In this document: positions 1 through 64,000 of the stretch, piece by piece | Layout of the letters: each line of letters starts with the position of its first letter | How positions within the stretch are numbered: position 1 is the stretch's first letter | NCBI GenBank assembly: GCA_900457075.1 | Contig: UGYN01000002.1 | Location: forward strand, 372,001 to 436,000 | From: Serratia quinivorans | Lineage (GTDB): Bacteria > Pseudomonadota > Gammaproteobacteria > Enterobacterales > Enterobacteriaceae | DNA length: 64,000 nucleotides | Reading direction: 5' to 3' | Position numbers and translations under genes: made by a program | Notes under the pieces: model-generated | The model's database searches: none | The model's input: only the letters and a program-made list of their open reading frames with translations | Told to the model about the DNA's origin: nothing

Positions 1-2771
1 GGCTCCAGCTTGGTCAGGGAAACGCCGTGCTGCTGAATATGACGCGCGGCATCCTGCGCCTCTTCCAGCTCCTCACGGATTTCTTCCACCCGATCCTGAA
101 GGGTTTCATCGTTTAGCAATGAAACCAGCGGTGTCAGACGGTTAAGTGCAGAAATGCCCTCTTTTGCCTGATCGTATTGCTGACGCTGCTGCTGGTTCTG
201 CGCTTCATGGTTATTCAGCGCGCGCTCGATTTCACCACGGCGGGTATTGAGACCACGGATCTCCGCTTCCGGATCGGCGTCAAAGGCTACCGCCAGATGG
301 TTACCGATAAAGCGGCTGAAGGCCTGGTGCGAACGCTGGGTTTTCTGCACGTCGAACGACAGGGTGGCATAACGCTCTGCCAACTTTTCCCGCTCGGCAT
401 GCAATATTTCCAGGCGATTCTCACGTGCGGCACGGCCAAACAACGGCACAGCCGGGTAACGCGAGTAACGCCACTGGCGTTCGGCAGTTTTAACCAACAC
501 CGCGCGGTCTTGTTCTTCGACGGCGAATACGCTGTCATCGAACGACTGCGGATCCCCCTCGATCAGATAGAGATCTTCCGGACAGTCTTCCAACCCTTCC
601 AGCATCTCGCGTACCAGTGACAGATCCGGCACCACAATGGCGTGGCGCGACGGGCCGTACAAGGCGGAGAAGTACGGTGCATCGTCGATGGTGACGTCGT
701 CGTAGATTTCAGACAGCAGCACGCCACCAAAACGTTCGGCCAGCGTGACCAGACGCTGATCTTCGGCACCGCCAGGCTGGCTGAGACGTTCAATTTGCGC
801 TTCAACGGCACGCTTACCGGCAGCCACTTCGTCGCGCTCAACGGTAGTTTCACGTTCGCGCTCCAGCAGTTGCTGCATGTACTCCGTCACCTGCTGGCTG
901 CTTTCAAGCGCTTCGCCACTCTGCTCACTAAGCTGGCTCAGAGCATCCTGCGCTGCCAACCAAATAGGGGCGCGGGTAGTCAGTTCGCGGATGCGTTGCT
1001 GAATTTGCTCCAGCTCCTGGCGCATTTCCATCCGACGCTCACCAGCATCGCTAACACCCTGCGACAGCGATTCCAGACGCTCTTCCAGCTCTTGTTGCAG
1101 GGCATCAAGTTCGTCCGGCTGATACTGCTGGCCATGGCGCTTACAGAATTCCTGCAACAGACGCTCGGCATCCTGCTGGGAGCGCAGACGCTGTTCCAGC
1201 TCGCTCAGGCGCATACGCAAAGGTTGCACGCGTTCGGCAAGGTGTTGCTGTGATGGCCAGTCGCGCAGCAATTCGCGCGCGCACTGCCAGGCTTCACTGC
1301 GGCTGACCTGACCGGCGATTTTACCCACCAGCTGATATGCCTGTTCAAACTGGCCGTGCGCGGCGTCGGCCACGCTCAGTTTTTGCTCGAGCATCAGCAG
1401 TGCTTCTGTCGCTTCCTGCTCGCGCGCCTGGAAAGTATCCAGCCAGTGTTCGGCATTTTCGGCGGTCAGTTCTGGCAGTTGGCACAACGTGCGTGCGCGA
1501 TCCAGTGCCTGCAACGCCTGCTGATATTGAATGGCGCGGGTCTGCTGCACGTCGAGCGCCTGCTGGTAGTCGGCGAGTTGGCTTTTCAGCTCATCCACTT
1601 CCAGTTCGGCTGCCTCGGCACGTGCTTCGTTTTCGGCCTGCTGTTCGCTGGCCTCCGCAACCACTTCATTCTGTTCTTCCAGTCGGTAGGTCAGCTCTTC
1701 CAGATCGCCTTCATAACGCTCGATCTTTTCCTGCTGACGCATCGCCGTTTGTACCAGATTCAGGTGATCGCTGGCGGCCTGATAATCGGTTTCCAGATCG
1801 GATTCCGCACCGCTCTGCTCCGCCAGTTCGCGCGCCATTTCCACATGACGGTATTGCTCGGCGGCCAACTGTTTGCGGCTGCCCAGCAGATCGTTACGCA
1901 GCGCCAGTGCCCCGTCCAGATGAATGCGCCGCTCATTGGCATGACGCATGTAGTCCGCCGCCACGTAAGAGGTGGCCTCGGAAATCAAATGTTTGAACAG
2001 GTCGCGGTCGGATTGGGTCACGCGGATCGCTTCGAGCGTCATGCGGTTTTCACGCAGCGCCGCTTCCATATCCTGGAATGCCTTGCGCACGCCGCTGTTT
2101 TCCGGCAACAGGTAGTCACGCAGCGAGCGGGTGATGGCGCTGGAAATACCGCCGTACAGCGAGGCTTCAATCAGACGATAGAACTTGCTGCGATCGGACG
2201 ATGAACGCAGGCGTTTCGGGATCACGCCCAGATCGAACATTAATGAGTGGTAATCGGTGATGGAGTTAAACTGCTTGAACTGCACCCCTTCCATCTCTTC
2301 AACGCGATCTTTCAGTTCCTGCAACGACAGCACGCGTGCCTGACGCTCGCCCACCGTTTGGGTCAAAAGTTCCGTCGGCTGCACCGCCGTCGGCAAGCCC
2401 TGAATAACGAACGGTTTGATGTCCACCTTGCGGTCACGGCCGGCAACCTGCTGCAGACGGACACCAACTACCACGCGTTGGTGGCGCGAGTTGAGCACGT
2501 CGAGGGTCGAATAACACACCCCGGCGCGCAGTTTACCGTGCAAACCTTTGTCGCGAGAGCCACTGGTGGCACCGGCTTCGGTGGTGTTACGAAAGTGCAA
2601 CAGCGTCAAATCGGGGATCAGCGCAGTGACGAAGGCCGCCATGGTGGTGGATTTCCCTGCCCCGTTACCGCCGGACAGCGTGGTCACCAGTTCATCGAGA
2701 TCAAAGGTGCGGGCAAAGAAGCCGTTCCAGTTAACCAACGTCAGCGAGCGAAATTTACCGCGTTCAATCAT
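1..2771 (-). CDS. mukB: Chromosome partition protein MukB, N-terminal ~923 residues (3' part outside window)
   Basis: MukB is the SMC-like ATPase of the MukBEF condensin, which compacts and segregates the chromosome. The reading frame stays open from the ATG at 2771 to the window edge. About 923 codons of a protein usually near 1,480 residues are present, so the C-terminal part is missing. The start reads [10 protein letters not shown], and the Walker A motif GGNGAGKST lies at residues 34-42. A long Gln/Glu/Leu-rich stretch typical of the coiled-coil arm follows, with a hinge-like globular part near the window edge. Its start overlaps the mukE stop by 4 bp (ATGA), so the two are translationally coupled. 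It is the last gene of cmoM-mukF-mukE-mukB. The identification is very secure. Confidence 0.97.
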
Positions 2772-3496
2772 TCCTGTTCATCCTCTGCACTGTCCGGTGT
2801 GGTATCAAGCGGCGAGTCTTCCGCATCGCTCTCATCATTCAGCAACAGGCTGTTTTCAACCGGCATTGCTTCGCCGTCGCGGATCATACGCAACTGCGCT
2901 TCACGCGGATCGTCACCGCTGCGCACATCGGCGCCAAAGCGGAACACCGCCTCGGTAATACGGAACTTGCTGCTGTCGTTGCCCATGAAATAGACCATGC
3001 CCAAACGACGCAGACGGTTCAGTGAAGTACGTACTTTTTCATGCAGCTTCTGGCGATCGAGATCCGAGCCGGTAGAACGCTGATTAACGAACTTCAGCAA
3101 TTTGCTCTCGTCCGCCAGGCTCAGCAGCTCGTCGTACAGCTCTTGATGGCTGAAAATGCCCTCATGCGCCAGACGTTCCGGGCTGAGATACAGATAGCAC
3201 AGGATTTTCCCCACCATCATATCCAGCTCGGACAGCACCGAACGCGGGATCAGCGTGGTAGAGCGTGGACGCAGATAGAAGAATCCTTCCGGCGCGCGGA
3301 TCAGCTCTACGCTGTAACGGGTGTAGAATTCTTCCAGTTCATCCTGGAAATCCATTAAGAAGGCGTGGTTGTCCAGTTCATCGATACCGATGTGACGACC
3401 CGCACGCAGTTGGCTGTCCAGCGCCGGGAACAGCGCGTTAGACAATGCCTTGGCCAGCTTGACTGGCATTATTTGTTCAATATTTGTCGATGACAT
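2768..3496 (-). CDS. mukE: Chromosome partition protein MukE
   Basis: MukE is the kite (winged-helix) subunit that bridges MukF and MukB in the condensin complex. The 242-residue product begins [19 protein letters not shown] chose this start because it matches the family N terminus; an upstream in-frame extension to 3577 would lie inside mukF. The body contains the conserved stretch [20 protein letters not shown] and ends in an acidic tail, as in relatives. The start overlaps the 3' end of mukF by 20 bp, and the stop overlaps the mukB start by 4 bp. This fits tightly coupled translation of the three subunits. Confidence 0.96.
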
Positions 3497-4799
3497 GGGC
3501 CTGGACCTTGGCTCCGTAATCATTGATTGCCTGCCACTGTGCCGGCAACCCTGAAAAATCTGCTTCAGCCACACCAAGGCGCACTGCCTGGTCGACCACT
3601 AAACGTGCCACATCGAAATGACGAGCACGCGGATATTGCGCCAGATAATCGCGCATTACCGCCCCTAAATTGAGCGGCATCTGTTGTTCCTGATAAATCT
3701 TCAGTGCTTGTTCGATCATTGCCGCCAGTTGCTCACGGATTTCGCTGAACTCTTCGAACTCCAGATCCGGCGGCAGTTCCCCGGTCACTTCCTCGCTGCG
3801 CAGCGCCAGTTCCTCGTCTCGCATATCCAGCAGACGGTCGGCATTGGCATGGGTCAGTGTCCATGGGTTGTCGAAATAGTTTTGCACCGACTGACGCAAA
3901 CGCTGGGCGAACACCCGGTTCTTGTCCATGTCGATCGCGGTACGGATAAATTTATGCACGTGGCGGTCGTAGCCAATCCACAGGTCAATCGCCTGCTGGC
4001 CCCAACTGATAATGCGGTCGAGCTTGCTTTGCAGATCGAACACCAGTTTGTCGATAAAGCCCAGTTCCGCGCCACCCAGCGTGGCATCCTGAATTCGCAA
4101 CAGGTTGGCCTGCAGTTTATCGCCCGCCGCCTCCAGCGTATCCTGCAGTTCGCGCAGAGTACCCGAGGTTTCGGACAGCAGCATCTCACAGCTGGAGATC
4201 GCCGCACGCCAGTCTTTGTTCAGCAGCGCTGCGATGTCGTCCTTCACGCCCTGCTGTTGTTCATCCATAATGCGCTGGGTCAAATCGATACTGTCGAAGA
4301 TTTCCGCCACCGAATATTTCAGCGGTGCAAACACGTTGCGGTGCCAGTGGAAATCGTCACCGCCCTCATCGGCAGCGTCGGCGGCGCGTTTGAGCTCCTG
4401 CGCCACAATTGACAACTGCATCGACAAACGCAGCGTGGAGAATTCGCGCTGACGGATATAGTAATCGGTAATACCTATGCCCAGCGGCGTCAGACGGTAA
4501 ATCGCGTTACCGTCCGCCAGTTCGCTGATAAAACGGTTTAACAGGCGCTGGCGCACCATGTCGTTAATCGCATTGTTGGCGCGCACGGCCACCGTTTCAT
4601 GCGTCTGTTCGAAACCCTTGCTGACATGGCGAAATGCATCAACCAGCTCACCTTCGCTCATCTCGCCGTCCAGCCGCTCGCCGTTCAAAGTGGCGATAGC
4701 AAGCAAAAACGCGAGACGCTCCGTAGGGAGCGAAATAGAGAAATCATTTTTCCGTGCCCAGGCGACCAGTTCGGGTACTGTCTGGGAAAATTCACTCAT
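3477..4799 (-). CDS. mukF: Chromosome partition protein MukF (kleisin)
   Basis: MukF is the kleisin subunit of MukBEF. It dimerises through its N-terminal winged-helix region and binds the MukB heads and MukE. The 440-residue product has the usual family length and starts [19 protein letters not shown]. The ATG at 4799 overlaps the cmoM stop by 4 bp (ATGA). The C terminus runs 20 bp into mukE. The middle is strongly helical and rich in Leu/Gln/Glu, as expected for the dimerisation and coiled-coil segment. The operon order cmoM-mukF-mukE-mukB is the same as in E. coli. Confidence 0.96.
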
Positions 4800-5581
4800 A
4801 GTTCGTCCTTCAGGTTTGGTTTATGCGCCATGACGTGAATATAGCGCCCCAAACTCACGTACGGCTCCTGCCGGCAATAGTGCTGTTCAAGCGCCAGTAA
4901 CTCTTCAAATTTTTGTGTCTGTAACTGCCTGCTCTGCAGATAATCGTGGAACACCCGCACGCCGGTTTTCCCGCTGATACGCATGCCCAACTGTTCCAGC
5001 CAGCCGTACACCTGCGGTGGACTATGCGGGTACTGCGGCGACAGCGAACGCTTTCTGCGTCTTCTGACCTCTGGGTTCACCAGTTGGAAATTACCCAACA
5101 CCACGTTACGCATCAAGAGGCCATTGGCGTTAAAGAACATCAATGACAGTGCGCCACCCGGCAACAGGCAATTAAATAACGCCTGCAGCGCAGCCTCAGG
5201 TTCGGCGATCCATTCAAGCACCGCATGGAACAATATCAGATCAACCGGCTGTTCCAAGTGTTGACCAATATCCTGGGCTGAACTTTGTATGAATTGCATG
5301 TTCTGGCTCACACCTTTCTGCTCAGCCAGCAACGCGGCGCGTTGGATCATCTCACCAGAAAGATCGCACAACAACACCTGATGTCCTAATTCTGCCAATT
5401 GGCAGGCCATATGGCCTTCGCCACCGCCGGCATCCAGAATGCGCAGCGGCCGCTGCGGCAACTGGGCCAACAGCGTGGTCAGATCCTGCCAAACCACAGC
5501 CTGGCGGATTTTCCCTTTGGTGGTGCCGTAAATATTACGCGCAAACTTTTCAGCAATATCGTCAAAATTGCGATCCTGCAT
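4796..5581 (-). CDS. cmoM: tRNA 5-carboxymethoxyuridine methyltransferase CmoM (SmtA)
   Basis: CmoM is an S-adenosylmethionine-dependent methyltransferase. It methylates 5-carboxymethoxyuridine to its methyl ester at the wobble position of certain tRNAs. The 261-residue protein starts [20 protein letters not shown], matching the family start; an ORF extending to 5632 adds an unconserved leader. The class I SAM-binding motif LDAGGGEG is near residue 50, followed by LCDLSGEMI. The C-terminal stretch [18 protein letters not shown] is a family hallmark. It is the first gene of the muk operon and overlaps mukF by 4 bp. It is divergent from elyC. Confidence 0.94.
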
Positions 5582-5732
5582 GGACAACGGCTCCGCTGAT
5601 CTTATCCGGCTGGGGGCAAAGTACCAGCCCATTCAAACCTGCTATTTTGGCACAGACTGGCTTAGAATGAATCTTCTTGCGGCCTGATTGTGCCCGGATG
5701 TCGTTTTTTCGCCCAAAAGGACCTGATTTTTG

Positions 5733-6506
5733 ATGCTGTTTAACCTGAAAAAGTTCATTGGTGCCATTTTAATGCCGTTGCCCGCGCTGTTACTGCTGAT
5801 GGGACTGGCGCTGTTACTGCTGTGGTTCACCCGTTGGCAAAAAAGCGGCAAGGTCATTTTCACGCTGAGCTGGCTGTTTTTACTGCTTTTCAGCCTGCAG
5901 CCGGTGGCCGACAGATTACTGCGCCCGATAGAATCTGAGTATGTCACCTATCGTGGCAATGACCCGGTGAATTATATCGTGGTGCTGGGTGGCGGCTATA
6001 CCTTTAATCCGGATTGGGCGCCCAGTTCCAATCTGATCGGCAATAGCCTGCCGCGAGTCACGGAAGGTGTGCGCTTATATCTCGCCCATCCAGGGGCGAA
6101 AATGGTGTTTACCGGCGCCGGGAGTCCCAAAACCCTGAGTAACGCGGCAACCGCGGCGCAGGTGGCGGAAAGCCTGGGAGTCCCCCGCAGTGATATCGTG
6201 CTGTTGGATCGCCCGTTGGATACCGAGCAGGAGGCATTGCAGGTGTCGAAGCTGGTCGGCCAGCAGCCGTTTATTCTGGTGACTTCAGCCAACCATTTAC
6301 CGCGCGCCATGCGCTTCTTTGAAGCCAAGGGGCTGCACCCGATCCCGGCGCCGGCCAATCAGTTGGCCATCAGTTCACGATTGAATATCTGGGATCGGGT
6401 GGTGCCTTCGGCGATGTTCCTCGGCCACAGCGAGCGGGCCTGGTATGAAACGCTGGGCAGCCTGTGGCAACGGCTGAAAGGCTCCGATGAAGTATCTGTC
6501 GACTGA
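5733..6506 (+). CDS. elyC: Envelope biogenesis factor ElyC (DUF218 family)
   Basis: ElyC (YcbC) is an inner-membrane protein linked to peptidoglycan assembly and to enterobacterial common antigen/undecaprenyl-phosphate balance. The 257-residue protein has two N-terminal hydrophobic segments (about residues 8-30 and 38-55). A DUF218 domain follows, with the hallmarks YIVVLGGGYTF, VFTGAGSPKTLSNA and VTSANHLPRAMRFF. I prefer the ATG at 5733 over the adjacent TTG at 5730; an AAAGGA ribosome-binding site lies about 12 bp upstream. It is convergent with ycbJ, separated by only 6 bp. It sits beside cmoM as in E. coli. Confidence 0.93.
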   Translation: MLFNLKKFIGAILMPLPALLLLMGLALLLLWFTRWQKSGKVIFTLSWLFLLLFSLQPVADRLLRPIESEYVTYRGNDPVNYIVVLGGGYTFNPDWAPSSNLIGNSLPRVTEGVRLYLAHPGAKMVFTGAGSPKTLSNAATAAQVAESLGVPRSDIVLLDRPLDTEQEALQVSKLVGQQPFILVTSANHLPRAMRFFEAKGLHPIPAPANQLAISSRLNIWDRVVPSAMFLGHSERAWYETLGSLWQRLKGSDEVSVD

Positions 6507-6512
6507 TCGGCG

Positions 6513-7409
6513 TTAACCGGTAATCCAGGGCAGCAGTTGTTTGGACGCATAGTCAAACGGCTGCCGCTCCAGTTTGCCGGTATGAATCAACCGCCCTACC
6601 GCTTCCCATACCACATACAACCAACGCCGCATCAGGAAGGACTCCGCTACCGGCGCACGTTGCAAATAATAAAACAGCAACTGGCTCGGCATTCCCGCTT
6701 CACATAACCTGAATAACTCATATTCACGCGGTGCCCACAGCATCATTCCGGGGTTGAGCATCGCCAAGAGTTGATCGCTTTTCGGATCTTTCAACATACT
6801 GCGCAGCGACAAGTTACCGTGCACCAATACGCAAGGATCGTCGAAACCGACAAAAAAGTGGGTCAATGCTTCACGGGTGCGATACAACAAGCGGCGATCA
6901 TCCATCGTCAGCAGCGGCGAGTTGAGATTACCCAAGGTTGACCATAGCACTTCGACCCGTTGTTGATACCAACAGAACCAGTCGTTCTCCTGGGTGCTGT
7001 CTACCGTGCCCACGCAGCCATGACTGTCAATGCGGTGCCAGGCCAATACGCCATCGACAATCTGCTCCATCAACGTATTCCAACGATTCGGCGTGCGCGT
7101 CGGCGCCTCTACGGACACTCCACGCAAGCGCTCGATCAACAAGATTTCTTTATAGGGTGCCTGGTGCGTATAGACCACGCCATACACCGTCGGCAGGCGA
7201 ATATCCCCTTCACGTGACAGCATCGACAGCTTGTAAGCTTCTTGTTGGGCGATGCCCTGGCAGACAAAGCTTTTCGCCATCAGCGGGATCGCGTGGCCCT
7301 GTTGGTCATACAGTGAATACATGTGGGCATAAGGTTGTTCGCTGACGCGTTCCAACCGGCTGATGGACTCACCCAGCACAATACTCAGTTCGGCGCGTAA
7401 CTGCTCCAT
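6513..7409 (-). CDS. ycbJ: YcbJ, phosphotransferase-like protein of unknown function
   Basis: This 298-residue protein is recognisable as YcbJ from its sequence and its place between kdsB and elyC. It resembles the aminoglycoside phosphotransferase/kinase-like fold. A catalytic-loop-like stretch VLVHGNLSLRSML (about residues 192-204) is followed by AMLNPGMMLW, where the metal-binding aspartates of active kinases would lie. Both positions look altered: HGN replaces HGD and NPG replaces DPG or DWE. Activity as a kinase is therefore doubtful. No function is established that I know of. It lies 148 bp after kdsB on the same strand. Confidence 0.88.
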   Translation of the reverse strand: MEQLRAELSIVLGESISRLERVSEQPYAHMYSLYDQQGHAIPLMAKSFVCQGIAQQEAYKLSMLSREGDIRLPTVYGVVYTHQAPYKEILLIERLRGVSVEAPTRTPNRWNTLMEQIVDGVLAWHRIDSHGCVGTVDSTQENDWFCWYQQRVEVLWSTLGNLNSPLLTMDDRRLLYRTREALTHFFVGFDDPCVLVHGNLSLRSMLKDPKSDQLLAMLNPGMMLWAPREYELFRLCEAGMPSQLLFYYLQRAPVAESFLMRRWLYVVWEAVGRLIHTGKLERQPFDYASKQLLPWITG

Positions 7410-7522
7410 AAGGGAAAAGCCTCAAGAGAAATAGAGGAGACGCTGACATCATCGAACGCTGAACAGAAAAATTCTTCAACGCAGATCAACAAAATGGGGA
7501 TATTAAGAAGGGAAATCATATT

Positions 7523-7548
7523 GCCGGCGCGTTGCGTGACGCGCCGGC
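7523..7548. terminator. GC-rich inverted repeat after kdsB
   Basis: A perfect 10-bp inverted repeat (GCCGGCGCGT / ACGCGCCGGC) with a 6-nt loop lies 10 bp beyond the kdsB stop codon. It could form a strong hairpin at the end of the kdsB message. The stretch after it on the minus strand (AATATGATTT) has only a poor T run, so Rho-independent termination is uncertain. It may instead act as an mRNA 3'-end stabiliser. Confidence 0.5.
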
Positions 7549-7557
7549 ATTCAATGC

Positions 7558-8307
7558 TCAGCCTTTGATACTGTCGCGCACGCGCTGCAAATCTTCCTGC
7601 GTATCGACACCCACGGTCGGCATTGCCTTGGCAACCGCCACGTGGATTTTTTCGCCGTACCACAGCACCCGCAACTGTTCCAGCAGCTCAATTTGCTCCA
7701 GCTGACTTGGCGCCCAGGTAACGTAACGGCGAACAAAACCGGCGCGATAGGCGTAAATACCTATGTGACGCAACAGGCTGTCGCCGATGCTTTCTTTGGA
7801 TTGGGCAAAGCGTTCGCGATCCCATGGAATGGTGGCGCGTGAGAAATAGAGCGCATAACCCTGTGCATCCATCACCACTTTGACCGCATTGGGGTTAAAA
7901 GCTTCTTCTGCGCTTTCGATAGGCACCGCCAGGGTGGCCATTCCGGCCTGACTGCCCGCCAGATTTTCAGCCACCTGACGCACAATCACCGGTGGGATCA
8001 GTGGCTCATCACCCTGAACGTTAACGATGATTTCGTCATCAGCGAACCCATAATGCTCGATCACCTCTGCCAAGCGCTCGGTGCCGGAATTGTGATCGGC
8101 CCGGGTCATGCAGACTTCACCGCCTGCCGCTTTGACCGCTTCGGCTACTGCCGGGTGATCGGTCGCGACAATGACGCGGCTGGCGCCCGACTCGCGTGCA
8201 CGTTCCATAACATGCACCACCATCGGCTTGCCGTGGATATCGGCCAGCGGTTTACCCGGTAAACGGGTTGATGCATAACGGGCTGGAATAATAGCGATAA
8301 AACTCAT
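7558..8307 (-). CDS. kdsB: 3-deoxy-manno-octulosonate cytidylyltransferase (CMP-KDO synthetase)
   Basis: KdsB activates KDO with CTP to form CMP-KDO, the donor for the inner core of lipopolysaccharide. The 249-residue protein has the nucleotide-binding N terminus [19 protein letters not shown]. It also has the conserved [11 protein letters not shown] motif near residue 97 and the [10 protein letters not shown] and [13 protein letters not shown] stretches. The length is typical. Its ATG overlaps the ycaR stop by 4 bp (ATGA), giving a ycaR-kdsB pair. The nearby msbA-lpxK pair provides other lipid A/LPS functions. Confidence 0.97.
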
Positions 8308-8486
8308 GCGTGTTTCTCATCCAATGACAGCGCTCGCGCTTCATTTTCCAACAGCACGGGAATGCCGTCACGCAACGGATAGGCCAGGCCATCCACTTTG
8401 CAGACCAATTCCTGGTTTTCTTTATTGAAATAAAGCTTACCGGTGCAGACCGGGCAGGCAACGATTTCGAGTAAACGGTGATCCAT
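8304..8486 (-). CDS. ycaR: YcaR, Trm112-like small protein (UPF0434)
   Basis: This 60-residue protein belongs to the Trm112p-like family. It starts [20 protein letters not shown] and carries a CPVC knuckle at residues 11-14 and a further Cys at 29. A strong GGAGGAA ribosome-binding site sits 5-11 bp before the ATG at 8486. This decides the start against a long upstream in-frame extension to 8669 that has no conserved features. It overlaps kdsB by 4 bp. Trm112 relatives act as methyltransferase activators in archaea and eukaryotes; the role in enterobacteria is not established. Confidence 0.93.
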
Positions 8487-8630
8487 GCTTCCTCCAGGGT
8501 GGAGATTTAACGTCAGGAAAGTGCGTGAGGATAGCATAACGCTATGCGCCAGGTTAATCACCGGCTGTTTTGTCGCGGCATTTTTATCTGCCAGGGGGAT
8601 TGAATTGCCCCCGGCGCAGGCGTAGAATTT

Positions 8631-8646
8631 TGTGATGCAAGTCACA
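8631..8646. promoter_or_regulatory. Perfect CRP-consensus palindrome in the ycaQ-ycaR gap
   Basis: TGTGATGCAAGTCACA matches the CRP core consensus (TGTGA, six bases, TCACA) at all ten core positions and is flanked by T and A runs. It lies in the 289-bp gap (8487-8775) between ycaQ and ycaR. On the plus strand a 17-codon ORF (8662-8715, start [12 protein letters not shown]) begins 15 bp downstream. On the minus strand the site is about 150 bp upstream of ycaR. Which transcript it controls is not clear from sequence alone. No other gene was recognised in the gap. Confidence 0.6.
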
Positions 8647-8775
8647 AAAAAAGACATTATCATGATCAAACGTCTTCATAAAATCATCGCCCTGTTTGCC
8701 AACTTCAGCAACTGAGCCCCCCTTGTAACGAGCGGCGCTGAACATTCGTTTTACCCAAGCCGACAACGCCGTTCG

Positions 8776-10002
8776 TTATTCCACTTGCCAGCCAGTGCCC
8801 CACTCAAGGGCCAGCACCGCCGGAATATCCCCCAAAATAACCTGTGACGCACCGTGCCATTTTGCACTGCGGGTTATTGCCTGCCGAATATCCTGTACGC
8901 GTTGCTTACCAAAGCGAACCTTGGCCTGTGGGTGGAAACTGATGATTTCGAAAATACCCTGCCGACGATGCATTTTTGCATCGATGCGGCCAATCAACTC
9001 ACCGCGTTGCAACACCGGCAGCGTAAAGTAACCATACTGCCGTTTTTCTTTCGGCGTGTAGCATTCCAACCGGTAATCAAAATTGAATAATTCCAACGCA
9101 CGGCGACGATCCCAAACCACCGGATCGAACGGAGAAAGCAAAGTGGTCACTCTGGATTTTAACGCCCCTTGTTCTGCCAGTTGCAACTCTGCCGCCAGCG
9201 AATGGTGCACGTAAAATTCCCCGTCCAGACCGTCGATCCGCACGGGCAGCACTTCGCCCTGCTGTTGTAACGACGTCAGTAGCGCTTTCGGCGCCACTCG
9301 CTTCAAACGGTAGTAATCCGCCAGCCATTCGGCTCTGAAGATCCCCAGGAAACAACAGCTGCGCCTTAGCATTTCCTGTCGGGCATCATCGACAGATAAT
9401 ACATCCCGACTATCATCCCAGTGAGGTAATAATCTTTCCGTCAGATCGTAAACGCGATGGAAATTGCGCCGTTCGGCTACCATCAATTTACCAGCGGTGA
9501 ACAGGATTTCGAGATGGCGTTTTTCCGGCTTCCAATCCCACCAGCCGCTGTTGCCCTTCTTCTCGGCGCTAAAATCCGCCGAGCGCACCGGCCCAGCAGT
9601 TTCAATATGCTGCAATAGGGCATTTATCGCCGCCTGATGTTCCTGCATCCACTCTTCGGAGTACTTCCAACCCATACCCTGCGGTTGCAGCATTCGGTGA
9701 CGCAGCAGGCCAAAATCCTCAATGGGTAAAAAGCAGGCCTCGTGCGCCCAGTACTCGAACAGCCGGCGGCCAGCCAGTGCCTGTTCCAGCCATTCCGGCT
9801 GGTAGTCGCCCAGACGGCTGAACAGAACCAGGTAGGGGCTGCGCGCAACCACGCTGATGGTATCGATTTGCAGTAAACCCATACGCCCAATGGCGGCAAC
9901 CACATCGTCGGGCCTGGCTTTGCGTTTCATCGGGGATAGCAGCCCCTGTGCGGCAAGGTGGATCGCACGGGCGGCAGTAAGAGAAATAACCGGGGTGTTC
10001 AT
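8776..10002 (-). CDS. ycaQ: YcaQ, DNA glycosylase of the AlkZ/AlkX family (HTH_42)
   Basis: YcaQ/AlkX is a winged-helix DNA glycosylase that removes alkylated bases and unhooks interstrand crosslinks. The 408-residue protein has the QxD-type catalytic motif LLQIDTISVVARS, with Gln45 and Asp47, which marks the AlkX branch (AlkZ enzymes have QxQ). The later stretch LSPFDPVVWDRRRALELFNFDY is a family hallmark. The length is typical. It precedes ycaR-kdsB on the same strand as in E. coli. The cold-shock genes and ydcJ upstream separate it from lpxK, unlike in E. coli. Confidence 0.93.
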   Translation of the reverse strand: MNTPVISLTAARAIHLAAQGLLSPMKRKARPDDVVAAIGRMGLLQIDTISVVARSPYLVLFSRLGDYQPEWLEQALAGRRLFEYWAHEACFLPIEDFGLLRHRMLQPQGMGWKYSEEWMQEHQAAINALLQHIETAGPVRSADFSAEKKGNSGWWDWKPEKRHLEILFTAGKLMVAERRNFHRVYDLTERLLPHWDDSRDVLSVDDARQEMLRRSCCFLGIFRAEWLADYYRLKRVAPKALLTSLQQQGEVLPVRIDGLDGEFYVHHSLAAELQLAEQGALKSRVTTLLSPFDPVVWDRRRALELFNFDYRLECYTPKEKRQYGYFTLPVLQRGELIGRIDAKMHRRQGIFEIISFHPQAKVRFGKQRVQDIRQAITRSAKWHGASQVILGDIPAVLALEWGTGWQVE

Positions 10003-10112
10003 CCTGATATCCGAAGTGATTGAGCAATCGCTTGATAATAGTGGATATCGGGGAATTTATCTTCGCCAGTGCTTGGGGTGGCGGCACCGGCACTGGCGAG
10101 GAAGGGGGTGGG

Positions 10113-10334
10113 TCAGAACGCGATAACGTCTGCCGCTGACAGCCCGTGGGAGCTGCGATAGATCGAGAACTCAACGTTCTGACCTTCGTTTAACGATTTA
10201 TTTTTAGTATTGGCGATAGAACGACGGCTTACATAAATTTCGTCGCTACCATCTACCGGTGAAATAAAACCATAGCCTGCAGCCTGATCAAACCATTTCA
10301 CACGGCCCATTTGTAACACAGTATTTTTAAACAT
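10113..10334 (-). CDS. Divergent cold-shock-domain protein
   Basis: This 73-residue protein has a cold-shock domain fold signature (GRVKWFDQAAGYGFISP). RNP1 reads AGYGFI (residues 19-24) where KGFGFI is usual. RNP2 reads IYVSR (33-37) where VFVHF is usual, so key aromatic and His positions are lost. RNA or single-stranded DNA binding may be weakened or altered. It starts with an ATG at 10334 and lies 221 bp downstream of a canonical csp gene on the same strand. A terminator between them suggests independent transcription. It may be a specialised CspH/CspF-like paralogue; no specific name is justified. Confidence 0.85.
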   Translation of the reverse strand: MFKNTVLQMGRVKWFDQAAGYGFISPVDGSDEIYVSRRSIANTKNKSLNEGQNVEFSIYRSSHGLSAADVIAF

Positions 10335-10450
10335 AACTTATATCCTTTTACTTGAGCATCCTTAACAACGTCATTTTTATTATTGTTGGACGCTACCAGC
10401 CCATCCTAAAGTTTTTCGTAACAAACCTCTCGTGAGCAAAAAATAAAAAA

Positions 10451-10466
10451 CCCGCACTATGGCGGG
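10451..10466 (-). terminator. Rho-independent terminator of the downstream-facing csp gene
   Basis: On the minus strand a GCCCGC...GCGGGT hairpin with a short loop is followed by TTTTTTATTTTTT. It lies about 90 bp after the stop of the 69-residue csp gene (10556-10765) and before the divergent csp gene, so it separates the two transcripts. Confidence 0.75.
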
Positions 10467-10555
10467 CTTGTTGAACTTAATATCTTCCGCAATGATTCAG
10501 CGTAAACGCTTCATCATGGTTGTATTAAGTTCTCTTTACGTTATTCCCTGTTTAT

Positions 10556-10765
10556 TTACAGAGCAACAACGTTGGCGGCAGCCGGCCCGCGCGGGCTGTC
10601 TTCTACGGTGTACTCAACACGCTGGCCTTCAGCCAAAGTTTTGAAACCGTCGGTCGCGATTGCGGAGAAGTGTACGAATACATCTTTACCACCGTCGTTC
10701 TGTTCAATAAAACCAAAACCTTTGCTTTCATTGAACCACTTCACTTGACCCGTTTTCTTAGACAT
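10556..10765 (-). CDS. Cold-shock protein, CspA family
   Basis: This 69-residue single-domain cold-shock protein is an RNA chaperone of the CspA/CspE type. RNP1 (KGFGFI, residues 15-20) and RNP2 (VFVHF, 29-33) are intact. The C terminus [10 protein letters not shown] is typical. The 5' region (10766-11290) holds no other gene on this strand and could give the long leader common in this family. I did not find a convincing copy of the cold box. The paralogue group (CspE, CspC or CspD) cannot be assigned by eye. Confidence 0.93.
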
Positions 10766-11290
10766 TACTTATTTACCTTTTAAATATATACAAAACCTGC
10801 CATAAGGCAATTTTGGCCGTTCTTGGAAACATTACTTATGGGAGGTACTTAGAAGGTTCGTCTTTGAAGCGGAATCAGATGATAACGTTTTTGGAGGAAC
10901 TGCTTAATTCTAAACTCGAACATAAATAGGTCTGCATCACAGGCCGACTTGCATTTACTCATAAATCTGTCTTTTGCACAAGAGGTTTATTGCCATGTTT
11001 TTACCATTTCGCCACATTTACTTTTATATCCATGATTGCTAATGAATTAATTTATCTTTTTTTACGTAAACCTCTTAGCGGCATTGCCTTCTGGATGGCC
11101 GTATTTTCCGTTATTCGCTGTTCAAATGAGAGCTAACGCATAAAAATCTAATATGCTTGGCCTGGCTATAACAAAACCTAATCGACCTAGCTAAACTTGA
11201 GGTGAAAACAAGGCGAATGGCCTCTCAACCAGCACGTTTGCCGCCAAGAATGATATTTTTCAGATAATACTGAATAAAGGAGCTATGCGC
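10766..11290. other. 525-bp divergent intergenic region between csp and ydcJ
   Basis: This AT-rich stretch has no ORF worth calling. It must hold the promoter and leader of the csp gene on the minus strand and the promoter of ydcJ on the plus strand. The ydcJ side ends in AAAGGAGCT, a good ribosome-binding site placed 8 bp before the ATG at 11291. No clear operator, terminator or small RNA could be recognised. Confidence 0.6.
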
Positions 11291-12697
11291 ATGACCGCCC
11301 AGCAGTTCGTCTCACCGAATGAAATCCGCGCCAGATTCTCCCACGCCATGTCTGATATGTACCAGAAAGAGGTACCTCTGTATGGCGATTTGCTCGAACT
11401 GGTGGCGGAAACCAACCGACAGGTCCTGCGCGAAGATGCCGCATTGGCTCATCAATTACAAATTACCGGCGAAGTCGAACGACTGGCCATGGAGCGCCAC
11501 GGAGCCATTCGGGTGGGCACCGCAGAGGAACTGTCCACTCTGCGACGGCTGTTTAACGTGATGGGTATGTCACCGGTGGGCTATTACGATCTGGCCGTGG
11601 CCGGGGTTCCGGTTCACTCTACCGCATTTCGGGCAGAGCATGAGGATGCGCTGCAAATCAGTCCATTCCGAGTATTCACCTCTTTATTGCGGCTGGAACT
11701 GATTGAAAACCCGGAGCTGCGTGAGCTGGCGCAACGCCTGTTGGCTCGTCGCCGCATCTTTACTGAGCGGGCACTTGAACTGATCGTACTGCAAGAAGCT
11801 CAGGGCGGACTGGACGACAGTCAGGCTGATGAATTTGTCGAACAGGCGCTGGAAACCTTCCGCTGGCACAGTCGGGCGACGGTTAGCGCAGCCGAATATC
11901 AGCAGTTGCACGACCAGCACCGTCTGATCGCCGACGTAGTGGCCTTTAAAGGCCCGCATATCAACCATCTGACGCCACGCACTCTCGATATCGACCGTGT
12001 CCAAAAGGCCATGCCCGGCCGGGGTATCACGCCCAAAGCCGTGATTGAAGGCCCGCCGCCACGCCGTCGCCCCATTCTGCTGCGCCAGACCAGTTTCAAA
12101 GCGCTGGAAGAAAACGTCGACTTTGTTGAACATGACGGTAGCGCCGTTGCCGGGCACCACACTGCACGCTTCGGCGAAATTGAACAGCGCGGTGTCGCGC
12201 TGACAACCAAAGGCCGTGCACTGTACGATCGCCTGCTACAGGCTACCAACGACGCATTGCAGGCACCGCCGAGCGAGAAAAATGCTGACCGCTACAATCA
12301 GTTGCTGGCGGAAAACTTCCAAGAGTTTCCAGATGACTATGCCACCCTGCGTGAGCAACAGTTGGCTTGGTTCCGCTATTTTCCGACCGAGTGTGGGCTG
12401 GCGGCTAAAGAAACCCTGGATCAACACAGCACGCTGGAACAGCTGATCGCCCAGGAATACATTCGCTTTCAGCCGCTGGTCTATGAGGACTTCCTGCCGG
12501 TCAGTGCCGCAGGCATTTTCCAATCGAATTTGGGCGACAGCGGTCACACGCAGTACAACGCAACCTCAAGCAGAGCGGCATTTGAACTGGCGTTGGGGGC
12601 AGAAGTGATCGATGAATTGGCGTTGTATCAGCAAACGCAGCAGCGCTCGATAGACGCCTGCGCGCAAGCACTGGGGCTTCACGCGCTGGCAGTCTGA
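11291..12697 (+). CDS. ydcJ: YdcJ/HglS-type 2-oxoadipate dioxygenase/decarboxylase (DUF1338, VOC superfamily)
   Basis: Members of this Fe(II)-dependent family convert 2-oxoadipate to D-2-hydroxyglutarate with O2 and loss of CO2 in lysine catabolism (HglS). The 468-residue protein has the ligand and substrate residues at the family positions: His70 and Arg74 in ERHGAIRVGT, His226 in GPHINHLTPR, and a Glu near 296 in RFGEIEQRG. I chose the ATG at 11291 because AGGAG is 8 bp upstream; the ATG at 11285 would be only 2 bp from it. It sits between csp and lpxK, not the usual E. coli location. It is convergent with lpxK, with a single base between the stop codons. Confidence 0.9.
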   Translation: MTAQQFVSPNEIRARFSHAMSDMYQKEVPLYGDLLELVAETNRQVLREDAALAHQLQITGEVERLAMERHGAIRVGTAEELSTLRRLFNVMGMSPVGYYDLAVAGVPVHSTAFRAEHEDALQISPFRVFTSLLRLELIENPELRELAQRLLARRRIFTERALELIVLQEAQGGLDDSQADEFVEQALETFRWHSRATVSAAEYQQLHDQHRLIADVVAFKGPHINHLTPRTLDIDRVQKAMPGRGITPKAVIEGPPPRRRPILLRQTSFKALEENVDFVEHDGSAVAGHHTARFGEIEQRGVALTTKGRALYDRLLQATNDALQAPPSEKNADRYNQLLAENFQEFPDDYATLREQQLAWFRYFPTECGLAAKETLDQHSTLEQLIAQEYIRFQPLVYEDFLPVSAAGIFQSNLGDSGHTQYNATSSRAAFELALGAEVIDELALYQQTQQRSIDACAQALGLHALAV

Positions 12698-12698
12698 A

Positions 12699-13679
12699 TT
12701 ATTTTGTCAGCAGCGCTTCAATATTGTGCAGCAACTGCTCAGCCTGATCGGGGGGAAGTACCGCATCAACGGGTAAATACCACCAGTTGGGCTGAGCAAA
12801 AGCGCGGCATTTAACCGCATCTTTCTCGGTCATCAACAACGTTTGCTCTGAAGATACCAGCGTCGCCAATGGGCCATGCTGATATTCCTGATGGTCGGCA
12901 AACGCCACTTCCTTTTCGACCGCTACACCCAGTTTTTCCAATGTGGCGAAGAAGCGCGGGGGATGGCCTATACCGGCCATTGCCACCACATGTGGCAGTT
13001 CGACTGCCGGCCGACGCTCACCGCTGGCAACATTTACCGCGTCACGCGCCTGCAACCGCATGGCGATTTCACCAGGCTGAGCCACACCCCCGTTGGCAAT
13101 CAGGGCGTCAACGCTATTCAGCCGCGAAGCACGTTCGCGCATCGGCCCTGCCGGCAGCCACCAGCCATTGCCAAAGCGGCGAACGCCATCGATCACCACC
13201 AGTTCAAAATCACGCTGTAAAGCGTAATGCTGCAGGCCGTCATCGGTAATCACCACGTCAAGTGGCTGCTGCTTAAGCAGCGCTTGTACCGCTTCAGAAC
13301 GCTTTGGTGAGATGGCCACTGGCGCAGCGGTACGCTGATAAATCAGCACCGGCTCATCACCTGCCTGCTGGGTGGTAGTGCCAGCGTTTAGTAACAGTGG
13401 ATAAGCCTCTGCTTTACCACCATAACCGCGAGAAACCACGCCCACCCGGTATCCACGCTGCTGCAACTGTTCCACCAGCCAGATCACCATCGGAGTTTTG
13501 CCGTTGCCACCGGCAGTGAGGTTCCCCACCACCACGACCGGTACCGGTGCGCGCCAACTTTTACGCAGGCCGCAACGGTAGCTGAGCCGAATCAGGCCGC
13601 TGACCAGGCCATACAGCCAGGACAGCGGTAACAACAGCAAATAAACCAGCGAACTGCCTGACCAGATGCGCTCGATCAT
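12699..13679 (-). CDS. lpxK: Tetraacyldisaccharide 4'-kinase LpxK
   Basis: LpxK phosphorylates the 4' position of the lipid A disaccharide at the inner membrane. The 326-residue protein has an N-terminal hydrophobic anchor (about residues 10-28). The P-loop is within [14 protein letters not shown] (about 51-64), and the ITDDGLQHY motif follows. Its ATG overlaps the msbA stop by one base (TAATG), so msbA-lpxK are coupled as in E. coli. The stop nearly abuts the convergent ydcJ, with no terminator visible between them. Confidence 0.96.
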
Positions 13680-15427
13680 TATTGACCAAACTGCATGCGA
13701 TGGAGCTGGGCATAAGCCCCCTGCTTTTCGAGCAATGCAGCATGTTCGCCACGCTCAACGATACGACCATCCTCAACCACCAGGATTTCATCAGCCTTCT
13801 CAATGGTCGACAGACGGTGCGCAATCACCAGGGAAGTACGGTTTTTCTGTAATTCATCCAGCGCCGCCTGAATCGCACGCTCCGATTCAGTGTCCAGTGC
13901 CGAGGTGGCTTCATCGAGGATCAGTATCGGGCAGTCACGCAGCAAGGCGCGAGCAATAGCGATACGCTGGCGTTGACCACCGGACAGCATCACCCCGTTC
14001 TCACCGATCACCGTATCCAGGCCGTTCTCCATTTTTTCAATGAAGTCCATGGCATAGGCCATGCGCGCAGCCTTCTCTATCTCTTCGCGGCTATAGCGTT
14101 CTTCACGCGCGTAAGCGATGTTGTTGGCGATAGTGTCATTGAACAAATGCACGTTTTGCGAAACCAGGGCCACCTGATCACGCAGTGACGCCAGTGTGTA
14201 TTCGCGCAGATCGTGACCATCCATCAGGATCTCGCCTTCCTGGACATCGTAGAAACGGGTCAGCAGATTGGCGATGGTTGACTTGCCCGAGCCGGAACGG
14301 CCCACCAGCGCCACCGTTTTACCTTCTGAAATACTCAGATTGATATCACGCAGCGCAGGCGTTTCTTTCCCTGGGTAGTAGAAAGTGACGTTACGGAATT
14401 CGATATCGCCCTTGGCTCGTGCAACTTCACGGGGCCCGGTATCTTTTTCCTGTTCCATATCCAGGATCGAGAACAGAGTCTGGCACGCCGCCATCCCACG
14501 CTGGAACTGGGCATTAACGTTGGTCAGTGATTTCAGCGGACGCATCAGGGCGATCATCGACGAGAACACCACGGTGATGGTACCGGCAGTCAGGGTAGCC
14601 ATCACGCTTGGGAAGCTGGCGGCATACAGCACAAAGGCCAACGCCAGTGAAGCGATAAGCTGGATAATAGGATCAGAGATCGAGGATGCGGAAACCAGTT
14701 TCATGCCCTGCTGGCGCATGCGGTTGCTGACTGAGTTGAAGCGATCGGTTTCAACCTGCTGGCCGCCAAAAATCAGCACTTCCTTATGGCCTTTCAGCAT
14801 CTGCTCTGCGCTGGTCGTCACCTGCCCCATGGTGTTCTGCATGTTTTTGCTGATATTACGGAAGCGTTTGGAAACAATGCGGATAGCAATAGAGACAATA
14901 GGTGCCAGTACGATCAGGATCACCGACAGTTGCCAGCTGTAATAGAACATCATGGTGAACAGCGCGATTATCGACGCCCCTTCACGCACCACGGTCACCA
15001 GCGCGCTGGAAGACGATGAAGCGACCTGTTCGGAATCATAGGTGATTCGTGACAGCAAGGTGCCGGTAGACTGCTGATCGAAGAACGATACCGGCATTCT
15101 CATCATGTGGCCGAACAGCCGGCGACGCATATGCATCACCACCATGCCGGATACCCATGAAATGCAGTAGCTGGAGACAAAGCTAGTCGCGCCACGCACC
15201 ACCATCAGGCCAATTACCGCCAATGGCATCCACAGCAGAATGCTGCTTTGCGTTTTCCCAAAACCGTCATCCAATAATGGTTTAAGCAAAGACAACATAA
15301 AGGCGTCGCTGGCCGCGTTCAGTACCAACGCAATAGCCGCTACGATCAGCCCGGTCTTAAAAGGTGTGATCATCGGCCAGAGGCGACGGAAAGTCTGCCA
15401 GGTGGAGAGATCTTTATCATTCATCAT
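13679..15427 (-). CDS. msbA: Lipid A export ATP-binding/permease protein MsbA
   Basis: MsbA is the homodimeric ABC exporter that flips core-lipid A across the inner membrane. The 582-residue protein matches the E. coli length exactly. It has six transmembrane helices in the first ~320 residues, then the ATPase domain with Walker [10 protein letters not shown], signature [16 protein letters not shown] and Walker [12 protein letters not shown]. The start is [17 protein letters not shown]. It lies between comEC and lpxK, the conserved order. The function is essential in relatives. Confidence 0.97.
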
Positions 15428-15462
15428 GCAAATACCAGCATCGGAAGAAATAGCGGCCTATT

Positions 15463-17766
15463 TTACTCATTATCACCCTCTACGCCAAACCGCTGATGGT
15501 ACCAACGGGGCATTAATTGTTCACGAAAGCCATTAATTTGCCAATCGTTGTCGAAAAAAAGTACAGATAACTGACCGGAGCGCGAAGTATCGTGCCAAAG
15601 AATGTCATTTGCCAGATATCTGGCGACCACTTTAACCGCAGGTAATCGCCATTTATTGTAACGTGATGCCGAAGCTATTGCCGCTTTCGGCGCTACCGCA
15701 CGCAAAAAAGGCGGGGTAGACGAGGTTTTACTGCCATGATGTGGCACCTGTAACACAGTAGCGCTCAATGAAGGGCGTTGATATCTAACCAACTGTGCCT
15801 CCGTCCTTTTTTCTGCATCCCCCGTCAGCAACAAACTATATTTACCATCATCGATACGGATGACGCATGAATCATCATTCCCCGCCAATTTTACCGCCTT
15901 TGGCGGCCACAGCACTTGAAACTGAAGCGATTGCCATTGCCAACGCTCTCCCGCCACGCAGGGTAAGTGGCCGGCATTGAGGCGTGGACTCCTTACCCTG
16001 GCTTGTGGGAATGCGCGCTGTATCTCTTCAATACCACCGATATGATCCAGATGATCGTGACTGAGAATAATTTCTTCCACAGGTAATCCTCGCCAGTTAA
16101 GAAATGGCAAAATATTCCGACCGGCAGCACTACCGGTGCCCCAGCGGGGGCCGGTGTCATACAAGATTGCCCGGCCGTTCTTTTCGATCACCATAGCCAG
16201 GCCATGCCCAACGTCCAGCATGTCTACACGCCAACGGTATTGGGCTTCTCTTTCACGCCACAGAACGCAACACAGTGCCAAAGTGACCAGCGCCGTTGCA
16301 TAACGCAGCCACCAGTGGAAACGCCAAAAAATCACCAGTAACCACCCGGCAAGACTGACAGCCAACGACGCGGCACCGAGATCGACCCAACCGATTTGCA
16401 GATAGTGTAATGGGGTAAAAACCCCTGCCAATGTAAAATCCGCCAACCGCCATAGTCCCGCACTTAACACAGGGAAAATACCAGCCACCACCGCCAGCAA
16501 GATTAACGGCACCGTTATCAATGAAACCAGAGGCACCGCCCAAAGATTGGCCGGTATGGAGCCAAGTGTCAGGCCATGAAACAGTCCGGCCTGCATGGGC
16601 AGCAATAGCAGCGTAATGCCAAGCTGGATATGCAGCCAGCGCAATGGCGCCCAGTGCCATCCCGAACGAAAACGGAGATTTAACGGCACCCATTCAAACC
16701 AGAAAATCAGGCAGAATACTGCAGTGGCCGAGAGCCAGAAGCTGTCGGATAGTACCGCCAGGGGATCGCAAATCAGAATTAAGCCAACGCACCACAACCA
16801 GATTTGCCAGGAGGAGCAATGGATACCGCGTATGCGTAACAGCATCCACAATGTCAGCGCCAACCCCGTTCTTAGCGCCGGTGGATGAGCGCCAGCCAAC
16901 CAAACGTACCCTAAGGCACCGAGCCAACTGACGATCAGCGGAAAGCGGTAGCCAATCAGCCTTGCCGGCAAAAAAAATTGCATCGCCCGCAGCACACCCC
17001 AAATCAAAATGGCCACCATCGCCACATGCAGCCCAGAAATAGCCATCAGGTGAGCAATACCGGTTTTCAACATTAAGGTTCTTAACGCCGGTTCCAGCGC
17101 GGCTCTCTCACCAAATGCCAACGCGAGCAGCACCGTTTTATAGCGAAGAGTGCCAATATTGTTCTCGGCATGCGCGATCATCCTCTGCCGCCAACCACAG
17201 TTTTGTTCCAGGATTACAGCGCTCTTCACCTGCGCCGTTAGCGGTTGACGCTGCGACATGGCCCAACGCTGGCGGTCAAAACCCCCTTCATTAAGATTGC
17301 CGTGTATCGGCCTCAAGCGCAGTTGCAACTGCCAACGTTGCCCGGCACACAAGGAGCGATCTTTGGGCCTCCAGAGAGTCGAGAAAGCGATGGAAGGTAC
17401 CAGCCATCGACCATTGAGCCGTTCGATACGCATAACCGTCTGCTTTCGTGTCGCGCCAGCCAGTGCAATACTGCTAACCTGAACCACGGCGCTCACCACC
17501 GGGCCCTGGCTCAGACGATTGATTTGATTCACCAGGGTCCCGGCAGAGAATACCGCCCAAAGAAAACCCAAAGCCCCCCATGCCATGAATCGGCCTGCGC
17601 AGCCCCTCCCCCACAGGCAGAGACAAACGGGTAAGATCACCCACAGAGCGATGCGCACATCGGGTAAGTACGGCATGATGAGCAACGGGGAAATGCCGCA
17701 GATAACCGCACTTGCCGCCAAATCCAACGAGGTTTTGATAGGTGTTCTCCCGCTATAAGGCAGCAA
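15463..17766 (-). CDS. comEC: ComEC/Rec2-family DNA-transport channel protein (YcaI)
   Basis: ComEC proteins form the inner-membrane channel for uptake of single-stranded DNA. This ~767-residue protein has the Competence core with many membrane helices (conserved MAISGLHVAM and HPPALRTGLALTLW). The C-terminal metallo-beta-lactamase-like domain has an intact LSHDHLDHIGG motif and a later HHGSKTSS motif. The start is uncertain. The frame opens with a TTG at 17766 that has a poor ribosome-binding site, and a TTG at 17727 (MDLAASAVICGI) aligns better with relatives. It lies between ihfB and msbA as in E. coli. Confidence 0.92.
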   Translation of the reverse strand: MLPYSGRTPIKTSLDLAASAVICGISPLLIMPYLPDVRIALWVILPVCLCLWGRGCAGRFMAWGALGFLWAVFSAGTLVNQINRLSQGPVVSAVVQVSSIALAGATRKQTVMRIERLNGRWLVPSIAFSTLWRPKDRSLCAGQRWQLQLRLRPIHGNLNEGGFDRQRWAMSQRQPLTAQVKSAVILEQNCGWRQRMIAHAENNIGTLRYKTVLLALAFGERAALEPALRTLMLKTGIAHLMAISGLHVAMVAILIWGVLRAMQFFLPARLIGYRFPLIVSWLGALGYVWLAGAHPPALRTGLALTLWMLLRIRGIHCSSWQIWLWCVGLILICDPLAVLSDSFWLSATAVFCLIFWFEWVPLNLRFRSGWHWAPLRWLHIQLGITLLLLPMQAGLFHGLTLGSIPANLWAVPLVSLITVPLILLAVVAGIFPVLSAGLWRLADFTLAGVFTPLHYLQIGWVDLGAASLAVSLAGWLLVIFWRFHWWLRYATALVTLALCCVLWREREAQYRWRVDMLDVGHGLAMVIEKNGRAILYDTGPRWGTGSAAGRNILPFLNWRGLPVEEIILSHDHLDHIGGIEEIQRAFPQARVRSPRLNAGHLPCVAGERWQWQSLQFQVLWPPKAVKLAGNDDSCVIRIDDGKYSLLLTGDAEKRTEAQLVRYQRPSLSATVLQVPHHGSKTSSTPPFLRAVAPKAAIASASRYNKWRLPAVKVVARYLANDILWHDTSRSGQLSVLFFDNDWQINGFREQLMPRWYHQRFGVEGDNE

Positions 17767-17935
17767 TCCAGGCTGCCAACTTCACGGGATTGTTTACGCA
17801 TTGGCCAATACTCACCATCTGCAATCTGACAGTACGCGATCCTCTTCGCACAATAATAGCGGTCGTTACCGCGGCCAACCGCATGCTGCGGCGTAGCTCG
17901 CAAGAAGCGCCGAGGCAGCCGCCAGTAAATAACAG

Positions 17936-17965
17936 GCAAAAAAAACGGCGCCCTAAGGCACCGTT
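17936..17965 (-). terminator. Rho-independent terminator after ihfB
   Basis: On the minus strand AACGGTGCC, a 4-nt loop and GGCGCCGTT form a 9-bp stem (one G-T pair) followed by eight T residues. It starts about 40 bp after the ihfB stop and ends the rpsA-ihfB transcription region before comEC. Confidence 0.8.
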
Positions 17966-18007
17966 TTATATTTCTTTACAAGCAACAACTCTATGGGTAG
18001 TCAGTGA

Positions 18008-18292
18008 CTAGCCATAGATATTGGCACGGTCACGCAGCTCTTTGCCTGGCTTGAAGTGAGGAACGTACTTGCCGTCCAACTCAACTTTATCACCAGTTTT
18101 CGGGTTGCGGCCCACACGCGGAGCACGGTAGTGAAGAGAAAAACTGCCGAATCCGCGGATCTCGATGCGTTCCCCATCGGCTAACGTAGCAGCCATATGT
18201 TCTAGCATCTCTTTCACTGCATCCTCAACGGCTTTCGCCGGTACATGAGATTGCTGGCCAGCAAGTCTTTCAATAAGTTCAGACTTGGTCAT
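18008..18292 (-). CDS. ihfB: Integration host factor subunit beta
   Basis: IhfB pairs with IhfA to form the sequence-specific DNA-bending protein IHF. The 94-residue product has the HU/IHF fold. It starts [20 protein letters not shown], and its beta-arm carries [21 protein letters not shown] with the intercalating proline. The length is typical. It follows rpsA with a 62-bp gap, the conserved order, and precedes comEC. Confidence 0.97.
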
Positions 18293-18354
18293 AGTTCCTC
18301 CAAGCTTTGCAGCTAAACTACCGTATCGGGGCGGTCAAAAACCGCCCCCCGTCA

Positions 18355-20044
<1,690 letters not shown>

Positions 20045-20216
20045 TCAGGGTTCTATAGTTTAACGTCCATTTAGCATCCCGCCGAATGGGGTTGTTTCAC
20101 ATACCCCGCCATTGGCTCCATGCCGACAGGGTTTAGGTTACAGGGGTAAAATTTTACCCGATATAGTTCGATACTACCATGACAAATATGACAAAAAGCC
20201 AATAACGCCGCCGCGC

Positions 20217-20906
20217 TTACTGCTGCGGCAACGCTAAAACTTCATGTGCATAAGTCAACGCACGCTGGATGACTTCGTCAATCGACATGCTGGTTGAATC
20301 CAGCACGAGGGCGTCAGAAGCAGGCACCAGTGGCGCGATAGGCCGATTACGGTCACGGTCATCCCGTTCCTTTATCTCGGCTAAAAGACGTTCAAAGTTA
20401 ACATTAAAGCCCTTTTCCTGCAACTGTAGCATGCGGCGGTGCGCACGCTCCTCAGAACTGGCGTCCAGGAAAATCTTGACCGGTGCATCGGGGAACACCA
20501 CCGTGCCCATGTCGCGGCCATCGGCAATCAGGCCAGGGGCCTCACGGAATGCCCGCTGGCGGCGCAACAGGGCTTCACGCACACGCGGGAAAGCCGCAGC
20601 CTGTGAAGCGGTATTGCCGACGGTTTCAGTGCGGATTTCATTGCTGACATCCTCACCTTCCAAAATAACCTGCAGTTTGCCATCCTGGGCAATAAAGCGA
20701 ACATCGAGATGTGCGGCCAGTGGAACCAGCGCCTCCTCAGACGTGATATCAACCTGATGATGCAGCGCTGCCAACGCCAGTACGCGATAAATCGCGCCTG
20801 AGTCAAGCAAACGCCAACCAAGGGATTCGGCGAGCGCCTTGCACAAGGTGCCTTTGCCTGCGCCACTTGGTCCATCAACGGTTATCACTGGGGCTGTAGC
20901 CGTCAT
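20217..20906 (-). CDS. cmk: Cytidylate kinase
   Basis: Cmk phosphorylates CMP and dCMP to the diphosphates. The 229-residue protein has the P-loop GPSGAGKGT near residue 12 and the typical [24 protein letters not shown] stretch. I set the start at 20906, where AAGGAGAGAG lies just upstream and [15 protein letters not shown] matches relatives. A longer frame to 21014 adds an unconserved leader. It lies upstream of rpsA and downstream of aroA, as in E. coli. The 20036-20216 gap must contain rpsA promoters, but I could not place them securely. Confidence 0.96.
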
Positions 20907-21139
20907 TTCTCTCTCCTTCAGGTAGAAAACCTCACAGGGACATAACCTGCCGCCAGCACAATGCGAAAGCATAATTAAAACCGTCCCTGCCGCCCGCCCA
21001 ATCGGGGCAGTCACGGTGGCGCATTATACGCTGCCAAACGACGAACTGTTACCCTGGAACTGTCTGGTTGTTGAAAATAAGCGTATGACCGCGCAAAAGT
21101 ATAGCGGACGGATCCAGGCTCCGGGCGTTAAAAACAATA

Positions 21140-21159
21140 AAGGCCCAATCAAGGGCCTT
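21140..21159 (-). terminator. Rho-independent terminator after aroA
   Basis: On the minus strand AAGGCCC TTGATT GGGCCTT forms a 7-bp stem followed by TATTGTTTTT. It is about 24 bp beyond the aroA stop codon. Confidence 0.75.
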
Positions 21160-21182
21160 AAAAGAAAGTATCCGACTGCGGA

Positions 21183-22470
21183 TCACGCCAATTGGCTGAT
21201 GCGCGCCAACTGTTCGAAATAGTCCGGGAAGGTTTTCGCGGTACATTTAGGATCGAGAATGGTCACCGGTGTATCAGACAACGCCACCAGCGAGAAGCAC
21301 ATCGCCATACGGTGATCGTTGTAGGTGCCTATATCGGCAAACTTCAGCTTGGCCGGTGGGACTACGTGAATATAGTCCTCGCCTTCATCTACCTCAGCGC
21401 CCACTTTACGCAACTCTGTCGCCATCGCAGCCAGCCGATCGGTCTCTTTCACCCGCCAGTTATAAATGTTGCGAATGGTCGTTGGGCCTTCGGCAAACAG
21501 GGCCGCGGTCGCAATGGTCATCGCCGCATCAGGAATATGGTTCATATCCATGTCGATGCCGCGCAATTCACCGCGGCTGCATTCGATATAATCATCACCC
21601 CAGGTAATGCGCGCGCCCATTTTCTCCAGAACATCGGCGAACTTGGTATCGCCCTGAACACTTTTCTTGCCGATGCCGGTTACGCGCACGGTGCCGCCTT
21701 TAATCGCGGCTGCCGCCAGGAAATAAGAGGCGGAAGAGGCATCGCCCTCGACCAGGTAGTCGCCCGGAGAACGGTAGGTCTGGCGACCATTAATGTGGAA
21801 CACGCGGTAGTTGTCGTGGCTAACCTCGACGCCGAAAGTACGCATCAGGTGCAACGTGATATCAATGTACGGCTTGGAAACCAGTTCGCCCTTGATATGG
21901 ATATGGGTGTCCTGTTCTGCCAAAGGGGCCGTCCATCAGCAATGCGGTCAAAAACTGGCTGGAAACGCTGCCATCGACGGTGACATCGCCGCCGCGGAAA
22001 CCGCCGCGCAGACGCAATGGCGGATAATCAGTCTGTTCCAGGTAATCAATCTGTGCGCCGCCCTGACGCAGAGCATCGACCAGATGACCGATCGGACGCT
22101 CTTTCATGCGCGGTTCGCCGGTCAGCACCACATCGTTGCTGCCCAGGCACAGAGCGGCTGCCAATGGACGCATCGCGGTACCGGCATTGCCGAGGAACAG
22201 TTCAAGCGGCTTGCTGGCCACCAGCGGGCCGCCAACACCGTCCACTTTACAGGTGGTGCGATCGTCTGACAGCTGATAGCTCACGCCCAGCGCCTGCAGC
22301 GCATTTAACATATGGCGCACATCGTCGCTGTCCAGCAGGTTAGTCAGCGTTGTCGTTCCCTCCGCCAGCGCAGCCAGCAACAGAGCACGGTTGGATACGC
22401 TCTTGGAGCCGGGTAAGTTGACGGTGCCATTGACCAGGGCAACCGGTTGTAACGTCAGGGAATCCACCAT
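21183..22470 (-). CDS. aroA: 3-phosphoshikimate 1-carboxyvinyltransferase (EPSP synthase), with an apparent one-base insertion
   Basis: AroA joins shikimate-3-phosphate and phosphoenolpyruvate in the shikimate pathway. The N-terminal frame from the ATG at 22470 reads [29 protein letters not shown] and is family-like to about residue 178 ([10 protein letters not shown]). The remaining two thirds ([14 protein letters not shown] onward, including [10 protein letters not shown] and YNDHRMAM) are in another frame. The break is an extra C at about 21933-21934; deleting it restores [11 protein letters not shown] and a 428-residue enzyme. Both halves are highly conserved, so a recent indel or sequencing error is more likely than an old pseudogene. 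It follows serC. Confidence 0.94.
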
Positions 22471-22501
22471 GTGAACAAAAATCTCCAAAATCTGATAAAC
22501 G

Positions 22502-22533
22502 AAACGGCCCCGGGAAAATGCCGGAGCCGCTTT
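22502..22533 (-). terminator. Hairpin between serC and aroA (attenuator-like)
   Basis: An imperfect inverted repeat (AAACGGCCCCGG / CCGGAGCCGCTTT) lies between the serC stop and aroA start. The minus-strand product could fold into a GC-rich hairpin followed by a modest T-containing stretch. It may cause partial termination that lowers aroA relative to serC. This reading is an inference. Confidence 0.45.
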
Positions 22534-22585
22534 AATTCAAAAAGGACAACAGCGAAGGTTGCCCGCTCAAGGCAGGCTACCCGGC

Positions 22586-23671
22586 TTAACCGTGACGACG
22601 TTCGAAGTCGACCATAAAGTCGGTTAATGTCTTCACGCCAGCCAACGGCATGGCATTGTAAATAGAAGCGCGCATACCGCCAACCACTCGATGGCCTTTC
22701 AACGCCTGCAAGCCAATCGCTTCAGCTTCGCTGAGAAACACTTTGTCCAGCGCGGGATCCGCCAACTGGAAAGGCACGTTCATCCAGGAACGGTTGGCAA
22801 GCGCCACCCGGCTGCGGTAAAAATCAGACTTATCGATAGTCGCATACAGCAGTTCGGCCTTGGCCTGATTGCGTTTGTGCATCTCTACCAGACCACCCTG
22901 CTCTTTCAGCCATTTGAACACCAGCCCGGACAGATACCAGGCAAAGGTCGGCGGCGTGTTGAACATCGAGTCGTTTTCGGCCAGCACGGTGTAATCGAGG
23001 ATCGACGGCACTTCGCGGCGCGCCTTACCCAGCAGATCTTCACGCACAATCACCAGCGTCAGGCCGGCCGGGCCAATGTTTTTCTGGGCGCCGGCATAAA
23101 TCACGCCAAAACGACTGACGTCCAGCGGACCAGATAAAATGGTAGAAGAGTAATCGCCGATCACGACTTTATCGCCAAAATCCGGTAATTCATCGATAGC
23201 CACGCCGTCGATGGTTTCATTAGGGCAATAGTGCACGTAGGCCGTGTCGTCGCTCAACTGCCACTCTTTCATCGGTTTGATGCCGAGCAGGCCGTCGACG
23301 GAAGTTTTCACGTCGATGGCGTTTGGCGTGCAGTATTTTTGCGCTTCGGTGATAGCACTGTGCGCCCAATAACCGCCGTCGATATAGTCCGCGGTAGTTT
23401 TGTCACCCAGCAGGTTCAGCGGCAGCGCGGCAAACTGTGCGCGGGCACCGCCGTGGCAGAACAGGACTTTATAATTGGAGGGGATTTTCAGCAGATCGCG
23501 CAGGTCCTGTTCGGACTGCTGAGCAACTTCGATAAACTCTTTACTGCGATGGCTGATTTCCATCACCGAGGTGCCAAGACCGTGCCAGTTGCACAGCTCC
23601 TGTTCCGCACGACGCAAAACTTCAACCGGCAGCATGGCCGGACCAGAGCTAAAATTATAAACCTGAGTCAT
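22586..23671 (-). CDS. serC: Phosphoserine aminotransferase
   Basis: SerC is the PLP-dependent transaminase of serine biosynthesis (3-phosphohydroxypyruvate to phosphoserine) and also acts in pyridoxal phosphate synthesis. The 361-residue product begins [19 protein letters not shown]. The PLP lysine lies in [27 protein letters not shown] ribosome-binding site precedes the ATG. serC-aroA is the conserved enterobacterial pair. The 282-bp gap upstream (to ansB) presumably holds its promoter; nothing else was recognised there. Confidence 0.97.
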
Positions 23672-23953
23672 TTCCCCTCACCACATTCACTATTCGCCAA
23701 TGAAACTGGCCTACCGAAATACGCCCGAACTAACCCATCGGTTTTATCACTCGCGCCCCCTGCCTGCAATGGTTATTCGCCCGCCGCCGGGAAACGCGTT
23801 ATCCCTGCAATAACAGGCTCTGCCAAATCACCGGTAATTTTTGCAATAAAACGCTGTGACAGCGGCCAATTCAGTGGGTTAACGCGGTTTTTTATGCTGT
23901 ATTCAGCCGACATAGCTGGGGGCCGCGCAGGCCCCCGAATGAAGAAAAGGGAC

Positions 23954-25000
23954 TCAGTATTGATTAAACATCTGCTGAATTTGTTTGGCGTCTTTGGTCT
24001 GCGTCAGCGCCAATTGCAGCAGGATCCGCGCTTTCTGCGGGTTTAACGTGCCTGCGGCAACAAAGCCAAATTTGGCGTCATCCACTTCGGCATCCTCGGT
24101 AGTCGCCCCGGTGGGCACTCTGGAAGAACGCACCACGGCGACGCCGTTATGGGCGGCCGTCGCCAGCGTGTCAAACACCGTTTTGTACAGGTTACCGTTT
24201 CCGACACCGGCACTGACGATGCCCTGATAACCTTCGGCAATCAACGCCTTGGCAGGCGCATCGGAGGCGTTGGCATAATTATAGATAATGCCGACTTTGG
24301 GCAACTCAGCCAGACCGGAGACGTCAAACGGCGTATCCGTGGTGTGCTTGCGCTGCGGTGAACGCTGATAGTCAACCTTGCCATTATGGATATAGCCAAG
24401 CGGGCCAAAGTTGGGCGACTGGAAAGTCTGTACCGATGTGGTGTTGGTTTTTGTCACATCACGCCCGTCCAGCACGCTATCGTTCATCGCCACCAGCACC
24501 CCGCGTTTGGCCGATTGCGAATCTGCCGCCGTCACTACGGCGTTATACAGATTAAACGGACCGTCGGCGCTCATCGCCGTGGCCGGGCGCATGGCCCCGA
24601 CAATCACCACCGGTTTGTCACATTTAACCGTCAGATCAAGAAAGTAGGCGGTTTCCTCCAACGTGTCGGTGCCATGGGTGATAACAAAACCGTCCGTTTT
24701 AGCGCAGTCGGCGTTGATTTTCTTCGCCAGCTTCAGCCAAACCTCATCATTCATATCCTGCGAACCGATGTTTACCACCTGCTCACCCTGGATATTGGCG
24801 ACGTTTTTCAGCTCCGGTACGGCATTCACCAGAGCATCAACGCCCAGTTTGCCCGCCGTATAGTTGGATTTTGTCGCCGACTCGCCGCCACCGGCAATGG
24901 TGCCGCCGGTCGCCAACAGGGTAATGGTGGGCAATGCCAACGCAGAACCGCTTGCCCCCGCCAGCAGTAACGCTACAACGCTGAGTTTCACTGATTTCAT
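23954..25000 (-). CDS. ansB: L-asparaginase II, periplasmic
   Basis: AnsB hydrolyses asparagine to aspartate and ammonia in the periplasm. The 348-residue precursor has a Sec signal peptide, MKSVKLSVVALLLAGASGSALA, with cleavage predicted before LPTITLLATGG. Both catalytic threonine motifs are present (ATGGTIAGG and THGTDTLEETA), and the C terminus TQTKDAKQIQQMFNQY matches the E. coli enzyme. I took the ATG at 25000 because GGAGAAA lies upstream; a longer frame to 25114 has no signal peptide. In E. coli ansB is elsewhere. Here it lies between serC and ycaO, divergent from ycaO. Confidence 0.95.
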   Translation of the reverse strand: MKSVKLSVVALLLAGASGSALALPTITLLATGGTIAGGGESATKSNYTAGKLGVDALVNAVPELKNVANIQGEQVVNIGSQDMNDEVWLKLAKKINADCAKTDGFVITHGTDTLEETAYFLDLTVKCDKPVVIVGAMRPATAMSADGPFNLYNAVVTAADSQSAKRGVLVAMNDSVLDGRDVTKTNTTSVQTFQSPNFGPLGYIHNGKVDYQRSPQRKHTTDTPFDVSGLAELPKVGIIYNYANASDAPAKALIAEGYQGIVSAGVGNGNLYKTVFDTLATAAHNGVAVVRSSRVPTGATTEDAEVDDAKFGFVAAGTLNPQKARILLQLALTQTKDAKQIQQMFNQY

Positions 25001-25148
25001 TAGGTTTCTCCATGATAGATAACCCGCTGAATTATGGCCCTTATCCTCAAAAAAACTGTGACTTTGCCACCGATTTAGGAATACGTGGAGCTTGGGCGTA
25101 AAACCCCGTATCATTGCGCGTTTTTAGTACGCTCAAAAAGTGAAGACA

Positions 25149-26912
25149 ATGACGCAAACTTTTATCCCTGGCAAAGATGCCGCGCTGGAAGACTCTATCG
25201 CCCGTTTCCAACAGAAATTAAGCGATCTGGGTTTTAATATCGAAGAGGCCTCCTGGCTGAACCCGGTGCCGCACGTATGGTCGGTTCACATCCGCGATCG
25301 CGATTGCCCGCTGTGCTTCACCAACGGTAAAGGCGCCAGCAAGAAAGCTGCGCTGGCTTCCGCTTTGGGCGAATACTTCGAACGCCTTTCTACCAACTAT
25401 TTCTTTGCCGACTTCTATCTGGGCAAGCAGATTGCCGAAGGCGATTTCGTGCATTATCCGAACGAGAAATGGTTCCCGATCCCAGCCGATGATTCGCTAC
25501 CGGCCGGTATTCTCGATGAACGTCTGCATGCATTTTACAATCCGGATCAGGATGTTAACGCCAGCGCTCTGATCGATCTGCAGTCCGGTAATGGCGATCG
25601 TGGCATTTGCGCCCTGCCGTTTTCCCGTCAGTCAGACCAGCAGACGGTTTATATCCCGATGAACATCATCGGTAACCTTTATGTGTCCAATGGCATGTCT
25701 GCCGGCAACACCGCCAACGAAGCTCGCGTGCAGGGTTTGTCTGAGGTGTTCGAGCGCTATGTGAAAAACCGCATCATCGCCGAATCCATCAGCCTGCCGG
25801 AGATCCCGGCGGAAGTATTGAACCGCTATCCGGGCGTGGTGGAAGCCATCGCCAAGCTGGAAGAAGAAGGTTTCCCTATCCTGTCCTACGACGCCTCACT
25901 GGGCGGCAATTATCCGGTGATCTGCGTTGTGCTGTTCAACCCGGCTAACGGCACCTGTTTCGCCTCGTTTGGTGCCCACCCTGATTTTGGTGTGGCGCTT
26001 GAGCGTACCGTCACTGAACTGCTGCAGGGCCGCAGTCTGAAGGATCTGGACGTGTTCACCGCGCCAACCTTCGACGACGAAGAAGTGGCGGAGCACACCA
26101 ACCTGGAAACCCACTTTATCGACTCCAGCGGTTTGATCTCCTGGGATATGTTCAAGCAGGATGCGGATTACCCGTTTGTCGACTGGAGCTTCAGCGGCAG
26201 TACGCAGGAAGAGTTCGCCACGTTGATGAGCATCTTCGATAAAGAAGGCGCGGAAGTGTACATCGCCGACTACGAGCATCTGGACGTGTACGCCTGCCGT
26301 ATCATAGTGCCGGGCATGTCAGACATCTATCCTGCGGAAGACCTGCTGCTGGCTAACAACAGCATGGGCGCACATCTGCGAGATCTTCTGCTGGCGCTGC
26401 CGGGCAGTGAGTGGGAGCCACAAGAATATCTGGCGCTGATTGAACGCTTTGACGACGAAGGCCTGGACGATTTCACCCGCGTGCGTGAGCTGTTGGGGAT
26501 TGCCACCGGTAAAGACAACGCCTGGAATACCCTGCGCGTGGGCGAGTTGAAATCAATGCTGGCGCTGGCCGGCGGCGATATGGATCAGGCGCTGATCTGG
26601 GCCGAATGGACGCAGGACTTCAACGCTTCGGTGTTGAGCCCGGCACGCAGCAACTACTACCGTTGCCTGCAAACCCTGCTGTTGCTGACGCAAGAGCCAG
26701 AACGCGATCCGGCGCAGTACTACGCGGCCTTCGTGAAAATGTACGGTCAGGAAGCGGTGGATGCTGCCTCTGCGGCCATCAGCGGCGAAGAGCGCTTTAA
26801 CGGCCTGTTCGCGGTCGATAGCAGTCTGAAAGCCTTGCCGGCTCATCAGGCTCTGTTAGCGGCCTACGAAAAACTGCAGAACGCCAAGCGCCGTTATTGG
26901 GCACAGGCATAA
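25149..26912 (+). CDS. ycaO: YcaO, ATP-dependent cyclodehydratase-like factor for ribosomal protein S12 methylthiolation
   Basis: YcaO assists RimO in beta-methylthiolation of ribosomal protein S12. Its family also includes the cyclodehydratases of azoline-containing peptides. The 587-residue protein has the YcaO core with NGKGASKKAALASALGEYFERLS (about residues 55-77) and the ATP-binding acidic motifs QGLSEVFERYVKN and ALERTVTELLQGR. A C-terminal tetratricopeptide-like region follows. I prefer the ATG at 25149 (MTQTFIPGKDAALEDS, identical to E. coli) over a GTG at 25140. It lies just before focA as in E. coli. No precursor peptide gene is nearby, so it is the housekeeping type. Confidence 0.95.
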   Translation: MTQTFIPGKDAALEDSIARFQQKLSDLGFNIEEASWLNPVPHVWSVHIRDRDCPLCFTNGKGASKKAALASALGEYFERLSTNYFFADFYLGKQIAEGDFVHYPNEKWFPIPADDSLPAGILDERLHAFYNPDQDVNASALIDLQSGNGDRGICALPFSRQSDQQTVYIPMNIIGNLYVSNGMSAGNTANEARVQGLSEVFERYVKNRIIAESISLPEIPAEVLNRYPGVVEAIAKLEEEGFPILSYDASLGGNYPVICVVLFNPANGTCFASFGAHPDFGVALERTVTELLQGRSLKDLDVFTAPTFDDEEVAEHTNLETHFIDSSGLISWDMFKQDADYPFVDWSFSGSTQEEFATLMSIFDKEGAEVYIADYEHLDVYACRIIVPGMSDIYPAEDLLLANNSMGAHLRDLLLALPGSEWEPQEYLALIERFDDEGLDDFTRVRELLGIATGKDNAWNTLRVGELKSMLALAGGDMDQALIWAEWTQDFNASVLSPARSNYYRCLQTLLLLTQEPERDPAQYYAAFVKMYGQEAVDAASAAISGEERFNGLFAVDSSLKALPAHQALLAAYEKLQNAKRRYWAQA

Positions 26913-27374
26913 TCTCAGTACCTTTTGCGCCGGTGGATCTCTGCCGGCGCTAAACCTCAAAGTCTCTGTTCAAAAATACCACCCTCTTATTTTGACGGTT
27001 AAATAAGCGAGTTTGTTGTTTATTTTTTTCGACTCATTACGCACTTATCGGCAAACAAGACAAATAAAGCGGCAATTGTTACTGGCTGGTGAAATAATAA
27101 TTAACCGATAATTAAACCCTACCACCTGAAAAGTGACAAAATGCGTTAAAATTTAACCTTATCGAGGCTGTCACAACCGTCTTTTCAAAATTATTTGCAA
27201 ACATTAAAAAATAGTTTTATCATTAAATTCAATAATTTAACTCAATAAGCCTTGCTATTTATCTGGTTTTTGGCTGCTTTAGTTTCTCGCCTTATGATCC
27301 AAATCAATTTTTACCCTATACTGCTTTGTTAGTATCTTATTGCGTTGTTTTAACCCTTAAAAGCGAGAGTTAGT
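26913..27374 (+). promoter_or_regulatory. focA-pflB upstream regulatory region
   Basis: This 462-bp AT-rich gap between ycaO and focA contains no credible gene. In E. coli the equivalent region carries several promoters controlled by FNR, ArcA and IHF. Here an FNR-type palindrome is visible near the 3' end and is listed separately. AT-rich tracts at 27040-27240 could hold ArcA or IHF sites, but I could not pin any down. Confidence 0.6.
27294..27307 (+). promoter_or_regulatory. FNR-type site upstream of focA
   Basis: ATGATCCAAATCAA reads TTGAT-TTGG-ATCAT on the opposite strand, against the FNR consensus TTGAT-N4-ATCAA (one mismatch). Its centre (27300.5) lies about 41 bp upstream of the start point predicted from a -10-like TAGTAT at 27330-27335. 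That is the geometry of a class II FNR-activated promoter, and it fits anaerobic induction of focA-pflB. Confidence 0.7.
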
Positions 27375-28235
27375 GTGAAAGCTGACAACCCCTTCGATCT
27401 GATATTACCTGCAGCAACGGCGAAAATCGCTGAAGATGCAGGTGTGTATAAAGCCACCAAGCATCCGCTGAAAACGTTTTATTTGGCGATCACTGCCGGC
27501 GTCTTTATTTCAATCGCATTCGTGTTTTATATCACTGCGACTACCGGCACTGCCGGTGTGCCTTTCGGCCTGGCAAAACTGGTCGGCGGCATCTGTTTCT
27601 CTCTGGGGTTAATGCTGGTGGTGGTTTCGGGCGCCGACCTGTTCACCTCCACCGTGCTGATTGTCATTGCCAAGGCCAGCGGCCGCATCAGCTGGTGCCA
27701 ACTGGGCGCCAACTGGCTGAATGTCTATATTGGCAACCTGATTGGCGCACTGTTCTTTGTGGCACTCATCTGGTTCTCTGGCGAGCACATGGTCGCCAAC
27801 GGTCAGTGGGGCCTGAACGTCCTGCAAACCGCGGATCACAAGCTGCATCACACCTTTGTTGAGGCCGTCTGCCTCGGCATCCTGGCTAACCTGATGGTCT
27901 GCCTGGCGGTGTGGATGAGCTACTCCGGCCGCAGCCTGATGGACAAAATGTTCGCCATGATCCTGCCAGTCGGCATGTTTGTCGCCAGCGGTTTTGAACA
28001 CAGCATCGCCAACATGTTTATGATCCCTATGGGTATCGTGGTTAAAAACTTCGCCACGCCAGAATTCTGGCAAGCCGTAGGGGCAACACCTGAGCAGTTT
28101 GCTCATCTGACCGTAAGCAACTTTATCATCGACAACCTGATCCCGGTCACCATTGGCAACATCATTGGTGGCGGCCTGCTGGTTGGGTTGACTTACTGGG
28201 TAATTTATCTGCGTGGTGGTGAACAACAGCACTAA
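27375..28235 (+). CDS. focA: Formate transporter FocA
   Basis: FocA is a pentameric formate/nitrite-family channel in the inner membrane that moves formate made by pyruvate formate-lyase. The 286-residue protein starts with a GTG codon (MKADNPFDLILPAATAKIAE), as in E. coli. It has six hydrophobic segments and the gating His in ASGFEHSIANMFMIPMG. The narrow-pore motif VCLGILANLMVCLAVW is intact. It is followed 54 bp later by pflB in the conserved focA-pflB operon. Confidence 0.97.
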   Translation: MKADNPFDLILPAATAKIAEDAGVYKATKHPLKTFYLAITAGVFISIAFVFYITATTGTAGVPFGLAKLVGGICFSLGLMLVVVSGADLFTSTVLIVIAKASGRISWCQLGANWLNVYIGNLIGALFFVALIWFSGEHMVANGQWGLNVLQTADHKLHHTFVEAVCLGILANLMVCLAVWMSYSGRSLMDKMFAMILPVGMFVASGFEHSIANMFMIPMGIVVKNFATPEFWQAVGATPEQFAHLTVSNFIIDNLIPVTIGNIIGGGLLVGLTYWVIYLRGGEQQH

Positions 28236-28289
28236 GCTGTTAGTTACCGCGCGCCGAGTTAGAACTCCACAAATAAAGGTAGGTGTATA

Positions 28290-30572
<2,283 letters not shown>

Positions 30573-30622
30573 TTGCCCCATCCGGGCGGGGTTTCCCGCC
30601 CGGTGGTTAAGCTGAAACCCGG

Positions 30623-30645
30623 GGCCGGATCTTTCCGGCCTTTTT
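30623..30645 (+). terminator. Rho-independent terminator after pflB
   Basis: A 7-bp stem (GGCCGGA / TCCGGCC) is followed directly by TTTTT. A second perfect 9-bp hairpin without a T run (30582-30603) precedes it, so the pflB message ends in two stacked stems. Downstream pflA must use read-through or its own promoter in the 300-bp gap. Confidence 0.85.
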
Positions 30646-30872
30646 AATAAATGCACTCCCCTGACTCAGCGCGAGTCTGTTTTGCCAGATGGCTATACTC
30701 AATAGAATGGCTATCCGGCAAAACAGTTAACCGGCGTAATAACCGGCCAACAGGAATCGTTCCACCCCAGTCGCCGGGCCCTGCCCGCTTGCTGCATCGC
30801 TGATCCCTGTCTGGCGGTTACAAGCCTACTTTTAGACTGCGTTTGACAGTCAATATTGGAGAAAACCCCGCA

Positions 30873-31613
30873 ATGTCAGTGAAAGGTCGCATCCACTCCT
30901 TCGAATCCTGTGGCACCGTAGACGGCCCAGGGATCCGCTTTATCGTTTTCTTCCAGGGCTGCCTGATGCGCTGCCTGTATTGCCACAACCGTGATACCTG
31001 GGATACCCACGGCGGGAAAGAAGTCACCGTGGAAGAGCTGATGAAAGACGCCGTCTCTTATCGCTACTTTATGAACGCTTCCGGCGGCGGCGTTACCGCT
31101 TCCGGCGGCGAGGCCATTCTACAGGCCGAGTTCGTCCGCGACTGGTTCCGCGCCTGTCACGAAGAAGGTATCAACACCTGTCTGGACACCAATGGTTTTG
31201 TCCGCCGTTACGATCCGGTGATCGACGAACTGCTGGACGCCACCGATCTGGTCATGCTGGATCTCAAACAGATGAACGACGACATTCACCAAAATCTGGT
31301 CGGCGTTTCCAACCACCGCACGCTGGAGTTCGCTCGCTATCTGGCGAAACGTAATCAGCGCACCTGGATCCGTTACGTCGTGGTGCCGGGTTGGTCAGAT
31401 GATGACAAGTCGACGCACCTGTTGGGCGAATTCACCAAGGATATGACCAACATCGAGAAAATCGAACTGCTGCCTTACCACGAACTGGGCAAGCATAAGT
31501 GGGTGGCGATGGGGGAAGAGTACAAGCTGGACGGCGTCCATCCACCAAAAGCGGACACCATGGAACGCGTCAAAGGCATTCTGGAAAGCTACGGCCACAA
31601 AGTAATGTACTGA
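30873..31613 (+). CDS. pflA: Pyruvate formate-lyase 1-activating enzyme
   Basis: PflA is a radical-SAM enzyme that installs the glycyl radical on PflB under anaerobic conditions. The 246-residue protein has the CxxxCxxC cluster motif [11 protein letters not shown] at Cys30, Cys34 and Cys37. It also has the SAM-binding GGE-type stretch ASGGEAIL. The start [20 protein letters not shown] matches relatives, and TTGGAGAAAA lies upstream; the frame extension to 30843 is unconserved. It lies downstream of pflB as in E. coli. Confidence 0.97.
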
Positions 31614-31630
31614 GGCCTTGGCTACAACAA

Positions 31631-31660
31631 AAAACCCGGCGCGCTATGGCCGGGTTTTTT
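31631..31660. terminator. Bidirectional terminator between pflA and ycaD
   Basis: AAAACCCGGC, an 8-nt loop and GCCGGGTTTT form a 10-bp stem. It is flanked by A residues on the left and T residues on the right, so it can terminate both pflA (plus) and the convergent ycaD (minus). Confidence 0.85.
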
Positions 31661-31665
31661 TATGC

Positions 31666-32812
31666 TCAGGCGGCAGCCAGCGGGGTGTGTTGCGGGTCCG
31701 GCTTTTTCAGCAGCATCATCAGATAGACCAGGGCTACTGCGGCGATCATCACAAACAGCGATTGGTCGGAATAATTTTGCATCAGCAGCGCCGTCATCGA
31801 CGGGCCGAGCAGGCTGCCGATGGTGTAACTCATCAACAATGCCTGATTCATCGCCACCAGCTCATGAGGCATCGCTTTCTCACAGGCCCAGGACATCGCG
31901 ACCGGGTACAGGGTAAACCCGGCACAGCCGAGAATGAATAGCGCCGGTGCCATGGCAGAGTGGCTGAGCATCGCCACGCTGGCGAGGATCACCACGAATA
32001 CCTGAATACGCAGCACCAGCAGGCGCCCATAGCGATCAGCCAGGCGCCCTACCGGCCACTGGCCGACAATGCCTGAACTGACCAGTAATGCCATCCAGTA
32101 ACCGACGTTGGCGTCGCTCATCCCCTGATGGGATAAATACAGCGGCATCAGGCCATACAACGAGCCGAGAACAATACCGGAGATAATACAACCATTTGAT
32201 GCCCAACCGCGCACTGCGGCGTTTCAGCATCGGCCAAACCGCGGCGTGCTGAGGTTCATCGTGCTGGCTGTTAACCCGGGCAAACAACATCGGCAACATG
32301 GCGCTGATCACAATGGCCGTCACCCAGGGCACCACGTTCAACAATTCGGTAGACACCATACTCAGCAGCAGTTGGCCGACCACCGTTCCCAGGTAGTAAA
32401 CCATCATATAGGCCGCCAGCAGTTGGCCACGGTTGGTAAGGTTTCCGCTGCGCAATAAGGCGCTCTCAACAATCACCCAAATCCAGGCGCAGCCGATACC
32501 GGCAAAGAAACGCCAGCCCATCCAACTCCAGAAATCGAGCGACAACGCCATACCGGCGGTCGCCACGGCGAACACCACGCAGGCAAGGTGATAACTGCGG
32601 GTAAACCCAATGCGCTGGATCAGTTTGCCCGCCATCAGCGTGCCAAACAGATTGCCGGTAAAGTAAGAGGAACTTACCATTCCCACCTGCCCGGTTGACA
32701 ACTGAGCATGGGTTAACCAAAGAGGAACTAACGTATTCAATACGGCAATAGAAACCGTGAGCAACAACAGGCCACAGAGCAGCAGGAGCACTGGCCGGGA
32801 ATATGCGGACAT
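31666..32812 (-). CDS. ycaD: YcaD, major facilitator superfamily transporter, with an apparent one-base insertion
   Basis: This is an MFS permease of the YcaD group with unknown substrate. The first frame from the ATG at 32812 ([20 protein letters not shown]) covers six membrane helices and stays family-like to about RRSARLGI. The second frame continues [21 protein letters not shown] and covers the remaining helices. An extra T in the run at 32195-32197 causes the break; removing it gives a 381-residue protein, the usual length. Either a sequencing error or a recent inactivation is possible. It is convergent with pflA and borders the C-nucleoside-type cluster. Confidence 0.9.
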
Positions 32813-33027
32813 AGTGAGATTGAAACCGAACGCGCAATGAGAGTGCGCGCATCATGCCACTGGCGATAAAAAAGTCAATCAGCTCTTATCAGTGGATCGC
32901 ACGATTTGTTTTTTGTCACCCTAGTGCAGGGTAACATCATCAGGAAAGTGCCCCCCAATGACCGCTTAAGGCATGCGCCAATCGGGTTCCGGCGTGGCCC
33001 CTTCCCTGAGGGCAACGCCGGCTTTTC

Positions 33028-33954
33028 TTAGCGCGACCGGTGATAAACCATAGCTAACTGACCCGCAATTTCGGCGGTGTTCACCAATACTGCCGCATTG
33101 GCCATGGCCGAACGCCCATGGGTCGCCTGCTCAACCGCTTTCATAATGAATTTGGTTACCTGGCTGCCAGTTACGCCTTCGGCGGCCGCATTCTCGATGG
33201 CGGCCTGGATCGCTGCCTGAACGTCACGGCTGTCAATCGCATCCTCCGGTTTGGTCGGTGCTGCCACCACCATCGCCGCACTGCCCGGCAATGCGCGGTT
33301 AATATCAATCGCCTGAGCAATCGCCTCCAGGCTGTCCAACCGTTGCGGACTGCGATAGCCGCTACTGCGACAATAGAATGCCGGGAAATCGTCCGTCTGA
33401 TAGGTCACCACGGGAACGCACTGGGTTTCCAGAAACTCCAGCGTACGCCCGATATCGAGGATATTTTTGGCTCCTGCACACACCACCGTCACGTTAGTGC
33501 GGGTAAATTGGATCAAATCGGAAGAGATATCCATGCTGTCTTCTCCCCCGCGATGCACACCACCAATGCCCGCAGAGGCAAAGAAACCAATACCGGCCAG
33601 TTCGGCCAACATCAGCGACGAAGCCACCGTGGTGGCTCCCATGCTTTTTTGCGCCAGCACAAAAGGCAAATTGTTGCTGGATACTTTCGCAATGCCAGGC
33701 GTGGTGGCGAAACGTTCGATCTGTTCGCGATGCATGCCCACCAAAATTTCGCCATCGCAGATACCAATGGTCGCAGGAACCGCGCCGCTGCGGCGGACTG
33801 CCGCCTCCACCGCCAGCGCAGTCTCCACATTGGCAGGATAGTTCAGCCCGTGAGTAATGACGTTTGACTCCAGCGCAACCACCGCGTGGCGACTTTCCAG
33901 GGCGGCCTTCACTTCAGGATGAATAACCAAAGGCAGTAAATTAGCTTGCATCAT
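33028..33954 (-). CDS. indA: Pseudouridine-5'-phosphate glycosidase-like C-glycosynthase (IndA/PsuG family)
   Basis: PsuG-family enzymes make or break the C-C bond between ribose 5-phosphate and a pyrimidine-like ring. The 308-residue protein keeps the catalytic set: Glu29 in ALESNVITHG, Asp142 in GEDSMDISSD and the Schiff-base Lys163 in CAGAKNILDIG. Its ATG overlaps the NRPS stop by 4 bp, so the two are co-translated. Partner genes in indigoidine and minimycin clusters encode this same family. The inferred role here is to attach ribose 5-phosphate to the NRPS-made aminopyridine-dione. A plain pseudouridine catabolic enzyme is less likely, because no pseudouridine kinase gene (psuK) adjoins it. 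Confidence 0.9.
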   Translation of the reverse strand: MMQANLLPLVIHPEVKAALESRHAVVALESNVITHGLNYPANVETALAVEAAVRRSGAVPATIGICDGEILVGMHREQIERFATTPGIAKVSSNNLPFVLAQKSMGATTVASSLMLAELAGIGFFASAGIGGVHRGGEDSMDISSDLIQFTRTNVTVVCAGAKNILDIGRTLEFLETQCVPVVTYQTDDFPAFYCRSSGYRSPQRLDSLEAIAQAIDINRALPGSAAMVVAAPTKPEDAIDSRDVQAAIQAAIENAAAEGVTGSQVTKFIMKAVEQATHGRSAMANAAVLVNTAEIAGQLAMVYHRSR

Positions 33955-36900
33955 GACTCACTTATCACATTAACGGAAACAGAGGGAAACAGGGCCGCTT
34001 GCAGTTGCGCGACACCTTCAGGCAGCAGCAGTTGGTAATGGTCCACCGCCAGCGAGATCACCCGCGGCGGATTGGCCTGCAGGGCCGGTGAATTTTCAAG
34101 TTGGGAATAATGGTCACCGGCCGCTTTAATAACGGTCACCGGCGCCCGAACCTGGCGTTGCTGCAGTTCCTCGAAGTTATAGCCGAAGGCATAGGTTTGC
34201 TTGACGATCTCAATGATCCGCGCCACCAGTTCCACCTGAAGCTGTGGGAAACAGCGGCAAATAAAACGCACAAAGTCCCCCTCTTCACGGCACTCTGCCA
34301 GACAGCGTTCAAGCAATGGCCCTTCCACCTGGCGGGCAAAAACGGAAAATAAAATCGCCACAAACACCGGATTGGTGAAGCTGACCTGCTGGTTACCCTC
34401 TTGCTCTCGGTCAAATTGCGTTTTCGGCGAACCGGGAGCAATCAGGTACAGCTCCTCCACCATCTGCCCCTCGGCCTCCAACTGGTAGGCAGCCTCGAAA
34501 GCCACGCGTGCGCCGAAGGAGTATCCCCACAACGTATAGGGCCCCTGGGGTTGCAAGCGTCGGATTTGCGCGATATCTGCCGCCGCCATCTGCTGAATGG
34601 ACTCCAGTGGCAGCTCCCCTTCGTTAATGCCCAGCGCCTGCACGCCATAAAAGGCACGCGCCTGGCTCAGACTCTCTCCCAGCGCTTTGAGACTTAGCGG
34701 ATAGCCTCCCAGACCTGGCCAGCAAAAAATCGCCGGTGCCTGCTGTCGATTAAAGGGCACCAAGCGCGACAGCTGTGGCGCGAGATAGGCATTGCGTTCT
34801 ATCCAGTCGGCCAAAGCAACGATGTTCGGCGTTTGGAACAGGATCTGCATCGGCAATTTAATATCGAGCGCTTTGTTGACCTGGTTGATAAACATGACTG
34901 CAGTGAGTGAGTTACCCCCGCTCTCAAAGAAATCATCGTCCGCAGAGACCCTTTCCCACTTCATGACCCGGCACCAGATTTCGGCCAAACGCTGTTGTAA
35001 TTCGCCCTCCGGCACCACGATTGGCTTTTCGGTATTCAGTTGGCAAGCATACATACGATTAAGCGTTTGTTGGTCGACCTTACCGTTGGCCATCAGCGGC
35101 AGCTTGTCCATGACCAGCACGCGGTTCGGGATCATGTATTGTGGCAACTGCGCGGCTAAATCGGCTTTCAGCATTTCAGTTGGCCCTTGCATATGCACCC
35201 GATCCTCATCCATGCCGTCATGGCACAGCTGCGACTGGCTGAGCGGGCCGCCGATACAGAAATAACAGCTCTGCATCGGCAACCCGTGGCGGGTCAATAG
35301 CGTCCGCATCGCCTTTGCAGCAGGCAAGTCGTGCCCGCTTTTCGAACTATAGCCGGCCGACATCATCCCCAGCCCCAGCGGATTGGCTTGCAGACGATGC
35401 AGCGCACGCCCCAGCATAATGTAATGCCCCTGAGCATCGGCATGGTTGTTCACCAGCATGATGCCAAAACCCGCACGCTGATAGACTTGCTGGTTGATAG
35501 CGATAACGTGATGACGTGCCAGGATCTCCTCATCCATAAAATGCAGCGAGCCCTGGCGATAGTGGTACAGCCCAGGAGACATATCGGCGACGCCCTGCGC
35601 ATGAACCTGGACAAAAAATTCCGGGTGGTCGACAACGGCCTCCATATTGGCGGGCTGAATGCGAAAATCGCCGAAATAATAGTCAGTTGCGGCTCCGTCA
35701 TACCACTGTGGCAACGCCCCCGGCTGGGCGCCGGAGGCTGCCTGCAGACCATATTCTGGCAGCAGTTCATCGAACAGCCCCAACATATGACCGGCCTCCA
35801 TCTCCAGAACCTCCTGAATATTGTTCTGATAAACCTGATCGATAGCCGCGCGTTTGCCGATAAAGTGGATTTCAAGGCTGCCCGTTGCCTGTTCAGGCAG
35901 TTCGCATACGCAATACAGGCGGTGGTTTACAGGGTGGTAATAGTAGATCCCCGCCGGCCAGCCAAACATTCGGTGTAGCTCGAGATACATCTGAACCGAA
36001 TACAGCGCCCCCGGTGATGCGTAGGCGTATTTGGGCAACAATCGTTTTTCACTGGCGAACTGGCCAAAGTTACGCAGCAGCGCGCCAAAATCCTCCACCG
36101 ACAGCGCTTGCAGGTCGCTCGCCAACATGGCACGCGGGCTGCGCCCCAGAATTGACAATAATTGCGCCTCGGTAACCCGCGTCGTCCCTTCAAAGAAACG
36201 GTAACTTTTGCGGCTGAAAGCCCGATAGTTTTGCTGCGCCGTAGCCTGTGCGCCGGCAAGCGCGATTGCGGGCAATGCCCGGCACTCGTCCTCGCTGCGG
36301 CACCCCGCATTGGACAGCTGCGCCTTGACCTGTTGCCTGCTGGCCTTCGACTGATGATGCTCGCCGTGGACCCCCTGATCCATCAACGCCGCATGCTGTG
36401 AGTCCAACTCGACGCAGGCGATCAGGTTTTGATAATGCGTTCGCTCGTCTTCATTGACCATTACCGCCGCCCTTTTCACCCAGAGGTGTCGCTCAATCGC
36501 CAGGCGAATTTCATCGAGTTCGATACGGTAACCGCGCAGTTTAATCTGGTTATCTGCCCGGCCGGCAAAGTGATAGCAGCCGAGGCTATCCCGGTAAACC
36601 ACATCGCCAGTGCGATACATGCGCGCATGTTCCGCGGCAGGGGTAAATGGATTCGTCAGAAACCGTTCAGCCGTTAACTCAGGACGCAGCAAATAGCCAT
36701 TGGCCACCTGCACACCGGAGATGTACAGCTCGCCTTTTTCACCCTCGGCCACCGGCTGACGGTGCGCATCAAGCACATAAAACGCGGTATCCTCCACCGG
36801 CCGACCTATCGAAACGGCGTCAGGTGACTGTTCCAGAGCCTCTTTCTCAACCTCATGCACCGACGCATTGATGGTACATTCCGTTGGGCCATACAGGTTG

Positions 36901-37787
36901 ATCAGGCGAGCTTGCGGCAGGCACTGAAAGAATTGCTTTGCCAGGTTGCGCGTCAATATTTCGCCACCGCAAAAGACCTGCGTTAACGCCTGGCAATCCT
37001 GCAACAGTGGCTGCTCGACCAGCGCTTGCAGCAGCGTCGGTACGCATTGCAGGCTGGTGATTTGATGACGCAGCAAGGTCGCCACCATCATATCCGGATC
37101 GCGGTAGCAATCCTTCGGTGCTATCACCAGCGAACATCCCATCGCCGGCGCCAGGATCTCCCACTGCGCCGCATCAAAGCTCATGGGCGTTTTCTGCAAA
37201 ATCTTACTCTGTGCGCCAAAAGCAAAACGGTGGGACAGGTAATGCATATGACGAGAAATATTAGGGTAACTGACCATTACGCCTTTCGGTTTGCCCGAAC
37301 TGCCTGAGGTGTAAATCACATAAGCCAGCCGCGCGGCATCGGAAGAATCAGCAATGTCAAAAACCGCTTTGGGCAAATCAGAAAGATAAGGGATATCATT
37401 GTCGGTAATAATCGTGACATCTGGCCCGATCAGCGTTTGCAATTTTTCTTTGAGATGATATTGGCAAAGAATAACTTTTACCTCTGAGTCGGTAATCATA
37501 TAACGCAACCGCTCATCGGGATATTCTGGCGCCAACGGCAAATAAGCATAACCGCTGGCCAAAATACCCCAGGCACCGCTTACCAGAGTAGTGGAAGGCT
37601 CGCAGAATAAACCGATACAGACTCTGTCAGTGTTAATCCACTGCCGCAAACAGGAGGAAATACTAAAAACATGATGGCAGAAGTCGCGATAACTCAGTAC
37701 GCTGTCCGCGTCTTGTACCGCAATGGCTTCGGGTTGCTGGCTGTAGTGTTGAGCCAACTGTTCAAATAGTCCCGCCGAAATATCCAT
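33951..37787 (-). CDS. indC: Indigoidine-synthase-type nonribosomal peptide synthetase (A-Ox-T-TE)
   Basis: This 1,278-residue single-module NRPS has the IndC/BpsA architecture. The adenylation domain has A3 YTSGSSGKPKG (159-169), A5 NLYGPTE (297-303), A7 YRTGD (391-395) and A8 near 409-427. An FMN-oxidase insertion fills about 505-855, before the A10 motif LPLMANGKVD (896-905). The carrier serine is Ser960 in DDFFESGGNS, and the thioesterase has GYSFG with Ser1090. In known cases the enzyme activates L-glutamine, cyclises and oxidises it, giving the precursor of blue indigoidine. It needs a phosphopantetheinyl transferase, which is not encoded here. The neighbours suggest the product is diverted to a C-nucleoside. 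The start at 37787 has a weak ribosome-binding site. Confidence 0.95.
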   Translation of the reverse strand: MDISAGLFEQLAQHYSQQPEAIAVQDADSVLSYRDFCHHVFSISSCLRQWINTDRVCIGLFCEPSTTLVSGAWGILASGYAYLPLAPEYPDERLRYMITDSEVKVILCQYHLKEKLQTLIGPDVTIITDNDIPYLSDLPKAVFDIADSSDAARLAYVIYTSGSSGKPKGVMVSYPNISRHMHYLSHRFAFGAQSKILQKTPMSFDAAQWEILAPAMGCSLVIAPKDCYRDPDMMVATLLRHQITSLQCVPTLLQALVEQPLLQDCQALTQVFCGGEILTRNLAKQFFQCLPQARLINLYGPTECTINASVHEVEKEALEQSPDAVSIGRPVEDTAFYVLDAHRQPVAEGEKGELYISGVQVANGYLLRPELTAERFLTNPFTPAAEHARMYRTGDVVYRDSLGCYHFAGRADNQIKLRGYRIELDEIRLAIERHLWVKRAAVMVNEDERTHYQNLIACVELDSQHAALMDQGVHGEHHQSKASRQQVKAQLSNAGCRSEDECRALPAIALAGAQATAQQNYRAFSRKSYRFFEGTTRVTEAQLLSILGRSPRAMLASDLQALSVEDFGALLRNFGQFASEKRLLPKYAYASPGALYSVQMYLELHRMFGWPAGIYYYHPVNHRLYCVCELPEQATGSLEIHFIGKRAAIDQVYQNNIQEVLEMEAGHMLGLFDELLPEYGLQAASGAQPGALPQWYDGAATDYYFGDFRIQPANMEAVVDHPEFFVQVHAQGVADMSPGLYHYRQGSLHFMDEEILARHHVIAINQQVYQRAGFGIMLVNNHADAQGHYIMLGRALHRLQANPLGLGMMSAGYSSKSGHDLPAAKAMRTLLTRHGLPMQSCYFCIGGPLSQSQLCHDGMDEDRVHMQGPTEMLKADLAAQLPQYMIPNRVLVMDKLPLMANGKVDQQTLNRMYACQLNTEKPIVVPEGELQQRLAEIWCRVMKWERVSADDDFFESGGNSLTAVMFINQVNKALDIKLPMQILFQTPNIVALADWIERNAYLAPQLSRLVPFNRQQAPAIFCWPGLGGYPLSLKALGESLSQARAFYGVQALGINEGELPLESIQQMAAADIAQIRRLQPQGPYTLWGYSFGARVAFEAAYQLEAEGQMVEELYLIAPGSPKTQFDREQEGNQQVSFTNPVFVAILFSVFARQVEGPLLERCLAECREEGDFVRFICRCFPQLQVELVARIIEIVKQTYAFGYNFEELQQRQVRAPVTVIKAAGDHYSQLENSPALQANPPRVISLAVDHYQLLLPEGVAQLQAALFPSVSVNVISES

Positions 37788-38170
37788 TTTTACTCTATGA
37801 ACGCCTCACATTTGCCAGGATCCCGGTAGGGTTGTAATGACGACATGCTTTAGCAACACTCCCCATTCAGGGAAAATGCCGGCCTTATACAATTAGGGGA
37901 TATCTGTCGTTGTCATTACTGTCGTTATCCATGCAGCTTTTCGGCATTCACCCTCTTTCAGAGTTAATCGTTGCCAGTTGGCAGATGACAACTGACGTCA
38001 TTTTTTTCGCAGGCATGAGCCTGAGCGACTTTTGCCCATATCCTTTGGATCTATTTATTTGTCATGGCGCTAATGGCGTAAGCATGGCGATATTTATCGC
38101 CCGTAAACCTTCACCATTAAGAAATAGCGCTGTCTGCGGCCCTGAATAACCCGTATTTCTTTTGCTGTTG
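37788..38170 (-). promoter_or_regulatory. 383-bp gap upstream of indC; probable internal promoter/operator region
   Basis: This is the only large gap inside the cluster. It contains an inverted repeat, GTAATGACGACA at 37834-37845 facing TGTCGTTGTCATTAC at 37905-37919. Between the arms the minus strand has a -10-like TATAAG. A 79-codon plus-strand frame (37910-38149) looks non-coding. I infer a regulated promoter for indC-indA, separate from the operon promoter upstream; the regulator is not in the window. Confidence 0.45.
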
Positions 38171-38866
38171 CTAGCCTGCTGCTGCGCGACTAACGTCTCT
38201 GTGACGGCACCAGTCAACCACGGCGGCAAAAGAGCTTACAATAATGCTGGGCTCGGCTGCGGCCAGTACCTGACGATTTTGAATACCATAATCCACCGCG
38301 ATCACCTGACAGCCAACCTGATGAGCCATCAATATGTCGTGCGTAGTATCCCCCACCATCACCGCATCGATCGCCCTGACCTGATAGTGATCCAGGATTT
38401 TGTTGCCAGACTCCGGCGCCGGTTTTTTCTCCGTTACCTGGTCAGCGCAAACCACCACATCAAACAACGGGGCAATGCCCGCCGCCGCCAATAGCGAATT
38501 TGCACTGCGTGCGAACTTATTGGTGGTCACCGCCAGATGAAAACCCGCTCCTTTCAACTGTTGCAGGCCCGCAGCGACGCCAGGAAATAACAGCGATGCC
38601 GCCATGGGTAAAATCAGCGTCTGAAACTGCCGTTGATACTCCGCCACGCAGTCGGTTACTGTCCGGCTATCGGCCTCCTGAGACAGCAATTGGGCAAAGG
38701 CACGCTCCAACGGCAGGCCTATCGTTTCACGAATCAGCTCATCCTCGGCCGGCTGTGGTAATTGCAGTTGTTGAAAGGTGGCACGAAAGGCGGACACAAT
38801 AGCTCTCGCCGTATCAAACAGGGTGCCGTCAAGGTCAAACATAATGACTCTGAGTTCAGATTTCAT
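38171..38866 (-). CDS. HAD-superfamily phosphatase (IndB / MinC N-domain-like)
   Basis: This 231-residue HAD hydrolase resembles phosphoglycolate-phosphatase-type enzymes. Motif I is MFDLDGTLFDT near residues 9-19, motif II a Thr in AVTTNKFAR, and the motif III-IV region reads KKPAPE...VMVGDTTHDILMA. I use the ATG at 38866 because GAAGG sits 8 bp upstream; a GTG at 38875 is possible. In indigoidine and minimycin clusters a HAD phosphatase accompanies the PsuG-like enzyme. It is thought to dephosphorylate the C-nucleoside 5'-phosphate, completing the product and limiting its toxic phosphorylated form. Here it is a free protein, not fused to the glycosidase. Confidence 0.88.
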   Translation of the reverse strand: MKSELRVIMFDLDGTLFDTARAIVSAFRATFQQLQLPQPAEDELIRETIGLPLERAFAQLLSQEADSRTVTDCVAEYQRQFQTLILPMAASLLFPGVAAGLQQLKGAGFHLAVTTNKFARSANSLLAAAGIAPLFDVVVCADQVTEKKPAPESGNKILDHYQVRAIDAVMVGDTTHDILMAHQVGCQVIAVDYGIQNRQVLAAAEPSIIVSSFAAVVDWCRHRDVSRAAAG

Positions 38867-38886
38867 AGATGTCACCTTCTTGAGGG

Positions 38887-39111
38887 TCAGTAATTAGGGA
38901 CTTTAATTAAACAGTCTTTTTTATTTTCTATTTCCGGGCGATAAACCTGCGCCTGCCAGTCATCGGCAGATACCGGCTCTATTGCAATGGAGACGACGCC
39001 GGCATCGCACTGTAATGCTTGCGTAATAGCCCGCGTTATCTCCTCTGCCAGTGCATTCTTGGCAGTTTGGGAAAGTACCTGCGGAAAGTGCTGAATTTTC
39101 ACGTGCGGCAT
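38887..39111 (-). CDS. 4-oxalocrotonate tautomerase-like protein (PptA-type)
   Basis: This 74-residue protein has the tautomerase fold signature with the catalytic N-terminal proline directly after Met (MPHVKIQHFP). It is near PptA/YdcE in length and layout. It lies 24 bp after the uracil-phosphoribosyltransferase-like gene and 20 bp before the HAD gene, on the same strand. I know of no tautomerase in the published minimycin or indigoidine clusters. It might act on keto-enol forms of the pyridine-dione intermediate; this is inference from position only. Confidence 0.82.
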   Translation of the reverse strand: MPHVKIQHFPQVLSQTAKNALAEEITRAITQALQCDAGVVSIAIEPVSADDWQAQVYRPEIENKKDCLIKVPNY

Positions 39112-39135
39112 GTCTTTTTCCTTTGTAGAGTTTAA

Positions 39136-39786
39136 TTACCCGTGCCGGGTACCAAAATATCGGTCACCAAAGTCGCCGATCCCCGGTTTCATAAAGGCCT
39201 GATCCGAGAGTCCCTGTTCAATGGATGAGGTCACCAGTTGGATGTCAGGGAAACGGGCAAACAAACGTTCGACCCCCACCGGCGATGCCAATACATTAAC
39301 AACATAGATATTTTCCAGCGGCACGCCTTGCTCCAACAGAGTTTCGATTGCCATGATCAGCGAACCGCCCGTGGCCAGCATAGGTTCAAATAACAACACG
39401 GCGCGTTCGGCAATATCGTCGGGGAAATGTGAGTAGAAGTATTTGGGTAGCTTGCTTTGCGGATTGCGTTGAATAAGTATTTTTCCTATCGGCTGGCCGC
39501 TAAACATTCTGCGATACTCGCCCTCAAAACTTTCCCCGGCACGGATAACCGAAACACCGCAAATACCACGGGCAAGTTTTAGCCCCGCATAGGTTTCGCC
39601 AATGGGGGTAATCACCTCATTTTTTTCATACGGCAGTAAGGAGGCGACCTGCACCAGCAGTTGGCGCAGCAGTTGATCGCTATAATATTCAAAACAGGCA
39701 TGCTCCGCCTGTTTATTACGGATTTGGGTGTGCAAATAAGTAAGATAATGACTTGGGGCTAACAGATGAATATTAGAAAGTTTCAT
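39136..39786 (-). CDS. Uracil phosphoribosyltransferase-like protein (cluster-associated)
   Basis: UPRT makes UMP from uracil and PRPP. This 216-residue protein carries the PRPP-binding loop FEPMLATGGS (about residues 133-142), with Glu where housekeeping UPRTs usually have Asp. The uracil-binding C terminus GIGDFGDRYFGTR is also present. It is a diverged paralogue, not the usual upp, and is embedded in the cluster. In the Streptomyces minimycin pathway a UPRT (MinD) is reported to serve self-resistance by boosting the UMP pool against the C-nucleoside. The same role is inferred here. The ATG at 39786 follows a 127-bp structured leader. Confidence 0.88.
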   Translation of the reverse strand: MKLSNIHLLAPSHYLTYLHTQIRNKQAEHACFEYYSDQLLRQLLVQVASLLPYEKNEVITPIGETYAGLKLARGICGVSVIRAGESFEGEYRRMFSGQPIGKILIQRNPQSKLPKYFYSHFPDDIAERAVLLFEPMLATGGSLIMAIETLLEQGVPLENIYVVNVLASPVGVERLFARFPDIQLVTSSIEQGLSDQAFMKPGIGDFGDRYFGTRHG

Positions 39787-39817
39787 AACCTTGTTCTTTT
39801 AACAGAGTAATAGATGC

Positions 39818-39860
39818 ATAAGCACCGCCCTTCACCGGGTTAGGTGAAAGGAAGGCTTAT
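39818..39860 (-). other. Nested inverted repeat in the leader of the UPRT-like gene
   Basis: An outer 6-bp repeat (ATAAGC / GCTTAT) encloses an inner 9-bp stem (39828-39836 with 39843-39851, one G-T pair) with a 6-nt loop. It lies in the 127-bp gap between the Nudix and UPRT-like genes. No T run follows, so it is not a typical terminator. It may be an mRNA processing or stabilising hairpin. Confidence 0.45.
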
Positions 39861-39913
39861 ATCGATTAAAAATAAAAGTCAGTCTGTAACTTATCAATAT
39901 CAACAGGGAATAA

Positions 39914-40330
39914 TCAGTCGATAAGATGCCTTTCCTTTAGCTCGCTCAATACTTTTACCGCCGCTTCGGAACAGAGATGGCAGTCCGCATGGGTCAACCA
40001 GGAAACTTCTTCTATTTCGGCACTGGCTTTGACTTCACCAATAAAGTCGGCAGTAAAACAATGTATTTTCACCATCACGTCAGCGGGTTTACCATCGGCC
40101 TGCCCATGGAATTCGCCCAATGAAATAATACTGTCATTAATTAAATCAACGGAAAGTTCTTCTTTAATTTCTCGGGTAAGAGCCTCGCGATCGCTCTCTC
40201 CGATTTCCCGTTTGCCGCCAGGAATATAAAACGTCGTCTTGTTATACGAACGAGCCATCAGGACTTTTTTATCCTGAATATATACCCAGCCTAATTTATC
40301 AATAAATTTTGTAGCAGGACGGTTATTCAC
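39914..40330 (-). CDS. Nudix hydrolase (cluster-associated)
   Basis: Nudix enzymes cleave nucleoside di- and triphosphates and similar pyrophosphates. The 138-residue protein has an intact Nudix box: Gly39, five residues, Glu45, seven residues, then REIKEEL (53-59). The start is a GTG at 40330 with GAGAGG 8 bp upstream. It lies 12 bp after the DUF4243 gene, so it belongs to the operon. Minimycin-type clusters I know of lack it. It could remove toxic C-nucleoside triphosphate or a pathway pyrophosphate. The sequence shows the fold but not the substrate. Confidence 0.88.
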   Translation of the reverse strand: MNNRPATKFIDKLGWVYIQDKKVLMARSYNKTTFYIPGGKREIGESDREALTREIKEELSVDLINDSIISLGEFHGQADGKPADVMVKIHCFTADFIGEVKASAEIEEVSWLTHADCHLCSEAAVKVLSELKERHLID

Positions 40331-40342
40331 TCTGTTGACCTC

Positions 40343-41524
40343 TCACTCCAGGTTAGGTGCATGCTCAAACGACGGCGGCAATTGGGGAGTTGTGGTGAAC
40401 TGGTGTGCGGTGGCGCGGTACAAGGTGCATTTGGTGCGCAACCATAGCAGTTTCATCACATAAACCAGTTTTGGGTTATGCTCCTCTTCCTCCTCCACGG
40501 CTCGCGCGGTGAGCTGCTGCCACTCGCGTTCCCATAGCGGATCGCGGATATCGTCATATTCATCGGCATAAAGATGCTGGAGAGATTGTAACTTATCGGG
40601 GTGAGCCAAACTATCGGTAGCAAACAACATGCACTGCATCCCGACCCAGTAGCTGCAAAGCACGTCGCGCGCCTCTTGCTCGGGTAAATGCCTGGCGATT
40701 TGTTCCATGGCCAACAAAGACGTCAACAAGTGCAGCAGCAGAAAATTCCCCGGTGTGGTCAGGTAGATTAATGTGACCGTCTGATAGAATTGCACCCACA
40801 CCTGCTCGAGGCTCTGTTGCGTCAGCCACTCCGGCTGGCGATAAATCTCTTCATGGCCCTGTTCCAATACGCAGGCGATGCGATATTGCAGACCGGAACG
40901 CTGTAATTCAGGATGGATACGCGCCTTGATTTCCTCAGCCGGCGTTTCAATAACCGCGCTCTGCCAGGCCAGCATCTCTTCCCGCCGTTGCTGCCAGCAG
41001 TTCGCCAAACGTAGCACAGAGTCAAAGACCCTTGGCTCCCCAAGACGTGGGTCGTATTGGGAGCGTCGATGATGGCAGGGTACGTACGAATAGGCCATAT
41101 AGGCCAAGCCTTCGACGATCATCACCTCATGCTCGGCCAGCAACGCCCAACCCAGATGAATGGTGCCGTGCGTCAACGAGCCCACCCAACCGTCAATCAG
41201 TTCCGGCAGATAGCTGGCAAGCACCTGCTCACGTCCCTGCTCACGTATCTGCTGCCGGAAAAAGTCGCAATAGGCGCTAAAGCTGCTTCGTTTGCCCCGC
41301 AGGCTACGCCAGTTAGCACTATCAATCTGGTACCTGGCTTTTCTTGGTGGCTCCAACCCCATGCCGTAAGGCGTCATGGCGGCATAGCGCCGGTAATACC
41401 AGGCGATACGCTCCTCGGGCACGCCCAACCCAGACAAGGCGATAACGGCATGTTTAACATGATTGGTGAGATGCCCGTTAAACTCTATGTCGTATCGCTG
41501 ATCATCTAACAGTTCATTTATCAT
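40343..41524 (-). CDS. DUF4243 / questin-oxidase-like oxygenase
   Basis: This 393-residue protein is recognisable as DUF4243 (questin oxidase-like), a family of ring-opening or ring-remodelling oxygenases. His-rich motifs suited to metal binding are present: HLTNHVKHA (His18, 22, 25), LTHGTIHLGWA (His119, 123) and CHHRRS (151-152). As I recall the minimycin/oxazinomycin literature, a protein of this family converts the ribosylated pyridine-dione to the 1,3-oxazine-dione. Its presence separates a C-nucleoside cluster from a pigment cluster. The ATG at 41524 overlaps the end of the upstream DMT gene by 11 bp, implying translational coupling. Confidence 0.85.
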   Translation of the reverse strand: MINELLDDQRYDIEFNGHLTNHVKHAVIALSGLGVPEERIAWYYRRYAAMTPYGMGLEPPRKARYQIDSANWRSLRGKRSSFSAYCDFFRQQIREQGREQVLASYLPELIDGWVGSLTHGTIHLGWALLAEHEVMIVEGLAYMAYSYVPCHHRRSQYDPRLGEPRVFDSVLRLANCWQQRREEMLAWQSAVIETPAEEIKARIHPELQRSGLQYRIACVLEQGHEEIYRQPEWLTQQSLEQVWVQFYQTVTLIYLTTPGNFLLLHLLTSLLAMEQIARHLPEQEARDVLCSYWVGMQCMLFATDSLAHPDKLQSLQHLYADEYDDIRDPLWEREWQQLTARAVEEEEEHNPKLVYVMKLLWLRTKCTLYRATAHQFTTTPQLPPSFEHAPNLE

Positions 41525-41957
41525 GATGATATTTCTCGAGTGTCGATAGGATGATCCCAATGGTGATCAATGCCACTCCCAATAGCTGAATGAGATGACT
41601 GCGCCCACCTTGATTAATCACATCAAACAGCACGGCCGAGAACATCTGACCGCCAATAATTAATACCGAAGTATTTAGCGCCCCCATTTTGGGGAACACG
41701 TAGCTGCTGGTTGCCACGAACAGTGCGCCACACCCGCCACCAACCCAGGCATAGGCCGGAACTTGAGCCCAATGGAACTGCCCTAGCTGTTGCCAGTAAA
41801 ACGCCGCCACCAACAGGGTCAGAAATAAGAACCCCACCGAGTGATTCCATAAGGAGGTGCGAAATGCGCCAATAGAGGCACTCAGCTGGCCATTAATAAC
41901 CCTGGCAGAGCTAATAATCATCCCGTTTAACAGGGCAATAAAAATAAGCGTATCCAC
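41514..41957 (-). CDS. DMT-superfamily half-transporter (DUF606/YdcZ-like), second of a pair
   Basis: This 147-residue protein has about five hydrophobic helices and the layout of the DUF606 (YdcZ) group of drug/metabolite transporters. That group is built from four- to five-helix halves. Its start is 11 bp after the stop of a similar gene, and its end overlaps the DUF4243 gene. Two adjacent half-transporters usually form a heterodimer. Position at the head of the operon suggests export of the cluster product. It is sequence-unrelated to any named exporter I can identify. Confidence 0.85.
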   Translation of the reverse strand: MDTLIFIALLNGMIISSARVINGQLSASIGAFRTSLWNHSVGFLFLTLLVAAFYWQQLGQFHWAQVPAYAWVGGGCGALFVATSSYVFPKMGALNTSVLIIGGQMFSAVLFDVINQGGRSHLIQLLGVALITIGIILSTLEKYHHDK

Positions 41958-41968
41958 GTCATCGCTCC

Positions 41969-42427
41969 CTAAAGGCTATAGATAATAAGAAAACAGCCGG
42001 AAATAATCAGAGCAGAGATATAAAGGCTACTGCGAGTCATTTTTCGTTTTTGTGAGCCGAATAAACCAAAGTGATCTGAGACAAACCCGAATAATAATTG
42101 CCCAACCAGGCCAAGAGAAATTGTGCTGGAGAGAGGAATGCCACCGTTAATTGCCATCGTAGCCAAAATGACGGTAAAGGCTCCGGGAATGCCGCCAAGG
42201 TAGAGCCACCAGGATCGTTTCTGTGGTTTATTATTCGATTCCTGAGGATTTTTTTTAACAAATAATAGAATAAGCAGCAATGAACTCAACATGCCAATAC
42301 CGTGAGCCACCCAAGAGGCGACGACAGAAGAGGTTTGTTCAGACAGAGCGCTGTTGGCTTGAAACATTAAGGTAAGAAAAAAACCGCTAAGTATAGCGAT
42401 AAAAATATTTTTAAAATTGCCTATCAT
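41969..42427 (-). CDS. DMT-superfamily half-transporter (DUF606/YdcZ-like), first of a pair
   Basis: This 152-residue protein starts MIGNFKNIFIAILSGFFLTLMF and has about five membrane segments. Internal GIPGAFTVILATMAINGGIPLSS and ISLGLVGQLLFGFVSDHFG stretches are typical of DUF606. The start is uncertain: the ATG at 42427 begins the conserved part, while an upstream ATG or TTG (to 42487) would add an unconserved leader. None has a good ribosome-binding site. It is the first gene of the cluster and is AT-rich compared with the flanking housekeeping genes. Confidence 0.8.
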   Translation of the reverse strand: MIGNFKNIFIAILSGFFLTLMFQANSALSEQTSSVVASWVAHGIGMLSSLLLILLFVKKNPQESNNKPQKRSWWLYLGGIPGAFTVILATMAINGGIPLSSTISLGLVGQLLFGFVSDHFGLFGSQKRKMTRSSLYISALIISGCFLIIYSL

Positions 42428-42535
42428 AATGTGTAACCCGCGCATTAAAAAAACCACTAAGGTGATTTTACAATCCTTGTACAGCAAAGCCTAAGAACGA
42501 TGCCAAGAAGCTTTTACTCATATAATCCGCAAAAA

Positions 42536-42564
42536 AAACTACACCCATCGATAAAGCATGTCAA
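42536..42564 (-). promoter_or_regulatory. Sigma-70 promoter of the C-nucleoside-type operon
   Basis: On the minus strand a perfect -35 TTGACA (42559-42564) is followed by a 17-bp spacer and a -10-like TAGTTT (42536-42541). The predicted start is near 42529, about 100 bp before the first exporter gene. The region upstream (42570-42610) is very AT-rich, with an imperfect TTAAT/ATTAA palindrome, and could bind H-NS or another regulator. Confidence 0.6.
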
Positions 42565-42687
42565 TGGAATGTTAAGATTGATTTAATAATTCATTAAACT
42601 TAAACATTCAGGGAATTGATGATGGGGCAGAGGGGGGAGGCACTGGTGATTACCAGCACTTTTATGGCTCGATGTGGAGGGTAAACC

Positions 42688-42719
42688 AGGAACGGCCGCC
42701 AGCTTTGGCGGCCGTTCCT
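42688..42719 (-). terminator. Strong hairpin after dmsD
   Basis: A perfect 14-bp inverted repeat (AGGAACGGCCGCCA / TGGCGGCCGTTCCT) with a GCTT loop lies a few bases beyond the dmsD stop. The minus strand then reads GGTTTACC, so the T run is poor. It probably ends the dms transcript and marks the left junction of the conserved backbone with the cluster. Confidence 0.6.
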
Positions 42720-42724
42720 TTGTA

Positions 42725-43341
42725 TCAGAAATGCAGTTCTAAAGATTCAACTTCAGCAGAGCATTCGGCAGCCCAGGCGCTCAGAGTGATCTGCGCCAAT
42801 TGCGCCAGCCCCTGATAGAAAGGATGTTGCGCATTCGCCTGCAGCAATTCCAGATAGCGCGGTGCCCAAGGCAGCAAATGTTTGGTCAGCAATTGCTCCA
42901 CCAACCCGCCCTGACGCTCTTCGGCTAACCATGCCACCATCATCAACAAAGTACCGATGTGATCTTCCGGCTCATTGCGATCGTGTTGCGCGTCGATACC
43001 ATTGGAACGCAACCACCTGCGCAGACGCAAAGTGGAATTGCCAAACAGCACGTTCTCTTTGTCCAGATACACCGAACCCCATAACGGAGCCGGTAAGGTG
43101 TCAGGCCCGACAAACAGACGTTGGTAAGCCTCTGCCAACGACTCCTCTTGTTTATCTTCAATGCCGGTGGCAATCAGTGCTGCCGCCGTCTGCAACTGCT
43201 CGGCGTCGCCATACGGCCACTCTTTGACCCACTCAGATTCAGACAAGGTTGCCAACAGCTGTTGACCGTCTTCACTTTCTGGCGGTGCATACAACAACAC
43301 ACCCAGCACCCGGCCGTTAAAGCGATATTTTCAAGCGTCAT
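42725..43341 (-). CDS. dmsD: Tat proofreading chaperone DmsD, with an apparent one-base deletion
   Basis: DmsD binds the twin-arginine leader of DmsA and guides cofactor-loaded DmsA to the Tat system. The frame open from about residue 16 (VLGVLLYAPPESEDG) is family-like throughout, including QRLFVGPDTLPAPLWGSVYLD and NEPEDHIGTLL. The expected N terminus MTLENIALTA is found upstream from the ATG at 43341 in another frame. A missing base at about 43312-43313 separates them; adding it restores ALTARVLGVLLY and a 205-residue protein. It is the last gene of dmsABCD. Confidence 0.9.
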
Positions 43342-43390
43342 AAATCAAGGATCCTATTAAGGGCACAGCGAACTGTGCCTGACTACAATA

Positions 43391-44251
43391 TTAACCGGCT
43401 ACCGCCATGCCAACGGTCATATGCAGGCCGTAGAACACACCACGGCCTACCAACTCACCGGCGATAACCAAAATCAAACCTAAAACCATCCCCATCACGC
43501 TCGCGTTACCCCGGCGCAACAGTGGGCAAATCCAACAGCCTAAACCTGACACTACCAACACCAGCCGCCCAACCATTAACTGGCCATATTGCGGGATCAG
43601 CGTGGAGGCCTGCTGTACCGAGCTATTGATACTGGCCAACTCATAGCCTTGCATCATCACTGCACACAGGCTTGCCAACAGTGCCACCACGCTAAGAATA
43701 GCCAGTGAATAGCGGGCTGATACCGCTAATCCAGCCGCACGCAGCAATAAAACGCCCAGCAACGGCCCGCAGATCAGCGTCGTCAGGAAAAAGTTCAGCG
43801 TAGTGTAACCGTTATGCCAGGTTGGCACAGTATCGATTTGATACACCCGCGTCATGGCGTAAACAAAGACCACGCCCAGAACCATGGTCACCCACAGCCA
43901 CACTTTACCCAACGCCGGTGGCATTCTGCCCAGTATCGCCAGCAGCCAATAAAAACCACCGACGGCAAAGAACAACGTGCCACTGGCAATTTCGTTGCTC
44001 AACGCCGAAGCGCCAACGCGATTTAACGAGTTGAACGCGCGTAACGGTGACCCCAGGTGCAGCGTAGAAGCGACAAAAGCGATGCCCATCAGCAACCACA
44101 AACAGAACATTGAGCGATGAACTGCCCGGCCCTGCTGTTCGTTCAGATTGCCACTAATCACCGCCCCCGCCATGACCAAGGTCGCTCCCACCACTGATTG
44201 CCCCAATACGGTAAACAGCATCAGCGGCCATTCATGCCATCCCATGCCCAT
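43391..44251 (-). CDS. dmsC: Anaerobic dimethyl sulfoxide reductase membrane anchor subunit DmsC
   Basis: DmsC anchors the DmsAB heterodimer in the inner membrane and passes menaquinol electrons to it. The 286-residue protein has eight hydrophobic segments. It starts MGMGWHEWPLMLFTVLGQ, like E. coli DmsC; a frame extension to 44314 lies inside dmsB. Conserved stretches include LGSPLRAFNSLNRVGASALSNEIASG and the C terminus GRGVFYGLHMTVGMAVAG. Its ATG is one base after the dmsB stop. Confidence 0.95.
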   Translation of the reverse strand: MGMGWHEWPLMLFTVLGQSVVGATLVMAGAVISGNLNEQQGRAVHRSMFCLWLLMGIAFVASTLHLGSPLRAFNSLNRVGASALSNEIASGTLFFAVGGFYWLLAILGRMPPALGKVWLWVTMVLGVVFVYAMTRVYQIDTVPTWHNGYTTLNFFLTTLICGPLLGVLLLRAAGLAVSARYSLAILSVVALLASLCAVMMQGYELASINSSVQQASTLIPQYGQLMVGRLVLVVSGLGCWICPLLRRGNASVMGMVLGLILVIAGELVGRGVFYGLHMTVGMAVAG

Positions 44252-44252
44252 A

Positions 44253-44870
44253 TTAAACCTCCTTCGGATTGGCCAAATAGCCCGTGGTATCGCCACATGG
44301 CCGGCTATTGGCATTGGGTTTCAGCACTATGCTCGGCCGGGTAAAATGCGCCGCCGGCAGCGGAGCCATCTGTGCCAGGGTGCCATGCTGCTGCCGTAAT
44401 TGTTCGATTGGGCCAAAGTCCAGTGCCCGTAGCGGACAGGACTCCACGCAAATAGGCTTGTTGCCCTCCGCCACCCGTTCATGGCAACCATCACATTTGG
44501 TCATGTGTCCTTTGGCTGCATTGTATTGTGGTGCGCCGTACGGGCAGGCCATATGACAATAGCGGCAACCAATGCACACCTCTTCATTCACCACCACAAA
44601 ACCGTCTTCCCGTTTGTGCATAGCACCGGTCGGGCACACTTTGGTGCAGGCAGGATCTTCACAATGGTTGCAGGCGATCGACAAGTAATAGGCAAACACG
44701 TTTTGTTGCCAGCCTTCGCCATCCTGTTGCCAATCACCCCCGGTATATTCGTAGACACGGCGGAAGCTAACGTCCGGCGTCAGGTTTTTATAGTCTTTGC
44801 AGGCCAGTTCGCAGGTTTTGCAGCCGGTGCAACGACTTGAATCGATAAAGAATCCATATTGCTGAGTCAT
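44253..44870 (-). CDS. dmsB: Anaerobic dimethyl sulfoxide reductase iron-sulfur subunit DmsB
   Basis: DmsB carries electrons from DmsC to DmsA through four [4Fe-4S] clusters. The 205-residue protein has the four Cys groups in order: CTGCKTCELAC, CNHCEDPACTKVCP, CIGCRYCHMACPYGAP and CDGCHERV...CVESCP. It starts MTQQYGFFIDSSRC and lies 10 bp after dmsA. The operon dmsA-dmsB-dmsC-dmsD matches enterobacterial relatives. Confidence 0.96.
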   Translation of the reverse strand: MTQQYGFFIDSSRCTGCKTCELACKDYKNLTPDVSFRRVYEYTGGDWQQDGEGWQQNVFAYYLSIACNHCEDPACTKVCPTGAMHKREDGFVVVNEEVCIGCRYCHMACPYGAPQYNAAKGHMTKCDGCHERVAEGNKPICVESCPLRALDFGPIEQLRQQHGTLAQMAPLPAAHFTRPSIVLKPNANSRPCGDTTGYLANPKEV

Positions 44871-44880
44871 TGGCTACCCC

Positions 44881-47334
44881 TTATACCTTTTCGATTTGGA
44901 TCAGATTGGTATGCTGCGGATTCCCCTTGGCCAACGGCGAAGGCCGGTGGGTGGTCAGGGTATTCATGCAGGCACCGTGGTCGACCCGATCGCCACTCAT
45001 ATTGGCCTGATGCCAGGCTCCCTGCCCCATAGCGACCACACCCGGCATGATGCGCGGCGTCACCTTGGCTTCGACACGGACCTCACCACGCCCATTGAAT
45101 ACCCGCACCTGGTCGCCGGCGATGATGCCCCGAGAGTGAGCATCCAATGGATTGATCCACACCTCCTGGCGGCAAGCCGCCTGCAGAACATCGATATTGC
45201 CGTACGAGGAATGGGTGCGGGCCTTGTAGTGGAAGCCAAACATTTGCAGCGGGTAGGTGTTACGCAGCGGATCGTCCCAACCTTCAAAGGTAGAGGCATA
45301 AACCGGTAACGGGCTTATGGTTTCGTCTTTCTCCAGTTGCCAGTCGTTGGCGATCTCGGCCAACCTGCTGGAATAGATCTCTATCTTGCCGGACGGTGTT
45401 TTTAATGGATTGGCAGCCGGATCCTGGCGGAATTTTTGGTAAGCCACGAAATGACCATTGGGATCTTTACGCTTGTAGATCCCCATGCTGCGCAACGCTT
45501 CATAACCCGGCAGCAGCGGATCCCGCGCCTGCATTTTGGCGTATAAATGCTGCAGCCACTGCGCCTGGGTACGCCCTTCGGTGAATTTCCGATGTACTTC
45601 TGGCCCTAAACGGCGCGCCACTTCACTCAGCACTTCATAAATGCCCTTACGTTCAAATTTGGCGGCGGTGGCGGGTTGAATAAAGATCAGATAACCCATG
45701 TTCCCGGCATAGTCATTGGGAATGATATCTTCCTGTTCAACGGTCATCAGGTCCGGCAGCAGAATATCGGCATATTTCGCCGACGAGGTCATAAAGTTCT
45801 CAATCACCACGATCATTTCGCACTGAGAATCGTCCTGCAAAATATCGTGGGTTTTATTGATGTCAGAGTGCTGATTGGTGATGGTGTTACCAGCATAGTT
45901 CCAGATGAACTTGATCGGCACGTTCAGCTTATCCTGGCCACGCACCCCATCACGCCTGGCGGTCATCTCCGGGCCTCGTACAATGGCATCGGTCCAGCTA
46001 AAGCAGGAGATCTGCGCTTTAACCGGGTTGGTCAATACCGGCATACGCTCAATGGTAATGGTATAGGTTGATTCACGCGCGCCGCTGTTGCCGCCATTAA
46101 TGCCGACATTGCCGGTCAAGATCGGCAGCATGGCGATGGCTCGCGAGGTCAGTTCACCATTGGCCTGCCGCTGAGGCCCCCAGCCCTGACAGATATAGGC
46201 CGGTTTGGCGCTGCCGATTTCGCGCGCCAGTTTGATAATGCGCGCTGCCGGAATACCGGTAATTTTTGCCGCCCACTGCGGCGTTTTCTCGACGCCATCG
46301 TCACCCAACCCAAGAATGTAAGCTTTGTAGTGGCCATTTGTCGGGGCGTCGGCGGGTAAGGTTTTTTCGTCGTAGCCAACGCAATACCGATCCAGAAACG
46401 GCTGGTCGACCAAATTCTCGTTGATCAACACATGTGCCAGTCCGGCGACCAATGCCGCATCCGTGCCTGGGCGAATCGGGATCCATTCATCCTCACGCCC
46501 GGCGGCGGTATCGGTATAACGTGGGTCGATAACAATCATCCGCGCATTGGAACGTTCACGCGCCTGCTCCAGATAATAGGTGATGCCGCCCCCGCTCATT
46601 CGCGTCTCGGCCGGGTTGTTACCGAACATCACCACCAGTTTGCTGTTTTCAATATCCGAAGTACTGTTGCCCAGATTGCTGCCATAGGTGTAAGGCATGG
46701 CGCAGGCAATTTGCGCAGTGCTGTAAGTACCGTATTGGCTAAGGTAACCGCCATAGCAATTCATCAGACGGGCGACCAGCGAGGCATTTGGCGATGAGCG
46801 GGTAATATTGCCGCCGACAATACCCGAGGTGTAATTGATATATACCGCTTCGTTGCCGTACTGTTCGACAATACGCTTCAGATTGTTGGCGATGGCGTCA
46901 TAAGCTTCGTCCCAACTGATACGTTTGAACTTGCCTTCACCACGCTTACCGACGCGTTTCATGGGATAATTCAAGCGGTCAGGATGGTTCATGCGGCGAC
47001 GAATAGAGCGGCCGCGTAAACAGGCTCGAACCTGATGGTCGCCGTATTCATCCAGACCGGTGTTATCGGTTTCGACCCAATACACTTCGTCGTCGCGGAC
47101 GTGTAAACGCAAGGGGCAACGACTGCCACAGTTAACCGAACAAGCTCCCCAGACCACTTTGTCCTGCGAGGCTTGCAGCACACTTTCGCTAATTGAAACC
47201 GCTAATGCGCGGCGACTAAATGGCAATGCTATGCCACCGACGGCCAGCGCCAGCCCGACGATACCACTGGATTTTACCAACGTGCGACGACTGAATCCCC
47301 CAGACTCCTGACGGTTTGTTTTGTTTTCCGACAT
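44881..47334 (-). CDS. dmsA: Anaerobic dimethyl sulfoxide reductase chain A (molybdopterin, Tat-exported)
   Basis: DmsA is the catalytic subunit that reduces DMSO and related S- and N-oxides as terminal electron acceptors in anaerobic respiration. The 817-residue precursor begins with a twin-arginine leader (SRRTLVKSSGIVGLALAVGG, near residues 15-34). The cluster-binding Cys motif CSVNCGSRCPLRLHV follows, with a fourth Cys in RACLRGRS. The molybdopterin-oxidoreductase domains and the C-terminal dinucleotide-binding domain are complete. The length matches E. coli DmsA (814). It is expressed with dmsBCD, probably under FNR. Confidence 0.96.
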   Translation of the reverse strand: MSENKTNRQESGGFSRRTLVKSSGIVGLALAVGGIALPFSRRALAVSISESVLQASQDKVVWGACSVNCGSRCPLRLHVRDDEVYWVETDNTGLDEYGDHQVRACLRGRSIRRRMNHPDRLNYPMKRVGKRGEGKFKRISWDEAYDAIANNLKRIVEQYGNEAVYINYTSGIVGGNITRSSPNASLVARLMNCYGGYLSQYGTYSTAQIACAMPYTYGSNLGNSTSDIENSKLVVMFGNNPAETRMSGGGITYYLEQARERSNARMIVIDPRYTDTAAGREDEWIPIRPGTDAALVAGLAHVLINENLVDQPFLDRYCVGYDEKTLPADAPTNGHYKAYILGLGDDGVEKTPQWAAKITGIPAARIIKLAREIGSAKPAYICQGWGPQRQANGELTSRAIAMLPILTGNVGINGGNSGARESTYTITIERMPVLTNPVKAQISCFSWTDAIVRGPEMTARRDGVRGQDKLNVPIKFIWNYAGNTITNQHSDINKTHDILQDDSQCEMIVVIENFMTSSAKYADILLPDLMTVEQEDIIPNDYAGNMGYLIFIQPATAAKFERKGIYEVLSEVARRLGPEVHRKFTEGRTQAQWLQHLYAKMQARDPLLPGYEALRSMGIYKRKDPNGHFVAYQKFRQDPAANPLKTPSGKIEIYSSRLAEIANDWQLEKDETISPLPVYASTFEGWDDPLRNTYPLQMFGFHYKARTHSSYGNIDVLQAACRQEVWINPLDAHSRGIIAGDQVRVFNGRGEVRVEAKVTPRIMPGVVAMGQGAWHQANMSGDRVDHGACMNTLTTHRPSPLAKGNPQHTNLIQIEKV

Positions 47335-47457
47335 AACTCACTCCACGTTTTACCCTGGTATTGATAAACGTCATGCCCTTCACTCAAGGCGGCGAACAGA
47401 GGAGACAGATTCGGTGTCTGTTGATGAGCCTGAACAAAAACCCTCCTCTCTGAGTGG

Positions 47458-47498
47458 ATATTACTCAGAAGTGAGTAGTGAACTTTGTCTGCTATCAA
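47458..47498 (-). promoter_or_regulatory. FNR-type promoter of dmsABCD
   Basis: On the minus strand TTGAT-AGCA-GACAA (47485-47498) matches the FNR consensus at nine of ten positions. A -10-like TAATAT lies at 47458-47463, placing the predicted start near 47451 and the FNR site centre at about -41. This is classic class II geometry and fits anaerobic induction. A second TTGAT-like palindrome at 47361-47374 is too close to the start codon for activation. Confidence 0.7.
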
Positions 47499-47560
47499 TA
47501 AAGCGGGGGAAGTATCTGAAAGAAAAAAGGCTTTCGAACAAAGGGGTAATAATTTTCTTA

Positions 47561-47586
47561 TAAAAAAAGCGCCCGCAGGCGCTTTT
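47561..47586 (-). terminator. Rho-independent terminator after serS
   Basis: AAAAGCGCC, a 4-nt loop and GGCGCTTTT form a 9-bp stem. On the minus strand a run of seven T residues follows. It begins 18 bp after the serS stop and separates serS from dmsA. Confidence 0.88.
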
Positions 47587-47604
47587 CGTAACATAACTAA
47601 ATCG

Positions 47605-48939
<1,335 letters not shown>

Positions 48940-49007
48940 TTATTCGGCTGAATTTATAGCCGTATAAAGGAAGAGTGATACCCGCTAACCTTACCGCAAC
49001 GGCAACG

Positions 49008-50351
49008 CTAGCGGTAGCGTTTTGTCTGGCTATTTTGATCCTGCTCAGCCAGCCATGCCAGCTTTTCGCCAATTTTACCTTCCAGCCCGCGCGTGGTTGG
49101 ATGATAGTAACGCGTTCTGGCCATTTCGGGTGGGAAGTAATCCTCGCCGGCGGCATAGGCATTGGGCTCATCGTGAGCGTAACGATATTCTGCACCCAGC
49201 CCCATTTCCTTCATCAGCTTGGTTGGCGCATTGCGCAGATGCTCGGGTACATCATAATCAGCCATCTCTTTGGCATCACGTATTGCCGCTTTGAAGGCCG
49301 TGTAAACCGCGTTGCTTTTTGGCGCGCAGGCCAAATAGACGATAGCCTGAGCAATCGCCCTTTCGCCCTCCGCCGGGCCGACGCGGGTAAAGCAGTCCCA
49401 GGCCGCAATGGCTACCTGCATGCCACGCGGGTCGGCATTCCCCACATCTTCAGAAGCAATCGCCAGCAACCGGCGCGCCACATACAGTGGATCGCCCCCG
49501 GCGGTAATAATACGTGCATACCAGTACAACGCAGCATCCGGCGCTGAACCACGCACCGATTTATGCAGCGCCGAGATCAGATCGTAAAAGCGGTCGCCTT
49601 TATTATCGAAACGCGCACTGCGTTCGCCAGAGACCTCTTTCAGTAATTCCGGCGTCAACACGCGAATGCCTTTGGCGTTGATCTCCGCCATGTCCGCCAT
49701 CATCTCCAGGCTGTTCAGCGCCCGACGAGCGTCGCCGCCAACCAGCTCCGACAACATGCGGCGCGTCTCTTCCAGCAGTTCGATATTCTGGCCGCCAAAG
49801 CCCCGGCTGCTGTCCTGCATCGCCTGATCCAGCACCTGGCTGATATCTTCGGCAGTCAGTGCCTTCAGCAAATAAACACGGGCCCGTGACAACAGCGCCG
49901 AGTTAAGCTCAAAAGACGGGTTTTCGGTGGTGGCGCCGATAAAGGTGATGGTGCCGTCTTCAATGTGCGGCAGGAAGGCATCCTGCTGGCTTTTGTTGAA
50001 GCGATGGACCTCATCGACAAACAGGATAGTGCGGCGACCGGCGTCACGGTTTTGGCGTGCACGCTCGATCGCCTCGCGGATCTCTTTGATCCCGGACGTG
50101 ACGGCAGAAATACGCTCGACGTCCGCCTGACCATAACGACCGATCAATTCTGCCAGCGTCGTTTTCCCGGTGCCCGGTGGCCCCCACAGAATCATCGAAT
50201 GCAGTTGCCCCGCCTCGATTGCACGCGGCAAAGGCTTGCCGGCGGCCAGCAGATGTTGCTGGCCGATATACTGTGCCAGCGTGGTCGGCCGCATCCGCGC
50301 GGCCAACGGCTGGAATTCATTCTGGGAAAAATCGAGCGACATATTACTCAC
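49008..50351 (-). CDS. rarA: Replication-associated recombination protein RarA (MgsA)
   Basis: RarA is an AAA+ ATPase related to clamp loaders that acts at stalled replication forks. The 447-residue product has Walker [15 protein letters not shown], Walker [22 protein letters not shown], sensor 1 [19 protein letters not shown] and the C-terminal tetramerisation domain. It starts 7 bp after lolA and precedes serS, as in E. coli. Confidence 0.96.
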
Positions 50352-50358
50352 GCGGACC

Positions 50359-50970
50359 TCACTGGCGCTGGTCGTCCAGCGTCACCCCCTTCGGCGGGGT
50401 AAATTTAAATTTGCTGGCATCGGCAACAACATTCTGCTGGCTTTTCAGCGTGTAAGAGCTGCGCTGACCGTCCTGCTCAACCGCGGCAAAACTGCGGATA
50501 GTGCCGCTGTTATCCACGCTGATGGCGAACTGTTTCAGGTTACCGCTGCTGGATTTTGGCGTCAGCTCGAAATCATTACCCTTCTGTTTAACGTTGTACT
50601 GTTTCCAGTCATTGGCGTTATTGCGGGTGATCAGCATAAACGGCGTATTGCCGGTGGCATTTTTCAGCCAGGTGGCGGTCACCTGCTCAACAAAGGGGTT
50701 GTAGAACCACAGGGTCTGACCGTCTGATACCAGCACGCTCTCATCCGGCGAGGTCATGTGCCAGTTAAACAGGTTGGGACGTTTCACCCAAAGTTCACCT
50801 TCACCCTGCTGTACCGCAGCGCCATCGCTGCTGGTCACGGTCTGGGAGAAGCTGGCGTGGAAACTGTTCACTTTCGCCAGGCGACTTTGCAAATCCTGCG
50901 CGGCGTCGGCCAGCACGGAGGTGGAAGCGAATCCCGAAAGCAGACAACAGGCAACTAACAGTTTTTTCAT
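50359..50970 (-). CDS. lolA: Outer-membrane lipoprotein carrier protein LolA
   Basis: LolA is the periplasmic chaperone that carries lipoproteins from LolCDE to LolB. The 203-residue precursor has a signal peptide, [21 protein letters not shown], with cleavage before [10 protein letters not shown]. The rest matches the family ([25 protein letters not shown]). It lies between ftsK and rarA, the conserved order. Confidence 0.96.
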
Positions 50971-51117
50971 TATTCCAGATACCTTATGAAATGCGTTAAC
51001 CGCAAGGCGATGCCGTGCGGGTCAAATGAACCCCAACATCTTCACTCTACCCGAAGCCATTCGCCGGCAGATAGGCCAATGTTCCGAGAAGCCGATGGGT
51101 TTACGCTTCTTTGCACA

Positions 51118-51138
51118 AGGGCCGCTAAGCGGCCCTTT
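51118..51138. terminator. Hairpin between ftsK and lolA
   Basis: AGGGCCG / CGGCCCT with a 5-nt loop lies about 30 bp past the ftsK stop. A TTTT run follows on the plus strand and only a short T-rich stretch on the minus strand, so termination of ftsK here is possible but not certain. Confidence 0.5.
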
Positions 51139-51168
51139 TATGATTATATAACAACGATTAAAACTTCA

Positions 51169-54100
51169 TCAGTCATGCCGTGGCGGTGCCAGCACCTCGC
51201 GGTTGCCGTTGTGCCCCTGCTCGCTGACGATGCCCTGCGCTTCCATCTGTTCGATGATACGCGCGGCGCGGTTATAACCGATGCGGAACTGGCGCTGTAC
51301 GCCGGAGATAGAGGCACGGCGTTTATCCACCACAAACTCCACCGCCTGATCAAACAGCGGATCCAGCTCTTCGTCACCGTCCAGACCGCCGCCAGTTCCA
51401 CCCTCACCGTCGTCACCGGCGCTGAGGATACCCTCTTTATATTGAGGTCGCTCACGCGCTTTCCAATCCTTAACCACCGCATGCACTTCCTGATCGCGCA
51501 CAAATGCACCATGCACACGGACCGGAATCGAGGAGTTAGGGGCCAGATACAGCATGTCACCCATCCCCAACAGGGATTCAGCGCCGCCCTGATCGAGGAT
51601 AGTACGGGAGTCAATCTTGCTGGACACGGTAAAGGCGATACGGGTCGGGATGTTGGCCTTGATCAGGCCAGTGATCACATCCACCGACGGACGCTGGGTT
51701 GCCAGCACCAGGTGGATCCCCGCCGCACGCGCTTTCTGCGCCAGACGAGCGATCAATTCCTCAACCTTTTTACCGACCGTCATGATGAGATCGGCAAACT
51801 CGTCGACCATCACCACGATATAAGGCTCTTTCTCCAGTACCGGCGGCGTCATGTCCATGCTGTCGGTTGGTTTCCAGAACGGATCCGGGATCGGGCGCCC
51901 CATGGCTTCCGCCTGATCGACGCGCTCGTTATAACCTGCCAGATTACGCACGCCCAGTGCAGACATCAGCTTGTAGCGACGCTCCATCTCGGCAACACAC
52001 CAACGCAGGGCGTTAGCGGCGTCTTTCATGTCGGTTACCACATCCGTCAACAGGTGCGGAATGCCTTCATATACCGACAGTTCCAGCATTTTCGGGTCGA
52101 TCATGATAAAGCGCACTTCTTTCGGCGTGGCCTTATACAAGATGCTCAGGATCATGGCATTGACCCCAACCGATTTACCGGAACCGGTGGTCCCCGCTAC
52201 CAGCAAGTGTGGCATTTTCGCCAAATCGGCCACCACCGGCTCGCCGGAAATGTCTTTACCCAGGACGATCGCCAATGGCGATGGATTATCGCGGAACGCC
52301 GGGCAGTCCAGCACTTCACGCAGATACACCGTCTGACGTTTGACGTTAGGCAGTTCCAACCCGACGTAAGGCTTGCCGGGGATCACTTCAACCACACGTA
52401 CCGCCGAGGTTGACAGTGAACGCGCCAGGTCGCGCGACAGGTTGGAAATACGCGCAGCCTTGACGCCCGGAGCCAAATCCAGCTCGAAGCGGGTGATGAC
52501 CGGGCCTGGCAAAATATCGACCACGTCGGCTTTCACCCGGTAATCGGCCAGGCTGGCTTCCACCAAACGCGCCTTTTGTTCCAACGCGAAGGAATCCACC
52601 GGCTCCACCTCTTTCGGGGCTTCGGTCAGCAAATCCAGCGTCGGCAACGGCGTGGTCGGTTTTTGCAACGGCATTTCGTTACGCATCAGGAATGGGTGGA
52701 TCAGGCTGTCCATCGCCGGCTGCTGCACAGCGGCAGGCTCCGGTTGCGCCACAGGTTGCTGATAGGCAGGCGGCTGTTGCTGCACGACCTGTTGCTGCTG
52801 CGGTTGTTGATAAGCAGGCTGATACGGCTGTACCGGCGGGGTCTGAGGCTGAGCCGACGCGGCTGGCTCAAACTGACCGAACGGCACATCATCTTCACGC
52901 TCGCTTTGCAGCTCAATACGTTCTTCCATCTGCGGCGACAGGGTGAACAGTGGCTCAACCGGGCCATCATCAACCAAATCATCCATCGGCGAGAAGCCGA
53001 ACGCATTGCGGGTATCTACCGGCGTAGTTGGTGCCACCGATGGCGCGGCGGCTGGCTGGCCATAGCGCTGGCTTTGCTGGTCGGCAAACGCCTGACGCAG
53101 CGCGGCCTCCTGCAGAGCAGCTTCATCATCCAGATTATCTGCCTCAGGCTCCCCGCCGTAACGCTGGCTTTGCTGCTCGGCAAACGCCTGGCGCAAGGCT
53201 GCTTCCTGCAGGGCTTCATCATCTTGCGAAAGATTATCAGCCTGTTGCAATGGCTCGTCGTCCTCACGGGTGCGTTGTTCCTGTTCGGCCATACGCTGCG
53301 AAGGCAGCTTGATGCCGTAGGAAGCCAGCTCACGCCGGGTCGGAATACGCACCGGGTTCGGGCGCGGCAATTCAGGGCCGAGGCCTTGTTTCACCTGCGA
53401 GTTCGCGTCACTGGTGGCGGTAAAGGCCGGCATAAAGGTATTGGCGGCAACAGCACCGGCAATTGCCGTCGCTGCGGCGGGTGCCTGAGGCTTCGCGCTG
53501 CCAAACGGTGAAACGGCAGGCTCGGCGGCACTGAAACCGGCCGGAGCACTGACATCAACATGATCACGTTGTGCGGCAGAGAAATCAAATGGAGAGCGGT
53601 CGTGCGACGGCGATACGGCCGGAGCATCCCAATTCCCCATACGAGGCTCATCGTCATCCCGGTAAGGGTCGACCGGGCGCGTCGTCTTCGGCGTTGGTGT
53701 CTCTTCAGGGATTTCAAACGAGTACAGCGGCGGCGCGGTGTTTTCCGCTACCGCGCTCATCGGATGCTGGTTCACCGAGGCCGGAGCCGCCGGTGCCGCA
53801 GTAACCGACGGTGCCTGAGCGACAACAGGTGCCGCTGTGGCAGGTGCGCTGGCTGGCGCTGGCGCAACAGGTACGATATCCGCATCTTCGTCATCATGAG
53901 CCCGCAGGCCGCTGAGCAACGGATCTTCGGCATCTTCCGCCGCCATTTTCGCGGTTTCCGTGACCGAAGGCGCTGAGAACAATACGTCATCTTCCGCTGC
54001 ATTGGCCGCCGTCGCTGTGGTAGCCGCAGCAAGCGCGGCTTCCTTGTCTGCAGATTCGGGTTGCTCTTCGACGTAACGGTCATCATCGTCGTGATAACGG

Positions 54101-54726
54101 TCTTCACGGCGTGAACGATTGGTCATAAAGGTCGCCGTCCCCAGCACCACGCCGCCGATACGCTCGGCGATCACCAGCCAGGACCAGCCGGTAAACAGTG
54201 TCAGCCCCGCAGCCCAAACGCACAGCAGCCCCAGGGTGGCACCAATGCCGTTGAACCACGGCAACATGGCGTTGCTCAGCAAACTGCCGATCACACCGCC
54301 GGAGGCGAAGTAATAGAGATCGTCGACATTCAATGCCGCCAGGCCACACGAAGTGAGCACCAGCGCCAACGTGCCGATCAGGCGCAGTGAAAGCGCAAAA
54401 TAATCGATGTATTCGCCGCCGCTGCGCTGACGATAAGCCGCCCAGCACAACACCAGCATGATCGGCGGTATCGCATAGGCGAGTACCCCGAAGGTGAAGA
54501 ACAATGTGTCGGCCATCCAGGCCCCGACGCCACCGCCCAGGTTATGAATTGGCTCATGCCACGCGGTCTGCGACCAGCTTGGGTCAGATGGATTAAAACT
54601 GACCAAGGCAGCCATGAGGTAAATGGCAAAAATGGCTACCACAATCAACACAGCTTCGAGCAAACGGCGGCCGCTGCTGAGTTTTCTCAAGGTAACTTCT
54701 TTATCTTCTGTATATTCCTGGCTCAA
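51169..54726 (-). CDS. ftsK: DNA translocase FtsK
   Basis: FtsK couples chromosome dimer resolution at dif to cell division. The 1,185-residue protein has a four-helix membrane domain in the first ~190 residues and a long Pro/Gln/Ala-rich linker (about 200-690). The RecA-like motor has Walker [13 protein letters not shown] near 842 and Walker [14 protein letters not shown]. The KOPS-reading gamma domain lies at the C terminus ([21 protein letters not shown]). The linker is shorter than in E. coli (1,329 aa total) and contains an internal tandem repeat listed separately. It lies downstream of lrp. Confidence 0.96.
53065..53220 (-). repeat. Direct repeat within the FtsK linker
   Basis: Two copies of a roughly 60-bp in-frame unit (53065-53127 and 53161-53220) encode [19 protein letters not shown] and [19 protein letters not shown], separated by 11 residues rich in acidic amino acids. 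They are similar but not identical at DNA level. This looks like an internal duplication in the flexible linker. Confidence 0.8.
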
Positions 54727-54846
54727 GAAAGGCTCTCCAGGTTCCTGTTAGCTGACATAGCAACAGCGCCGAGAAGCTTCCCCGGCGCCGAAACTGTATG
54801 AATAAACAGGAGTGTAACCAATTTAATCAGGTTTTGCACCTGCACC

Positions 54847-55341
54847 CTACCGTGTTTTGATAACCAGACGGTTACTCTGTTTCACTTCTTCCATTACCAC
54901 GTACGTACGGGTGTCGTTAACCCCCGGCAGACGCAGCAAGGTTTCACCGAGCAACTTACGGTAAGCCGACATATCCGGCACGCGGGTTTTCAACAGATAG
55001 TCGAAATCACCGGACACCAGATGACACTCCTGAATTTCTTCAAGTTTCTGTACTGCCGAGTTGAATTGCTCAAACACATCCGGCGCACCGCGGTTCAACG
55101 TGATTTCTACGAAGACCAGCAGGGACGCATCCAGATAATGCGGGTTGAGCAAAGCGGTATAACCATGAATAAAACCCTGGCGCTCGAGGCGGCGCACACG
55201 TTCTAAACATGGGGTTGGGGATAACCCCACGCGCTTGGAAAGCTCAACGTTCGAAATACGCCCATCCTTCTGCAGTTCGTTCAGGATGTTGCGGTCGATA
55301 CGGTCGAGATCTTTACCCGGGCGTTTCTTATTGTCTGCCAT
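54847..55341 (-). CDS. lrp: Leucine-responsive regulatory protein Lrp
   Basis: Lrp is a global regulator of amino-acid metabolism, pili and feast/famine response. The 164-residue protein is nearly identical to E. coli Lrp. It has the helix-turn-helix at about residues 28-50 (ISNVELSKRVGLSPTPCLERVRRLE) and the C-terminal ligand-binding RAM domain. I chose the ATG at 55341 (MADNKKRPGKDLDRID); a frame extension to 55380 is unconserved. It is divergent from trxB across a 666-bp gap, consistent with the long lrp leader in relatives. Confidence 0.98.
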   Translation of the reverse strand: MADNKKRPGKDLDRIDRNILNELQKDGRISNVELSKRVGLSPTPCLERVRRLERQGFIHGYTALLNPHYLDASLLVFVEITLNRGAPDVFEQFNSAVQKLEEIQECHLVSGDFDYLLKTRVPDMSAYRKLLGETLLRLPGVNDTRTYVVMEEVKQSNRLVIKTR

Positions 55342-56979
<1,638 letters not shown>

Positions 56980-57000
56980 CCACACACTGTCATTTTAAAA

Positions 57001-57026
57001 AGCGGCTATCACAGCCGCTTTTTTTT
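57001..57026 (+). terminator. Rho-independent terminator after trxB
   Basis: AGCGGCT, a 5-nt loop and AGCCGCT form a 7-bp stem, extended by flanking A and T runs and followed by a run of T residues. It lies 22 bp beyond the trxB stop, so cydDC needs its own promoter in the following ~170 bp. Confidence 0.85.
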
Positions 57027-57195
57027 GCCCCCTTCTGTTATACCGCTATTTGACCGCTTTATTATTTTCAGTCTGCCGGGTGAAGAGGTAACATTGGCCT
57101 TCACTTGTTCGCTTCAGGTTGGGGCAAACACTTTTTTTAACAGTACGTTAACCTTACCTGTCACAACAGGCACCGGCGACGCAGACTAAAAACTG

Positions 57196-58962
57196 ATGAA
57201 AAAAACCAGACAGCAACAGTTAACCCGTTGGCTCAAAACTCAGAGCACCCTGGCGCAGCGTTGGTTGCGCCTTTCCATGTTATTGGGGCTGATAAGCGGC
57301 ATTTTGATTGTCGCACAGGCATGGCTGTTGGCCGCCCTGCTCCACGCCCTGATTATCGAACACGCCCCGCGTGAACAACTACTCCCCTGGTTTATCTGGC
57401 TGGCTGCCACCTTCGCATTGCGGGCGGTGCTTAGTTGGCTGCGCGAACGCGTCGGTTTTATCTGCGGGCAGGTGATCCGCCAGCGTATGCGCCAACAGGT
57501 GTTGGATAAACTGCAACAGCTCGGCCCGGCCTGGATCCAGGGCAAGCCGGCCGGCAGTTGGGCCAGCATCATCGTCGAACAAATCGAAGATATGCAGGAT
57601 TACTACTCCCGCTATCTGCCGCAGATGTACCTGGCGGTGTTTATCCCGGTGCTGATCCTGATTACCGTCTTCCCGATAAACTGGGCTGCCGGTCTGATCC
57701 TGTTGACCACCGCCCCGCTGATCCCGATGTTTATGGCGCTGGTCGGTATGGGGGCCGCCGATGCCAACCGTCGTAACTTTGTAGCGTTGGCACGGCTGAG
57801 CGGTAATTTCCTCGACCGCCTGCGCGGGCTGGATACGCTGCGCCTGTTCAACCGGGCTGAAGCAGAAACCGCGCAGATCGCCAAATCGTCCGAGGACTTC
57901 CGCAGCCGCACCATGGAAGTGCTGCGGTTGGCGTTTCTATCATCGGCAGTATTGGAGTTCTTTGCCTCTATCTCCATCGCCGTGGTGGCGGTCTATTTTG
58001 GTTTCTCTTTCCTTGGCGAACTTAATTTTGGCAGCTACGGCACCGGCGTTACGCTGTTTGCCGGTTTTCTGGTGCTGATCCTGGCGCCGGAGTTCTTCCA
58101 GCCACTGCGTGACCTGGGGGCCTTCTACCACGCCAAGGCACAGGCGGTGGGCGCAGCTGAAGCGCTGGAAACCTTCCTCAGCGCCGAAGGCGAGCAAATG
58201 GGCAGCGGCACGCAACGGCTTGATACCGATGCGCCGCTGGAACTACACGCGCAGGATTTGGAGATCCTGTCGCCGAATGGCGTGCTGCTGGCCGGCCCAC
58301 TGAGTTTCACCCTGTCGGCGAACCAGCGTATTGCCCTGGTCGGGTTAAGCGGTGCCGGTAAAAGCTCGCTGCTGAATCTGCTGCTCGGCTTTCTGCCCTA
58401 TCGCGGTTCATTAACCGTCAATGGAACCGAACTGCGCGAATTGGCGGCCGAAGGCTGGCGACAGCAGCTTGGCTGGGTAGGTCAGAACCCGCACCTGCCG
58501 GCTCAGACGCTGCGGGCCAATATTCTGCTGGGGAACCCGCAGGCCAGCGAAGATCAGTTGCAACAGGCGGTAGAGCAAGCCTACGTCGGTGAGATACTGC
58601 CGCATCTGCCGCAGGGATTAGAGACTGAGGTGGGCGATAACGCCGCCCGCTTATCCGTCGGCCAGGCTCAACGCGTGGCCGTAGCCCGGGCGCTGATCAG
58701 TCCGCGTCGTTTGCTGCTGCTGGATGAACCGGCCGCCAGTCTTGACGCCCACAGTGAACGGCGGGTGATGCAGGCGCTGAATGTCGCCTCGCACCAGCAA
58801 ACCACCCTGCTGGTCACCCACCAGTTGGAAGATACCGAAGATTACGACCAGATTTGGGTGATGGAAGGTGGGCAGATCGTTCAGCAAGGCGATTACGCCA
58901 CGCTGAGTGCTCAACCTGGCCTGTTTGCCAATCTGATCGCACACCGCAGCGGGGATCTCTAA
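57196..58962 (+). CDS. cydD: Cysteine/glutathione ABC exporter subunit CydD
   Basis: CydD and CydC form a heterodimeric ABC exporter of cysteine and glutathione to the periplasm, needed for cytochrome bd assembly. The 588-residue protein has six membrane helices, then the ATPase domain with Walker A GLSGAGKSS, signature LSVGQAQRVAVARAL and Walker B LLLLDEPAASLD. It starts MKKTRQQQLTRWLKTQSTLAQRWL. The stop is 2 bp before the cydC ATG. Confidence 0.96.
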   Translation: MKKTRQQQLTRWLKTQSTLAQRWLRLSMLLGLISGILIVAQAWLLAALLHALIIEHAPREQLLPWFIWLAATFALRAVLSWLRERVGFICGQVIRQRMRQQVLDKLQQLGPAWIQGKPAGSWASIIVEQIEDMQDYYSRYLPQMYLAVFIPVLILITVFPINWAAGLILLTTAPLIPMFMALVGMGAADANRRNFVALARLSGNFLDRLRGLDTLRLFNRAEAETAQIAKSSEDFRSRTMEVLRLAFLSSAVLEFFASISIAVVAVYFGFSFLGELNFGSYGTGVTLFAGFLVLILAPEFFQPLRDLGAFYHAKAQAVGAAEALETFLSAEGEQMGSGTQRLDTDAPLELHAQDLEILSPNGVLLAGPLSFTLSANQRIALVGLSGAGKSSLLNLLLGFLPYRGSLTVNGTELRELAAEGWRQQLGWVGQNPHLPAQTLRANILLGNPQASEDQLQQAVEQAYVGEILPHLPQGLETEVGDNAARLSVGQAQRVAVARALISPRRLLLLDEPAASLDAHSERRVMQALNVASHQQTTLLVTHQLEDTEDYDQIWVMEGGQIVQQGDYATLSAQPGLFANLIAHRSGDL

Positions 58963-58964
58963 TC

Positions 58965-60701
58965 ATGCGCGTTTTGCTGCCATTTCTGGCGCTATACCGT
59001 CGTCACAGCCTGCTGATTTGTTTAGGCATCCTGCTGGCCATCGTCACGCTGCTGGCCAGCATCGGCCTGCTGGCGCTGTCCGGCTGGTTCCTTGCCGCCT
59101 CTGCCCTCGCCGGGCTGGCGGGTTTGTTTACCTTCAACTACATGCTGCCTGCTGCCGGTGTGCGGGGTGCCGCCATTTTCCGCACCGCCGGGCGCTACGC
59201 CGAACGCGTGGTCAGCCACGATGCCACTTTCCGCGTGCTGTCCCATCTGCGGGTATTTACCTTTAAAAAGATCCTGCCGCTGTCGCCGGGCGGCATTGCT
59301 CGCTTCCGCCAGGCCGATCTGCTTAATCGTCTGGTGGCGGATGTCGATACGCTGGATCATTTATACCTGCGGGTGATCTCGCCGCTGGTCAGCGCCGCCG
59401 CGGTGATTGTGGTGGTGACCTATGGCCTGAGCTGGCTGGACACCACGCTGGCCCTGACGCTGGGCGGCATTCTGCTGTTGTTACTGCTGTTGGTGCCACC
59501 GGTGTTTTATCGTGCAGGTAAGCCGATTGGCGGTCAGTTGACCGCACTGCGCGGTCAGTACCGTACCGATTTGACCGCCTGGCTGCAGGGCCAGGCCGAG
59601 CTGGTGGTGTTCGGTGCCGTTGAAAGCTTTCGTACCAGTCTGGATGCCACCGAGCAGCGCTGGCAGCGCCGCCAATGGCAACAGGCTTCTCTGGGTGGCA
59701 TGGCACAGGCGCTGATGATTTTGGCCAGTGGCCTGACGGTCACTTTGATGCTGTGGCTCACCGCGGCCGGAATCGGCGGCGACAGCCAACCCGGTGCGCT
59801 GATTGCGCTGTTCGTGTTTGCCGCGCTGGCCTCGTTTGAAGCGCTGATGCCGGTGGCCGGTGCTTTCCAGCATCTGGGTCAGGTGATCGCTTCCGCCACG
59901 CGGGTGAAGCAGGTCATCGACCGACAGCCGGAAGTGACCTTCCCGGCCCATGGTCCGGCGACCGAGAACCTTGCCACACTGAGCCTGCAGCAACTCACTT
60001 TCACTTACCCCGACCAGCCGCTGCCGGTATTGCAGGATGTCTCGCTGGAGATTGCCGCCGGTGAACACATTGCGCTGCTCGGGCGTACCGGCTGTGGCAA
60101 ATCGACCCTGCTGCAGTTGCTAACCCGCGCCTGGAACGCCGACAGCGGCCAGGTGCTGCTCAATGGCCAGCCACTGAGTGCTTACGATGAAACCACGCTG
60201 CGCCAGATGACCACCGTGGTCAGTCAGCGGGTGCATATTTTCAGCGATACGCTGCGCGAAAACCTGCGCATCGCCGCGCCTGCAGCAACCGATGAACAAT
60301 TGCGCGAAGTATTGCAGCAGGTCGGCCTGGACAAGCTGCTGGACAACGAAGGGCTGAACGCCTGGCTGGGAGATGGCGGTCGCCAGCTTTCCGGCGGTGA
60401 GCAGCGCCGTCTGGGCATTGCCCGTGCGCTGTTGCATCAGGCGCCGTTGTTGTTGCTCGATGAACCGACCGAAGGCCTGGACGCCGAAACCGAACAGCAG
60501 ATCCTGGCGCTGCTGCGCCGGCACTGCCGGGGTAAAACGCTGATCCTGGTGACCCACCGTCTGTATGGGCTGGAGCACATGGACCGTATCTGCGTGATGG
60601 ACGGCGGCCAGATTGTCGAGCAAGGCGATCATCTCACCCTGATGCGTCAACAGGGGCGTTATGCCCGGTTCCGCCAACGCATCAGTGGCATACCGCTGTA
60701 A
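58965..60701 (+). CDS. cydC: Cysteine/glutathione ABC exporter subunit CydC
   Basis: This is the partner of CydD. The 578-residue protein starts MRVLLPFLALYRRHSLLICLGI; an earlier in-frame start at 58854 lies inside cydD and is rejected. Six membrane helices precede the ATPase domain, with Walker A GRTGCGKST, signature LSGGEQRRLGIARAL and Walker B LLLLDEPTEGLD. It is followed by aat 30 bp later, as in E. coli. Confidence 0.96.
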   Translation: MRVLLPFLALYRRHSLLICLGILLAIVTLLASIGLLALSGWFLAASALAGLAGLFTFNYMLPAAGVRGAAIFRTAGRYAERVVSHDATFRVLSHLRVFTFKKILPLSPGGIARFRQADLLNRLVADVDTLDHLYLRVISPLVSAAAVIVVVTYGLSWLDTTLALTLGGILLLLLLLVPPVFYRAGKPIGGQLTALRGQYRTDLTAWLQGQAELVVFGAVESFRTSLDATEQRWQRRQWQQASLGGMAQALMILASGLTVTLMLWLTAAGIGGDSQPGALIALFVFAALASFEALMPVAGAFQHLGQVIASATRVKQVIDRQPEVTFPAHGPATENLATLSLQQLTFTYPDQPLPVLQDVSLEIAAGEHIALLGRTGCGKSTLLQLLTRAWNADSGQVLLNGQPLSAYDETTLRQMTTVVSQRVHIFSDTLRENLRIAAPAATDEQLREVLQQVGLDKLLDNEGLNAWLGDGGRQLSGGEQRRLGIARALLHQAPLLLLDEPTEGLDAETEQQILALLRRHCRGKTLILVTHRLYGLEHMDRICVMDGGQIVEQGDHLTLMRQQGRYARFRQRISGIPL

Positions 60702-60731
60702 AATGGCCTGTAGAGGACGCTGAGACCTTTT

Positions 60732-61457
60732 ATGCGCATAGTTAAGCTGTCACCGCATTCACTGGCGTTCCCCTCTCCTGAGGGCGCGCTGCGCGATCCT
60801 AACGGTCTGCTGGCGATTGGCGGTGATTTAACCGCGCCGCGCTTGCTGGCCGCCTATGAACGCGGCATTTTCCCCTGGTTTTCACCGGGGGAAGCCATTT
60901 TGTGGTGGTCGCCGGACCCACGCGCGGTGCTGTTCCCGGCCGAGCGCCATATCAGCCGCAGTCTGAAACGCTTTCTGCGCAGTAATCCCTTTCGCGTGAC
61001 GCTGAATCACGACTTTGCGGCGGTGATCGCCGCCTGCGCCGATCGACCGGAAGAAGGCACCTGGATTGGCCCGGAAGTACAGCGCGCTTATTTGCATCTG
61101 CACCGCCTTGGCTTCGCCCATTCAATCGAGGTATGGCAGGGCGACGAACTGGTCGGCGGCATGTACGGCGTGGCTCAGGGCGCGCTGTTTTGCGGCGAAT
61201 CCATGTTTAGCCGTACCACCAACGCTTCCAAGTGCGCCCTGATGACTTTTTGCCGCCATTTTGCCGCTTATGGCGGAGAATTGATTGACTGTCAGGTGCT
61301 TAACGCTCACACTGCCACGCTGGGAGCGAAAGAGATCCCCCGAAGACAATTTTTGCAGCAGCTCAGCCAACTTCAGCGCAAGCCATTAGCGCCAGAATGC
61401 TGGGCACCGCAAGTGTTACCCCCACAGCAGGTTGAACCACCCTCCCCAACAAACTAA
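60732..61457 (+). CDS. aat: Leucyl/phenylalanyl-tRNA--protein transferase
   Basis: Aat transfers Leu or Phe from tRNA to proteins with N-terminal Lys or Arg. This marks them for ClpAP through the N-degron pathway. The 241-residue product has the conserved [23 protein letters not shown] (near residues 49-71) and [20 protein letters not shown] motifs. It lies after cydC, as in E. coli. The clpA gene for the destination protease unfoldase is only 0.5 kb away. Confidence 0.96.
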
Positions 61458-61545
61458 TTTTGCGGAAACGGTGCAATGTTCACCGACACTTCTTTACATA
61501 ATGTGGGTTTTTCGGCATTATCTTGCCGGTTAAAAACTAAGGTAG

Positions 61546-61782
<237 letters not shown>

Positions 61783-61833
61783 TCGGCTCACTCGTCGCCA
61801 GCCGATGGCGGCACCGAGGATGTAATGCCTCCG

Positions 61834-61906
61834 GAGCCCTTTCCGTTTACCCCCGTAGCAACGTTCAACATCGAGTTGCAGGTGCGCAGGTAAACTGAGA
61901 GGGCTC
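61834..61906. other. Structured element between infA and clpA (long imperfect stem plus inner stem)
   Basis: An 18-bp inverted repeat with 16 matching positions (61834-61851 with 61889-61906) encloses an inner GCAAC / GTTGC pair (61858-61862 with 61875-61879). The 73-nt unit could fold as an RNA hairpin with a side structure, or be a palindromic mobile remnant. It is in the gap where E. coli has a tRNA-Ser gene, but it does not resemble a tRNA. The function is unknown. Confidence 0.5.
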
Positions 61907-61942
61907 AATCATTTCTGTTGTGGTGATGATTTTCACCCATAA

Positions 61943-61970
61943 AAAAAGCGATGCCGAAGCATCGCTTTTT
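61943..61970. terminator. Bidirectional terminator between infA and clpA
   Basis: AAAAAGCGATGC, a CGAA tetraloop and GCATCGCTTTTT form a 12-bp perfect stem with A/T tails. It can end both the infA (plus) and clpA (minus) transcripts. Confidence 0.9.
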
Positions 61971-61994
61971 CTTTATCTGAATCTGACCCCAGAC

Positions 61995-64000
61995 TTAGTG
62001 CACCGCACCCTCGTCCGCCTTGCGCATTGACGCGCTGATAAATTGATAAGTCAGTTTCTGGTTTTCCTTGTCCAACTCGACCTTCACCGAGCCGCCGTCC
62101 ACCAGCGAGCCGAACAGCAGTTCGTTAGCCAGCGGTTTCTTCAGGTTTTCCTGCATCACACGCGCCATTGGACGAGCGCCCATCGCACGGTCGTAGCCTT
62201 TCACTGACAGCCAGTCACGCGCTTCGTCACTCACTTCCAGCGACACGCCCTTCGCATCCAGCTGCGCCTGCAGTTCGACGATAAACTTATCGACAACCTG
62301 CTGGATCACCTCGGTCGACAGATGGTTGAACCAAAGAATATTGTCCAGACGGTTACGGAATTCCGGCGTGAACACTTTTTTGATCTCTTCCATCGCGTCG
62401 GTGCTGTTGTCCTGCTGGACCAGGCCGATCGATTTACGTTCTGTCTCGCGCACCCCGGCGTTGGTGGTCATCACCAGGATCACGTTGCGGAAGTCCGCCT
62501 TACGGCCGTTGTTGTCGGTCAGGGTCCCGTTGTCCATCACCTGCAGCAGCAGGTTGAACACGTCCGGATGCGCCTTCTCGATTTCATCGAGCAGCACGAC
62601 CGAGTGCGGATGCTTGAGCACCGCGTCGGTCAGCAGACCACCCTGGTCGTAACCGACATAGCCCGGAGGCGCGCCAATCAGACGGCTAACGGTATGACGT
62701 TCCATATACTCGGACATGTCAAAGCGCAGCAGTTTGATATCCATCGCCTTCGCCAGCTGTACCGTAACCTCGGTTTTCCCGACCCCGGTTGGCCCGGCAA
62801 ACAGGAAGGAACCGACAGGCTTGCGATCGTGGCCCAGACCCGCACGGCTCATCTTGATTGCCTCGGTCAGCGCTTCAATCGCCTGATCCTGGCCAAATAC
62901 CAGCATTTTCAGGCGGTCGCCCAGGCTTCTCAACACATCGCGATCGCTCGCCGACACGGTTTTTTCCGGGATACGTGCGATACGCGCCACCACCGACTCA
63001 ATGTCGGAAACGTTAACGGTTTTCTTGCGCTTGCTGACCGGCATCAACCGGCTGCGAGCCCCCGCCTCGTCGATCACGTCGATAGCCTTGTCCGGCAGAT
63101 GACGGTCGTTGATGTATTTCACCGACAGCTCAACCGCGGCACGCACCGCTTTCGCGGTATAACGCACATCGTGGTGCGCTTCGTACTTGGTTTTCAGGCC
63201 GTTGATGATCTGAATGGTCTCTTCCGGCGTCGGCTCGATAATGTCGATTTTCTGGAAGCGACGGGCCAAGGCGCGATCTTTTTCAAAGATGTTGCTGAAT
63301 TCCTGATAGGTGGTCGAACCTATGACCCGGATCTTGCCGCTGGAAAGCAGCGGTTTGATCAGGTTGGCGGCATCTACCTGCCCACCGGAAGCCGCTCCGG
63401 CACCGATGATGGTGTGGATCTCATCGATAAACAGGATGCTGTTCTTGTCCTGCTCCAACTGTTTCAGCAGGGCCTTGAAGCGTTTCTCGAAATCGCCGCG
63501 GTATTTGGTACCGGCCAGCAACGATCCTATATCCAGCGAATACAGCGTACAGTCCGCCATCACTTCCGGGACGTCGCCCTGCACGATGCGCCAGGCCAGC
63601 CCTTCGGCAATCGCGGTTTTACCCACGCCGGACTCACCCACCAACAGCGGGTTATTCTTGCGGCGACGGCACAACACCTGAATGGCACGCTCCAGCTCAG
63701 GACCACGGCCAATCAAGGGATCGATACCGCCCACCCGGGCCAGTTGGTTGAGGTTGGTGGTGAAGTTTTCCATACGGTCTTCCCCTCCGGACTGCTCTTC
63801 ATTCACCGGGTTTTCCGCATTCGGCGCTTGGCCCGGCTCGTCTTTACGTGTGCCATGTGAAATGAAGTTCACTACGTCAAGACGACTGACGTCGTGTTTG
63901 CGCAGCAGGTAAGCCGCCTGCGACTCCTGCTCGCTGAAAATTGCCACCAGCACGTTGGCGCCGCTGACTTCGCTGCGGCCGGAAGATTGGACATGGAATA
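61995..64000 (-). CDS. clpA: ATP-dependent Clp protease ATP-binding subunit ClpA, C-terminal ~667 residues (5' part outside window)
   Basis: ClpA is the AAA+ unfoldase that feeds substrates to ClpP and takes N-degron substrates through ClpS. The frame is open to the window edge. It begins inside the N-domain (FHVQSSGRSEVSGANVLVAIF), so roughly 90 residues and the start codon are missing. Two AAA+ modules are complete, with Walker A GESGVGKTA and GPTGVGKTE and the second Walker B VVLLDEIEKAHPDVFN. The end reads SMRKADEGAVH. An internal GTG at 63953 should not be taken as a real start. Confidence 0.97.
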   Translation of the reverse strand, partial: FHVQSSGRSEVSGANVLVAIFSEQESQAAYLLRKHDVSRLDVVNFISHGTRKDEPGQAPNAENPVNEEQSGGEDRMENFTTNLNQLARVGGIDPLIGRGPELERAIQVLCRRRKNNPLLVGESGVGKTAIAEGLAWRIVQGDVPEVMADCTLYSLDIGSLLAGTKYRGDFEKRFKALLKQLEQDKNSILFIDEIHTIIGAGAASGGQVDAANLIKPLLSSGKIRVIGSTTYQEFSNIFEKDRALARRFQKIDIIEPTPEETIQIINGLKTKYEAHHDVRYTAKAVRAAVELSVKYINDRHLPDKAIDVIDEAGARSRLMPVSKRKKTVNVSDIESVVARIARIPEKTVSASDRDVLRSLGDRLKMLVFGQDQAIEALTEAIKMSRAGLGHDRKPVGSFLFAGPTGVGKTEVTVQLAKAMDIKLLRFDMSEYMERHTVSRLIGAPPGYVGYDQGGLLTDAVLKHPHSVVLLDEIEKAHPDVFNLLLQVMDNGTLTDNNGRKADFRNVILVMTTNAGVRETERKSIGLVQQDNSTDAMEEIKKVFTPEFRNRLDNILWFNHLSTEVIQQVVDKFIVELQAQLDAKGVSLEVSDEARDWLSVKGYDRAMGARPMARVMQENLKKPLANELLFGSLVDGGSVKVELDKENQKLTYQFISASMRKADEGAVH

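What the first reader, a model, noticed from the sequence alone, without database searches (positions are those of the whole stretch)
33028..42427. A minimycin/oxazinomycin-type C-nucleoside cluster in a Serratia-like genome
Nine genes on one strand combine an IndC-type A-Ox-T-TE NRPS, a PsuG-like C-glycosynthase, a HAD phosphatase, a UPRT-like protein, a DUF4243 oxygenase, a Nudix hydrolase, a tautomerase and a DMT exporter pair. NRPS, PsuG-like and HAD genes alone would suggest indigoidine pigment. The UPRT-like and DUF4243 genes are the extra parts I recall from the Streptomyces minimycin (C-nucleoside antibiotic) pathway, where the NRPS is the branch point to indigoidine. The likely product is a ribosylated oxazine-dione or related C-nucleoside, with blue pigment as a possible shunt. 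The functional assignment is inference; the gene content is seen directly.
Basis: partly seen in the sequence, partly recalled or inferred. Interest (0 to 1): 0.92.

Follow-up and report, generated by a model that had tools for sequence, protein, structure and literature searches.

The report
Minimycin-type antibiotic gene cluster in Serratia
A few Serratia strains carry a compact, well-maintained set of nine genes that matches, enzyme for enzyme, the Streptomyces recipe for the nucleoside antibiotic minimycin (oxazinomycin), so this is a known kind of antibiotic pathway in a little-noticed host, with one extra gene that may protect the producer.

Summary
In detail: nine intact genes on the minus strand, 33028-42487, in a Serratia chromosome. 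Each part of the Streptomyces minimycin (oxazinomycin) cluster has a counterpart: an A-Ox-T-TE NRPS with a glutamine-type code, a tautomerase (free here, fused to the NRPS in Streptomyces), a PsuG-like C-glycosynthase, a HAD phosphatase and a DUF4243 enzyme (separate here, fused as MinC there), a UPRT distinct from the strain's own Upp, and an exporter. The six enzymes occur together in S. hygroscopicus at 46-63% identity. Seven IndC-type loci from other Enterobacterales lack DUF4243, which sets this apart from a plain indigoidine cluster. The block is a 9.8-kb insertion found in 3 of 30 genomes of the genus, with empty sites in 6; all nine genes are under purifying selection. The freshest point is a Nudix gene, fused in one relative to a second HAD phosphatase, which suggests clearance of the toxic triphosphate. 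No product has been measured.

The parts
41969..42487 (-). DMT_YdcZ-family exporter subunit 1 (start possibly at 42427); in the place of the MFS transporter beside the Streptomyces cluster
   Evidence: Pfam DMT_YdcZ 2.5e-27; paired with the second copy beside DUF4243 also in Photobacterium L011 and Zooshikella L012
41514..41957 (-). DMT_YdcZ-family exporter subunit 2
   Evidence: Pfam 3.1e-26; dN/dS 0.13 and 0.00 against two relatives
40343..41560 (-). DUF4243 / questin-oxidase-like enzyme (likely ATG start at 41524); counterpart of the C-terminal half of MinC, inferred non-heme iron oxygenase that recasts the ring
39914..40330 (-). Nudix hydrolase, extra to the Streptomyces cluster; inferred minimycin-triphosphate cleansing
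   Evidence: Pfam 3.3e-11; Nudix box at residue 39, with S for the usual late G; also in the clusters of L009, L010, L011, L019; fused to HAD in L019
39136..39786 (-). MinD-like uracil phosphoribosyltransferase, inferred self-resistance
   Evidence: Pfam 1.4e-63; PRPP-loop and C-terminal motifs present; tree with cluster-borne UPRTs, apart from Upp
38887..39111 (-). 4-OT-type tautomerase, free counterpart of the MinA Tau domain; Pro follows the start Met
   Evidence: Pfam Tautomerase 4.7e-5; 46% identical to the NRPS-fused domain in L014
38171..38875 (-). HAD phosphatase, counterpart of the N-terminal half of MinC
   Evidence: Pfam HAD_2 1.5e-41; 52% identical to the HAD half in L014
33951..37787 (-). 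A-Ox-T-TE NRPS (IndC/MinA type), A-domain code DAWQFGLINK
   Evidence: Pfam; code identical in 16 of 20 other loci, one change in the other 4; T-domain GGNSL, TE GYSFG
33028..33954 (-). PsuG-like C-glycosynthase (MinB/IndA type); start overlaps the NRPS stop
   Evidence: Pfam Indigoidine_A 6.3e-110; 63% to L014, 46% to E. coli PsuG; only PF04227 match in the genome
32913..42705 (.). insertion that carries the cluster; the flanks lie close together in relatives without it
   Evidence: empty sites in L026-L031

Best explanation
This is a complete minimycin (oxazinomycin)-type C-nucleoside antibiotic cluster, probably acquired as one block by a sub-group of Serratia. Proposed working: the NRPS loads L-glutamine, oxidises it on the carrier domain and releases it as a cyclic intermediate; the free tautomerase shifts this to the form that the PsuG-like enzyme joins by a carbon-carbon bond to ribose 5-phosphate; the DUF4243 enzyme oxidatively recasts the ring to the 1,3-oxazine-2,4-dione; the HAD enzyme removes the 5'-phosphate; and the DMT pair exports the nucleoside. 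The UPRT protects the cell by enlarging the UMP pool, and the Nudix enzyme probably destroys minimycin triphosphate made from re-entered drug. Untrapped NRPS product could dimerise to blue indigoidine. Shown here: gene content, homology, motifs, fold class of the DUF4243 protein, selection and insertion. Taken from a review on Streptomyces: the reaction order and the UPRT role. Inferred: the exporter and Nudix roles, and that minimycin itself is the product.
For: S. hygroscopicus ATCC 21589 (L014) holds NRPS 48%, Tau 46%, PsuG 63%, HAD 52%, DUF4243 49%, UPRT 50% in one 7.7-kb stretch, with NRPS-Tau in one frame and HAD-DUF4243 fused, which is the MinA/MinC layout described in PMC8724604 (passages). 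Among 11 loci found through DUF4243, NRPS, Tau and HAD occur in 11 of 11, PsuG and UPRT in 10 of 11 each (L011 is cut inside its NRPS, L019 has no UPRT match). Of 120 listed DUF4243 relatives, 12 are fused to HAD and 2 to UPRT. A-domain code identical to L014 (that the code means Gln is recalled). UPRT tree 100/100 apart from Upp. DUF4243 fold matches questin oxidase BTG13, AflY and PaD. dN/dS 0.00-0.19 in 18 of 18 gene comparisons.
Against: No product, expression or phenotype is known. The published reference cluster (MK122964) was not compared directly; L014 is another S. hygroscopicus strain and is taken as its stand-in. The PsuG tree does not put the window protein with the Streptomyces ones: its next kin are Erwinia/Pantoea proteins (97/94) whose gene neighbourhoods I did not see. 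In the UPRT tree the window group's next kin after Photobacterium is the UPRT of L050, a locus without DUF4243, and the nearest solved UPRTs score far better than the bacterial Upp structures, a class not sampled in that tree. DUF4243 also occurs without PsuG, HAD and UPRT matches in S. clavuligerus, so the enzyme alone does not prove this product. No regulator was recognised in the block, and promoter-like sites do not exceed chance (11 found, 10.9 expected).
Confidence: 0.8

Rival explanations
1. A related C-nucleoside other than minimycin: same NRPS, tautomerase and C-glycosylation steps, but the DUF4243 enzyme stops at, or makes, another ring (for example a hydroxylated dioxopyridine riboside).
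For: DUF4243 is 49% identical to the Streptomyces enzyme, enough to allow a change of outcome; side branches exist, such as S. clavuligerus L021 with a PLP enzyme and no PsuG or HAD match and locus L050 with PsuG and UPRT, PRAI-like and flavin-oxidoreductase genes and no DUF4243.
Against: The full set of min parts is present, and candidate metal-site residues are invariant in 35 of 35 rows including Streptomyces ones.
Confidence: 0.13
2. An indigoidine pigment cluster; the extra genes are unrelated neighbours.
For: NRPS of IndC type with the same code as control loci; PsuG-like and tautomerase genes also occur beside IndC-type NRPSs in Enterobacterales (2 of 7 and 6 of 7 loci); the PsuG tree does not single out min clusters.
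Against: 0 of 7 such loci have DUF4243, HAD, Nudix or DMT matches, 1 of 7 has the UPRT (L048 and L051 are short contig pieces); the extra genes are conserved with the set from Streptomyces to Photobacterium and under selection.
Confidence: 0.05
3. A decayed or silent relic of a horizontally acquired cluster.
For: Sporadic: 3 of 30 genus genomes, 1 of 394 in the order; the neighbouring ycaD-like gene is split in the window.
Against: All nine frames open and dN/dS 0.00-0.19.
Confidence: 0.02

Closest known systems
Streptomyces hygroscopicus minimycin (min) / oxazinomycin (ozm) cluster
   Same: NRPS A-Ox-T-TE, tautomerase, C-glycosynthase, HAD phosphatase, DUF4243 enzyme and UPRT, 46-63% identity to S. 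hygroscopicus ATCC 21589
   Different: Tau and HAD/DUF4243 are separate genes here (fused there); DMT_YdcZ pair here, MFS gene beside L014; a Nudix gene is added; gene order differs
Minimycin-like clusters of Gammaproteobacteria: Photobacterium galatheae L011, Zooshikella L012, uncultured gamma L019; single proteins of Xenorhabdus poinarii, Pectobacterium aroidearum, Photorhabdus
   Same: DMT pair in L011 and L012; Nudix in L011 and L019; DUF4243 72-78% identical in Pectobacterium and Xenorhabdus
   Different: no Nudix match in Zooshikella; L019 has no UPRT match and has MATE and MFS genes; L011 has a MarR gene
Bacterial indigoidine (ind) loci
   Same: IndC-type NRPS with the same or a one-residue-different code, sometimes PsuG-like and tautomerase genes
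   Different: no DUF4243, HAD or Nudix match in 7 of 7 Enterobacterales loci examined; UPRT in 1 of 7
Questin oxidase family (BTG13, AflY, PaD)
   Different: 17% identity; BTG13 and AflY are fungal enzymes, with other substrates

Membership tests
minimycin/oxazinomycin (min) cluster | Gln-type A-Ox-T-TE NRPS (MinA) | tested here: met
   Pfam domains, code DAWQFGLINK same as L014, carrier and TE motifs. Pfam returned no model for the Ox stretch; it is judged from alignment to MinA/IndC-type proteins
minimycin/oxazinomycin (min) cluster | tautomerase domain or gene | tested here: met
   74-aa gene, 46% to the fused domain of L014, Pro after Met
minimycin/oxazinomycin (min) cluster | PsuG/YeiN-like C-glycosynthase (MinB) | tested here: met
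   63% to L014; apart from E. coli PsuG, a long branch, but not grouped with the Streptomyces proteins; the Lys of CAGAKNILD aligns with E. coli PsuG
minimycin/oxazinomycin (min) cluster | HAD phosphatase plus DUF4243 (MinC) | tested here: met
   both present as separate genes, 52% and 49% to the fused protein of L014
minimycin/oxazinomycin (min) cluster | dedicated UPRT (MinD) distinct from housekeeping Upp | tested here: met
   second UPRT in the genome; tree, which held no other non-Upp UPRTs
minimycin/oxazinomycin (min) cluster | transporter (MinT) | tested here: met
   a transporter pair is present but of another family, DMT_YdcZ against MFS beside L014
minimycin/oxazinomycin (min) cluster | production of minimycin | not testable with these tools
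   needs LC-MS
indigoidine-only (ind) cluster | IndC without DUF4243 | tested here: not met
   DUF4243 present here; absent in 7 of 7 control loci
questin-oxidase-like non-heme iron enzymes | overall fold | tested here: met
questin-oxidase-like non-heme iron enzymes | His/carboxylated-Lys iron site | tested here: inconclusive
   His and Lys positions invariant and Lys364 falls on BTG13 Lys377 in a very weak stretch of the alignment; the ligand set of BTG13 is recalled, no metal modelled

The most novel reading that the evidence does not exclude
The cluster carries a second tier of self-protection that the Streptomyces pathway lacks: a dedicated Nudix pyrophosphatase that cuts minimycin triphosphate, the form incorporated by RNA polymerase, back to the monophosphate, which the HAD phosphatase then turns into exportable minimycin. 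The Nudix-HAD fusion in a related cluster would be the same two steps in one protein.
Probability: 0.4. Interest if true: 0.58.

Novelty: new member of a known kind. Interest (0 to 1): 0.42.

Why it matters
It puts a complete, selected C-nucleoside antibiotic pathway in fast-growing enterobacteria, with single-domain versions of enzymes that are fused in Streptomyces. It may help explain the old report of oxazinomycin from a Gram-negative bacterium (Pseudomonas paucimobilis, cited in PMC6821320, passages). It also gives a simple gene-content rule, DUF4243 beside an IndC-type NRPS, PsuG-like and HAD genes, for telling min clusters from pigment clusters; by that rule some clusters published as indigoidine, such as that of Cystobacter ferrugineus, may be min-type (inference).

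Tried and rejected
Rejected: that the UPRT is a stray housekeeping Upp copy; that DUF4243 belongs to an unrelated housekeeping family; that the cluster is shared with plasmids or E. coli: no near match to the 9.5-kb cluster in 72,556 plasmid or 20,395 E. coli records; by protein, 71 plasmid records match DUF4243, all under 60% identity: 4 Streptomyces over most of its length and 67 Rhizobium (20 of 71 rows seen). No tRNA in the window. Repeats: at least 60 direct families, 20 shown; one 21-base pair at 86% (31910, 42678) spans the block but its left copy lies in the ycaD-like gene, so no insertion-site repeat was recognised. Led nowhere: regulatory RNA (one Rfam hit in the window, cspA, far away), promoters and terminators (no more than shuffles), base composition (37-43 kb is 45-52% G+C, NRPS and PsuG 56-58%, flanks about 54-55%). 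Wider samples found only the window's own genome: 1 of 394 in the order, 1 of 369 in the class, 1 of 398 in the phylum, so no further Gram-negative clusters came from there. Papers: Kong 2019 (10.1016/j.isci.2019.11.037) is not held; a search needing two of 'BTG13', 'carboxylated lysine', 'questin oxidase' returned none; so both enzymes' papers are known only through citations or recall. Whether Serratia min clusters are in print: 'Serratia'+'minimycin' (1 paper, a quorum-sensing review, listing only), 'Serratia'+'indigoidine'+'blue pigment' (23 papers, 20 listed, none opened), 'minimycin' (31 papers, 29 listed) and 'oxazinomycin' (15 papers, 11 listed) named none in a title or the shown start of an abstract; most of those papers were not opened.
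Full report
What is in the window. Nine genes lie on the minus strand between 33028 and 42487. In the order of transcription they are two DMT_YdcZ exporter genes, a DUF4243 (questin-oxidase-like) gene, a Nudix gene, a UPRT gene, a 4-OT-type tautomerase gene, a HAD phosphatase gene, then, after a gap of 383 bases, an NRPS gene and a PsuG-like gene whose start overlaps the NRPS stop. Pfam assigns all nine; the tautomerase only just passes its cut-off, and the oxidase stretch of the NRPS has no Pfam model. All frames are open and the usual motifs are present: A3 core, carrier serine motif, thioesterase motif, HAD DxDGT, the UPRT PRPP loop and C-terminal motif, a Nudix box with S in place of the late G, and the PsuG lysine motif.

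Where it is. The genome belongs to Serratia: the two other cluster-bearing genomes of the genus coincide in contig length and position with records titled S. quinivorans and S. proteamaculans. Of 30 genomes of the genus, 3 (own included) carry the full DUF4243 gene; two more, with small genomes, show only a short weak stretch. In six genomes (L026-L031) the DNA matches the window up to 32912-32913 and again from 42706 (42719 in one), with 53 to 513 unmatched bases between, while the two carriers match without a break in that stretch. So about 9.8 kb entered, or was lost, as one block between a ycaD-like and a dms-like locus. Two further relatives (L034, L035) match on the ycaD side only. The cluster is rare more widely: 1 of 394 (order), 1 of 369 (class) and 1 of 398 (phylum), each time the own genome (these samples overlap).

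What it matches. A scan of one genome per species with the DUF4243 protein returned 11 loci: two Serratia, Photobacterium galatheae, Zooshikella, six Streptomyces and an uncultured gammaproteobacterium. NRPS, tautomerase and HAD relatives lie beside DUF4243 in 11 of 11, PsuG-like in 10, UPRT in 10, the DMT pair in 4 and Nudix in 4. In S. hygroscopicus ATCC 21589 (L014) the tautomerase is the tail of the NRPS frame and HAD and DUF4243 form one 626-residue frame. This is the MinA and MinC layout in the review PMC8724604 (passages read), which also gives MinB as the C-glycosynthase, MinD as UPRT and MinT as transporter. I take L014 as a stand-in for the published cluster of strain JCM 4712, which I could not compare directly. 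Among 120 listed DUF4243 relatives, 12 are fused to HAD and 2 to UPRT, which ties the parts together independently (404 proteins passed, 120 shown).

Control against plain indigoidine. The oxidase stretch of the NRPS was sought in 394 Enterobacterales genomes: 8 match, own included. None of the other seven has DUF4243 in the loci I fetched, with the same number of genomes drawn the same way, found DUF4243 in the own genome only. In the seven loci, two of them short contig pieces, tautomerase is found in 6, PsuG-like in 2, UPRT in 1, and HAD, DUF4243, Nudix and DMT in none. The A-domain code DAWQFGLINK is identical in 16 of 20 other loci and differs by one residue in the other four, so the NRPS itself does not tell the two kinds apart; DUF4243 does. 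The UPRT is not confined to min clusters, which weakens it as a sole marker.

Selection. Against S. quinivorans and S. proteamaculans, dN/dS is 0.00-0.19 for all nine genes (18 comparisons); the Nudix gene has the highest dN. The cluster is kept, not decaying.

How it likely works. Steps given for Streptomyces in the review: glutamine activation and oxidation by the NRPS, release and tautomerisation, C-glycosylation, DUF4243-dependent ring change, dephosphorylation, and protection by phosphatase, UPRT and transporter. I carry these over by homology. The DMT pair as exporter is inference from family and position. The Nudix role is inference: its NCBIfam matches are all far below their cut-offs, and a pyrimidine nucleoside triphosphate diphosphatase model (2e-7) is among the best two, with MutT-type and other models behind; [quoted passage not shown] and in L019 a homologous Nudix domain is fused to a second HAD domain beside the other genes. 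Against it: close Nudix relatives exist under the names S. rubidaea and Edwardsiella tarda, names not seen among the 120 listed DUF4243 relatives (many rows unnamed), and Zooshikella and the six Streptomyces loci show no Nudix match.

Novelty. Minimycin-like clusters are in print as predictions for Photorhabdus khanii (antiSMASH table, PMC12542766, passage), Photorhabdus africana and relatives (PMC11194217, passage), Burkholderia gladioli (antiSMASH, 80%, PMC12702040, passages) and an Enterobacteriaceae bin at 60% similarity (PMC12215834, passage). I found no paper naming one in Serratia (searches; most hits not opened). So this is a new member of a known kind, with a variant layout. The preprint PMC12224551 (passages) treats clusters of Cystobacter and Melittangium as indigoidine; DUF4243 and PsuG-like proteins named Cystobacter ferrugineus have the same longest-contig length in the protein listings (P0051, P0216), so that one may be min-type. 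That is inference from a contig length, not a map.

Noticed in passing
window 31666-32812, minus strand: The ycaD-like MFS gene is split into two overlapping frames here (258 and 182 aa), while 25 relatives have an open frame of 394-407 aa over the first part; a frameshift or an assembly error beside the insertion.
   Followed up: partly
L019 6864-8048: A Nudix domain fused to a HAD phosphatase domain inside a minimycin-like cluster of an uncultured gammaproteobacterium that has no UPRT match but MATE and MFS genes.
   Followed up: partly
L021 5282-13227 (S. clavuligerus pSCL4): An NRPS-tautomerase frame and a DUF4243 gene with an EamA exporter and a PLP-dependent (PALP) enzyme, without PsuG, HAD or UPRT matches: perhaps an amino-acid conjugate of the same ring system instead of a riboside.
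   Followed up: partly
L050 2498-12919 (unnamed Enterobacterales genome G358): IndC-type NRPS and PsuG-like genes with a MinD-like UPRT (54%), a PRAI-family protein, an Oxidored_FMN protein and, judged by eye only, GST-, EamA- and MarR-like genes, no DUF4243: possibly another C-nucleoside pathway.
   Followed up: partly
P0061, P0079: Proteins in which DUF4243 is followed by a UPRT domain in one chain.
   Followed up: partly
P0011: A DUF4243 protein of this clade (53% identical) listed under Vibrio cholerae; the genes around it were not examined.
   Followed up: no
window 10490-10948, minus strand: cspA thermoregulator RNA (Rfam RF01766, 127.7 bits), an ordinary cold-shock leader.
   Followed up: no
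window 42688-42719: Perfect inverted repeat with 14-base arms that straddles the right edge of the insertion, just downstream of the dms-like operon; possibly its terminator.
   Followed up: no
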